Positions 1 to 40,859 of a stretch of 40,859 bases of DNA are shown one piece after another. Position numbers and translations under genes: made by a program. Positions within the stretch are counted from its first letter, which is position 1, and each line of letters starts with the position of its first letter. Source of the stretch: a virus; the IMG/VR virus record IMGVR_UViG_3300031576_000143, positions 1-40,859 of that record. One strand, written 5' to 3'. The notes under the pieces were generated by a model that had not been told where the DNA came from, searched no databases, and saw only the letters and a program-made list of their open reading frames with translations.

Positions 1-236
1 TCTAACGTCGACGGTGGCGTGATCAAGGAAGCAAGCGCCGGGCTCTACTACGACACGATGACCTGCTCGATCTGCGGGGAGGACCCGTTCGAGTGTGAAC
101 ATGCGATGTGCAAGGTCTACCCGGGCCAGGGCAAGGCGCTGGCGCAGATCCGGAAGGTCACCGATCTCGACGAGTGGTCCTACGTCTACGCCGGGATGGT
201 GGACGGAACCGGATTCCGTCTCGCGGCCTCTCGCGA
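1..236. repeat. Terminal direct repeat, left copy
   Basis: Bases 1-236 are repeated at 40624-40859 with a single difference (T at 109, G at 40732). The repeat lies inside a protein-coding gene and the reading frame continues cleanly across the junction. It therefore marks a circular or terminally redundant genome of 40,623 bp rather than a dedicated end sequence. The true packaging ends cannot be read from it. Confidence 0.95.
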
Positions 237-396
237 GACTCCGGATCCCGACGTCGAGCTGCTCGAGCGCCTCGCCAAACTGAGGCCGATGGGCCGGTGT
301 TCCTGGGACCAGTTGCTCCCGAATAGCGTGGCGCTGCGCCGGGAGCGGCGGGAGAAGTTCCAGAGCTTCATGAAGTCCACGCCCGCAGGGGCGTAA
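1..396 (+). CDS. Prohead protease-like protein, C-terminal part
   Basis: This is the 3' part of a gene that starts at 40228 and crosses the circular junction. The joined protein has 263 residues. The frame is open from base 1, so the GTG at 19 is an internal codon and not a start. A zinc-binding-like cluster (CSIC...CEH) is followed by a Y-x-G motif and the segment SYVYAGMVDGTG. The gene lies between the portal-MuF gene and the major capsid gene, where HK97-type phages carry the prohead maturation protease or scaffold. I cannot place a Ser/His catalytic pair with confidence, so the protease role rests mainly on position and size. Residue 37 of this part is Cys (TGC at 109-111), whereas the repeat copy at the window end has Gly. 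Confidence 0.6.
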   Translation, partial: SNVDGGVIKEASAGLYYDTMTCSICGEDPFECEHAMCKVYPGQGKALAQIRKVTDLDEWSYVYAGMVDGTGFRLAASRETPDPDVELLERLAKLRPMGRCSWDQLLPNSVALRRERREKFQSFMKSTPAGA

Positions 397-452
397 GCAG
401 CAGGGTTGGCCCGCGCCTAAGTCGGGCAGGGTGGCCGGCACTGGGCCGGTTC

Positions 453-480
453 GGGACGGGAAAGGGAGGGGTGGAAGATG
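453..480 (+). promoter_or_regulatory. G-rich leader and RBS of the capsid gene
   Basis: Four G-runs of three or more (453-455, 458-460, 464-466, 468-471) precede the ATG at 478 and include the GGGAGGGG ribosome-binding site. On the RNA strand this fits the intramolecular G-quadruplex pattern. The string GGGAGGGGTGGA followed by an ATG is shared with the leaders at 5019 and 34417. What is seen is the motif; any effect on translation is inference. Confidence 0.6.
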
Positions 481-2298
481 AACCGGACTCAGCGAAAGTT
501 TGCCGGCATCGAGCGTCTGATGGGTCACGGCCCGCGGCGCTGGCATCGGATCAGCATGGCGTCTCGGCTTCCAGGCGGCGGGAGCGGGATGCACCTCGAT
601 GCAGCCGGCGGTGGTGGTGGCGCCAAGGTCGAGCTCGTCAAGTTCGACCACGGCGGCCGCACCTTCAACCTGAACGAGTCGATCAAGATCGACCCCGATC
701 ACGTGGATCGGGACGTGATCGGCTACATGGAGGCGCTGCGCTACCAGGCCTGCCAGCTGTTCGAGAAGTTCGGGCCCAACGCGCCGGAGTGGAAGGAGGC
801 GCTGGGCAAGATCACGGCCGACATGCAGACCGTGATCGACGAGCAGGACAAGGCGCTCAAGGACTACCGCAAGCAGCTCGATGCGAAGAAGGGAACGGAC
901 CCGGTCGGTGGCGGGCTCAACCCGCGCGCCTTCCAATCGCTGCAGCTGCGCTTCGATCCTCAGGGCGAGGCCACGATGCGTGCCCGCAGCATCCACGAGG
1001 GCGGCGCCAATGGATACCTCGCGCGCATGTCACTCGCCCAGTTCAACCTCACCTGCGTGCCCATGTCGCACCTCGACATTCAGGAAGAGCACGCGGCGCG
1101 CAAGATCGAGCGGTTGCGCAAGCTCCACGACGTGCTCTCGCTGGCGGTGACGACGCTGTCGCGGCGCGATCCGTTCTTCAACGCCAACGGCGGCTGGGAA
1201 GGGCTGCCCTGGGCCGCGGAGTTCAAGGCGCTCGCGCTCGAGATCGGCCAGGGTGTGCACTCGACACGGCTGGGGCCGGCGATCAACGAGACCAACGCCG
1301 ACGAAGGGAAGAACTGGGTGCCGGGCCCGATCCTCTCCGGTCGGCTCTATCCGATGGTCGAGGAGGAGATCGTCCTGCCGGGCGCGTTCGAGTCGATTCC
1401 GATGGCCGCCAAGACGGTCGACTCGGGAGTGCTCGGGGCGCACACCATCGCGTACCGACTGGTCGAGAACCTGACCGACGTCGGCGACACGTCGGGAGCG
1501 AAGATCAAGGCCAGCGCGTTCGTCACCAAGAAGTTCACGCTGGATGCCGAGCTCTACGCGGCGGCTGCGGTCCTGAGCCCGAACTGGCTCCAGGACAACG
1601 CCCTCGCCAACGCCGACTGGGCAATGCGCGACATCGCCTACGCCATGGCGAACGGCGAAGAGCAATGGCTCATCAACGGCCAGGCGACCGCTCAGATCGA
1701 CACCGGCCTGACGATCGCGACCGACGACATCCGCAACAACGGAGACGGACTGCGCTACTGGTACAAGCAGATGAAGGACGCGGCGTTGCTCGCCGACGTC
1801 GATCTGTCTGCGGGGATCACCGCCGAGTCGCTGGTCCGCATCTTCGGACAGCAGGGCAACTACGGGAACCGCCCGCGTCGCTCGGTGTGGGCGTGCAACG
1901 TGTTCTGCCTTGCCCAGCTCATGGTGCTCAAGACCTCCACCGGGCGCGACGTCGTCCTGACCTTCGGTCAGGCGGGCGATCGTGCAACGTTCCGGACCGG
2001 CGTGGTCGCTCAGATGTTCGATCGTGACGTGATCACGTCGAACAACCTGACCCAGACCATGGACGGCAACGGAATCGACACCGGCGCGGGCGATCGGGGT
2101 GTGCTGATGCACATCTTCACCGAGGCCGTGAAGTTCGGCCGCCGGCTCGGCGTCTCGATCGAGATGTCGAGCGATTACCGCTTCCTCGAGTACCAGGAAG
2201 TGCTGCGGGCGGTCGCGCGCGGCGACTGGGGTCGCGTCTACGACCCGACGGTTCACCCGTTCATCGGCCAGGGCACCGGAGTGCCCAAGCTGGCGTAA
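478..2298 (+). CDS. Major capsid protein, HK97-type
   Basis: A 606-residue protein starting at an ATG with a strong GGGAGGGG ribosome-binding site. Residues about 60-140 are charged and helical, like the scaffolding delta domain that HK97-type capsids carry N-terminally and that a phage protease removes. From about residue 280 the segment SGRLYPMVEEEIVLPGAF and the C-terminal MSSDYRFLEYQEVLRAVARGD look like the capsid fold's peripheral and axial domains. The long N-terminal region makes it larger than the usual 300-420 residues of the family. It follows the protease-like gene and precedes the head-tail joining genes, and a strong hairpin lies just after the stop codon. The assignment rests on size, position and general sequence character, not on a database match. 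Confidence 0.85.
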   Translation: MNRTQRKFAGIERLMGHGPRRWHRISMASRLPGGGSGMHLDAAGGGGGAKVELVKFDHGGRTFNLNESIKIDPDHVDRDVIGYMEALRYQACQLFEKFGPNAPEWKEALGKITADMQTVIDEQDKALKDYRKQLDAKKGTDPVGGGLNPRAFQSLQLRFDPQGEATMRARSIHEGGANGYLARMSLAQFNLTCVPMSHLDIQEEHAARKIERLRKLHDVLSLAVTTLSRRDPFFNANGGWEGLPWAAEFKALALEIGQGVHSTRLGPAINETNADEGKNWVPGPILSGRLYPMVEEEIVLPGAFESIPMAAKTVDSGVLGAHTIAYRLVENLTDVGDTSGAKIKASAFVTKKFTLDAELYAAAAVLSPNWLQDNALANADWAMRDIAYAMANGEEQWLINGQATAQIDTGLTIATDDIRNNGDGLRYWYKQMKDAALLADVDLSAGITAESLVRIFGQQGNYGNRPRRSVWACNVFCLAQLMVLKTSTGRDVVLTFGQAGDRATFRTGVVAQMFDRDVITSNNLTQTMDGNGIDTGAGDRGVLMHIFTEAVKFGRRLGVSIEMSSDYRFLEYQEVLRAVARGDWGRVYDPTVHPFIGQGTGVPKLA

Positions 2299-2309
2299 AC
2301 CTAACGGAC

Positions 2310-2337
2310 GACCCGGGGCGCTTCCGCGCCCCGGGTC
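2310..2337 (+). terminator. Perfect 12-bp hairpin after the capsid gene
   Basis: GACCCGGGGCGC (2310-2321) and GCGCCCCGGGTC (2326-2337) form a perfect 12-bp GC-rich stem around a TTCC tetraloop, 12 bases after the capsid stop codon. Only a weak TCTCCTGG tail follows, with no proper T-run. It may be a partial terminator or a 3' mRNA-stabilising hairpin that favours capsid expression over the downstream genes. Confidence 0.75.
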
Positions 2338-2364
2338 TCCTGGATCAAGCACGGGGAGAGGATC

Positions 2365-2712
2365 ATGGCAAAGACGCAGCGGCCACCGGAGAACCCACCG
2401 GAGAACCCACCGGAGGAAATGAGCGCCGAAGCTCCTGAGTCAGCACCCACCGAAGAGCCGGCCCCTGCTTCTGAGGCAGCGGCGGCGCCGAAGCCTGAGG
2501 TGGTGGTGATCGAGCCCAATCCGCTCCAGCCGGTCAAGGTCCTGAACCACGGTGAGGCTGCGTGGTACGGATCCGACTACGCCTACGTGGGGCCAGGATT
2601 CATCGGTGCCGGGCAGACCGGAATCGTCACCAGGAAGAAGGCCGAGCAGCTCATCCAGGACTACGGCGCCGGCGTCGACGGCCGCGGGCCATTCGAGATC
2701 GTCGAGGGCTAG
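2365..2712 (+). CDS. Small head-region protein with Pro/Glu/Ala-rich N-terminus
   Basis: 115 residues, starting at an ATG after GGGGAGAGG. The first 45 residues are a low-complexity P/E/A tract, encoded in part by a 12-bp tandem repeat (CCACCGGAGAAC, 2383-2416) that gives PPEN-PPEN-PPEE. The remaining 65 residues (KVLNHGEAAWYGSDYAYVGPGFIGAG...) form a compact, probably beta-rich domain. It sits between the capsid and head-tail adaptor genes, where small decoration or head-completion proteins are common. A disordered tail plus a small globular domain would suit capsid decoration, but I do not recognise the family. Confidence 0.7.
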   Translation: MAKTQRPPENPPENPPEEMSAEAPESAPTEEPAPASEAAAAPKPEVVVIEPNPLQPVKVLNHGEAAWYGSDYAYVGPGFIGAGQTGIVTRKKAEQLIQDYGAGVDGRGPFEIVEG

Positions 2713-3567
2713 GTGGTCGAAGCCATCCAAGAGATCAGTCCGAACGCCCTGACCAGCGAGTCACGGGCGACCGGCTATCTCAAGCGGGCGAAGGGGCTGG
2801 AGGAGCAGGCCATCCCCTTCATTCCGCTGTTCATCAACTCCGTCACCGGTCGCTTCCAGGCCTACACCGGGCGGCGTGTGCTCAAGGTGAGGACCTTTCG
2901 CAACCCCGCAAGCATCAGCTGCACCGCGACCGATGCCACGAAGACGCTCACCGGCACCGGCTTCAATGCGCTCAAAATCCACGACGATGCCGCCGGCGCG
3001 GGTGTTCAGCTCGGCAGCCGAATCGAGAAGATCGCGAGCGACTCCTCGCTGGACCTCGACAAGGCAGTGACCGCGGCGCTAGCGGGGACCTCGGTTGTGT
3101 TCGGCTCTGAAGTCATGACGGTCTCGGGCGACGGAACGGACACGCTGCGGATCCCGGAGTCGCCGCTGCATGCCGTCTACTCGGCGAAGTCGTTGGACGG
3201 AGATGGGGCGGAGACAACCCTGGACCTCACCGCGGCGAGGATCGTGCGTCAGACCACGCCGGGCGAGGCGAAGCTGATGCTCATGAGCGGCGACGTATTC
3301 CCGAAGGGTTGGCAGAACATCAGGGTCGAGTGCATGGTCGGAATCCGGCCCCCATCCGCCGCGCGCGGGGAGCAGGGCGACTGGGACGAGTGGGATGCGC
3401 TCGAGCTGCTCTGCCTGCGCGGTGTGCAGGTCTCCTTTCAGGACTTCCTCGATGCCGTCGGGCGCACCGGCACCTTCGAAATGGCGAGCGCCACCCAGCA
3501 CATCGCCAGCTTCAAGCTGCCTGACGACCTTCGCGAGGGGCTCTTAGCCTACCGGAGAGTGGGATGA
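2713..3567 (+). CDS. Putative head-tail connector (adaptor) protein
   Basis: 284 residues from a GTG directly abutting the previous TAG stop, with GAGGG upstream serving as the ribosome-binding site. The protein has no clear motif, but it is the second gene after the capsid. A helical C-terminus (DEWDALELLCLRGVQVSFQDFLDAVG) follows a beta-rich middle with a potential Ig-like insert around residues 60-120. This order (capsid, adaptor, small protein, gp10-like neck protein, tail-completion protein, tail tube) is typical of siphoviruses. Its length exceeds the roughly 100-200 residues of gp6-type adaptors, consistent with the insert. Function is inferred from position. Confidence 0.6.
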   Translation: MVEAIQEISPNALTSESRATGYLKRAKGLEEQAIPFIPLFINSVTGRFQAYTGRRVLKVRTFRNPASISCTATDATKTLTGTGFNALKIHDDAAGAGVQLGSRIEKIASDSSLDLDKAVTAALAGTSVVFGSEVMTVSGDGTDTLRIPESPLHAVYSAKSLDGDGAETTLDLTAARIVRQTTPGEAKLMLMSGDVFPKGWQNIRVECMVGIRPPSAARGEQGDWDEWDALELLCLRGVQVSFQDFLDAVGRTGTFEMASATQHIASFKLPDDLREGLLAYRRVG

Positions 3568-3866
3568 GCGACACGACCCCCGTCGACATCGGGCACGGGC
3601 TCACGGCCGCGTTGCGCCTCGCCGAGGGGCTCAAGGAGCATCTCTGTATCGATGACGGAGTCCCGGTCGGCCTGCTGCTGACCCACCCCTGCTCGGCGCG
3701 CGGGGGCGAGGCCGTTCAGGACTTCATCCCTGTCAGCCCGTATCCCTATCCCAAGGAGCCGTGGAAGCTCGTCGCGCGAGACCCGATCACGCTTCAGCCT
3801 TCGGTTCGATATGACTGTTGCGGCCTTCACGGCTTCGTCACCAATGGCCGGTGGGTGCCGGCATGA
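3564..3866 (+). CDS. Small head-tail region protein, DUF6527-like pattern
   Basis: 100 residues, starting at an ATG that overlaps the previous stop (ATGA). The C-terminal half carries W-K-L-x5-ITLQPSVRYDCCGLHGFVTNGRWV. That recalls the W...TLxPSi...CgxHffixnGri pattern of DUF6527 proteins, which are often found in phages. The resemblance is from memory and unproven. Coupled overlaps on both sides place it in the head-completion operon. Two adjacent cysteines and a following histidine could bind a metal. Confidence 0.6.
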   Translation: MSDTTPVDIGHGLTAALRLAEGLKEHLCIDDGVPVGLLLTHPCSARGGEAVQDFIPVSPYPYPKEPWKLVARDPITLQPSVRYDCCGLHGFVTNGRWVPA

Positions 3867-4507
3867 TCGCGATCGAGATCCGCGGCGTGGAGGAGCTCGA
3901 GCGCGGGCTGGCCACCTTCGAGCGTCAGCTCGGCGAGGCGCAGGAGCGCGCGGTGCGTGATGGAAGTCTACTCGCCAATCGGCGCTTGAAGATGCGCATG
4001 AGCGACGCCGGCGGCTCGCACCCGTTCTTCGGGCGCACTGGGGGAGCGGGCGACACCCTTGCCGCGCGCTCCGGGCAGAGCCGGGCCCGGATAACCCCCG
4101 GTGGCCAGGTGGTGCGGCTCGGCGAGCACTACGTCGCCTCGGTGGGATCCCCGGACCCGCATATCGCGTTTCTCGAGGAGGGCGGGACCATCAGCGGCTC
4201 GCCTTACCTGTCATTGCCCCTCGCCTCGAGCCAGACGGCGCAGGGCGTCGACCAGCTGCGCGGTCGTAGCCTGCGCGACGTTCCGGGCGTGTTCTTCGTC
4301 CGCACCATGGGCGGGAAGCTGCTGGCGGCCGTGAAGTCCGGGGGCCCGCGCTCCGCGGCGGTGACGTTCCTGCGCCTGCTGGTGCGCCAGGTCAATATCC
4401 GCGGCCGGCACATCTTCCTGCGCACGCGTGAGGAGATCGAGCCGCAGATCGCCGCGATCGCGGAGCGCGAGGTTCAGGTCGCGGTGAGGAGCAGCTTCGG
4501 TGGCTGA
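3863..4507 (+). CDS. HK97 gp10-like neck / minor tail protein
   Basis: 214 residues from the ATG at 3863, which overlaps the preceding stop as ATGA. The frame is open further upstream, but those codons lie inside the previous gene. The N-terminus IEIRGVEELERGLATFERQLGEAQERAVRDG resembles gp10-like proteins, which begin with 'v.G.dels..l..l...v...v..al'. SPYLSLPLA and HIAFLEEGGT (compare 'a.flEfGT' in the family) support this. Such proteins sit at the head-tail interface as a tail terminator or completion ring. The following tail-completion and tube genes fit. Confidence 0.65.
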   Translation: MIAIEIRGVEELERGLATFERQLGEAQERAVRDGSLLANRRLKMRMSDAGGSHPFFGRTGGAGDTLAARSGQSRARITPGGQVVRLGEHYVASVGSPDPHIAFLEEGGTISGSPYLSLPLASSQTAQGVDQLRGRSLRDVPGVFFVRTMGGKLLAAVKSGGPRSAAVTFLRLLVRQVNIRGRHIFLRTREEIEPQIAAIAEREVQVAVRSSFGG

Positions 4508-4967
4508 ACGCGCGCGCCCGATGCCGCTGCAGATCGCCGAGCGCGTGGTCGAGCTGCTCGGGGAGATCGGCAAGGACGAGACGTCCTGGTGGACCAAGCC
4601 GATGAATGTCGCGCTCTTTACTGCCCCCAGCGACGTCGAGATGGCGAAGCCGCTGATCCTGGTGAACCTGGTCCGCGTGGGAACAACTGCCGAGCCGATC
4701 ACTGAGCTCACGATGCACGGAGACTTCGTCGAGCTCAACATTCACTTCATCGCGGACGCCGGCGCCGATCCTCACGGAGTCCTCCACGAGGGCGCGGCGG
4801 ACATTCGGCGCTGCATCCGGCAGAACCATACGGTGGGCGATCTCGCGATCACCTTGTGGGACTCTGGATACGACCCGGGGATCGAATCGAAGCTCGGTGG
4901 GGCGGGCATGGTGGAAGCGGTGGTTCACACACGTGCGCTGTACTCGACGGACGAGGAGAACCCGTAG
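4500..4967 (+). CDS. Putative tail terminator / completion protein
   Basis: 155 residues from a GTG at 4500, which lies within the end of the previous gene (8-bp overlap). It begins MPLQIAERVVELLGEIG, then has alternating beta/alpha character. The size and the position just before the tail-tube gene match gp17-like or lambda gpU-like tail terminators that cap the tube and join it to the head. No specific motif is visible, so the function is positional. Confidence 0.6.
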   Translation: MAERARPMPLQIAERVVELLGEIGKDETSWWTKPMNVALFTAPSDVEMAKPLILVNLVRVGTTAEPITELTMHGDFVELNIHFIADAGADPHGVLHEGAADIRRCIRQNHTVGDLAITLWDSGYDPGIESKLGGAGMVEAVVHTRALYSTDEENP

Positions 4968-4990
4968 GCAAATCAAGGGCTCGCGCGGCT

Positions 4991-5021
4991 GGGGCCGTGG
5001 GGCGGGGAGGGGTGGACGATG
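4991..5021 (+). promoter_or_regulatory. G-rich leader and RBS of the tail-tube gene
   Basis: Four G4 runs (4991-4994, 4999-5002, 5004-5007, 5009-5012) separated by CCGT, C and A stand directly before the ATG at 5019. The last two runs are the ribosome-binding site. This is a canonical quadruplex pattern on the mRNA strand, and the GGGGAGGGGTGGACG spacing resembles that before the capsid gene. Confidence 0.6.
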
Positions 5022-6002
5022 GCTGGCGAGTCTCTTGGGCACAAAAGCTACTTGCAGTGGGCGCGCGAGGCGACCTGGGGAACCGCGGTCGCCTCCACCC
5101 GGCGCGGCGGGCTGATCGAGTCCACGCCGACGCTGCAGACCGGCGTGATCCTCGATCCGACGCTCGACAACTCCGTCTCGCGCACGGCGCAGTACCAGGG
5201 CCGGCGTCGCGTCCGCGCCCGGATCCGAACGCGGCTCGATTACGAGAGCTACGGCCTGTTCTGGGACTCCCTATTCGGCACGGCGTCCTTCGGCTCTCTG
5301 GGTGCCTCGACCACGGGCGCCGGGCCCTACGTCCATACCCTGACCGAGAAGTCGATCCTCAACAGCCTCGCGATCCAGGCGATCGAAGGAGACATCCCGA
5401 CCGGCAAATGCTCCGTGCTCGAGGGCGCCAAGTTCACCGGGGTGCGCATTTCCGGTGAGCAGGGCGATGGAGAGCGAGGGCTCTGCTACTGCGAGTGGGA
5501 CGTCACCGCCGAGGACTACGCCGAGGATCAGACGCCGACCGGCGCACTCACGGCCCTCACCGCGGTGCCGGTGTTGACGCAGGAAGCCACGACCCAGGAC
5601 GACGGCACGGCGGACACCGTGAAGCTGCGCAGCTTCGAGATCACGATCCGTAACCCGGTCGAAGAGGAAGGCGCTCTGGGCCAGGTCCAGATCGAGGAGC
5701 CGTTCCGTAACGACTTCCTCGAGATCAAGGCGGTCTTCCGGAAGATCTACAAGACCAAGACCCTGCACGCGGCGGCGCGCGCGTTCACGGTCGGCAGCCC
5801 GAAGCTGGTGTTCGGCTCGGCGGCCACCAAGCGCATCACGTTCGACATCGGGACCGCGAACATCGAGGTCTACCAGCACCCGGTGCGCGGCTACGGCGTC
5901 GTGCTGCAGGAAGTCACCTGGAACGCGATCAAGGACGTCACCAACGCCAGCGCGCTCAAGATGACGATCGAGAACAATCAGGCATCCGGAACGATGTGGT
6001 AG
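5019..6002 (+). CDS. Major tail (tube) protein
   Basis: 327 residues, starting at an ATG behind a strong G-rich ribosome-binding site. The N-terminus (HKSYLQWAREATWGTAVASTRRGGLIESTPTL) matches the common opening of phage tail-tube proteins, 'g..s...v..E.twGt.a......l...s.sl'. The body is beta-rich with repeated FEITIRNPV and NIEVYQHPVRG segments. The gene is isolated by a G-rich leader and followed by a Rho-independent terminator-like structure, as expected for an abundant structural protein. The two genes after it are the tail chaperone pair and the tape measure, which fixes the assignment. Confidence 0.8.
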   Translation: MAGESLGHKSYLQWAREATWGTAVASTRRGGLIESTPTLQTGVILDPTLDNSVSRTAQYQGRRRVRARIRTRLDYESYGLFWDSLFGTASFGSLGASTTGAGPYVHTLTEKSILNSLAIQAIEGDIPTGKCSVLEGAKFTGVRISGEQGDGERGLCYCEWDVTAEDYAEDQTPTGALTALTAVPVLTQEATTQDDGTADTVKLRSFEITIRNPVEEEGALGQVQIEEPFRNDFLEIKAVFRKIYKTKTLHAAARAFTVGSPKLVFGSAATKRITFDIGTANIEVYQHPVRGYGVVLQEVTWNAIKDVTNASALKMTIENNQASGTMW

Positions 6003-6010
6003 TCGAAGCG

Positions 6011-6082
6011 ACCTCCGGGTCCTCGCGAGCGGCGCAAGCGCGGCGGACCTCTCCTGGTGGCGGCCGCGGCCCGGAGGTTTTT
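6011..6082 (+). terminator. Terminator-like hairpin after the tail-tube gene
   Basis: ACCTCCGGG (6011-6019) pairs perfectly with CCCGGAGGT (6070-6078). TTTTTCTCTC follows from 6078. The 50-base loop holds a smaller GCGC-AA-GCGC hairpin. A GC stem plus T-run is the classic intrinsic terminator layout, although the loop is long. It probably reduces read-through into the tail chaperone and tape-measure genes. Confidence 0.7.
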
Positions 6083-6103
6083 CTCTCGTAAGGAGGAAGC
6101 ACG

Positions 6104-6640
6104 ATGGACACGAACCTGAAGTCTTCACGCGCCGAGGACCTGGCTCTACTGGTCTGGTGCACCGTTCCGCTCCCCGTGCCGCAGACCGCGGACGGATCGC
6201 CGTTCCGGATGCGGCTCGGCGTTCCGCCCCTGGAGAGGATCCTCAAGTTCTTCCAGGGCCCCCCGCTGCTCGGTTCAGACGAGGCGGAACCCGAAGTCGA
6301 TCCCGCCGAGAAGCCTTCGGCGAGCGAGCTCCTGAATCGCGTCGCCACACAGACGCTCGAGACCTCCGCGGAGCTCGAGAAGCAGGCCCGCGCTCTGTTC
6401 GGGGAACTCGGTGCGCAGAGCGAGCCGCCGATCTCGTTCGACGGTCCCCGCGCGGGGGCGGTGCTGTGGGCTCAGCTGCACTTCCGCAACCGCCTGTTCA
6501 TCGTTCGCGAGGTCGCCCGGCTCGCCGGCGCGGGCCCTTCCAGGCTCGACGGGCTCGGCTCCTTTCGTCCTGAGCCAGCAGGGCGGGACGTTCGCCCGCC
6601 GGGTGATGGAGCTGTGCCGGCTGCCGAAGTGGCCCCATGA
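6104..6640 (+). CDS. Tail assembly chaperone, upstream frame
   Basis: 178 residues from an ATG with a canonical TAAGGAGG ribosome-binding site. It lies between the tail tube and tape-measure genes, the standard place for the G/GT-type tail chaperones that load the tape measure. The last 24 codons or so of this frame are compositionally poor (RPEPAGRDVRPPGDGAVPAAEVAP). The neighbouring frame carries protein-like sequence from about 6567 and runs into the tape-measure gene. I infer that some ribosomes shift frame to make a longer G-T fusion. Helical segments (ELLNRVATQTLETSAELEKQARALFGEL) fill the centre. Confidence 0.75.
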   Translation: MDTNLKSSRAEDLALLVWCTVPLPVPQTADGSPFRMRLGVPPLERILKFFQGPPLLGSDEAEPEVDPAEKPSASELLNRVATQTLETSAELEKQARALFGELGAQSEPPISFDGPRAGAVLWAQLHFRNRLFIVREVARLAGAGPSRLDGLGSFRPEPAGRDVRPPGDGAVPAAEVAP

Positions 6641-6770
6641 GGTGCTCGGCCTAGAGATCACGCAGGAGGAAGCACGGCGGCTGCTGGCCACGTTCCAAGT
6701 CGGCGAGCTCCGGTTCCTGGAGCTGCAATCGATCGAGGCCAGGACGGGCCTGGGAAGAGACGATGGCTGA
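6567..6770 (+). CDS. Tail assembly chaperone, frameshift (T) extension
   Basis: This open stretch, in the +1 frame relative to 6104-6640, encodes VLSQQGGTFARRVMELCRLPKWPHEVLGL and a further 38 residues, and overlaps the tape-measure start by 8 bases. Sequence upstream in this frame is not protein-like, so it is most likely reached by a programmed +1 or -2 shift from the G frame somewhere between 6533 and 6570. One possible slip is TCC-TTT-C at 6560-6566, with Phe tRNA moving TTT to TTC. An independent start at ATG 6606 (54 residues) is the alternative. A sequencing indel is also possible. Confidence 0.6.
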   Translation, partial: VLSQQGGTFARRVMELCRLPKWPHEVLGLEITQEEARRLLATFQVGELRFLELQSIEARTGLGRDDG

Positions 6771-9621
6771 GAACCTGATCGACATCCTGATACGCAGCCG
6801 CAGTGACGCCCTGAGGGATGTCCGCGCGCTCAAGGGCGAGCTCGGCGGCCTGCGACAGGAGTTCGCCCCGCTCGCCGGCACCGCGGCTGAGGTCGAGAAC
6901 GCCCTCACCGGGGTCGCCGCCGGCTTCATCGAGGTCTTCCGAGCCGGACAGGGTCAGGGGATCGACCTGTCCGAGATCTTCGAGCGCATCGCGGCCGGCG
7001 GGGAAGATGGGGAGGCGGCGCTCCAGGAGTTCGCCCAGGTCGCCGGTGAGATCGCGCCCCAGGCGGCCACGCGGCTGGCCCAGAACCTCGGGGTCGCCAG
7101 CACCGCCCTTGAGGCCCTGGCGCAGTCCGAGGGCGTCGCAGGCAGCGCTGCCGCGGGCGCTACCCAGGGGATCGGCACTGCCGCCGATGCGAGTCGCGAC
7201 CTGGCCGCGGGAAGCCGAGACGCCGCCGGTGCACAGATCGATGAGGCGTCGGCGTCTCGCCAGGCCGCCGGGTCAGTCCAGGCCAAGGGCGACGCCGAAG
7301 AGCGAGCCGCAGTCGGGACCCAAAAACACGCACAGGCGAGCCGCGATGTCACCGGCGCCCTGCGAGGCGCGCGCCAAGGGCTCGACGTCGTCACCCAGCA
7401 GCTGAACCAGATGGTCCCCGGACTGCAGGGAGTGCTGCAGCCGCTGCAGGGCGTGGAGCGGCTCCTGGGTGGCCTCGGGCCCGCGGGGCTCGCCCTCGGC
7501 CTGGTAGCGACCGCCGCCGCGGCCGCCGGCGGCGCCGCGCTGTTCATGGGCAAGAGCCTCGCCGACGACGTCGAGCATTTGCAGAACATCGAGCGCGCGA
7601 CCGGAGCCTCGATCCCGAACCTGCAGGTGCTGCGCCAGGTGCTGACCGACGCGGGGCTGTCGGCGGACTCAGCGACCTTCCCGCTCACCAACCTGAACCG
7701 AGCGATCGCCCAAGGCGAGCCACTGCTCAAGGCCCTGGGCATCACCGCCCGCGACCCGGTTGAGGCGCTCCTCCAGCTCTCGGTGGCGTTCGCTGGCTCA
7801 TCCGATGAGGCCCTGAAGACGGAGGTCTCGACCCGGCTACTCGGTGGCCGCGCGCGGGAGCTGCTGCAGGTTGCGGACGAGCTGGCACCGGCCTTCGCGC
7901 GCACCGAGGCCGCAATGCGTTCGGCCGGCGCCCTGATCGATCCCGACCTCACCGGAAAGGCGTCCAAGCTCGACGAAGAGATCGACGCCCTCGGGTTGTC
8001 CTGGAAGGGTGTATGGACGGAGATGCGCGGGGCGGCCGTTCCCGCGGCGTCCGAGATCGTCCGTGCGATCCAGGGGATCATCAACGCGGCAAAGGCGGTC
8101 CCCGATCTGCCCTTCTTCCGCTTCCTTGGTGATCAGTCACGCCAGGCGAAGGAGGCGGTGAAGAAGGATCGCGAGGAGATCGAACGCCTGATCGCCCAGC
8201 AGGGCAGGTCTCCGATCGACGCCGCCGGCCTCGCCCGGATCGCGGCGTTCCCCAGACCCGCGCTCGTGGCACCGCCGATCGCCCAGCCGGGAGACGCGGG
8301 CTTCGTGGGGCCGCTCCTGCCGAAGAGCTCCGAGGAGGATCGCCTTGCACGCGCGCTACGCGAGGCCGAGGCGCATGAGGCGGCCGCCGAGGCCGCCAAG
8401 AAGCGCGCCGAGGCGCTGAAGGAGCTGGCGGACGTCATGCGCGGCACGGGTGCTAGTGCCTCGTCTGCGTTTGCCGAGCTGGAGAAGCTGGAGCGGGCTG
8501 GTCAGCTCGCGAGCGTGCTCGAGCAGGTGACCAGTGCCGCGGCGGAAGCCAGCGGTGCGCTGGACTTCCGGGATCTTGGAGGCAAGGCGGGGGAGGAGTT
8601 CGCGGCGCTCGAGGGGGACCTCGGCTCGCTCAATGATGAGATCACTCAGCTGGCGAAGGTGTCGGGACTGCCGCCCGCCTTCGTTCGCAGCCTGGTTGAA
8701 GGGCGCGACAGCGCCGACGTTTTGGCGAGGTCGCTGGCCAGCATCGGGATCGATCTCCCCGCCGACTTCGTCTCCGATCTCGAGGGTGCGAGGTCGGCCA
8801 TGGACTTGCTCGCCGAGTCCGTGAAGGACCTCTCCGATCAAGGCGAGAAGCTCAAGCAGTTCAACCTCGAGGTCGCGGAGATAGCGAAGGCGACCGGCTT
8901 CGATCCGGAGTTCGTCGCCAGCCTGCTGAAGGCCGAACAACAGGCGGATGCGACCGCGGGCGCATTCCGCCGGCTGGGGCTCGAGCAACCGAAGACCCCC
9001 GAGGATCGGCAGGAGGAGCGTCGGCGCGAGCACGAGGAGTCGGTCCAGGAGAGGCTCGAGCTCATCCATGACCCCGAAGCGCTGGCGCGGGTCCGCGAGG
9101 ATTGGGCGCTGACCCTCGAGGAGATCACGACGTCCGCGGCCGCGACCGACGCCATGCTGGGCGGCCTGTTCAGTGGGCTGCAGTCCGGGCTCACTTCGGT
9201 CTTCCAGTCGGTCCTGGAGGGTGGCCAGGCGTTCCGTGCGTCGCTGGTGAATCTGTTCCGCTCGATGATCAACGAGATCCTCGCGCAGCTCGCGCGCCTC
9301 GCCGCGGCCGAGATCTTCAAGATCTTCATCCAGCTGGCGCTGGGCGGCCCGGGCGGCGCTGCCGTCAGTGCCGCGATCGCGGCGGGCTCTGGTATCCCCG
9401 GCGGTGGCGTCGGTCCGCGAAATCCGCCGGCGCCGGTGCCCGACTTCTCCGCGCGGCCTTCGAGTACGCCGTCACCGGCTCAGCAAACGCGGATCCTCGA
9501 ACAGCACGTCACGCTCCAGATCGAAGCCCTCGATCCCGGGAGCTTCTTCGACTACATGAACTCCCCGCTCGGCAAGGGGCGGCTCGCCGAGTTGCGCGGT
9601 CAGATGACGCAGGGGTTCTAG
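6763..9621 (+). CDS. Tail tape measure protein
   Basis: 952 residues, starting at an ATG that overlaps the chaperone extension by 8 bases. The protein is mostly alpha-helical and Ala/Glu/Arg-rich with long coiled-coil segments. A glycine/alanine hydrophobic stretch lies at about residues 237-264 (GLGPAGLALGLVATAAAAAGG). It is followed by ATGASIPNLQVLRQVLTDAGLS, which matches the 'tGvs...l..l......G.s' pattern of tape-measure proteins. Residues 800-870 contain another amphipathic/hydrophobic zone. At roughly 0.15 nm per residue, as known for the family, this predicts a tail of about 140 nm. It is the longest tail-module gene but one and stands exactly where expected. Confidence 0.9.
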   Translation: MAENLIDILIRSRSDALRDVRALKGELGGLRQEFAPLAGTAAEVENALTGVAAGFIEVFRAGQGQGIDLSEIFERIAAGGEDGEAALQEFAQVAGEIAPQAATRLAQNLGVASTALEALAQSEGVAGSAAAGATQGIGTAADASRDLAAGSRDAAGAQIDEASASRQAAGSVQAKGDAEERAAVGTQKHAQASRDVTGALRGARQGLDVVTQQLNQMVPGLQGVLQPLQGVERLLGGLGPAGLALGLVATAAAAAGGAALFMGKSLADDVEHLQNIERATGASIPNLQVLRQVLTDAGLSADSATFPLTNLNRAIAQGEPLLKALGITARDPVEALLQLSVAFAGSSDEALKTEVSTRLLGGRARELLQVADELAPAFARTEAAMRSAGALIDPDLTGKASKLDEEIDALGLSWKGVWTEMRGAAVPAASEIVRAIQGIINAAKAVPDLPFFRFLGDQSRQAKEAVKKDREEIERLIAQQGRSPIDAAGLARIAAFPRPALVAPPIAQPGDAGFVGPLLPKSSEEDRLARALREAEAHEAAAEAAKKRAEALKELADVMRGTGASASSAFAELEKLERAGQLASVLEQVTSAAAEASGALDFRDLGGKAGEEFAALEGDLGSLNDEITQLAKVSGLPPAFVRSLVEGRDSADVLARSLASIGIDLPADFVSDLEGARSAMDLLAESVKDLSDQGEKLKQFNLEVAEIAKATGFDPEFVASLLKAEQQADATAGAFRRLGLEQPKTPEDRQEERRREHEESVQERLELIHDPEALARVREDWALTLEEITTSAAATDAMLGGLFSGLQSGLTSVFQSVLEGGQAFRASLVNLFRSMINEILAQLARLAAAEIFKIFIQLALGGPGGAAVSAAIAAGSGIPGGGVGPRNPPAPVPDFSARPSSTPSPAQQTRILEQHVTLQIEALDPGSFFDYMNSPLGKGRLAELRGQMTQGF

Positions 9622-10437
9622 GTGGCGAACGTCAAGCTCTACATGCGTAACGCGCTGACGTTGCCCGGCGTCACCCTCAAGAATGGTACCGGTGGCGGTG
9701 CTCCGGCCATTGAAGAGGATCCCGACTGGCCGCTGACACACAACTTCTCGGCTGACCGTGAAACCTACTGGCGCACTTCGGCGGCTCCTCCGAATCCGGT
9801 GAAGATCGACTTCGACCTCGGCAGCGCACAGTCGATCATCGCGGGCGGCATGCTGAAGATCCGCACCTACGGTGGGCTCACGAACGTGGTGCAGACCATC
9901 CGCTACATCAGCGGTGCCGGCGTATACGACCCGGCCGATGGTGCGTGGACGGACGCTGTATCGGGCGTATCGGCGAATGCGCACAACCATCTGGCTTACG
10001 ATCCGGGGACGTCGATTAGTGCCCGTTATTGGCGCTTCAGCCTTGCATCGGCGATAGCGTTTTCATGCAAGCTGTGGCTGGTGAAGGCCGCTGACTTCCT
10101 CGATCTGGGCAAGGACTGGAGCATTGGCACCGAGCAGGATGTTGAGCGGCTGCGCGAGGTGCTGGTAAGCCCGGCGGGGCTGGCATTCGCGTTCGAACCT
10201 GCCCAAGAGCGGGGCTCCACGATCTTTGGCGGAAAGTTTCTGCTGCGCGGGAAGAACCAAGCCCTGCGCGACATCCTGCGCGATCAGCTGACCACGATCG
10301 ACACGCGCTTTGTGATCCGTCTGGGCGACGGAACCCTGATCGAGACCTCGCTACCCGAGGGCGCCTTGGAGTGGGAGCGTGTCTGGGCGCCGCCCGAGGT
10401 GTTCAACCTCACGCTGCCGCTGGTGGAACATCCATGA
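9622..10437 (+). CDS. Tail-tip protein with discoidin-like domain, paralogue 1
   Basis: 271 residues from a GTG abutting the tape-measure stop. Residues 40-160 have the pattern of F5/8-type C (discoidin) galactose-binding domains: ETYWRTSAAPPNPVKIDFDLGSAQ near the start and ISARYWRFSL near the end. The C-terminal 100 residues resemble distal-tail proteins in general character (LGKDWSIGTEQDVERLREVL...). The next gene is a clear paralogue (WRTSAAPP, YWRFxxx...FSCKxWLV shared). The pair follows the tape measure, where the distal tail ring and adhesion proteins lie. A carbohydrate-contacting distal-tail role is inferred. Confidence 0.65.
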   Translation: MANVKLYMRNALTLPGVTLKNGTGGGAPAIEEDPDWPLTHNFSADRETYWRTSAAPPNPVKIDFDLGSAQSIIAGGMLKIRTYGGLTNVVQTIRYISGAGVYDPADGAWTDAVSGVSANAHNHLAYDPGTSISARYWRFSLASAIAFSCKLWLVKAADFLDLGKDWSIGTEQDVERLREVLVSPAGLAFAFEPAQERGSTIFGGKFLLRGKNQALRDILRDQLTTIDTRFVIRLGDGTLIETSLPEGALEWERVWAPPEVFNLTLPLVEHP

Positions 10438-11252
10438 GCGTGAGGGCGCGGCTGCTGATTCGGAACGGTCTCTACGGGATCACCGGTGTCGGAGGCCAGG
10501 CTGCGCCGGTGGTCGGGAACTACCTCGGGGCGCCCTATGCCGCGGTCGATGAAGATTCGGAGCGGCCGCTGAGCAATGTGCTGATCCCGAGCCGCTATCG
10601 CTTCTGGCGCACCTCCGCGGCCCCGCCCGGGACGGTCTACCTCGACCTCGTAGGCCAGACGACGTTGAACGTCCGGTCCGCCGGGGTCGCGATGGTGAGG
10701 AAATACCGCGGCACCGGTGGATTCACTGGGGTCAACGTGTACTCCGGCAGCTCGGCGCCGGCGTCGACTCTTCAGCTCACCCTCGCGGTCGACCCGGCAA
10801 CGCAGAACGACGTGTTCGCCAACTTGCCGGCTAGCACCACGGCGACCTACTGGCGCTTCGAGTTCACCGGCGTAGTCGGCCAGTTCTCTTGCAAGCCGTG
10901 GCTGGTCCGCAGTCTCGACACGCAGACGCTCACCGAGGGCGGGGCCGGTGCGATAGAGACGTGGCGCCGGGTGCGCGAGAAGGAGCGCGAGGGGTTCCTC
11001 GGCGGCAAGCTCTTCAATGATCTCGGGGTCGGCGTCGGCCAGCGGATCCGAGAGTTCCGTGTGCCGTTCCCGGTGCTGTCGTCGGTGCAGGTAGGTCTCA
11101 TCCGGAGTACGCAGAGAGGGAACTTCATCTACCAACATCACGACGAAAACTACTACGAGTGCCGCCACGGCGATCCCAAGGTGCGCTGGCAGCAGCATCC
11201 CGGGACAACCGTCAGGCTCGCTACCGAAATCAATCTGATTCAGGTGCCCTGA
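10434..11252 (+). CDS. Tail-tip protein with discoidin-like domain, paralogue 2
   Basis: 272 residues from the ATG at 10434, which overlaps the preceding stop. The upstream in-frame codons belong to the previous gene's region and are ignored. It shares FWRTSAAPPGTVYLDL, a second YWRFEFTG and FSCKPWLVRSL with its neighbour, indicating tandem duplication and divergence of a discoidin-like module. The C-terminus (YYECRHGDPKVRWQQHPGTTVRLATEINLIQVP) differs from that of the first copy, so the two may have distinct contacts in the tail tip. Confidence 0.65.
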   Translation: MSVRARLLIRNGLYGITGVGGQAAPVVGNYLGAPYAAVDEDSERPLSNVLIPSRYRFWRTSAAPPGTVYLDLVGQTTLNVRSAGVAMVRKYRGTGGFTGVNVYSGSSAPASTLQLTLAVDPATQNDVFANLPASTTATYWRFEFTGVVGQFSCKPWLVRSLDTQTLTEGGAGAIETWRRVREKEREGFLGGKLFNDLGVGVGQRIREFRVPFPVLSSVQVGLIRSTQRGNFIYQHHDENYYECRHGDPKVRWQQHPGTTVRLATEINLIQVP

Positions 11253-14200
11253 TGGCGACCGCCGCGTTCCTTCTCGAGGCCCGGCGCTTCGACGCGCCGA
11301 TGATCGCGCTGGTCAAGGTCTCGCTGGCCTCGCCGTCGACGAAGACGCTTTACCTGTCCTCCAACTTCATCGAGACCCCAGACTTCACGCTATGGGAGGG
11401 CGGGATTGTCGCGTTCGAGCCGATCCGGGCGACCGGGGCCTTCCTCGCATCGGGCCCCAACCCGGTGACGGCCGGGTTCTCGCTCGCTTCACGCCACGGC
11501 TTGGGGTTCCAGCCGATCACGAAGAACATCACGAACCTGTTCGTCGACTACCGCTGGATCGGCGCGGCTGTCGAGATCTACCTATGGTCGCAGCGGCTGA
11601 CGAGTTTCGCGAACGTCCAACTTCAGTTCAAGGGCATCGTCCAGAACTTCACGGTCAAGAGCGACGTCTGCGAGGTGCGGTGTCTGCAGCGCCAGGACTG
11701 GAACAAGATCACGTCTCCGGTGGTGGTAACGCGGGATATCTTCCCGCGGGCGCCGGACCGCTCGGTGGGGATGCCGCTGCCGATTGTGTACGGGGCGATC
11801 AAGGGCCCAACGTTCAGGACTCCTTGGGCTTCGGCTTACGGGGCAGACCAAAATGCGCTAGAGGATTGCCATGGCGGGCAAATAGGCTCCGTCGGAGTGG
11901 TTGTGGATACCGGGCGTGGTGGGGTAGACCAGAAGATGGAAGTTCGGTTTGCTTCCCACGCTTTGAGGAGTCACGGGGTAACGGCCGACTCCACACAATA
12001 CTTTATCAGGGGTCAGGATGTGCTCGGCTCCATAACCCCGACGGAGTTGTTTTCTACGGCGAGCGGGGCCGGCTTTCGGCTCGGCGACGAGTTCGCGGGT
12101 GCGGTATTCCCGGTGCGGTTCATTGAGCAATCGGCGTGGTCTTCGAACCCTTGCGACAATGCGCCCTACGGGATGGACGTTTTCGATGAGGCCTCGTTTG
12201 CGCGTTTCCGGGCGCAGGGGACTCCGGGCGCATTCATTCAGGGGCGTAAGTTCAGGGCCGAAGGGGTACCCACTCAAGGGGTCCTGGTTGAAGCGTTTCT
12301 CCGCATGGCTTACTCAACTGGTTCCAGTGGCCTCTCGAGTTTCCATGTTGCGAGCCTGAAAAATGGCGGCGGCGCTTCGGGGATCCTTTCCCCCCCGCCG
12401 AACAGCACTACCCCCACAGTGGTCAGGCAATCCCTCGGGACTGCTTGGGGTGGCGTAAAGATGCCGAACTACCCTTGGGACTTCAGCGAGATTGAGATCA
12501 CGTTCGAGTGGTTGTCCGTTCCGGCGCCCGGGATCTCCGAGGAGTTCAGGCTCTACTTCATCGGGATCGAGGTCGTTTTCAAACCACAGGCGAAGACTTA
12601 CGCGCAGGGGTACACCATCCCGGCCAAGACACGACGGGGTGCGGGGCGTGGGGTGGGGCAGGGTCGGGTTGAAATCCTCGAGCCTTCGGTCGTCGTGCCG
12701 CCCGACACCGAAATCGAGTCTGACTTCTTCGGCACCCTCGAGGGCATGGCCGACGACGGCTCCGGCGCCTATACAGGAGTCGCTGCCGCACTGATCGAGC
12801 GCCCATGCGATATCGCGCACCACCTGCTCCGCAACTATGCCGACCAGACTGGGAAGATCGAGACGGGCGCAGGGGTACTCGGGAGCTTCGTCGACGCGCG
12901 CACCAGCCTACGGACATGGAAGAAGGGCGCATGGAAGGCCGCCCTGGTCATCGCCGAGTCGTCCGACATCGAGACCCAACTGGGCCGCCTTGCTGGGGCC
13001 GGGATGGCCTGGTGCTTCATCGACCGCTTCTCCGATAAGTGGGTTTGGGTGCCGTGGCTGGCGGGGGCCGGGACCGACTACGCCCGTAAGGTCTACCGTG
13101 ACGATCTGCTGGCCTTCGAGATTGACTCGATCCCGGCCGGCCGTGTCCCGTCGGGGATTCGGATTCCCTACTCCTGGGATTCTGCATCGCGGCGTTTCCT
13201 GCTGGCGACCCACGTCTCCACGGTGTCCTCCCGCTCCGGCCATGCCTATTTCGACGTTCGAGATCAGTACCTGACGGTGGTCGCTGGGGTGAACGACAAG
13301 ATTGACGTGGATGTGGCCGGCACGAACTACACCCACACGCTGGCAGCTGGAAGCTATACCGATGCGACCCTGATCCCCGAGCTGCAGGCGATCAACGGCG
13401 TCGTGTCTCCGATGTCGGTGGCCTTCGGCGGCCGGATCGTGGCGGGGGAGAATGCGCGGCTCGACTTCAACGACGGAGTTGCGCGGACGGCGAACCTGGC
13501 GGCCGGGCTCTACGACATGGAGGCGCTCGCCGTAGAGGTCGCAGAGAAGATGAACTCCGCGTCCTCTGGGTGGTCGTGCACCTACAGTCGGACGACTCGA
13601 AAGTTCACCATCTCGAGGTCCTCAGGAACCGCCCAACTCTGGCCCGGCGGCCAGGCCCAGCACATCGCCTGCAACGCCGCGATTGGGTTCACCCACGCCG
13701 AGCGCACCGGCTCGCTCAGCTATACCGGTGACTTCGCCGTTGAGGAGGACCGGATCGCGTTCGCGGCGAGCTTCGACTTCATCTTCGAGTTCGCGACCGG
13801 AACGAACGGCACCCAGGCGGCGGCGCCGAAGTCAGCCTGCGATCTGCTGGGCTTCGACGGCCGCCAGGATTCGGCCGTGGCTCAGAAGTGGCAGTCGGCT
13901 CACTCGCCGAAGGGATACCGCGAGAAGACGCTCGCCGACTCCGCCGCGATCTACGGGCAGACCCGCGAGGTCGTGGTCGAGGGCCGGGCGATCTACGACA
14001 CCGACACCGCTCGCGAGCTACGCAATCGGCTGGTCGACTTGCTCTCGATTCCGCGGATTGTCGTGAGGTTCCGCACCACGCGCATGCCGGACCTTCACCG
14101 TGGCGAGCTGGTGCGCTTCGACGATCTAGACAACTTCGGGCTCGCTTTCCCGAAGTCCGGGTCGAGCGGCCTGTGGGCTGGACGGCGGTTCCGTGTCCTG

Positions 14201-14332
14201 TCGGTATCACAGCGACTCGGCCCGACGTTCGATCAAGAGATCGAGTGCATCGAGACCGACCTGGTCGATGCGTCCGTGCCGGCTGAAGGGGAGATGATCG
14301 AAATGGGTGAGGCGCTAATCCCGACGACGTGA
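11252..14332 (+). CDS. Large tail-tip / baseplate hub protein
   Basis: 1026 residues from the ATG at 11252 (ATGA-type overlap with the previous gene). The first 200 residues (YLSSNFIETPDF...ITNLFVDYRWIGAAVEIYLW...QRQDWNKIT) look like hub proteins of the DUF2163 or gp18/gp27 style that sit on the distal-tail ring. An internal region near residues 670-780 holds two related units, VDVAGTNYTHTLAAGSYTDA and LDFNDGVARTANLAAGLYD, each followed by a short helix. This repeat style is common in phage tail and adhesin domains. The C-terminal part (PRIVVRFRTTRMPDLHRGELVRFDD) resembles late hub domains. It precedes the tail spike gene. Confidence 0.65.
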   Translation: MATAAFLLEARRFDAPMIALVKVSLASPSTKTLYLSSNFIETPDFTLWEGGIVAFEPIRATGAFLASGPNPVTAGFSLASRHGLGFQPITKNITNLFVDYRWIGAAVEIYLWSQRLTSFANVQLQFKGIVQNFTVKSDVCEVRCLQRQDWNKITSPVVVTRDIFPRAPDRSVGMPLPIVYGAIKGPTFRTPWASAYGADQNALEDCHGGQIGSVGVVVDTGRGGVDQKMEVRFASHALRSHGVTADSTQYFIRGQDVLGSITPTELFSTASGAGFRLGDEFAGAVFPVRFIEQSAWSSNPCDNAPYGMDVFDEASFARFRAQGTPGAFIQGRKFRAEGVPTQGVLVEAFLRMAYSTGSSGLSSFHVASLKNGGGASGILSPPPNSTTPTVVRQSLGTAWGGVKMPNYPWDFSEIEITFEWLSVPAPGISEEFRLYFIGIEVVFKPQAKTYAQGYTIPAKTRRGAGRGVGQGRVEILEPSVVVPPDTEIESDFFGTLEGMADDGSGAYTGVAAALIERPCDIAHHLLRNYADQTGKIETGAGVLGSFVDARTSLRTWKKGAWKAALVIAESSDIETQLGRLAGAGMAWCFIDRFSDKWVWVPWLAGAGTDYARKVYRDDLLAFEIDSIPAGRVPSGIRIPYSWDSASRRFLLATHVSTVSSRSGHAYFDVRDQYLTVVAGVNDKIDVDVAGTNYTHTLAAGSYTDATLIPELQAINGVVSPMSVAFGGRIVAGENARLDFNDGVARTANLAAGLYDMEALAVEVAEKMNSASSGWSCTYSRTTRKFTISRSSGTAQLWPGGQAQHIACNAAIGFTHAERTGSLSYTGDFAVEEDRIAFAASFDFIFEFATGTNGTQAAAPKSACDLLGFDGRQDSAVAQKWQSAHSPKGYREKTLADSAAIYGQTREVVVEGRAIYDTDTARELRNRLVDLLSIPRIVVRFRTTRMPDLHRGELVRFDDLDNFGLAFPKSGSSGLWAGRRFRVLSVSQRLGPTFDQEIECIETDLVDASVPAEGEMIEMGEALIPTT

Positions 14333-14341
14333 GGTCCGACG

Positions 14342-15868
14342 ATGGCATACACAGGAACGATAGCAGTGTGGGCGATGAAGCCCGGCGACTTCATCGCGGC
14401 CAACTTCACGGGCACTGGCGCCGGCATCCAGGCCGCACTCGACTACTGCGCCACCGGCGGGACGGTCTATATCGGCGCCGGGACGATCGACATCACGGCC
14501 AGCCTGACGCTCTACACCGGCGTTGCCCTGCGCGGGGCCGGCATGGGCGCGACGGTGCTCCGCCTGGGCACGGCCGCCAACACCCACGTCATCCTGGGAA
14601 GCGGTGTCACCGACTTCACGATTCGCGACCTGACCATCGACGGGAACAAGGCCAACAACACCGTGGCGGCGTCTGGCATCCGCCTGCTGACCTGCACGCG
14701 GGCCCGGATCGACCGCGTCCATGCCAAGGACTGCGAGCAGGACGGTTTCTACATCTCCGGCTGCACCGACGTGACGGTCAATGCGTGCGTCTCGACCGAC
14801 AACCTCCGCAACGGCTTCTCCTGCGGCGACGCCGCGAGCGTGAGCATCCGGGTCAGCTTCACCGGCTGCACCTCGTCGGGACACGCCGATAGCGGCGACA
14901 TCGGCTTCGCCCTCGAGCCGGCCTCGTACTCGTCCGTCATCGGGTGCAAGTCGGTCGGGGACTTCCGCGGCATCACCTGCCTGGGCGGATCGGCGGCGGC
15001 CTCCAACTACAACACCATCGAGGCCAACCAGATCGTGGGCTTCCTGGGCTCCGGCATCAACGTCCAGCCCGGGACCTCCGGGGCCGCTCACAACGTGGTC
15101 GCCAACAACGTCCTCGAGCCCAACTCGGCCGCGATTGAAGGCATCGTGCTCACGGCGGCGACTGACGTCACGGTGCGAGGGAATCGGATCGGACCTCTGA
15201 CCGCGAATGGCTCTCAAGGGATCGTCGCGCTCACAAGCCTGACGCGGTTCAAGATCGACGGGAACCATATTCACTCCAGCCACCGGCACGGGATCCATGT
15301 GGCGGGCGGGGTGCGCGGAACGATCAACGGCAACACGGTGCGCAACCCATCGGGCGAGACGGACATCACCTACGACGGTATCCGAGTCTCCGACACGACC
15401 GACACCTCGATCTGCGGCAACAACGTTCACGACGACCGGGGCGGGGCCGGCAACAACATGAACTACGCGATCCAGAGCACCGGGAGCTCGGACCGCTTGG
15501 TCGTGACCGGCAATCAGATGAACGGCGGCAACCAGTCGATCGGCCTGACGCTCGTCGGAGCCGCCAACGTGGTATCGGGCAACCAGCCGCAGGTGGTGCC
15601 GACGGTTGCGAGTGCTACCACCATCACGCTGCCCGCGCATGCGGATCTCGCCTTCGTCTCGGGCACGACCACGATCACGTCCGTCACCGCATCCTGGCCG
15701 GGGCGGCGCGTAACGTTGGTCTTCACCGGAGCCCTGACCTTCACTGACGGGTCGAACCTGAAACTTGCGGGCAACTTCGTGACCGCCGGGGCGGTCAACG
15801 ACAACGACACGATCACGCTGGTCTGCGACGGGACCAACTGGTTTGAAGTGGCGCGGAGCACCAACTAG
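14342..15868 (+). CDS. Tail spike with right-handed beta-helix
   Basis: 508 residues. After about 15 residues comes the classic opening of pectate-lyase-like helices, FTGTGAGIQAALDYCATGGTVYIGAGTIDITASLTLYTGVALRGAG. Many 20-25-residue coils follow, with N-rich turns such as IDGNKANN, VTGNQMNGG and VRGNRIG, the hallmark of parallel beta-helix spikes. The C-terminal 90 residues (VPTVASATTITLPAHADLAFVSGT...) form a terminal beta domain like those of sugar-binding or trimerising spike tips. The likely role is host-surface polysaccharide binding or cleavage. Catalytic residues cannot be assigned from sequence alone. Confidence 0.85.
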   Translation: MAYTGTIAVWAMKPGDFIAANFTGTGAGIQAALDYCATGGTVYIGAGTIDITASLTLYTGVALRGAGMGATVLRLGTAANTHVILGSGVTDFTIRDLTIDGNKANNTVAASGIRLLTCTRARIDRVHAKDCEQDGFYISGCTDVTVNACVSTDNLRNGFSCGDAASVSIRVSFTGCTSSGHADSGDIGFALEPASYSSVIGCKSVGDFRGITCLGGSAAASNYNTIEANQIVGFLGSGINVQPGTSGAAHNVVANNVLEPNSAAIEGIVLTAATDVTVRGNRIGPLTANGSQGIVALTSLTRFKIDGNHIHSSHRHGIHVAGGVRGTINGNTVRNPSGETDITYDGIRVSDTTDTSICGNNVHDDRGGAGNNMNYAIQSTGSSDRLVVTGNQMNGGNQSIGLTLVGAANVVSGNQPQVVPTVASATTITLPAHADLAFVSGTTTITSVTASWPGRRVTLVFTGALTFTDGSNLKLAGNFVTAGAVNDNDTITLVCDGTNWFEVARSTN

Positions 15869-15882
15869 AGGAGGAGGACGTG

Positions 15883-16455
15883 ATGAGGGGAAGGGTCTGG
15901 ACGGTCAGTTTGGCGGCGTTGCTCGCGTTGCTTGCGGGGCCGGCGAGCGCGCAGCGGTCATTCACGATCACGAACGGTGCCGCCAGCGACACGACCGCGG
16001 TCGGGATGGCGGATTCATCGGCGCGGATAGGTGTCAGCGGCTTCCGCCTGACGGGGCTTGCGATGAAGGTCTTTTCGACCGGAGCCTCGGCGCAGACAAC
16101 GACCCGAATCGCGGTGCAAATCCGCTGGCACAAGGGCGGCTTATCCGATTCCAACAGCATCGTCGCGCTGCTCCCGGTGGTCCGCACCTCCGAGGGTGCG
16201 AGCGCGACGGTCGATTCCGTGCGGACCACCGGTGATGCCCTGGTCGCGAGCGCAGTGGCGCCGGCGAGTACAGAGTTCGTCGTCCAGTTCGATCGCAACG
16301 GCGCACTCTGGACGCCGCGCTTCGGCAAGTTCATTCCATTCGAAAAAATCTACGGCGGGACGATCGACAACCTCGACTGGGTCAGCGTGCGTTGGCGGGT
16401 TCTGGGCGGGCCCGGAGTCAGCACGACCTGGATATCGCTGGTGGTGACGAGGTAG
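15883..16455 (+). CDS. Secreted beta-rich protein with Sec signal peptide
   Basis: 190 residues from ATG 15883, which lies in phase with a GTG three bases upstream. The ribosome-binding site is AGGAGGAGG at 15868-15877. Residues 1-23 are a textbook Sec signal: two Arg, a hydrophobic core LAALLALLAGP, then ASA-Q as a probable signal-peptidase I site. The mature part is Thr/Ser-rich and beta-predicted, ending WISLVVTR. It resembles the protein at 34417-34998 in size, signal and final strands. Export is unusual for a protein encoded among tail fibre genes. A host-surface or periplasmic role (receptor masking, exclusion) is possible but unproven. Confidence 0.7.
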   Translation: MRGRVWTVSLAALLALLAGPASAQRSFTITNGAASDTTAVGMADSSARIGVSGFRLTGLAMKVFSTGASAQTTTRIAVQIRWHKGGLSDSNSIVALLPVVRTSEGASATVDSVRTTGDALVASAVAPASTEFVVQFDRNGALWTPRFGKFIPFEKIYGGTIDNLDWVSVRWRVLGGPGVSTTWISLVVTR

Positions 16456-16467
16456 GGAAACTAGGCC

Positions 16468-17496
16468 ATGCCGATCATCGATCATGTTGAAAAAGCGGTG
16501 GCCCCCAGCAGCTCGGGCGTGCTGGTCCCGTTTGCTTTCGCGCCCGAAGCTCTGAACCGCAACATGCTCGTCATGGCGATGGTGAACGAGAACGTCAGCC
16601 CGTCAAGCAATCCGCTGCCAGGGACCATCACCTATGCGGGGCTCGCTCTCGACAGCATCCGTACTGCCTTCAGCAATGACGAGCCAGGCTCGACACGCGT
16701 CTACCTCGGCCTCTATTGGCGTTCGATGCTGCTGGGCGATCAGCCGCTGTCCGGCGACGTGGTGCTCGACCTCGCGGGCGGCGTCTCACGTAACCTGATC
16801 GTGTATGCAATCGGACTGCGTGGCATCGCGGGGTTTCCGTTTTGGGAGGCCCGCGAGTCAGTCAACTCGGGACCGAGCCTGCCCTTCGCCTTGGTCGCCT
16901 CTCCAAACAACTTTGTCGGCATCTTCGGTTTCGGCATCAAGAGCGAAGGGGTAGTGACAAGTTTCTCGGGCGCAGGGGTACTCGTCGAGCAGGATGTGAT
17001 CGCCGACGGGACGGCGAGCCTAACCGGAGCCATTTGCACGCTACCAAAGCCGTCCACGCTCATGGCCGGGAGCCTAAACGGGAACGCGGCGCACGGCATC
17101 ATCGGGTTTGTTCCCTATGCCGACCAACCGCAGGGAGAAGCCAAACATATCGTCCGGGTGATGAGCGCGGTGGGGCCGGTCAGGGCGGAGGGGGCCGTCG
17201 GGGCTCCGGTTCTGACGGAGGGTGGTGTGGGACCGGCCTCGACCTCGGGCGCCGTGGTGGAGACATCGAGCATCACCGCTGCGGTCCTTGCCGGCCAAGA
17301 CGGAGTTGTCGGCGCATCGATCCATCTGGCCGGCAATCTTGGCGTCAACCGAGGCTTCGGATTGGCAACAGAGCGCACGGATCTCACCGGGGCGATCGCG
17401 AGCATAGGGGCATCGGGGACCGTCGACGCGCCGGCGCTGACGGGCAGCACGGGCATTGTTCGTGTCTCGGGCGTCGCCATGGAGCAGCCGGGATAG
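16468..17496 (+). CDS. Putative tail fibre/appendage protein
   Basis: 342 residues from an ATG 12 bases after the preceding stop. Residues 1-230 are beta-rich (VPFAFAPEALNRNMLVMAMVNEN...) with the look of a jelly-roll domain often seen in phage appendages. The last 110 residues are degenerate short repeats rich in Gly/Ala/Val (GAVGAPVLTEGGVGPAS, GASGTVDAPALTGSTG). These could form a thin fibrous or beta-solenoid tail. Its position after the tail spike suggests an adhesion accessory. I do not recognise the family. Confidence 0.6.
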   Translation: MPIIDHVEKAVAPSSSGVLVPFAFAPEALNRNMLVMAMVNENVSPSSNPLPGTITYAGLALDSIRTAFSNDEPGSTRVYLGLYWRSMLLGDQPLSGDVVLDLAGGVSRNLIVYAIGLRGIAGFPFWEARESVNSGPSLPFALVASPNNFVGIFGFGIKSEGVVTSFSGAGVLVEQDVIADGTASLTGAICTLPKPSTLMAGSLNGNAAHGIIGFVPYADQPQGEAKHIVRVMSAVGPVRAEGAVGAPVLTEGGVGPASTSGAVVETSSITAAVLAGQDGVVGASIHLAGNLGVNRGFGLATERTDLTGAIASIGASGTVDAPALTGSTGIVRVSGVAMEQPG

Positions 17497-17514
17497 GGAG
17501 GGGAGGGGCGGATG
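17490..17514 (+). promoter_or_regulatory. G-rich leader and RBS before 17512
   Basis: GGG (17490-17492), GGG (17496-17498), GGGG (17500-17503) and GGGG (17505-17508) are separated by 1-3 bases and end four bases before ATG 17512. This is another quadruplex-capable ribosome-binding site, resembling those of the capsid, tail-tube and small-terminase genes. Confidence 0.55.
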
Positions 17515-17853
17515 GGGCAGCAATTCGCGGGCGAGTGGGTGCTCGGAGACCAGGGGCGGATCCTGCGCTACGGATTTGAGAACAAGGACAAGACAGCCTT
17601 TGACCTCACCGGGGCCACGCTGATCAAGCTGCGCGCGCGGCCGCTCGATGGCGAGCCGAAGCCAGTGATCGAACGATCCGGGACGATCTTCGGAGCCGCG
17701 ACCAACGGCGAGGCCGACTTCGAGGACCTCACCAACGGCGCCACGATCCCGCAGGGCGATCGCCGCCTCTACGAGGCCGAGATCCAGTTCACCAAGAGCT
17801 CGAAGCTCTACTTCATGCCGCGCTTTCAGTACGCCGTGGTGCGGCCGATATGA
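17512..17853 (+). CDS. BppU-like baseplate/fibre N-terminal domain protein
   Basis: 113 residues. The order 'DQGRILRYGFENKDKTAFDLTGATLIKLRARP...GEADFEDLTNGATIPQGDRRLYEAEIQFT' matches the Ig-like N-terminal domain of baseplate upper proteins (BppU/DUF2479 style): a first strand, 'dLtGatv', then 'G...G.Y.aei.f'. Here it stands alone, without the usual C-terminal receptor-binding part. It may attach accessory fibres to the tail tip. It overlaps the amidase gene by 4 bases. The resemblance is from pattern memory; a profile search would settle it. Confidence 0.6.
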   Translation: MGQQFAGEWVLGDQGRILRYGFENKDKTAFDLTGATLIKLRARPLDGEPKPVIERSGTIFGAATNGEADFEDLTNGATIPQGDRRLYEAEIQFTKSSKLYFMPRFQYAVVRPI

Positions 17854-18302
17854 AGACCTACATCATGCTGCACCATTCGCTGACGAAGGACGGGGAGACC
17901 GTCTCCTGGCCCGCGATCGAGAAGTACCACCGCGAAGATCCCGAGCACCGCTGGCGCGACATCGGATACCACGCCGGCGTCGAGCTGGTCACCAACAACC
18001 CCGACCTGGCGCTCTACGACTACCAGGCGCTGATCGGTAGGCCCGAACGGTCGCAGGCCTCCGCCTGCCCGCAGGGCAACATGAACCAGCTCGCGCTCCA
18101 CCTGTGCTTCGTCGGCAACTTCGACCTGGCGCCGCCTCCGAAGGAGATGCTCGAGCGCGCCGTCCAGCGCGTGATCCTGCCGTGGATGATCGACTACGAC
18201 ATCTCGCCGGACCAGATCGTCGGGCATCGCGACTTCAATCCGGCGAAGAGCTGCCCCGGGAAGATGTTCGATCTCGACGTCGTGCGGAGGATGGTGCGAT
18301 GA
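17850..18302 (+). CDS. N-acetylmuramoyl-L-alanine amidase (endolysin)
   Basis: 150 residues of the amidase_2/PGRP fold, close in length to T7 lysozyme. The visible zinc and catalytic set matches T7: His8 (in LHHS), Tyr40 (RDIGYHAG), His126 (GHRDFNP), Lys133 and Cys135 (AKSCPG). It would cut the bond between N-acetylmuramic acid and L-alanine in peptidoglycan. There is no signal peptide, so it should need a holin to reach the wall. It heads a cluster of small membrane proteins (18299-20503), which together look like the lysis cassette. ATGA-type overlaps link it to both neighbours. Confidence 0.93.
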   Translation: MKTYIMLHHSLTKDGETVSWPAIEKYHREDPEHRWRDIGYHAGVELVTNNPDLALYDYQALIGRPERSQASACPQGNMNQLALHLCFVGNFDLAPPPKEMLERAVQRVILPWMIDYDISPDQIVGHRDFNPAKSCPGKMFDLDVVRRMVR

Positions 18303-18703
18303 CGTTCGGCCTCAACGGGTGGACCCCAGTCGCGAAGAAGGTCGGGATCTGGGCCGGCGCGATCACCGGCGCGGCCGCGGCCCTGACAATCATCACCGTC
18401 TCCGCTGGGTGGATCCACGCCAAGGTATTCATCGAGCCGGCGGCCGCGGCGGCGCAGGATAGCGTGGTCACCGCGATCAAGAACGCTGTCGAAGCCTCCG
18501 AGAGGCGACTGCGCCACACGTACTTCGTGGAAGGCATCGTGCGCGACAAGCTCGACTCCTTGATCCTGGCGAAGATCGGACACCTCGAGGAAGTGACGAA
18601 GGACGGAGTGTATAGCCGGCGCGAGATCGACGCGATGCGCGCCGCGAGCTACCGCAGGCAGGACTCACTATTCAGGGCGCTGCGCGAGACGAGGCGGCGG
18701 TAG
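18299..18703 (+). CDS. Single-pass membrane protein of the lysis cassette
   Basis: 134 residues from the ATG at 18299, overlapping the amidase stop. One transmembrane segment (residues about 16-38, VGIWAGAITGAAAALTIITVSAG) is followed by an extended basic/acidic helical domain (AIKNAVEASERRLRHTYFVEGIVRDKLDSL). Topology and position next to the endolysin suit a holin-accessory or inner-membrane spanin. There is no lipobox or second transmembrane helix. The function is inferred from context. Confidence 0.65.
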   Translation: MTFGLNGWTPVAKKVGIWAGAITGAAAALTIITVSAGWIHAKVFIEPAAAAAQDSVVTAIKNAVEASERRLRHTYFVEGIVRDKLDSLILAKIGHLEEVTKDGVYSRREIDAMRAASYRRQDSLFRALRETRRR

Positions 18704-18711
18704 GCTGACTC

Positions 18712-18739
18712 CCCCGGAAGGGTCCGGGGCGGGGGTGGG
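18712..18739 (+). promoter_or_regulatory. Hairpin and G-rich leader before 18742
   Basis: CCCCGGA (18712-18718) can pair with TCCGGGG (18723-18729). Overlapping it, GGG (18720-18722), GGGG (18726-18729), GGGGG (18731-18735) and GGG (18737-18739) meet the quadruplex pattern and include the ribosome-binding site of ATG 18742. Hairpin and quadruplex would be mutually exclusive folds. Confidence 0.5.
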
Positions 18740-18741
18740 CG

Positions 18742-19287
18742 ATGGGGCTGTGGGAAGAGATCCTGCTGCTGACGACGTTGCAGTACTCGCTGCCGCGCTG
18801 CGAAGCGATTCCGGGCGTCTGCGACACCATCAAGGTGGTGTGCGCGACACCGGACTCCTGCGACACGCTGCGGATCTGCACCCCGGAGCGGGGACTCGCG
18901 AAGACCCGGATCTACTGGCATGCGCGCTGGGCGCCGGCATCCCGTCTCCTGCGCGAGAAGCTGGTCGGTGGGCGTGAGGGCCAGGACGACACGCTCCAGG
19001 TCCCCAGCGACACGATCGCAACCGTCTGGGTGACCGCCGTCGACTCGGCCGGGAACGAGAGCTGCGCCTCGAACCTCGAGACGGTCAACCTGCCGCCGAC
19101 CGGAGTCGAGAGCCCGACCTGGTGTATCGGTGACCAGTACCGCTGGTTCGACGTCGCCGGGCGTCACCACCAGGTGGCCGACGACCGCCCGATACCGCCG
19201 GCTGTCCTCCCATCGGGCATCTACTGGCGTCGCCACTATCGACGCGCGGAAGTGCTCGAATCGCGCCGCTTCGTGGTTCTCCGCTGA
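18742..19287 (+). CDS. Cys-rich protein with FnIII-like and C-terminal sorting-like domains
   Basis: 181 residues. Residues 15-50 contain six cysteines (CEAIPGVCDTIKVVCATPDSC...C). Residues 50-115 look like a fibronectin type III strand set ending VTAVDSAGNESCASNLETVNL. The C-terminus, WFDVAGR...LPSGIYWRRHYRRAEVLESRRFVVLR, resembles FlgD-Ig/T9SS-type C-terminal domains, which read 'vyDl.Gr......l.sGvYf.r.......srkmvllr'. In hosts such domains mark exported proteins. There is no obvious signal peptide, although MGLWEEILLLTTL is mildly hydrophobic. It lies within the lysis/surface block. The role is unknown. Confidence 0.65.
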   Translation: MGLWEEILLLTTLQYSLPRCEAIPGVCDTIKVVCATPDSCDTLRICTPERGLAKTRIYWHARWAPASRLLREKLVGGREGQDDTLQVPSDTIATVWVTAVDSAGNESCASNLETVNLPPTGVESPTWCIGDQYRWFDVAGRHHQVADDRPIPPAVLPSGIYWRRHYRRAEVLESRRFVVLR

Positions 19288-19718
19288 TGAGCCCGCCCAC
19301 CAGGCGCCGCAAGGTACGGGCCCGGATCTCCCAGGCCATCGTCGGCATGCTGAAGCGTGTCGACGCGAACAAGCTGGTCGCCCTGGCGATCGCCGTGCTC
19401 GCGGCCCTCGGCTACAGCGACAACCGCGCGCGGACGACCCAGGCCGAAACTACGGCAAGCCAGGGCCGGGGCCGCCTGACGAGGCGCGTCGACTCGCTGG
19501 TGGTGGTGGTCGCGCGACGCGATTCCTCGATCGACAGCTTGAGGGTCGCCGTCGCTCGGCTGAAGCAGTCCGCGGGTGGGAGCTCGCCGAGCTCCGTCAT
19601 CGCAGTTGCCGAGGCTGACGAAGACCTGCCGGTGGCGAACCCCACCATCCCGGGGAGGGTCTGGCGAGCGGGGAGGAAGGTCGGGAGCTGGGTGACGGGC
19701 TGGTTTCGTCGTGGGTGA
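19287..19718 (+). CDS. Membrane-anchored coiled-coil protein, spanin-like
   Basis: 143 residues, with an ATG that overlaps the previous stop. A basic N-terminus is followed by one transmembrane segment at about residues 29-44 (KLVALAIAVLAALGYS). A coiled-coil region at 64-94 (RRVDSLVVVVARRDSSIDSLRVAVARLKQ) and a basic C-terminal amphipathic stretch (VWRAGRKVGSWVTGWFRRG) follow. A type II membrane helix plus periplasmic coiled coil is the layout of inner-membrane spanins, and the location in the lysis block agrees. No outer-membrane spanin lipoprotein is nested in it, but the lipoprotein at 20522-21037 is nearby on the other strand. Confidence 0.6.
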   Translation: MSPPTRRRKVRARISQAIVGMLKRVDANKLVALAIAVLAALGYSDNRARTTQAETTASQGRGRLTRRVDSLVVVVARRDSSIDSLRVAVARLKQSAGGSSPSSVIAVAEADEDLPVANPTIPGRVWRAGRKVGSWVTGWFRRG

Positions 19719-19789
19719 ACGAGAGTGTCGGATCCGCCGCGGCGGGCGCGGTCGAGCGGGTCCCTTCAGGGGCGCGCCATGGGAGGTGG

Positions 19790-20503
19790 ATGATGCAACC
19801 GGATAGCTTGCTTGCCGTCGAGGCCGTGGCGAGGGTCTCGGGGTTTCTCACCGGGATTCTCCCGGGGCTGAACGAGCAGTTCGTCGCATGGTTCTCGAAG
19901 CTCGTGGTGGCATCCCCGATCGCGGTGATGATCTTCGCCAACGAATGGGTCGGGGGGGCGCTCGCGAAGGCCTCGCCGTCGCTGCGGGGCTTCCTGACGC
20001 CACTGTGGGACAAGTGGCGCTGGGCGGTCAATCCGGCCCTCGGCGCCCTGCTTGGCGGCCTGGCCGGCGATTCGACGATGGGCCTCGCCGCGGGCGCTCT
20101 CTGGGGCATCGTCAAGGGAGGGTCGAGCCAACTGCTGAAGGCAGATCTCGCGGGCATGACGCGCGCCAAGGCGATCGCGCTGGTCATCGCCGGCGCCGCT
20201 TGCCTTGGGTGGGGTGCGCCGGCGATCGCGGACGTGCCGGCGCCGGGCGCGGCGCAGTTCCTGGTGCAGACGTCTGCAGCCGATGAGGTCCGGACCAAGG
20301 CGAAGGTGCCGTTCTCGAAGCAGCTGGTGTTCGCGGTCGGGGGCGGAGTGCGCTATGCCGAGAGCATCAGCACCGTGCCCTTCGGCGGAGTCCAGATCGG
20401 GCTCCAGCCCACGAACCACCTGTCGCCGCGGATCGGGCTGCGCTACCTCATGGGCGACGTGAAGGCCTGGGAGGGCGAGGCCGGGCTCTGGCTGGTCTGG
20501 TAA
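19790..20503 (+). CDS. Multi-pass membrane protein (possible holin) with beta-barrel-like tail
   Basis: 237 residues from ATG 19790, chosen because GGGAGGTGG sits just upstream. A GTG at 19715 overlapping the previous stop would add 25 residues. Hydrophobic segments lie at about 39-55, 79-108 and 127-147. Residues 1-120 could be holin-like. The third hydrophobic segment, starting at Met123, reads exactly like a Sec signal peptide (MTRAKAIALVIAGAACLGWGAPAIA-D). The residues after 175 alternate as beta strands (FAVGGGVRYAES...GVQIGLQPTNHLSPRIGLRYLMG...AGLWLVW), as in small outer-membrane barrels. It may thus be a fusion or hold a nested gene. Confidence 0.65.
   Translation: MMQPDSLLAVEAVARVSGFLTGILPGLNEQFVAWFSKLVVASPIAVMIFANEWVGGALAKASPSLRGFLTPLWDKWRWAVNPALGALLGGLAGDSTMGLAAGALWGIVKGGSSQLLKADLAGMTRAKAIALVIAGAACLGWGAPAIADVPAPGAAQFLVQTSAADEVRTKAKVPFSKQLVFAVGGGVRYAESISTVPFGGVQIGLQPTNHLSPRIGLRYLMGDVKAWEGEAGLWLVW
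20156..20503 (+). CDS. Possible nested secreted outer-membrane-like protein
   Basis: An internal ATG at 20156 (Met123 of the enclosing protein, counting from 19790) would give 115 residues. It has a complete Sec signal (Arg/Lys, AIALVIAGAACLGW, APAIA-D) followed by beta strands ending LWLVW. No strong ribosome-binding site is visible before it (GATCTCGCGGGC), so this start is speculative. It is listed because the signal-peptide layout is much better explained by an internal start than by a mid-protein membrane helix. Confidence 0.3.
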   Translation: MTRAKAIALVIAGAACLGWGAPAIADVPAPGAAQFLVQTSAADEVRTKAKVPFSKQLVFAVGGGVRYAESISTVPFGGVQIGLQPTNHLSPRIGLRYLMGDVKAWEGEAGLWLVW

Positions 20504-20512
20504 GAGGGCGAT

Positions 20513-20548
20513 GGGGCTCTCTCAGCGTAGTAGGAGAGAGTCCCCTTT
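20513..20548. terminator. Convergent hairpin terminator
   Basis: GGGGCTCTCTC (20513-20523) pairs with GAGAGAGTCCCC (20534-20545) with a single bulged base. TTT follows on the + strand. It lies between the convergent late operon and the minus-strand lipoprotein gene, whose last codons it overlaps. It probably ends late transcription. There is no T-run in the minus direction. Confidence 0.65.
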
Positions 20549-21037
20549 CGCTGCCGCTAGGCGTGCGCGCTTCCAGAGTTGGGGGATGGCATCCTCGGAA
20601 ATCGTTGGGACCAGGCTGCCGTAGTCGTTCCTGACGTCGATGACCGGGATCCCGTAGCGCTGCGACACTTCAGCGGTCTGCCCATGGGAGAGGAGCCGCC
20701 CCTTTGGAGTGATCTTCGCGTACTGCCCGCCCGCGTCCTCGATCTTCTGCGACCAGACGCGGCCGGCATCCATGTAGATCGCTAGGGCGGTCGCGTAGTG
20801 ATCGGCGATCGCGGCATCGTTCGTGCCCCTAGCGGTGTCGCGGAGGATCAGGATCTCGGCGGAGAGCTGTTGGACGAGCGCGCCGTAGGCGGGGTAGTTC
20901 ACGCCGGCCACGATGGCGCCCTGGAGCTCCTTCTGAGCTCGATATGCCTTGCCGGCGATGTGGGATTCGGTGGTGGGCTCGGGGCTCGAACATCCGGCCA
21001 AGAGCAACGCGATGGGCAAAGTCGTATAATAGCGCAT
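20522..21037 (-). CDS. Lipoprotein (possible superinfection-exclusion moron)
   Basis: 171 residues, the only gene I accept on the minus strand. The N-terminus MRYYTTLPIALLLAGCSSPEP has a textbook lipobox (L13-A14-G15-C16). Ser at the +2 and +3 positions predicts outer-membrane sorting by the E. coli rule. The mature part is helical (AYRAQKELQGAIVAG...LVQQLSAEILILRDTA) and ends QLWKRARLAAAKGDSLLLR. Its own orientation and promoter gap, and the terminator shared with the late operon, are typical of moron genes expressed independently of the lytic cycle, such as exclusion lipoproteins. It could instead be an outer-membrane spanin. The upstream sequence is pyrimidine-rich with no good ribosome-binding site. 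Confidence 0.75.
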   Translation of the reverse strand: MRYYTTLPIALLLAGCSSPEPTTESHIAGKAYRAQKELQGAIVAGVNYPAYGALVQQLSAEILILRDTARGTNDAAIADHYATALAIYMDAGRVWSQKIEDAGGQYAKITPKGRLLSHGQTAEVSQRYGIPVIDVRNDYGSLVPTISEDAIPQLWKRARLAAAKGDSLLLR

Positions 21038-21130
21038 GAGAGGAGGCCCCCCTGCCGCAACCCTCTCGCTGGTCGCCGGCTAGGAGATTGTGCTTGACCC
21101 GGATGCTTGCAGGCAACACTTTCTCGCTCC
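21038..21130. promoter_or_regulatory. Divergent regulatory gap between lipoprotein and early genes
   Basis: This gap separates the minus-strand lipoprotein from the rightward early genes. Rightward: TTGACC at 21094-21099, with a poor CACTTT-like -10 at a 17-base spacing. Leftward: TTGCCT and CACAAT at about 18 bases apart on the minus strand. Both are weak sigma70-like matches. A perfect TATAAT (21025-21030) lies just inside the lipoprotein gene on the + strand, but has no visible -35. Confidence 0.4.
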
Positions 21131-21304
21131 GTGGCCCCCAAAAGGAATAAGCCCAAGCGCAAGATGACTGCCGCCGCAATGCAATCTGCCGGGGGCAAGG
21201 CTAGGGCGCGCTCGCTCACCGCCAAGCGGCGCAAGGAGATCGCGCGCCAGGCGGCCAGGGCACGATGGATGCGACGGAAGAAACCGCTTGCAAGCAAGCA
21301 TTAA
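21131..21304 (+). CDS. Small basic protein with histone-like helix motif
   Basis: 57 residues from GTG 21131 (a TTG at 21107 would add eight). It is extremely basic. The central part SAGGKARARSLTAKRRKEIARQAARARW matches the common 'GGkARaakLspeRRkeIArkAaaARW' motif of small bacterial and plasmid proteins, thought to bind nucleic acid. It is the first gene rightward of the divergent promoter gap, so it may be expressed first on infection. A DNA-binding or regulatory role is inferred from charge and position only. Confidence 0.6.
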   Translation: MAPKRNKPKRKMTAAAMQSAGGKARARSLTAKRRKEIARQAARARWMRRKKPLASKH

Positions 21305-21362
21305 CCTGCCGATACTGCCAACAGGTCGCCAGAGTGAAGGCGGCCGCAGAAAAGGGCCGGCA

Positions 21363-21683
21363 ATGCCTGACCGCTTCGCTCCAGAGCCCTGGAATCGTCT
21401 GAAGCTATCGCTGAGGTGGATCGTGTTCGAAGATCGGATGGGCAACTTCGTGGTGGTGGACCCCAATCGGCCTCGGCCGCTGGGGGCGCCCGCCGCAATG
21501 AAGCGGCCGCCGACGCTGTTCCTGGCGACCACCGAGCAAGAGATCGAAGGAGCGCTCGAAGAGATGCTGTTCATGTTCGAGCGCACGGTTCGCGTCAACA
21601 GCCGGCACCTGAACCTGGTCGAACGGGTTCTCGAGGCGCGCGACCGCCACCACGGCCGGACAAAGGAGCGCAAGGCAGCGTAG
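21363..21683 (+). CDS. Small early protein, unknown
   Basis: 106 residues from the ATG at 21363, preceded by AAAAGGG. In-frame codons upstream run back through the previous gene and are not used. The body (LRWIVFEDRMGNFVVVDPN...TTEQEIEGALEEMLFMFERTV) mixes a short beta hairpin and two helices, and the C-terminus is basic (RDRHHGRTKERKAA). No family is recognised. It lies in the early block upstream of the annealing-protein operon. Confidence 0.55.
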   Translation: MPDRFAPEPWNRLKLSLRWIVFEDRMGNFVVVDPNRPRPLGAPAAMKRPPTLFLATTEQEIEGALEEMLFMFERTVRVNSRHLNLVERVLEARDRHHGRTKERKAA

Positions 21684-21802
21684 GACACCCGTTCTTCTTT
21701 CCGGCAGGGATGACGCATAATGTCCACGGCGTCAACCACTTAGGGGCGTTTCCTAACGTTTCCTGACAGAAGCTGAACGGGCTCCTCCCGCCATGAGGAG
21801 CC
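21684..21802 (+). promoter_or_regulatory. Leader of the DNA-metabolism operon with a 10-bp tandem repeat
   Basis: This 119-base gap includes CATAAT at 21716-21721, a possible -10 with only a poor -35 (TTCTTC) upstream. Two tandem 10-mers follow: CGTTTCCTAA (21747-21756) and CGTTTCCTGA (21757-21766). The repeat spans one helical turn per unit, as operator half-sites often do. It precedes the long rightward operon from 21803, so it is a reasonable early promoter/operator candidate. Confidence 0.4.
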
Positions 21803-22210
21803 ATGAACGAAGCCCACCGAGAGTATCCGTCAGAGTCCCCCGAATCCATCACCACAGCTAGCCCCAGCGAGGCTGGCGGGCATGGCAACGTCGCCGCGAC
21901 CGCGACGGGGCCCGCCTCCGGGAGGGCGTCCGGGCGCGAGTCCGGCGCCCTCGCCGGGAACCAGGCGCGCACCCTGTCGCCACCACGCCCGGGGCCGAGC
22001 GTCCGAGCCCCGCGGCCGGACGAGCTCCCGATCTGTGTGATCGGTGACTGCCACAATCCCACCCACTCGGTCGTCGTCATCCCCGGCCAGGCCGGTGAGA
22101 TGCGGCCGCGGCTGTGCCTGGTGCACGCCCAGGATTTGCTCATGGAGCTGGCCGAGCGCATCGGCGTCGGCCGCCACATGTTCGCCATCGAGCGCGGGGG
22201 TGAGTCATGA
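21803..22210 (+). CDS. Early protein with disordered N-terminus and Cys/His C-terminus
   Basis: 135 residues, starting at an ATG after GAGGAG. Residues 1-75 are Ser/Gly/Pro-rich and look disordered. Residues 76-130 (ICVIGDCHNPTHSVVVIPGQAGEMRPRLCLVHAQDLLMELAERIGVGRHMFAIE) contain C-x4-CH and C-x2-H pairs spaced like a small zinc-binding fold. Its stop overlaps the start of the annealing-protein gene. No function is recognised. Confidence 0.6.
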   Translation: MNEAHREYPSESPESITTASPSEAGGHGNVAATATGPASGRASGRESGALAGNQARTLSPPRPGPSVRAPRPDELPICVIGDCHNPTHSVVVIPGQAGEMRPRLCLVHAQDLLMELAERIGVGRHMFAIERGGES

Positions 22211-23241
22211 GCACGCCCGCCCGCACCACTGCACCCGTCGGCACCGCGCTGGTGAGGCGCGAGGAAATGCCCACCTGGCTCGCTCAGCCGCTCGAGAAGT
22301 ACATCAACAACCCGAGCTTCGACCTGCTGCTGCCCAGCATCCCGGTGAACGCCGAGCTCGCCCGGCATCACCGCGTCAGCATCTCGGTGGTCCAGATCAG
22401 CGCCAATCCGGACGACCGCGAGGTCTTCAAGGTCGGTAAGCGGGACGGCGGCGAGCTGTTCGCCTACTCCAAGCCGGCGCTCGAGAAGATCGCCGAGGCG
22501 GCCGGGATCCAGATCGCGACTCAGCGCCAGGACGATCAGTCGAACCCCGAGTACTGCGAGTTCAAGGCGCGCGGCTTCATGCGCAGCTCGTCGGGCCAGG
22601 GGATCATCCGCGAGGCCTCGAAGGCGTTCTTCATGCCTGACGTGGAGCTCGAGGCGATGCGGGCGAAGGGGAAGTGGGAGCCGAAGATGACGGACGCCCA
22701 GCTGCGCGACGCGGTCGCCGGCGAGATGGCCTTGTTCCGCAAGCACCTGCTGGCCCGGACCGAGAGCGGCGCCATGCTGCGCGTGATCCGCAACCTGCTC
22801 GCGATCAAGAGCGGGCTCACCGCGGCACAGGTGGCGAAGCCGAAGGTCCTGGTCCGGATCGACTTCCAGCCCGACGCCAGCGACCCCGAGGCGAACCGCT
22901 TCCTGCTCGAGCAGGGCGCCAACGCCAGCCGAGCATTGTGGGGCCCCGACGCTCAGGCACGCGGCAAGACGCACATCGGCGAGGCCGAAGTCGTGGAGAC
23001 CGAGCGGGCGCGCCAGCTCGCAGCGGGGATGCCCCCGACTTCCCCCGAGCCCGCGCCCGTCTCGAAGCCCGAGCCGACCCAGGAGGAGCTGCTCCGCTTC
23101 ATCGAGGAAGGCTGCTCGATCCTCGGCCTCGACATCATCCAGCGCAACGATCTGTTCACCCGCCACAAGGGCGACCTGGCCGAGATGAAGAAGGACCTCG
23201 ACGCCCAGGTCACGGCGCGCGACGAAGGCGGTGCGTCATGA
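22207..23241 (+). CDS. Putative single-strand annealing / recombination protein
   Basis: 344 residues, ATGA overlap with the previous gene. The core KPALEKIAEAAGIQI...CEFKARGFMRSSSGQ...GEMALFRKHLLARTESGAMLRVIRNLLAIKSGLT is reminiscent of phage and plasmid proteins annotated as RecT/Rad52-like annealing proteins: 'L..IA.aaGi....R' and a K/R-rich helix ending 'R.IR.LL.iK'. The C-terminal 90 residues are an acidic linker plus a helix. It is followed, after two tiny genes, by the SbcD-SbcC fusion, paralleling known exonuclease-annealase pairs. The family assignment is my recollection of pattern, not a search result. Confidence 0.5.
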   Translation: MSTPARTTAPVGTALVRREEMPTWLAQPLEKYINNPSFDLLLPSIPVNAELARHHRVSISVVQISANPDDREVFKVGKRDGGELFAYSKPALEKIAEAAGIQIATQRQDDQSNPEYCEFKARGFMRSSSGQGIIREASKAFFMPDVELEAMRAKGKWEPKMTDAQLRDAVAGEMALFRKHLLARTESGAMLRVIRNLLAIKSGLTAAQVAKPKVLVRIDFQPDASDPEANRFLLEQGANASRALWGPDAQARGKTHIGEAEVVETERARQLAAGMPPTSPEPAPVSKPEPTQEELLRFIEEGCSILGLDIIQRNDLFTRHKGDLAEMKKDLDAQVTARDEGGAS

Positions 23242-23381
23242 ACATCCGCGATTCCGAGAAGGCATGGTCGGCGCTGCTCATGGTGCTCCTGCTCTGGGTG
23301 CTCGTCCTATTCTGCCAAGCCACGTGCATGGGCATCGCCGAGTACCGCGTCGCGCACGAGAATGCGGCGGTGGCGCGATGA
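23238..23381 (+). CDS. Tiny single-pass membrane protein
   Basis: 47 residues from ATG 23238, overlapping both neighbours by four bases. A single transmembrane stretch, ALLMVLLLWVLVLFCQATCMG, is followed by a short polar tail. The coupling to the annealing-protein and nuclease genes suggests co-expression. No function is recognised. Confidence 0.6.
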   Translation: MNIRDSEKAWSALLMVLLLWVLVLFCQATCMGIAEYRVAHENAAVAR

Positions 23382-23572
23382 CCAAGCTCGACAAGCCGCT
23401 GCGCCGCATCGTCGATGTCGGACACGGACACCAAATCGTCGTCGAGCTGGTCCCGGCCGACGAAGGGATTCAGGCGCACATCAAGTTCCGTCTGCCGGGT
23501 GCCCAGCGATCGTTCTTCACGAAGTACATCGAGCCGCCGCCATCCGAGCCGGCGAAGGGCGGTGCGCGATGA
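23378..23572 (+). CDS. Small protein, unknown
   Basis: 64 residues from ATG 23378, overlapping the tiny membrane gene before and the nuclease gene after. A beta-rich body (RIVDVGHGHQIVVELVPADEGIQAHIKFRLP) ends in a proline-rich tail. The longer in-frame extension upstream belongs to the previous gene. No recognised family. Confidence 0.55.
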   Translation: MTKLDKPLRRIVDVGHGHQIVVELVPADEGIQAHIKFRLPGAQRSFFTKYIEPPPSEPAKGGAR

Positions 23573-26500
23573 AGATCCTCCAGCTCGCCGACCCCCACCT
23601 CGATGGATCGACCCAGGAGAACGTCGAGCATGCGATGGCGCAGATCCTCGAGCTCGCCCGAATCGAGAAGCCGGACCTGATCGTAAATTGCGGGGACCTC
23701 GCGATGAAGCGCGGCTATCTCGCCCCATGGGTCGCCGAGGCGCTCCGGATCTGGCACGTCCAGCTCGCTGCGATCGCGCCGGTGGTGGTGGTCGCCGGGA
23801 ACCACGACCTCACGCACGATTGGGAGCGTGCCGGCACGCTGCGCGGTGCGCTCTCGTTCTCCGAGTCATCGGCGAGAGTCTTCCTCGCGGACCGCCCGAG
23901 CCTGTTTCAGTTCCCCGGGCTCCAACTTCAGGTCGCATGCCTGCCGTACCCATCGAAGTACGCCCTGCTCGCGGCACGGAACGGGAACCTCAAGGCGGCC
24001 GACGTCAACCTCGAGATGGGCGCATTGCTGACCGACGTCGTGCGTGGTCTGGCGGGGACGGCGACAGGCCCCCAGACCGGGTTCCGCAACATCCTCGTCT
24101 ACCACGGCACGATCGGCGGCGCCGTCACCGGCACTGAGCAGCGGATGACGACGGAGATCGACATCGTCCTGCCCGAGCCCGAGATCCCGGAGATCTTCGA
24201 GGCTGTGCTGTGTGGGCACATCCACAAGCCGCAGACGATCGGCCGCGCGGTCTACGCTGGCTCGCCCTGCCCGCTCGACTTCGGCGAAGCGAACCACCCC
24301 CACGGGGTCATGATCTGGGAGAGCGAGCCGGCGCCGCTATGGAAGATCCGCTTCGTCGAGCTCGAGCCGAAGCATCGTCTCATCACGATCGACCTTCGCG
24401 AGACCAACGACCCGGTTCACGGCCTGATGAGCGGGCCGGCCGGCGACATGAGGGACTTCGGGGGCGCCCGCATTCGCATCCTGCTGCGCCTGCCACGCGG
24501 AACACACATCGAGCCCGTCGCCGCAAGGCTGGAGGCGCTCGCCAAGGAACGGGGAGCTTTCGAATGCCGCCTCCAGGTCGAACGCGATACGGATGATCGC
24601 TCGGCCGCGCCTGGGCAGCTGCGCGCGGAGGCGGCACTCGATCCCCTTCTCGAGGCCTACGCCGAACGGACCCCGGAGATCGCGAGCCGGCTGCCGGCGC
24701 TCAAGGCTCTTGGTGCCGAGATCGACGGTAATCTCCCGGCCGCGGCGCGCGCGGTCGAGCGCTACGCCGACTACCAGCTGATCGCGCTGCGCTGGTCGAA
24801 CTGGAAGAGCTTCGCCGAGGCGCAGGGCGAGATCCAGGTCGAGGGGCTCGGTCGCCTGGTCTGTATCGAGGGCGAGAACGCCTCGGGCAAGTCTAACCTG
24901 ATGGAGGTCGAGGCCTTCGCCCTGTGGGGCAAGCTCCCGCGCGGGCGCCAGCCGATTGGCGAGCTGGTGCGCCTCGGTGCGCACGAGGCCTGGGTCGAGG
25001 CGGAGTTCGGCGCCGGCGGAGTCCACTATCGCGCGCGGCGCTCGATCACGGTCAACGCCCGTGGGGACGGGAAGGGCCTGCTGGTGCTCGAGCGAGACCT
25101 GCGCGGGGCATGGGAGCCGGCCAACGCCGGGGACGCCCGCGAGACCCAAGCGGCGATCGAGGAGCTGGTCGGGCCGTTCGATCTCTACTTGGCGACCCGC
25201 TTCGCCTCTCAGGGCGACATCGACCGCCTACTCGAGATGACCGGCGCCGATCTCAAGGACACGATTCAGGCGGCACTGGGCACCGGGATCTTCGAGCACC
25301 GCGAGGCGGCCGCCAAGGCTCGCGCCTCCGAGTACGATCGCCGGGCCGCGCAGCTCCACGGCCAGGCGGACGCCCTCACCGAGCACGCCGGCGAGATTGG
25401 AACCTGGCAGGCGGCGATCGAGGAGCACGAGGCGGTCGCCAGCGCCGCGGCCGCGGAAAAGGTCGAGGCCTCGCGCGCGCTCCAGGCCGCGAGCGACGAG
25501 CTCGAGGGCAAGCGCCGGGAACTGGCGGAGGCCTCCGAACATGCCACCCAGCGCCAGGGCATCGAGGGCCGCCTTCAGCAGGTGCGTCGGAACCTGGATG
25601 CCGCCAGCGCCGCGCGGGAGGACCTCCAGGCCCGGATCGACAACGGGGCCATGGCTGCGGCCGCGCTCGAGGAGCACAAAGTCCGGGCGACCGAGCTCGG
25701 AGATCTGGCGGTCGAGGAGGCCCGCTACCTGGCCCACATCGGCGAGGCGGCCCAGCTCCGGACCCGGCTGGGGGATCGACTGGAGCTGGAGCTCCGAGAC
25801 ATCGCAAGGCGATCGCGGGAGCGCGAGTCTGTCTTGCGTGAGCAGAGCCAGCTGAAGGAGCACTTCGAGCGAGAGCGGAAGACGGCGTCGATGATTGGCA
25901 CGACGCCCTTCGGTGAAGCCTGCGCGGAGCGGGCCTGTAGTCTGCTCCGCCTCCCGATTGCGGCGCGCGATGCGATGGTGACCCTGGAGGCCAAACACGC
26001 CGAGAGCGTCGGGCGGCTCGCCGCTCTCGAAAAGATGCAGCTCGAGGAGGCCTCGGTCGCCGGCGCAGAGATCGAGGAGCTCGAGATCGAGATCGCCGGC
26101 TACAAGTCCGACCTCGAGGCAAACGGCGGCCTGGCCGAGAAGATCATCGCACTCCGGGCCCAGGTCACCGGCTTCGATCAGGGGGCGAACCACCGCATCA
26201 TCCAGGCCGGAGAGCGGGCGATCGGCCTGCTCGAAGCGCTCGACCGTGAGCAGACGCAGCTGAACGAGCAGGGCATGGTGCTCGCACTCGAGCTCGAGCA
26301 GCTCCCCGCGGCTGACATCCTCGCAGCGAAGGTGTCCGAGCAGCGTGCCGCGATCACGCTCGATAAGGTGGTGGCCACCAACAAGGCCGCCGGCGATCGC
26401 GAGGCAGCCGCCCGGGAGAAGCTGGCCGCGGTCAAGGCGCGGCTCGAAGCCGCGACCGAGGCGCGCGAGAAGGCGCTCCGGATCGCCACCGAGGCCGACT

Positions 26501-27030
26501 CCGAGTTCGAGCAGGGGCAGCTGGCCGCGATCTATGCCCGCGCCATGGGGCGGGATGGCGTGCCCTACCTGATGCTCGAGCGGGCGCTCCCGGCGATCGA
26601 GGACCACGCCAACCGCTTCCTCGCCTACGACGACTTGAAGCTCGAGATCGAGCCGGCGCGGGACCTGCGGACCGGGGAGCAGCGCAGCGAGGTCTACGCC
26701 CGCTATCGAGACGCCTTCGGGCTCCACGGCCTGGTGGCCGCCTCGGGCTTCCAGCGGGTCATGCTGGGCTACGCGCTGCGCGCCGCACTCGCCCAGGTGC
26801 AGGCCGAGGCCCACGGGCTGCGCGTCTCCCACTGGATCGCCGACGAGGGCTGGTCGGCCGCGTCCGAGGGAAATCTACTCGGCTGCCAGCAGATGCTCCG
26901 GCGCCTCGGCGAGCAGTTCGAGCGGGTGTTCTTCGTCAGCCACCAGAGCGAGATCCGCGAGGTCGCCGACACGCGGCTGCGCGTGGTGCCGAATCACCGG
27001 GAGGGATCGCGCCTCGAGGTGGTGACATGA
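23569..27030 (+). CDS. Fused SbcD-SbcC (Mre11-Rad50-like) nuclease-ATPase
   Basis: 1153 residues from ATG 23569. Residues 1-260 are an Mre11/SbcD metallophosphoesterase: D8-x-H10, G42-D43, G77-N78-H79-D80, H179 in YHG and GHIH at 216-219 supply the two-metal site. Residues 400-1153 are Rad50/SbcC: Walker A GENASGKS (435-442), long coiled coils, hook cysteines C785 and C790, a degenerate signature ASGFQR (1058-1063) in place of LSGGE, Walker B IADE (D1092, E1093) and H-loop His1125. The complex normally trims DNA ends and hairpins and uses two subunits. Here both are one chain. The hook is C-x4-C rather than C-x2-C. Expected role: processing phage DNA ends or replication intermediates, or degrading host DNA. 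Confidence 0.9.
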   Translation: MKILQLADPHLDGSTQENVEHAMAQILELARIEKPDLIVNCGDLAMKRGYLAPWVAEALRIWHVQLAAIAPVVVVAGNHDLTHDWERAGTLRGALSFSESSARVFLADRPSLFQFPGLQLQVACLPYPSKYALLAARNGNLKAADVNLEMGALLTDVVRGLAGTATGPQTGFRNILVYHGTIGGAVTGTEQRMTTEIDIVLPEPEIPEIFEAVLCGHIHKPQTIGRAVYAGSPCPLDFGEANHPHGVMIWESEPAPLWKIRFVELEPKHRLITIDLRETNDPVHGLMSGPAGDMRDFGGARIRILLRLPRGTHIEPVAARLEALAKERGAFECRLQVERDTDDRSAAPGQLRAEAALDPLLEAYAERTPEIASRLPALKALGAEIDGNLPAAARAVERYADYQLIALRWSNWKSFAEAQGEIQVEGLGRLVCIEGENASGKSNLMEVEAFALWGKLPRGRQPIGELVRLGAHEAWVEAEFGAGGVHYRARRSITVNARGDGKGLLVLERDLRGAWEPANAGDARETQAAIEELVGPFDLYLATRFASQGDIDRLLEMTGADLKDTIQAALGTGIFEHREAAAKARASEYDRRAAQLHGQADALTEHAGEIGTWQAAIEEHEAVASAAAAEKVEASRALQAASDELEGKRRELAEASEHATQRQGIEGRLQQVRRNLDAASAAREDLQARIDNGAMAAAALEEHKVRATELGDLAVEEARYLAHIGEAAQLRTRLGDRLELELRDIARRSRERESVLREQSQLKEHFERERKTASMIGTTPFGEACAERACSLLRLPIAARDAMVTLEAKHAESVGRLAALEKMQLEEASVAGAEIEELEIEIAGYKSDLEANGGLAEKIIALRAQVTGFDQGANHRIIQAGERAIGLLEALDREQTQLNEQGMVLALELEQLPAADILAAKVSEQRAAITLDKVVATNKAAGDREAAAREKLAAVKARLEAATEAREKALRIATEADSEFEQGQLAAIYARAMGRDGVPYLMLERALPAIEDHANRFLAYDDLKLEIEPARDLRTGEQRSEVYARYRDAFGLHGLVAASGFQRVMLGYALRAALAQVQAEAHGLRVSHWIADEGWSAASEGNLLGCQQMLRRLGEQFERVFFVSHQSEIREVADTRLRVVPNHREGSRLEVVT

Positions 27031-27293
27031 GCCGCGCGCACGAGCAGACCACCATGCCGCTCGGCCTGGAGGAGCGCGCGGCGTGCGGGAAGATCGTCCG
27101 GCTCCCGACGTCGTTCGAGATCCCGACCACCGAATGCACCGGCTGCGGCGCCCAGGTGGTCCAGGCCTCGGTCAACGGGCACGAGCTCCAGCTCGAGGCG
27201 AGCAGCGATGTCTACCTCTGGTGCGGGGCCCGGGTCTTCGCTCGGCCGAGCAACGGGCTGGTGGTTCACCGGTGCAGAGCGGCGGGCTCATGA
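27027..27293 (+). CDS. Small zinc-ribbon-like protein
   Basis: 88 residues, ATGA-type overlap with the fusion gene. Cysteines in CTGCG (about residues 37-40), WCGA and HRC near the end are spaced like a two-knuckle zinc-binding fold. The rest (FEIPTTECTGCGAQVVQASVNGHELQLEASSDVYLWCGARVF) is beta-rich. Position suggests a DNA-metabolism accessory. No function recognised. Confidence 0.55.
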   Translation: MSRAHEQTTMPLGLEERAACGKIVRLPTSFEIPTTECTGCGAQVVQASVNGHELQLEASSDVYLWCGARVFARPSNGLVVHRCRAAGS

Positions 27294-27463
27294 GCTTCCC
27301 CTACGGCCTGCTCGACCCGAAGCTGACCGATGAGGAGCGCGGGCGACTCCTCGAGGAGCATCGCCGGCAGATGGAGTTCTCCTGGCGGCTGCTCTATGTC
27401 GCCGGCGGCCTGGCGGTCGTTGCGGTCATCTTGTTCGCGATCCTGTGGGTGCGGAACTCATGA
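27290..27463 (+). CDS. Small tail-anchored membrane protein
   Basis: 57 residues from ATG 27290 (four-base overlap with the previous gene). A charged helical N-terminus (LTDEERGRLLEEHRRQMEFSWR) precedes a single transmembrane segment LLYVAGGLAVVAVILFAILW at the C-terminus. It could hold a partner at the membrane. Unknown role. Confidence 0.6.
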   Translation: MSFPYGLLDPKLTDEERGRLLEEHRRQMEFSWRLLYVAGGLAVVAVILFAILWVRNS

Positions 27464-27464
27464 G

Positions 27465-27749
27465 ATGGCCACCTTCGCCAATACCGACCAGTTCTTCCCC
27501 TGGAACACCTGGTGGGAATCAGCGGACCCCATGGCCCCATGGAACTCGCGCCGCTGGCGAAACGACCCATCGGCCCCCTGGAACCTGGCCGCCTGCAGCG
27601 ACGCCTACGCCGAGGCCTGGTATCGCGGACACCAGATCGGAGGCCCCTACGGTCCGCCTTGTCTGGAGAGCAGTGAGCGAACGGAGACCGCGCGCCCTCG
27701 AGCTGTTCGCAGTCCACGGACTCTGACCCGTTGGGATCTCGAAGCGTAA
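27465..27749 (+). CDS. Trp-rich protein with PWN repeats
   Basis: 94 residues from ATG 27465, directly after the previous stop. The first 45 residues contain three copies of a P-W-N motif (FFPWNTWW, MAPWNSRRW, SAPWNLAAC) spaced 15-16 residues apart, followed by AEAWYRGHQIGGPYGPP. The C-terminus is basic and less protein-like. A competing frame (27460-27726) is open but lacks any such regularity. Tryptophan-rich repeats often bind aromatic-groove targets or membranes. The real identity is unknown. Confidence 0.45.
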   Translation: MATFANTDQFFPWNTWWESADPMAPWNSRRWRNDPSAPWNLAACSDAYAEAWYRGHQIGGPYGPPCLESSERTETARPRAVRSPRTLTRWDLEA

Positions 27750-27765
27750 CCGCAAGGAGGATGCG

Positions 27766-28038
27766 ATGAAAGTAGCCGGGACTGTGACCGCGCGTGAGAT
27801 CAAGGACTACGGCAAGGGCAAGGATGCGGAGCCCAAGCTGGTGCACTTCGCCACCGTCCGCGTCGACGGGCGCTCGGGCCTGCCGTCCGGACGGTTCACG
27901 TTCGCCCTGACCGACGAGGAGGTCGCCAATCGCGATTATGACCTCGGCGAGCAGGCGACGCTGACGGTCGAGCAGCCGCAGCAACGGCTCGATCTCAACC
28001 AGCGGGCGGCGGCGCGGCGCGGCTCGACGACCCACTAG
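27766..28038 (+). CDS. Small beta-rich protein, possibly OB-like
   Basis: 90 residues from an ATG with an excellent AGGAGG ribosome-binding site (27756-27761), suggesting strong expression. Alternating strands (KVAGTVTAREIKDYGKGK, LVHFATVRVDG, GRFTFALTDEE, GEQATLTVEQP) followed by a basic tail (QRAAARRGSTTH) would suit a small OB-fold nucleic-acid binder, but no signature is present. It lies just before the ParB-like gene. Confidence 0.6.
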   Translation: MKVAGTVTAREIKDYGKGKDAEPKLVHFATVRVDGRSGLPSGRFTFALTDEEVANRDYDLGEQATLTVEQPQQRLDLNQRAAARRGSTTH

Positions 28039-28044
28039 GCCGCC

Positions 28045-29652
28045 ATGACTCCCACCGTCCAGCAGATCGCGCTCGAGGAGATCCGGCCCTCGAAGACCAA
28101 TCCCCGCCGGGTCCTCAACGGCCCGGCATTCGACGAGCTCATCGCCAGCGTCAAGGCGCACGGCATCCTGCAGCCGGTCCTGGTGCGCCCCAACGGCAAG
28201 GGCTACGAGCTGGTCGCCGGACACCGCCGGCTCGCGGCCGCGGCGAAGGCCGAGCTCGCGCTGATCCCGGCCCTGGTGCGCGAGCTCACCGACACCCAGG
28301 CGCTCGAGATCCAGCTGATCGAGAACCTCGAGCGCTCGGACCTCCACCCGCTCGAGGAGGCCCAGGGCTACCGCCAGCTGATGGTGGTGGCCAAGTACGA
28401 CGTCGCCCGCATCGCCGAGAAGATCGGACGCTCGGTCAAGTACGTCTATGACCGGGTGAAGCTGCTCCAGCTGACCAAGGAGGCGCAGAAGCTCTTCCTC
28501 GAGGACCGGATCACCGCCGGGCACGCGATCCTGCTCGCGCGGCTCAAGGCTGCCGATCAGAAGCGCGCGATGGACACCAAGGAGGCGCGCAACAGCTACG
28601 GCCGACACTCCGCTCTCTGGCAGTCCGAGCGAACGCTCTTCGATCTGGACGACGAGACCTACGAGAAGCGTCTCGAGACCGATCCGTTCATGAGACTCAA
28701 GGTCCGCACGGTCCGCGAGCTGCAGGGCTGGATCGACGAGCATGTCCGGTTCGACCCTAAGGAGCCGGATCCGATCCTGTTCCCCGAGACCAAGGCGGAG
28801 CTCGAGGGCGCGAAGAAGATCATTCCCATCACCCACTCGAACTACATCCCCGAGGAGGCCCGCGAGGGTCGCACCTTCGGTCCGCGTTCATGGGCACGCG
28901 CGGACGGAGAGCAGGGCTCGAAGACGTGCGAGTACTCGGTCACCGGGTTCGTCGCTGTCGGGCGCGACCGCGGCGAAGCGTTCGCGGTCTGCGTCAACAA
29001 GGACAAGTGCGCCGTGCACTGGCCCGCCCAGGTGAAGGCACGCAAGCGGCGGGCGGCGGGACAGAAGGCTGCCCCCGCGAAGCCGGCAGCGCCGCCGAAG
29101 CGCGACAAATTGGAGGTCGAGCGCAAGAAGCGCGACGAGGTGCACGCGCGCTGGAACAAGGCGCTGCCCGCGATCCTCGAGGCGGTCGCCGAGAGGGTGA
29201 AGAAGGCGAGCCCGGCCCGCGGCAGCGCGCTCTGTAACCTCCTGGTCGACTTCCTCAAGCCACGCGAAGGCAAGGCGCCGGCAAAGTACGTCGAGCTCGG
29301 CAGCCACGCCGACGACGTCGTGCGCTTCGCCGCTTGGTTGGTGATCTACGACCAGGCCCACCAATGGCTCGCCTGGGAGCACTTCCCGAAGCTCGCCGAC
29401 AAGCTCGGCGTCGACGTGCGCAAGATCCTCAAGGCCGAGGCGCCGGTCGAGAAGCCCGCGAAGGGCAAGCCCACGCCCGGCACCTGCTCCGAGTGCGGAT
29501 GCACCGAAGACAACGCCTGCATCAGCGCCAAGACCGGCGAGACCTGCGGCTGGGCGAACAAGCAGAAGACCCTCTGCTCCTTCTGCACGGTCGAAAAGCC
29601 CGCCAAATCCGGATCCGGAAAGACGCGGGCGAAGGAGGGGAGGAAGAAGTGA
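28045..29652 (+). CDS. ParB-like DNA-binding protein with C-terminal zinc finger
   Basis: 535 residues. Residues 1-140 have the ParB/Noc N-domain: IRPSKTNPRR (14-22), VAGHRRLAAA (57-67, the box II GxRR motif of CTP-binding ParBs), ENLERSDLHPLEEA (93-106, compare ENxQRxxLNPxEEA) and an HTH at 118-140 (VARIAEKIGRSVKYVYDRVKLL). The middle is a charged linker. The C-terminus has CSECGCTEDNAC...GETCGWAN...CSFC, a four-to-six-cysteine finger seen at the ends of several phage ParB-like proteins. No partner ParA gene is visible. Possible roles: nucleoid or plasmid-like segregation, origin handling, or regulation. The nearby palindromic repeats (32934-33244) could be its binding sites. Confidence 0.85.
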   Translation: MTPTVQQIALEEIRPSKTNPRRVLNGPAFDELIASVKAHGILQPVLVRPNGKGYELVAGHRRLAAAAKAELALIPALVRELTDTQALEIQLIENLERSDLHPLEEAQGYRQLMVVAKYDVARIAEKIGRSVKYVYDRVKLLQLTKEAQKLFLEDRITAGHAILLARLKAADQKRAMDTKEARNSYGRHSALWQSERTLFDLDDETYEKRLETDPFMRLKVRTVRELQGWIDEHVRFDPKEPDPILFPETKAELEGAKKIIPITHSNYIPEEAREGRTFGPRSWARADGEQGSKTCEYSVTGFVAVGRDRGEAFAVCVNKDKCAVHWPAQVKARKRRAAGQKAAPAKPAAPPKRDKLEVERKKRDEVHARWNKALPAILEAVAERVKKASPARGSALCNLLVDFLKPREGKAPAKYVELGSHADDVVRFAAWLVIYDQAHQWLAWEHFPKLADKLGVDVRKILKAEAPVEKPAKGKPTPGTCSECGCTEDNACISAKTGETCGWANKQKTLCSFCTVEKPAKSGSGKTRAKEGRKK

Positions 29653-29813
29653 CGGTCCGCGAGCTGATCGAGAAGCTCCAGGAGGTCGCGAAGGACCGGG
29701 ATCACCTTCCCGTCTATTTCGCCGATCGCGCCATCGAAGGCGAGGTCAAGATAGAGTCCTCCAAGTTCGCCGGTGGTCAGATGATTCTCTCGCCGCGAGT
29801 GACGGTGGCATGA
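29649..29813 (+). CDS. Small acidic protein, unknown
   Basis: 54 residues from GTG 29649, overlapping the ParB-like stop by four bases and the next start by four. Sequence MTVRELIEKLQEVAKDRDHLPVYFAD suggests helix-strand architecture of the kind seen in the small 'RELIEKLQ..dpd.pV.f.d' phage proteins. Translational coupling implies co-expression with ParB and the HerA-like ATPase. Function unknown. Confidence 0.6.
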   Translation: MTVRELIEKLQEVAKDRDHLPVYFADRAIEGEVKIESSKFAGGQMILSPRVTVA

Positions 29814-31498
29814 TGCTCCACCTCGGCGCCGGCCTCGCGCTGCCCGCGGATGCGATCACGCAGACCTTCGGCATCCTCGCGGTGCGCGGCGCCGGCAAGA
29901 GCAACCTCGCCGCGGTCATGGCCGAGGAGATGCACAAGGCTCGGCTGCCGTTCGTCGTGGTCGATCCGGTCGGCGCCTGGTGGGGGCTGCGCAGCTCAGC
30001 CGACGGCACCGCTCCGGGGCTCGAGATCCTGATCTTCGGCGGCTGCCACGGTGACGTGCCGCTCGAGGAGACCGGCGGCCAGGTGCTCGCCGACCTGGTG
30101 GTGGACGATCGGGTCAGCTGCGTGCTCGACGTCTCGGAGCTCTCGGAGGGGGCGAAGACGCGCTTCCTGATCGACTTCGGCGAGCGGCTCTACCGGCGCA
30201 ACACCGAGCCGCTCCACCTGTTCTTGGAAGAGGCCGACGACTACGCCCCGCAGCGGCCGTTCCGCGAGCAGGCCCGACTGCTGCGGGTGTGGGAGAACGT
30301 GGTGCGCCGCGGCCGCTCGCGCGGTCTCGGGATCACTCTCATCACCCAGCGATCCGCGGCGCTCAACAAGAACGTCTTGACCCAGGTCGAGACGCTGTTC
30401 GTGCTGCGCACCACGTCGCCCCAGGACAAGAAGGCGATCGAGGCCTGGATCCAGCACCACGGACAGAGCCGCGAGATCCTGGCGACGCTCGACAAGCTCG
30501 GCGCCGGCGAGGCCTGGGTCTGGTCTCCGCAGTGGCTCAAGACGATGAAGCGGGTCCAGGTCCGCCGGCGCGCGACGTTCGACTCGGGAGCGACGCCGAA
30601 GAACGTTCGGGGCGCGCGGCCGGCGGCAACTCTGGCCGACGTCGACCTCGGCAAGGTCCGTGCCCGCATGGCCGCCACCATCGAGCGGGCGAAGGAGCAG
30701 GACCCGAAGGAGCTGCGCCGGCGGATCGCTGAGCTCGAGCGCCAGGTTAAGGCGGCGAGTGACACCAACCCGGTGCCACCGAAGATCGAGCGGGTCGAGG
30801 TGCCGGTGGTCAGCTGGGAGAAACTGGACCTGCTCGGCATGGAACTGCAGGGCATACGCAAGGCCATCGACGTTGCCCAGCAGACCATTGCCGCCTGGTC
30901 CGCGCTCCACAAGCACCGGCTGGGAGCGGCGCAAAATATTACGAGAAATATTCCGGCGCCGGCTACGTTGATCCGCAGTCCTGTGCCGGTCGCACCGCGC
31001 CAGGCTGTCGCCCATCGGACGCCGGCGTCGGGAAACGGACAGGACAGGCTCGGCAGCGGGGAGCTCAAGGTCCTCACCGCGATCGCTCAGCACCCCGAAG
31101 GCGTTACGCGCGAGCAACTGACCCAGCTGACTGGATACCGCCGCTCCACACGCGACACCTACATCCAGCGCCTGGGCCAGCGCGGGCTCCTGGAGGTTCT
31201 GGGGGCCGCGATCGTCGTGACCCAGGCCGGCGTCGACGCGCTCGGCGACTTCGAGCCGCTGCCGACAGGTGATCAGCTCCGCGCCCACTGGCTTGAGCGC
31301 CTGCCCAAAGGGGAGCGGGAGATCCTCGAGGCGGTCACGCGCGCCTACCCCAAGGCGGTCGATCGCGATCGCATAACGGAAGCCACCGGGTACGCGCGCT
31401 CGACCCGGGACACATATCTGCAGCGCCTCAGCGCCCGCCGCCTGGTCGAGACGGTCGGACGCGGCGAGGTGCGGGCGCGGGCAGAGCTGTTCTCATGA
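29810..31498 (+). CDS. HerA/FtsK-like ATPase with tandem C-terminal HTH
   Basis: 562 residues. Walker A AVRGAGKS (24-31) and Walker B LFLEEAD (137-143) flank an ATPase core. RRGRSRGLGITLITQR at about 166-181 matches the HerA/VirD4 arginine-finger and 'tQrp' region. HerA-type ATPases form hexameric dsDNA translocases that work with nucleases such as NurA or Mre11. Two nearly identical winged-helix-like repeats close the protein (TGYRRSTRDTYIQRL at about 441 and TGYARSTRDTYLQRL at about 526). They could direct it to specific DNA. Its coupling with ParB-like and SbcCD genes suggests DNA translocation or processing at phage origins or ends. Confidence 0.8.
   Translation: MMLHLGAGLALPADAITQTFGILAVRGAGKSNLAAVMAEEMHKARLPFVVVDPVGAWWGLRSSADGTAPGLEILIFGGCHGDVPLEETGGQVLADLVVDDRVSCVLDVSELSEGAKTRFLIDFGERLYRRNTEPLHLFLEEADDYAPQRPFREQARLLRVWENVVRRGRSRGLGITLITQRSAALNKNVLTQVETLFVLRTTSPQDKKAIEAWIQHHGQSREILATLDKLGAGEAWVWSPQWLKTMKRVQVRRRATFDSGATPKNVRGARPAATLADVDLGKVRARMAATIERAKEQDPKELRRRIAELERQVKAASDTNPVPPKIERVEVPVVSWEKLDLLGMELQGIRKAIDVAQQTIAAWSALHKHRLGAAQNITRNIPAPATLIRSPVPVAPRQAVAHRTPASGNGQDRLGSGELKVLTAIAQHPEGVTREQLTQLTGYRRSTRDTYIQRLGQRGLLEVLGAAIVVTQAGVDALGDFEPLPTGDQLRAHWLERLPKGEREILEAVTRAYPKAVDRDRITEATGYARSTRDTYLQRLSARRLVETVGRGEVRARAELFS
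30933..30952. promoter_or_regulatory. A+T-rich palindrome pair inside the ATPase gene
   Basis: Two AAATATT heptamers (30934-30940 and 30946-30952), each containing the palindrome AATATT, are separated by ACGAG within an otherwise GC-rich gene. It encodes QNITRN in a linker of the ATPase, where codon choice is free. It could be a melting element, an internal promoter fragment or a protein-binding site. Confidence 0.35.
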
Positions 31499-31517
31499 AC
31501 CGAAGGAGGTGAGTAGC

Positions 31518-31649
31518 ATGCACGGTGGTGGAGAGGACTGGATCACGGCACCTTGGGACTGGATGACCGGCATCATCCTGATGGGCCTCGCCATGATGGG
31601 AGCCGGTGGCGAAATGGTCGGCATGGTCATCGACGAGGGATGGGGATGA
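31518..31649 (+). CDS. Tiny Met/Gly-rich membrane protein
   Basis: 43 residues from ATG 31518 behind a strong GGAGGTG (31505-31511). MTGIILMGLAMMGAGGEMVGMVI is one hydrophobic segment. The last base of its penultimate codon starts the next gene (ATGA overlap). Very short, unknown function. Confidence 0.55.
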   Translation: MHGGGEDWITAPWDWMTGIILMGLAMMGAGGEMVGMVIDEGWG

Positions 31650-31855
31650 ACGAGCTATTGCTGTCTGTCGTGCTGTCGGTCGCCCCGGTCGACTCCGTCC
31701 TGTGTCCGGCGTATCCCGGCGATCCAGAGAACCGGCCGATGCTGTGCTGGATCCTGAGCCGGCTCGGCGTGCCACCGGACCGGAGCGCGGCCGCCACGTT
31801 CGGGCCGTTCCGACCGATCCCCAACGGGCGCGAAGTCGAGGTGCGTTGGGAATGA
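31646..31855 (+). CDS. Small protein with signal-like N-terminus
   Basis: 69 residues from ATG 31646, overlapping both neighbours by four bases. The first 15 residues (MNELLLSVVLSVAPV) are hydrophobic, like a short signal or anchor. Two cysteines (SVLCPAYPG, PMLCWIL) follow. Unknown function. Confidence 0.5.
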   Translation: MNELLLSVVLSVAPVDSVLCPAYPGDPENRPMLCWILSRLGVPPDRSAAATFGPFRPIPNGREVEVRWE

Positions 31856-32116
31856 AGACCGTCCCCTGCAAGGGATGCGGCAAGCCGATCGTCTGGGCGG
31901 TTGACGACAACGGCTCGAGGATCCCTACTGGATCCGCGAGCCCCGACGTATGCCATTAGGGAGCACCCCGAGGGTGTTGCCTGCATCCGCGTCAACGGTC
32001 CGACATTCAATGGGCCGCCCGTGTTCGTCTCGCATTTCGCCACCTGCCCGAAGGCATCGCAGTTCAGTGGCTCGAAGCGCGGAGGAAAGGAGGGACACGG
32101 GCGGCAACCCGAGTAA
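31852..32116 (+). pseudogene. Frameshifted small zinc-binding protein gene
   Basis: In the first frame (31852-31959) the product is MKTVPCKGCGKPIVWAVDDNGSRIPT..., then it derails and stops at 31959. In the +1 frame, LDPRAPTYAIREHPEGV...VFVSHFATCPKASQFSG continues to the stop at 32116. Together they rebuild a known small phage protein type, whose layout 'C.gCgapIvW..t..Gk..PLDp.p......vSHfaTCP.a..fr' I recall well. The shift needs one base skipped at 31927 (ATC-CCT-A-CTG). Either a programmed +1 frameshift, a real mutation or a sequencing indel explains it. The rebuilt protein would be about 87 residues with a CxxC...C zinc site. Confidence 0.7.
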
Positions 32117-32208
32117 ACCCGTTCACTGAAGGGAAGAAGCTGGACCTGGCACGTCCCAGTAGAAACGCCCGCAGTACCGAGTACCACACGCAGCACCGAA
32201 GGGAATCG

Positions 32209-32598
32209 ATGCCGCAACCTCGAGCCCACGCCAAAGACCTCCACCGACTCCTCGGCGGATCGACCCGGGCGCACCACGCCCGGGTCTCGGCGTGCCTGGA
32301 CTGGCTCGCGCTCCACAACATCCCCGCGGTCCCGATCGCCACGACCGGCATTCCCGTGCCCGGCAAGCGCGGCGGCTTCGAGCTCAAGAGCAACCCGCGC
32401 CAGGTCGGGATCTCGGACATCATCGGCTGCCTTCCGCCTGGGCGATGCAATCCGGTGGGGCAAATGCTCCTGATCGAAGTGAAGACCGGCAACGCCACGC
32501 GCACAGCGGAGCAGCGCCGCCAGCAGGAGAGATTCCGAGCAGCGGGAGCCTACTGCCTGGTGGTCCGCGACGTGCTCGAGCTCGAGGCGCTGCTGTGA
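32209..32598 (+). CDS. VRR-NUC family nuclease
   Basis: 129 residues starting at ATG 32209; the 92 bases before it hold no gene that I can support. The VRR-NUC (PD-(D/E)XK-like) core is visible: GISD70, LLIE90-V-K92 and Q102 in AEQRRQQERFRAAG. These nucleases act on branched DNA or Holliday junctions in phage recombination. A basic N-terminal 30 residues (PRAHAKDLHRLLGGSTRAHHARV) may bind DNA. Its stop overlaps the next start. Its partner set is the annealing protein and the SbcCD fusion. Confidence 0.8.
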   Translation: MPQPRAHAKDLHRLLGGSTRAHHARVSACLDWLALHNIPAVPIATTGIPVPGKRGGFELKSNPRQVGISDIIGCLPPGRCNPVGQMLLIEVKTGNATRTAEQRRQQERFRAAGAYCLVVRDVLELEALL

Positions 32599-32822
32599 AG
32601 CCGATCGGCCTGCTCGAGCTCGACAAGCTGTTCACCAAGCCGCACGACCCGGTGATGTACCAGGGCGCCGGAGCGATCATGCCGGCCGGGATCCGGCTGC
32701 GCCCGCTGTGCCATGGCCAGGCCGACTTCAGGGTGGTCTACGAACGCCCTGGGGGTTGGCTCCTGCTCGCCTGTACCACCTGCGGCATGATCGTCTGCCG
32801 CATCGCCGTGGCGAGGCTCTGA
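32595..32822 (+). CDS. Small Cys-containing protein, unknown
   Basis: 75 residues from a GTG at 32595 overlapping the nuclease stop. The sequence (KPIGLLELDKLF...PVMYQGAGAIMPAGIRLRPLCHGQADFRVVYERPGGWLLLACTTCGMIVCRIAVARL) has CTTC and a further C that could form a half zinc ribbon. It overlaps the next gene by one base. Unknown function. Confidence 0.55.
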   Translation: MKPIGLLELDKLFTKPHDPVMYQGAGAIMPAGIRLRPLCHGQADFRVVYERPGGWLLLACTTCGMIVCRIAVARL

Positions 32823-33787
32823 TGCCCTGGTACGCGATCGACACCGACCTCGAGGGGAACGACAAGTTCCACGCCTTCGTCACCCGGCGGGGGTGGTCGA
32901 CGGATAGGGGGCTGGCGTTCTTCTACCGCTTCTGGCGGACCGTCCGCCGGCATGCTCCGAGGGGGGTGATCACCCACTGGACCGACGCCTACCTGGGGGC
33001 CCAAATCGGGCTCGCCCGGCCGTCCGGAATCCTGGCCGATCTGACCGAGTTGCGCTTCGTCGACCGGGTCGGAAACGAGCTTGTCGTCCATGAATGGCTC
33101 GAGCGGAACGGAAAGTGGATAAAAGACACTCGATGGAGCAAGGGCGGAAGCGAAACAGAAGCACCACCGAACCGCAACGACTTACCCGGAAACGTCCGCC
33201 CTAGAAAGGCGGACCGTCCTCCTTTTTCAGGCGGACCGTCCGCCCCCTCGCGCGCGCGCGCGGAGCAGGAGCAGGAGCAGAGCAGGAGCAGAGCAGAGCA
33301 GGAACCAGAATCTAGATCTATCGAACCAGCTAGCCAGCATCAGACGCCTGTACCAGTCCCGGAGGAACCCCCGCTGGCTGGCTCGGCGCGCAAGCGCTCA
33401 CACCCCGAACCGGACCCAGAGTCCGACCCCCGCATGCGCCAGGTGCTCGACCAACTCCAGGCTCAGTACCCCGACCAGGACGTCGACCTGACCTGGGCCA
33501 AGGTCATCGCCCGGCACCGCGAGAAACCCTTCACCGGCGACCTCGAGTTCGTGCTCCGTGCCTGGGTGGCCCAGGCCCACACCCTAGGCACCGAGCGACG
33601 TGCCAACCCCGAGGCCTCCGCCGAACGCAGCGCCGAAGTCCTAGACCGCCTCGAGCAGGACCGCCAGCGGGCCGACGCTGATCGCATCGCCCATCCCGGC
33701 GGCGCTGCCCAAGCACTCGGCCAGGTGCAGCAGCTCATCGACGGAACCACGCTCGCTATGCCAACCACCCGGACGCGGGGACCGTGA
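32822..33787 (+). CDS. Probable replication initiator / replisome organiser
   Basis: 321 residues from ATG 32822, where the preceding TGA shares its last base. Residues 1-105 (MPWYAIDTDLEGNDKFHAFVTRRGWSTDRGLAFFYRFWRTVRRHAP...VTELRFVDRVGNELVVHEW) resemble the winged-helix N-domain of phage replisome organisers. A low-complexity Arg/Glu/Gln linker (residues about 140-190, including EQEQEQSRSRAEQEPESRS) follows. The C-terminal 110 residues (MRQVLDQLQAQYPDQDVDLTWAKVIARHREKPF) look like a DnaD-type module. The gene carries three full copies and one half copy of a 15-bp palindrome, as lambda's O gene carries its origin. It probably initiates theta replication using host enzymes. Confidence 0.6.
   Translation: MPWYAIDTDLEGNDKFHAFVTRRGWSTDRGLAFFYRFWRTVRRHAPRGVITHWTDAYLGAQIGLARPSGILADLTELRFVDRVGNELVVHEWLERNGKWIKDTRWSKGGSETEAPPNRNDLPGNVRPRKADRPPFSGGPSAPSRARAEQEQEQSRSRAEQEPESRSIEPASQHQTPVPVPEEPPLAGSARKRSHPEPDPESDPRMRQVLDQLQAQYPDQDVDLTWAKVIARHREKPFTGDLEFVLRAWVAQAHTLGTERRANPEASAERSAEVLDRLEQDRQRADADRIAHPGGAAQALGQVQQLIDGTTLAMPTTRTRGP
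32934..32948. repeat. 15-bp palindrome, copy 1
   Basis: GGCGGACCGTCCGCC, a perfect palindrome around a central C (32941), in the initiator gene. It is read in the codon frame W-R-T-V-R-R, different from the two other copies, so the amino-acid sequence is not what keeps it conserved. Confidence 0.8.
33179..33244. repeat. 22-bp-phased palindromic iterons (candidate origin)
   Basis: Three adjacent 22-base units end in the same element. At 33186-33200 the right half is intact (GTCCGCC). At 33208-33222 it is GGCGGACCGTCCTCC (one mismatch). At 33230-33244 it is the perfect palindrome GGCGGACCGTCCGCC. Centres lie at 33193, 33215 and 33237, i.e. exactly 22 bases apart (two helical turns). The last two are read in different frames (A-D-R-P-P and G-G-P-S-A), which shows DNA-level selection. 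This fits origin iterons or ParB/parS-like sites. A (CG)7 tract and an AGCAGG microsatellite follow. Confidence 0.75.
33249..33302. repeat. (CG)7 tract followed by AGCAGG/AGAGC microsatellite
   Basis: Seven CG dinucleotides (33249-33262) lead into about 40 bases of AGCAGG and AGCAG units. They encode RARAEQEQEQSRSRAEQEP, a disordered linker. Such tracts slip easily during replication, so linker length may vary between isolates. The (CG)7 tract can form Z-DNA in supercoiled DNA. Confidence 0.7.
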
Positions 33788-33848
33788 CCGCTAGCAACTT
33801 GCCCGGGGGGAGTATCGAGCCACGGACGTGTCCACGGGGGAGCGAGCG

Positions 33849-34265
33849 ATGCAGAACCGACCAGCACCAGCGAAATACACCGGCACGGGCAAGGTCCGCG
33901 TCCTGCCGCCGGGCGTGAGCGGGGAGGATCTGGCCGAGAAGCGGGATCGAAAGCCGACGCCAATCGCTCAGTCTCGGGCTCGGGGAGCGCTCCGCGCCCA
34001 ACGCGAGGCGATCGATAATCCCGGGAAGTCACGAGCCGCCGTGCGCAAGCGCCGCCGGCCCCAGCACTGCGGGCTATGTGATCAGCTGGGCCACAACGCC
34101 CTCACCTGCCCACAGCGCGCTCGGGCGGGAAGGCGGGAAGGCGGGAAGGCCTCACCAGCCGATGGCGAGCGAACCATCGTGATCACGAAGGCGATCGCCA
34201 TCCGAGTCCGGGTGCATGAACGGACCGATGGCGTAGACGTCTCGATGACGGTGGAGGAGCCGTGA
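33849..34265 (+). CDS. CCHC zinc-knuckle protein
   Basis: 138 residues from ATG 33849, chosen for GGGGGAG upstream. A GTG at 33828 would add seven residues. Basic residues (VRKRRRPQH) precede CGLCDQLGHNALTCP, an exact C-x2-C-x4-H-x4-C zinc knuckle like those of retroviral nucleocapsid and eukaryotic RNA-binding proteins. A second domain (ERTIVITKAIAIRVRVHERTDGVDVSMTVEEP) is beta-rich. The knuckle predicts single-stranded nucleic acid binding. It is the last gene of the early block, next to the initiator. Confidence 0.65.
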   Translation: MQNRPAPAKYTGTGKVRVLPPGVSGEDLAEKRDRKPTPIAQSRARGALRAQREAIDNPGKSRAAVRKRRRPQHCGLCDQLGHNALTCPQRARAGRREGGKASPADGERTIVITKAIAIRVRVHERTDGVDVSMTVEEP

Positions 34266-34416
34266 ATGCGCGCAGACGTCTGCAAAAAAAACGCCTACCG
34301 GAAAACGAACGTTAGGGGGTATAACGCCGCTCAGCAGACTGCCGCGCGCCGCCCGGCGCCGGCGACGGGGTGGGAACGGGTGGGTGAGAGGGCCGCGAAG
34401 CGGCCGGGAGGGGTGG
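34266..34416 (+). promoter_or_regulatory. Intergenic region before the late operon
   Basis: This gap, 151 bases, holds a perfect 12-bp palindrome (GCAGACGTCTGC, 34272-34283), eight A's directly after it (34284-34291), an AACGTT palindrome (34308-34313), TATAAC at 34320-34325 and a run of four G-tracts at 34367-34384. It lies between the early block and the secreted-protein/terminase genes, so it is the best candidate for the main late promoter. No good -35 box is visible. Confidence 0.5.
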
Positions 34417-34998
34417 ATGATGCGGGGAGCTTCGAGATTCGCGGCCTTCATGCTCGGTGCGCTGATCGCGCTGTGCGCAGTCGTCCCGGCATTCGCGCAG
34501 CTTCCGATCGCGGATCGCTACGATCTCAAGAACCGAACGTTCAAGTCGGGCGTCAATGCGCTCGGCTTCGTCGATTCGTCGACGATCAGCATCAACGGCG
34601 CGATCGGCACCACCGGGACACTCGACACCCTGGTCGCGATCGACACCGCGCAGTGGTTTTGGGGACACAGCTCGACGCCGGCGACGGCACACGGCTGCGC
34701 ACGGCTGTCCGTGTACGGCGGCGCCAACACCTCGATGGATTCGATCTTCGTTGCGATCCAAACCAGCAGCGACGGCACCACCTGGGGCCAGAACGCGACC
34801 TTCATCGCCCTGGTCGGGACCTCGGGCGACGAGTACATCAGCGGGCCGATCACCTGCGACTCCGACGCCGTGGGCACGACTGGAGCCGGTACCCCATGGC
34901 TGCAGCGCTGGTGGCGGCCGATCATCCGCGCCGACGGCAACACTGCGGCGGTGTGGACCGGGGCCAAGGTGCGGCTCGACTTCCTGCGAGTTCGCTAG
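34417..34998 (+). CDS. Secreted beta-rich protein with Sec signal peptide, 2
   Basis: 193 residues from ATG 34417 (an ATG at 34420 follows directly), preceded by GGGAGGGGTGG. The signal is MRGASRFAAFMLGALIALCAVVPAFA, with AFA-Q as the likely cleavage site. The mature part (LPIADRYDLKNRTFKSGVNALGFVDSSTISINGAIGTTG...) is Gly/Thr/Ser-rich and beta-predicted. It ends WWRPIIRADGNTAAVWTGAKVRLDFLRVR, similar in style to the end of the protein at 15883. It precedes the terminase genes. Possible role: surface modification of the infected host. Confidence 0.7.
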   Translation: MMRGASRFAAFMLGALIALCAVVPAFAQLPIADRYDLKNRTFKSGVNALGFVDSSTISINGAIGTTGTLDTLVAIDTAQWFWGHSSTPATAHGCARLSVYGGANTSMDSIFVAIQTSSDGTTWGQNATFIALVGTSGDEYISGPITCDSDAVGTTGAGTPWLQRWWRPIIRADGNTAAVWTGAKVRLDFLRVR

Positions 34999-35010
34999 TC
35001 GAATCGGTGG

Positions 35011-35070
35011 CCCCCCGCGCGGCACGCTAACGGGACGGCGCGCGCGCGCGGGGGGAGGGGTGGGGAGGGG
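35011..35070 (+). promoter_or_regulatory. Strong GC hairpin and quadruplex-type leader of the small terminase gene
   Basis: CCCCCCGCGCG (35011-35021) pairs with CGCGCGGGGGG (35045-35055), an 11-bp GC stem. Directly after it, GGGGGG-A-GGGG-T-GGGG-A-GGGG (35050-35069) has one-base loops, the most stable quadruplex type on RNA. The start GTG at 35070 follows at once. Packaging sites usually lie near the small terminase gene, so this hairpin is worth testing as a packaging signal too. Confidence 0.55.
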
Positions 35071-35651
35071 TGGCGGTGGGACGGATCCGGGGTGCGAAGG
35101 AACGCAAGAGCGCGGTGAAGGCCGCGGCGGTCAGGAAGAACGCCAAGCGGCCACGGCCGAAGCGCCGCATGACGTCTGCGGCCGCGGCGCAGGTTGCCAC
35201 CGATCCGGACATCAAGGCTCAGGTCAAGGAAACCATCAACCGCCTGCGCACCGCCCACTGGCCGACCTGCGAGGAGCTGGTCCGCCAGGTGCTGCAGGAC
35301 GATCTCCGTGATGGGCAGGGCAAGCCGCTGACGGAGCCGATCTATGTCAACGGCTCGATCGCCCTCGATTCGCGCGGCCGACCGCGCAGGGTCCGGGTCC
35401 ACGTCACCCCCTCGCAGCGGGTCATGGTCGCCCAGGATCTCTGGGACCGCACCGGGTTCACGCGCCAGACGACGACCCGGCTCGAGGGTGGTGACGGGCT
35501 GCCCGAGTTGGTATTCCGCCGGATCGGCTTCTCGAAGCCTTCGGCGCTGCAGGAGCCGGGCCCGGAGCCGAAGAGCAACGGGCACGACGGCAACAGTGCG
35601 GAGCACCCCGGGGGCGGGGAGTCGGAAATCCCGCCGCCGGCGGTGCACTGA
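35070..35651 (+). CDS. Small terminase subunit (putative)
   Basis: 193 residues from a GTG at 35070. The N-terminus is very basic (GRIRGAKERKSAVKAAAVRKNAKRPRPKRRM), followed by a helical region (DIKAQVKETINRLRTAHWPTCEELVRQVLQDDL) suited to oligomerisation. A C-terminal acidic/proline tail closes the protein (EPGPEPKSNGHDGNSAEHPGGGESEIPPPAVH). It lies directly upstream of the large terminase gene, where the DNA-recognising small subunit normally is. No typical DUF is recognised, so this is positional. Confidence 0.6.
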   Translation: MAVGRIRGAKERKSAVKAAAVRKNAKRPRPKRRMTSAAAAQVATDPDIKAQVKETINRLRTAHWPTCEELVRQVLQDDLRDGQGKPLTEPIYVNGSIALDSRGRPRRVRVHVTPSQRVMVAQDLWDRTGFTRQTTTRLEGGDGLPELVFRRIGFSKPSALQEPGPEPKSNGHDGNSAEHPGGGESEIPPPAVH

Positions 35652-35658
35652 GGCGCGC

Positions 35659-37218
35659 GTGCGAGCATGGGCCGGGGCGGTGGTGGGGCTGGCGATGACG
35701 GTGGGGCTCGGTAGTACCGGATCCGAGGCGGGGCGCTTGTCCCCCGGCCCCTCTTTGGTCCGGGAAATCGCACCGAACTGTTACGCCCAGGAGCGGTTGC
35801 AGGTCAGCACCTCGCCCACGATCGTGTGGTCGTCGATCGTGCGCCGCGGCAAGAGCTACGGCGCCTGCATGAAGGCGGTCGAGACCGCGCTCGCACTCCC
35901 CGGGATCCCGATCGCTCTGACCCGGCTCGAGCGCGCCTCGATGGACGACTCGACGCTCGAGAGCATGCGCAAGCTGCTGGGCATCCCGCTCTACAACCGG
36001 CTGTGGAAGCAGTCCGCCTCGAGCTTCCTGTTCCCGCCGGTGCGCTGCGACGACGGCGAGCTGCGCCAATCGAAGATCGTGGTGTTCGGCCTGGTGGATC
36101 CGGGCCGCAAGCTGTCGACCGAATACGGTCTGTTCATCGTCGACCAGGCCGAGCAGATCGAGCGCGAGCATCTGGGCCTCATGCAGACCCGTCTCAACTT
36201 CACCGACCCATGGGTCGAACGGCGTGCGCAGGAACTGGGGCTCGCGCCCCGCCAAATGGTGCTGATCTGCAATGCGGACGACCCCGAGCACTGGCTCAAC
36301 GTCGACTTCGAAATCGAGTCTGGTGGGATGCGTGAGGAGATCGACCGCAAGACCGGCAACGTGCGCTTCGAGGTCATCCTGTCCCAGGAGTCGGACAACC
36401 AGGAGAACCTGACCGACGATTACCGCGACCGCCTAGCCGAGCTCGACGGCACGGTATGGGGCGAGCGGCTCGGGCACGGTCGCTGGGTGCGAGCCGAGGG
36501 CCTGGTCTACGGACAGCACTACAACCCGGTCGTGAACCAGATCGATCGTCCGCAATCCTGGGCGCGCTGGGGCGGGTACCCGCCGCCCGAGTGGCCGCGC
36601 TACCGGTCCTTCGACTTCGGCACGAACCATCCGTTCACGGTTGCCTGGTACGCCGGCATCGGGTCCGGGTCGCGCGAGCAGCTGGTGTGCTATCGGGAGG
36701 GCTACGGGACCGACCGGGCTCCCTCGGATTGGGCCAAGTGGATCATCGAGCAGGAGCGCCGCGAGCTCGCGGCGCGGCGCGCGGGCCTCGCGGACGAGGA
36801 CGAAGCGCGAAACCTGCGTCCCTACCTGACCGAGTTCCACGTCACCGAGAGCTGGAGCGACCACGACCTGGCATGGCGCAACGAGCTCGCCAAGGCCGGG
36901 GTGTGGACGGCGCCGGCGGTGAAGGACATCGAGGCCGGGATCGGTGTCATGCAGGCGTGGCTCAAGCAGCGGCGCTTGCTCTACGTGCGCGACATGCTGG
37001 CGCACGACCCCGACCCGCGCCTGATCCGAGAGAAGCTGCCGACGTCGGTGCTGCGCGAGTTCGGGCGCTACCGCTGGCCCAAGCGCCAGGACACCCTGAG
37101 CGACGCCTCGGCCAAGCGGTTCAACGTCCCGGTCGATCGCGACAACCACGGACTCGACCGGGATCGCTACATGGTCGTCTCCCATGGCCAGGTGCGCCGG
37201 ATCGGGCTCTTCGGGTGA
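35659..37218 (+). CDS. Large terminase subunit (packaging ATPase-nuclease)
   Basis: 519 residues from GTG 35659 (ATG 35695 is an alternative). The Walker A is deviant, SIVRRGKS (K65-S66), typical of terminases with an Arg-Arg before GKS. Walker B is LFIVDQAE (D162, Q163): the usual catalytic Glu position carries Gln, with a following Glu. A coupling-like motif is LICNADDPEHWLN. The nuclease half begins at YRSFDFGTNHPFTVAWYAG and runs to the C-terminus (TLSDASAKRFNVPVDRDNHGLDRDRYMV). The enzyme pumps DNA into proheads and cuts concatemers. The upstream 35 residues look unrelated to the family, so ATG 35695 may be the true start. Confidence 0.85.
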   Translation: MRAWAGAVVGLAMTVGLGSTGSEAGRLSPGPSLVREIAPNCYAQERLQVSTSPTIVWSSIVRRGKSYGACMKAVETALALPGIPIALTRLERASMDDSTLESMRKLLGIPLYNRLWKQSASSFLFPPVRCDDGELRQSKIVVFGLVDPGRKLSTEYGLFIVDQAEQIEREHLGLMQTRLNFTDPWVERRAQELGLAPRQMVLICNADDPEHWLNVDFEIESGGMREEIDRKTGNVRFEVILSQESDNQENLTDDYRDRLAELDGTVWGERLGHGRWVRAEGLVYGQHYNPVVNQIDRPQSWARWGGYPPPEWPRYRSFDFGTNHPFTVAWYAGIGSGSREQLVCYREGYGTDRAPSDWAKWIIEQERRELAARRAGLADEDEARNLRPYLTEFHVTESWSDHDLAWRNELAKAGVWTAPAVKDIEAGIGVMQAWLKQRRLLYVRDMLAHDPDPRLIREKLPTSVLREFGRYRWPKRQDTLSDASAKRFNVPVDRDNHGLDRDRYMVVSHGQVRRIGLFG

Positions 37219-37412
37219 AGCCCCGCACGCGCCAGGCCACGGGCAGCGTCCTGCTCGCTGCCGGCCTTGTTTGCGGCGCCTGGGGCGTCTTCGCCACGCT
37301 AGGGACCTGGATGGTGCGCATGATTCAGGCCGGGAACTTGTTCTGGGCCGTCATGCTGTGTGGGGCGACGCTGACGCTGGTCGGATACGCCATGATCCGG
37401 AGCGTGCGATGA
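37215..37412 (+). CDS. Two-pass membrane protein between terminase and portal
   Basis: 65 residues from GTG 37215, overlapping the terminase stop and the portal start by four bases each. Two transmembrane segments are plain: SVLLAAGLVCGAWGVFATLGTWM and LFWAVMLCGATLTLVGYAMI. Small two-helix proteins in this position are unexplained. A holin-like or membrane-associated packaging accessory is possible. Confidence 0.6.
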   Translation: MKPRTRQATGSVLLAAGLVCGAWGVFATLGTWMVRMIQAGNLFWAVMLCGATLTLVGYAMIRSVR

Positions 37413-39769
37413 GCCTGCTCCGCAACGTGACCGCCTTCGGGCTCGGGGCAGAGCGCGCGATAACTCGCGGGATCGTGCGACTCTCGCGCACCTGGCCCTC
37501 AGGCGGGAACAAGCGCCCCGCCCGAATCCTGCCCGACTGGCCGGATCACTTCATCGGCTTCATGCTCCAGCAGACCTCGCGCGAGCTCTCGCACGTCAAT
37601 GCCTTCTTCTCGGTGGGCATCGTCAAGGCCGGCGTCAACCTGCTCCAGCAGGATCTCGGATCGATCACGATTCGGGCGTACCGGGGACGCGCCAAGAGCG
37701 AAGTGGAGATCGAGCGCACCGGCAAGATGACCGACGTCGGGGGCAACATCGCCGATCTGCTGCACTACGCAAACCCTGAGCAGACCGGGCGACAACTGCG
37801 CGAGGCGGTGTTCGGATCGATGATCCTGAACGGAAACGGCTACCTGATGATGGAGGGAGCCGGCCCCGATCCCGGCGCGAACAAGCCGCCCCTGTATCTG
37901 CGTGAGATGCCCGGACAGCTGACCCGCCCCGTGCCGGGCCGGGGGCGGCGGGTGATGGGCTATGAGTTCCAATCCGGGGGCGAGGGAGCCTGGGAGCCAA
38001 TCGACACCGACAACGTGATCCCTTTCCGGCGTTACACCCCGCTCGATCGCCCGGCTGGAGTGTCGGACATCGAGGCGGTGAAGAACGACTACGAGGCCGA
38101 GTACTTCGCGCTGCTGTGGATGAAGGAGCTCTTCCGTCACGGTGGGGTCTATCCCGGCATCTGGGCGACGGACGAGACCTCGAGTGTGCGGTACACCGAT
38201 GATCAGCTGGTCGACATTGCCAATCGCATGGTCGCGCGCCACGCCGGCGTGACGGATGGCAAGGTCTTCCTGCCGCTGATCGTTCAGGGGCTCAAGTACA
38301 TCGCCAACGGCCCCAAGCCCTCGGAGATCGAGGTCGAGAAGAAGCTCGGGGTGATCGACTCGAAGATCATCCTCGCGATGGGGATTCCGCCCTGGCGGAT
38401 GGGGATCCAAGAGGGTGGCGCGCTGTCGGAGGGGAGCAAGACCGACGTCGCTCTCTACTTCCTGTCCAAGATCGAGGGCGAGATCGGTGGCATGATCGAC
38501 ATCCTGAACGAGCGGCTCTGCCCGCGCTTCGGCCGCGACGTGCACCTGAAGGCTGACATCACCGAGCACCCGATGGTGCAGCAGATCCTGATCGAGCAGG
38601 CGGTGAACCTCCAGAAACTCGCCGGCGGAAAACCGGTCTGGACTCAGAACGAAGTTCGGGTCGCGACTCGCAAGCCAGAGGTGAGCGAAGAGGGATCCGA
38701 TTCGATCGCGCCCCTGCCGATCGCCTCTCCGTTCGGTCAGCCAGGGGGAGATGCGAAGCCGCCGGCAGAGGAGCCGAGCCCACCGCCCAAGCCCAAGCGC
38801 ACGAGCCAGCGTCTCCAACTCGCCAGCGGGGAGGAGCGCGAGAACCTGCGCCGGCGCGCCGGATTCCGCCTGGAGACCTACCGCGCCAGGATGGAAGCGC
38901 TCTTGCTGGAGCGGGTGGCCGAGCAGCGCGCGATCGCGCGCGAGCGCCTACGGGCCGCCTGGGACGCCTCGGACGGACGGCTCCGTGTGCAACGTGGGCG
39001 CGCCGTGCGGCTCGCATTGGAGATCAGCGGTCTGATGGATGACCCTTCGCCCGAGGACGAAAGGCGCGCCGCGAAGCTCCTCGAGCAACTGCTCCGCGTG
39101 CGGGCGATCGATGCCCTGCAGGACCTCGAGGAGGCTGCCGGCGTCGCCCTCGAGGTCCAGATCGACATCACGGCGAGCAACTGGGCCGAGTTCATCCGCC
39201 AGCAGGTCGATCGCGCGATTCGAATGCCGGACGGCACCACCCGCGGCCTGCTGCGCGAGTCGATTGCCGAGGGGATCGAGCTTCACGAGGGACTGGCTGA
39301 GCTGATCGGCCGCATCGACCAGGTCTTCGAGGGTCGCCGCAACAACGTGGCCACCATCGCGCGCACGGAGACCCAGCCGGCCTATAACTTCGCCGCGATG
39401 GAGAGCTGGAAGCAATCGGGCATCGTCGAGCGCCACGAGTGGCTCACCTCGCGCAGCGGGCTCGGAGGCCGGCACAGCGAAGACCCCGAAGGCCGCTATT
39501 CGGCCAGCGACGGCGGCCGCGGTCTGGACGGCCAGGTGCGGGCGATCGGCGAAACGTTCGATGTCGGTGGCGTGCCGATGCTTTACCCGGGAGACCCCGC
39601 GGGGCCACCGGGCGAGACCATCAACTGCGTTTGCACGTTGATCCCTGTCGTCGATGAGCAGCAGCTGCGCTGGCGCCGGGTTGGCAATCGTTTCGCCGGC
39701 TCGCATGGCAACGGCAACGGGAAACCGTCGAACCGGATCGGCGAGTACCTCTACGCGGGCAGGAAATGA
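37409..39769 (+). CDS. Portal protein fused to MuF-type head morphogenesis domain
   Basis: 786 residues from the ATG at 37409. Residues 50-430 have the HK97-type portal: FFSVGIVKAGVNLLQQDLGSITIRAYRGR, NLLHYANPEQTGRQLREAVFGSMILNGNGYL, VIPFRRYTPLDRPAGVSDIEAVKND and GIPPWRMG...GSKTDVALYFLSKIEGEI. After a proline-rich linker (about 450-480) the C-terminus has the MuF signature: ARTETQPAYNFAAMESWKQSGIVERHEWLTSR...GETINCVCTLIPV. The fusion would tie the injected or scaffold MuF domain to the portal ring. In many phages these are separate genes. Portal role: DNA entry and exit vertex. Confidence 0.9.
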   Translation: MSLLRNVTAFGLGAERAITRGIVRLSRTWPSGGNKRPARILPDWPDHFIGFMLQQTSRELSHVNAFFSVGIVKAGVNLLQQDLGSITIRAYRGRAKSEVEIERTGKMTDVGGNIADLLHYANPEQTGRQLREAVFGSMILNGNGYLMMEGAGPDPGANKPPLYLREMPGQLTRPVPGRGRRVMGYEFQSGGEGAWEPIDTDNVIPFRRYTPLDRPAGVSDIEAVKNDYEAEYFALLWMKELFRHGGVYPGIWATDETSSVRYTDDQLVDIANRMVARHAGVTDGKVFLPLIVQGLKYIANGPKPSEIEVEKKLGVIDSKIILAMGIPPWRMGIQEGGALSEGSKTDVALYFLSKIEGEIGGMIDILNERLCPRFGRDVHLKADITEHPMVQQILIEQAVNLQKLAGGKPVWTQNEVRVATRKPEVSEEGSDSIAPLPIASPFGQPGGDAKPPAEEPSPPPKPKRTSQRLQLASGEERENLRRRAGFRLETYRARMEALLLERVAEQRAIARERLRAAWDASDGRLRVQRGRAVRLALEISGLMDDPSPEDERRAAKLLEQLLRVRAIDALQDLEEAAGVALEVQIDITASNWAEFIRQQVDRAIRMPDGTTRGLLRESIAEGIELHEGLAELIGRIDQVFEGRRNNVATIARTETQPAYNFAAMESWKQSGIVERHEWLTSRSGLGGRHSEDPEGRYSASDGGRGLDGQVRAIGETFDVGGVPMLYPGDPAGPPGETINCVCTLIPVVDEQQLRWRRVGNRFAGSHGNGNGKPSNRIGEYLYAGRK

Positions 39770-39963
39770 TGCCCCGTCTGCGCCGGGCCGAGGAATGCGG
39801 AACGATCGAACCGACGGAGCGGCGCATGACCAGCGTGGTCTGCATACGCTGTGGTGACCGCTTCGGGCAACCGAGGGCCAACAAGCTGGCTCACTGTCGG
39901 CGCTGCGGAAACATCTGGCCGTGGGCCGAGACCCACATGCTGCGGGCGCGGATGGCGTCATGA
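39766..39963 (+). CDS. Small zinc-ribbon protein
   Basis: 65 residues; an ATG at 39766 overlaps the portal stop by four bases. The pairs C26-x2-C29 and C44-x2-C47 (VVCIRCGDRFGQPRANKLAHCRRCGNIWPW) form a textbook zinc ribbon. A start at ATG 39826 (MTSVVCIRCG...) would retain it. It sits between portal and protease genes. Unknown role. Confidence 0.6.
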   Translation: MMPRLRRAEECGTIEPTERRMTSVVCIRCGDRFGQPRANKLAHCRRCGNIWPWAETHMLRARMAS

Positions 39964-40211
39964 CCTTGGCCGAAAAGCGGATCGCGGTCCATAACGCTGC
40001 ATTGGCGTTTGAGGCCGCCCGCGACGCGGCCACGCGTGATGCCCTGTTCATAGCCGTCCAGGTCTCGAAGCGTTCGGAGTTCGCTACCGGCCCGGAGAGC
40101 CCGCAAGGCTTCGAGATCATCCAGACCGACGGGGTGCGCGAGCGAGTGGTGGGGTACGCGAACACGCAGGAGCTGGCGGAGCAGATCGTGCAGAAGCTCA
40201 ACACGCCGTAG
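39960..40211 (+). CDS. Small helical protein, unknown
   Basis: 83 residues from ATG 39960 (overlapping the previous stop). An N-terminal helix (MTLAEKRIAVHNAALAFEAARDAATRDAL) precedes strands and a second helix (NTQELAEQIVQKLNTP). No family is recognised. It lies just before the protease-like gene. Confidence 0.55.
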   Translation: MTLAEKRIAVHNAALAFEAARDAATRDALFIAVQVSKRSEFATGPESPQGFEIIQTDGVRERVVGYANTQELAEQIVQKLNTP

Positions 40212-40227
40212 GTGCGGGGAGGTCGTC

Positions 40228-40859
40228 ATGACGATGAGATTGAGGGCCCGGGTCGAGAGTCGCCCGGTCGGCGTCCCCGGAGAGGTGACGCAAGAGCTGC
40301 TCGCCAAGATCAACGCCATGGAGGGAGTGCTCAGACCGCTCAGCCCGAACGACGTCATCATCCGCGCGGTCCAGCTGCTGAATGACCGGCCGTTCAAAGA
40401 TGGCCGCCGCGTGATCCCGGCCGACGAGCTGCGCAAGATCGTTCCTCTCGCCCCCGGCACGCCGGTGATGCTTGCGCACGCGACGTTCATGCCGGGCAGC
40501 GATGGGCTTCCGGTCGGCACCACCATCGATGGCTTGATCGAGAAGGACGGAGATACCACCTGGCTCACGCTTCGCTATTTCACGCTGCGGGTCCATCCCT
40601 TCCTCGATCCCCAGGCGCTGATCTCTAACGTCGACGGTGGCGTGATCAAGGAAGCAAGCGCCGGGCTCTACTACGACACGATGACCTGCTCGATCTGCGG
40701 GGAGGACCCGTTCGAGTGTGAACATGCGATGGGCAAGGTCTACCCGGGCCAGGGCAAGGCGCTGGCGCAGATCCGGAAGGTCACCGATCTCGACGAGTGG
40801 TCCTACGTCTACGCCGGGATGGTGGACGGAACCGGATTCCGTCTCGCGGCCTCTCGCGA
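40228..40859 (+). CDS. Prohead protease-like protein, N-terminal part
   Basis: This is the 5' part of the gene completed at 1-396. It starts at ATG 40228 behind GGGGAGGTCGTC; the codon phase crosses the repeat exactly (40624 = base 1). Its 132 residues before the repeat (MTMRLRARVESRPVGVPGEVTQELLAKINAMEG...PGTPVMLAHATFMPGSDGLPVGTTIDGLIEKDGDTTWLTLRYF) include beta strands with HATFMPGSDG and ALISNVDGGVI, similar in general layout to prohead proteases that convert a 'lld.H....p.G...' loop. In the repeat copy here the motif reads CEHAMGKVYPG (Gly rather than Cys). It supplies the full-length protein of 263 residues. Confidence 0.6.
   Translation, partial: MTMRLRARVESRPVGVPGEVTQELLAKINAMEGVLRPLSPNDVIIRAVQLLNDRPFKDGRRVIPADELRKIVPLAPGTPVMLAHATFMPGSDGLPVGTTIDGLIEKDGDTTWLTLRYFTLRVHPFLDPQALISNVDGGVIKEASAGLYYDTMTCSICGEDPFECEHAMGKVYPGQGKALAQIRKVTDLDEWSYVYAGMVDGTGFRLAASR
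40624..40859. repeat. Terminal direct repeat, right copy
   Basis: Copies bases 1-236 with one mismatch at 40732 (G versus T at 109). It proves that the sequence closes on itself. See the left copy. Confidence 0.95.

Follow-up and report, generated by a model that had tools for sequence, protein, structure and literature searches.

Initiator gene

The 40,859-bp stretch of viral DNA analysed here, referred to as the window, carries on its plus strand, at 32822-33787, a gene encoding a 321-aa protein, P0001, which is identified as a replication initiator by a profile match and an AlphaFold model. The match is to phrog_9474, 'replication initiation protein' (E=1.5e-4 over aa 1-175), and the family assignment rests on it. 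In the model, a winged-helix domain (aa 8-108, encoded at 32843-33145), presumed to be the DNA binder and with pLDDT of ~94-97 across aa 11-90, is followed by a disordered linker (aa ~110-200) and a helical C-terminal region (aa 203-311, encoded at 33428-33754), which lies in the position of the DnaD/DnaB_2-type domain of relatives. The top row of a VIA-align comparison for the N-terminal domain was 4pta, an initiator from an MDR plasmid (Z 4.6 and rmsd 3.3 over 82 residues), a weak match to which many winged-helix proteins score close; a replisome organizer and a primosomal protein are among the matches of P0001 in viral structures. Comparison of the model with the PDB by Foldseek gave no match at E<1, and a PDB sequence search gave spurious matches only.

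At the sequence level P0001 is distant from its relatives, with ~13-19% identity over the full alignment. Direct searches found no close relatives in viral_contigs and none that were significant in phages, and a further query, A1, returned nothing from genome_contigs and only an already-known record from viral_contigs. P0001 has no Pfam match above the cut-off, with no RepA_N (PF06970) listed up to E 0.1, and it matches the lambda O-like family phrog_345 at only E=0.086. No helicase, loader or primase was recognised among the window ORFs tested. Elsewhere in the window, a single 1222-aa ORF at 23362-27030 (+) fuses an SbcD-like phosphoesterase with an SbcC-like ATPase; SbcD and SbcC are usually two separate proteins.

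Iterons and short repeats in the linker-coding DNA

The middle of the initiator gene contains an array of palindromic iterons at 33193-33245 (+), corresponding to nt 372-424 of the 966-nt gene and to aa ~125-141 of the disordered linker. It consists of a half site, GTCCGCC, at 33194-33200, a one-mismatch copy, GGCGGACCGTCCTCC, at 33208-33222, and an exact copy, GGCGGACCGTCCGCC, at 33230-33244, all on the plus strand and with 22 bp between successive centres, so that the array holds only two full iterons plus the half site. The other exact copy of the 15-mer in the window, at 32934-32948 (+), lies ~270 bp upstream, outside the phased array and within the part of the gene that codes for the winged-helix domain. 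The 40,859 bp contain no further 15-mer within one mismatch of GGCGGACCGTCCGCC, the array region was the sole cluster detected when the window was scanned for tandem inverted half-sites, and Tandem Repeats Finder independently reported a period of 22 at 33193-33245. The three full copies are translated in three different frames, as W-R-T-V-R, A-D-R-P and G-G-P-S-A. The positions of the palindromes, the 22-base spacing of their centres and their reading in three frames, all of which had been described in an earlier note on this DNA, are thus confirmed in the sequence.

The same note had argued that selection on the protein is insufficient to explain the palindromes, and this was borne out by a recoding control in which the protein was held fixed and codons were drawn from the gene's own usage in 20,000 synonymous recodings. 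Because a 22-bp-spaced pair of matching 7-1-7 palindromes arose in only 7/20,000 recodings, the iteron array is not explained by protein coding. The lag-22 identity was matched in 77/20,000 recodings. Counting perfect palindromes in the recoded gene was a weaker test (at least two copies in 29/3000 and at least three in 2/3000), presumably because low-complexity codons can yield repeats.

A second array at the DNA level, missed in the earlier note, lies directly 3' of the iterons, where seven AGCAG units occur at 33263-33301 (+), spanning all three frames and encoding the peptide EQEQEQ-SRSR-AEQ. Seven copies were reached in 0/20,000 synonymous recodings, and Tandem Repeats Finder reported periods of 5, 6 and 11 at this AGCAG/GAGCAG array, which is proposed to be an opening or helicase-loading zone. 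Together the two arrays fall at aa ~125-160, a stretch of low confidence and predicted disorder in the AlphaFold model. Immediately 5' of the iterons, the DNA at 33101-33200 (+) is locally richer in A+T (43% vs 33% on average for the window), a value that falls between the 95th (40) and 99th (44) percentiles of 100-bp windows, and is strongly biased toward A over T on the coding strand. The GC skew that the earlier note had named as a check on the locus dips only slightly at 32-34 kb and is uninformative.

Phased arrays across the initiator family

A scan for GGACCGTCC-N9-13-GGACCGTCC, which took in periods of 18-22, with 22 at the upper end instead of the middle, gave 17 matches, mostly unrelated GC-rich repeats, and only those in the records L006 and L017 were useful. 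The L006 initiator matches phrog_9474 (E=3e-7) and shares 24% identity with P0001 in the N-terminal domain; its linker DNA contains five GGACNGTCC palindromes on an 11-bp grid, with the same half-site as the window, and the ORF after it resembles an AAA+ helicase loader. L006 led to known phages of Synechococcus, Microcystis, Faecalibacterium, Roseburia, Paenibacillus and Myxococcus. Matches to phrog_9474 were also found in L061 (E=8.6e-84) and in L060 (E=1.9e-21), a Synechococcus phage in which GGACGTCC occurs twice, 22 bp apart, and there was none in the terminase relatives L055 and L056. In several annotated relatives the next gene encodes a DnaC-type loader, a DnaB-type helicase or a gp38-like protein, and several family members have a C-terminal DnaB_2 domain (PF07261), as found in DnaD and DnaB. 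The reverse strand of L017 carries a GGACNGTCC/GGACAATCC array on an 11-bp grid within an ORF for a phrog_1408 initiator, and the 11-bp rule may therefore extend beyond phrog_9474.

With the N-terminal domain as sole bait, 79 more loci were gathered from bacterial genomes and viral contigs; because this bait excludes the linker, the added loci are independent of the feature that was tested. The family occurs in phages and prophages with links to Clostridia, Synergistetes, cyanobacteria, Myxococcus and actinomycetes. The test covered 64 non-redundant members, only 2/64 of which (the window and L006) had been found through the tested feature; a few distant matches (e.g. L145, L146, L149 and L150) are possibly not genuine initiators. 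In each member, a constant 180-nt segment following the domain was scored for repeats at lags 4-45 and compared with synonymous recodings. Linker DNA showed a pronounced excess of identity at lag 11 (mean z 2.06, t 11.4), lag 22 (1.63, t 8.2), lag 10 (1.75, t 7.0) and lag 5 (1.17, t 5.2), none of which is divisible by three; the remaining lags were below 0.8. No such peaks were seen in control DNA, where the lag-11 z was 0.02 in the N-terminal domain and 0.17 further downstream in the C-terminal region. A z of at least 2.5 at lag 11 or 22 was reached in 32/64 linkers, leaving about half of the family below this threshold, vs 2/64 and 5/61 of the controls, and palindromes were present at 2.19x the recoded expectation in linkers vs 1.20x and 1.07x elsewhere.

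The two elements also have a consistent arrangement. In all 21 members with both signals at z>=2, the iterons lie 5' of the 5-bp repeats, and A exceeds T on the coding strand of the short-repeat zone in 30/30. The letters vary across the family while this layout persists, both in the iterons (GGACGTCC, GGACCGTCC, CGGACGACC, GTCACGCG and TTCGCGA) and in the short repeats (AGAGT/AGACC, ACCTA, CCCAA and AGCAG). The window shows both traits, an 11/22-bp-phased linker array (lag-22 z 3.5) and strand-asymmetric short repeats 3' of it, and its AGCAG array is the counterpart of the family's 5-bp arrays; its lag-5 z alone is not raised because the AGCAG unit is of mixed 5/6-bp length. Extra upstream iteron copies like that at 32934 do not characterise the family, with 2 observed where 1.2 would be expected. 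The earlier note had looked to relatives for conservation of the 15-mer and of its spacing: the 11/22-bp phasing is kept and the letters have changed, and the relatives have lost the amino acids while keeping palindromic phased arrays, the reverse of the pattern that the note had set against an origin.

In five members (L089, L109, L112, L113 and L140), the initiator linker contains an insertion of the RDGDYCRYCGKKVNWDDRKG type that resembles an HNH endonuclease. The insertion occupies the place of the origin array in others, and the 11-bp signal is absent in those members. These insertions may reflect invasion of the origin by a homing-endonuclease-like element.

A perfect half-site scan picks out the lambda iterons only weakly and is therefore no general origin finder. 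Two further loci contain repeats of a related kind. In L038, a palindromic array, TAACCCGGC...GCCGGGTTA, is found at 10038-10182 in the gene directly after HerA, and the next ORF resembles a DnaC-type loader; as the array-bearing protein has no PHROG match, it perhaps represents an unrecognised initiator family. In L049, two long imperfect repeats with ACCTGCC/GGCAGGT palindromes, at 1562-1647 inside an O-like initiator gene, are a candidate for another in-gene origin.

Alternative explanations for the repeats

Two proteins of the window could own the palindromes, and the earlier note had left open whether they are an origin or a parS-like site. A ParB-like protein with ParB_N and HTH_ParB domains (PF02195, E=2.3e-25; PF17762, E=1.5e-15) is encoded at 28045-29652 (+), 3.5 kb upstream of the iterons, and ParB-type proteins often bind palindromes, so the sites might be centromeres for the phage's own protein. 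The half of the earlier claim that concerned ParB failed when inheritance was compared, whereas the origin half was strongly supported by the location in an initiator gene and by the phased arrays of relatives. The sister phage L021 encodes a ParB that is 57% identical over 478 aa and a HerA that is 66% identical, yet its 46 kb contain no 15-mer within one mismatch; its initiator differs (phrog_1408), and the gene for it holds all three GTACGTAC palindromes of the L021 record, followed by short repeats of L021's own. Conversely, L006 has GGACNGTCC arrays and no ParB_N match in its record, which may be a fragment. The 15-mer was found in 0/36 records searched, mostly HerA relatives that may likewise be fragments, and the window contains no Spo0J-type parS. 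Because the site was not inherited with ParB in the relatives compared, the parS reading was rejected and is regarded as highly improbable; the motif appears to travel with the initiator, on the evidence of records whose possible incompleteness makes absence less than absolute.

Nor is it likely that the repeats serve as an operator or an RNA element instead of an origin, whether for autoregulation of the initiator, transcription termination or formation of mRNA hairpins. Such a role would fit the ability of initiators to repress their own genes, the early position of the outlying copy (32934) in the initiator gene and the short stems that the iteron palindromes could form. Against it, no terminator-like or sigma-70-like site was found near the array, on which ground a terminator or promoter was rejected, and what the family has in common is helical phasing of 11/22 bp in mid-gene followed by strand-asymmetric short repeats, with the letters left free. 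A purely regulatory element is accordingly considered very unlikely, while autoregulation could coexist with origin function. Least probable of all, to the point of being nearly dismissed, is that the arrays are neutral products of tandem duplication or slippage, or by-products of a low-complexity peptide. Disordered linkers tolerate repeats and peptides of the EQEQ type are low in complexity, but repetition at the protein level is removed by the synonymous recoding controls, on which this explanation was rejected. Moreover, comparison of the two 22-bp units gives 13/14 matching positions in the palindrome arms and 2/7 in the 7-nt spacers, and the array is therefore not simply a recent tandem duplication. 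Periods of 11/22 and 5/10, rather than random ones, dominate across the family, and this pair of periods turns up repeatedly, without a change of order, in divergent phage and prophage genes linked to several bacterial groups.

The ParB-like gene adjoins that of a HerA-like ATPase with C-terminal winged-helix repeats, the two together spanning 28045-31498 (+), and relatives of the HerA-like protein are encoded by 34 viral contigs. After one of them, in L053 (80% identical over the first 320 residues), 26 copies of TGCGAC lie on one strand of C-rich DNA at 9818-10886, with spacings mostly of 28, 33, 38 or 43 bp (33 +/- multiples of 5), a possible large origin or centromere array.

Relation to known in-gene origins

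Placement of an origin within the gene of its own initiator has precedents in plasmids and phages. In plasmid pSK41, the Rep boxes have a central position in rep, and the origin codes for a dispensable linker (aa 121-199 of 319) between a winged-helix domain (~1-120) and a C-terminal domain (200-319) of this RepA_N protein (PMC5703833). P0001 has a near-identical plan and length (aa 8-108, ~110-200 and 203-311 of 321), with its sites likewise central in the gene and its proposed origin DNA coding for the interdomain linker. It differs in that pSK41 sites have a central A-tract, whereas the window iterons are GC-rich palindromes on a 22-bp grid; in having a separate 5/6-bp strand-asymmetric track after the iterons; and, unlike RepA_N initiators, in having no RepA_N Pfam match.

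In lambda, the iterons are found in the middle of O together with an AT-rich tract, the adjoining zone that unwinding also requires (PMC7466680). The lambda iterons (J02459) are at nt 349-433 of 900 in O, the same relative place as the window array, and in both cases inverted-repeat iterons occupy the middle of an initiator gene. Start-to-start distances between the lambda iterons are 20, 24 and 23 bp, with no 11/22-bp grid, the neighbouring zone is AT-rich in lambda vs a short tandem repeat in the window, and P0001 is not recognisably homologous to lambda O. In SPP1, oriL is within gene 38, with initiator-bound repeats beside an unwinding element, and a second origin, oriR, lies ~13 kb away (PMC6316719). 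The window resembles gp38/oriL in carrying repeats within the initiator gene next to a proposed opening zone, while SPP1, unlike our reading of the window, has the additional oriR. The proposed window origin would work like those of lambda, pSK41 and SPP1, and by sequence P0001 is not recognised as belonging to either the lambda O or the RepA_N family.

A possible parallel for the short-repeat track is provided by DnaD, which binds a strand-specific single-stranded element at oriC (PMC10201434), and the DnaB_2 domain of several family members is shared with DnaD/DnaB. As a hypothesis only, this element suggests how the track might work; by eye, the DnaD 5'-TnnT-3' rule does not fit all of the short-repeat types (e.g. 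ACCTA).

A proposed origin and its significance

The region at 33193-33301 is very probably the replication origin of the phage, situated in the linker-coding part of its own initiator gene. What was established for the arrays is their position, phasing, independence from coding, order, strand bias and co-inheritance with the initiator; these comparisons strongly support their assignment as an origin with initiator iterons, from which we infer binding, melting and helicase recruitment. Dimers of the winged-helix domain would occupy the palindromic iterons along the same helical face, 22 bp being two turns, and the resulting initiator oligomer would strain the adjoining DNA, comprising the strand-asymmetric AGCAG array and the AT-richer flank. 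The strands would then open at the strained tract, and the C-terminal region may recruit a helicase loader or the host helicase.

More tentatively, and with somewhat less than even confidence, the family may define a class of phage initiators with a two-part origin beneath a disordered linker, in which 11-bp-phased palindromic iterons are followed by a T-poor track of 5-6 bp units, recognised in single-stranded form, that sets the helicase-loading strand. Were spacing, order and strand held in this way while the letters of both parts drift along with the initiator, peptide repeats such as EQEQ, RVDQSRVDQ and NPTQPNPTEP would be by-products of DNA function. No description of 11-bp-phased iterons with 5-bp repeats in phage initiator genes was found in the open-licence literature, and the two-part layout seems to be undescribed, absence from the literature being no proof of novelty.

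Most phages are known mainly from metagenomes, and their origins are unmapped. With a layout rule independent of the letters, an origin and its initiator could be read together from sequence, and the initiator-site pairs assembled in this manner are ready for testing the co-evolution of DNA-binding specificity. Low-complexity peptides in phage replication proteins may find an explanation as the coding shadows of DNA elements, and the strand-asymmetric track offers a testable proposal for the place and strand at which the helicase is loaded.
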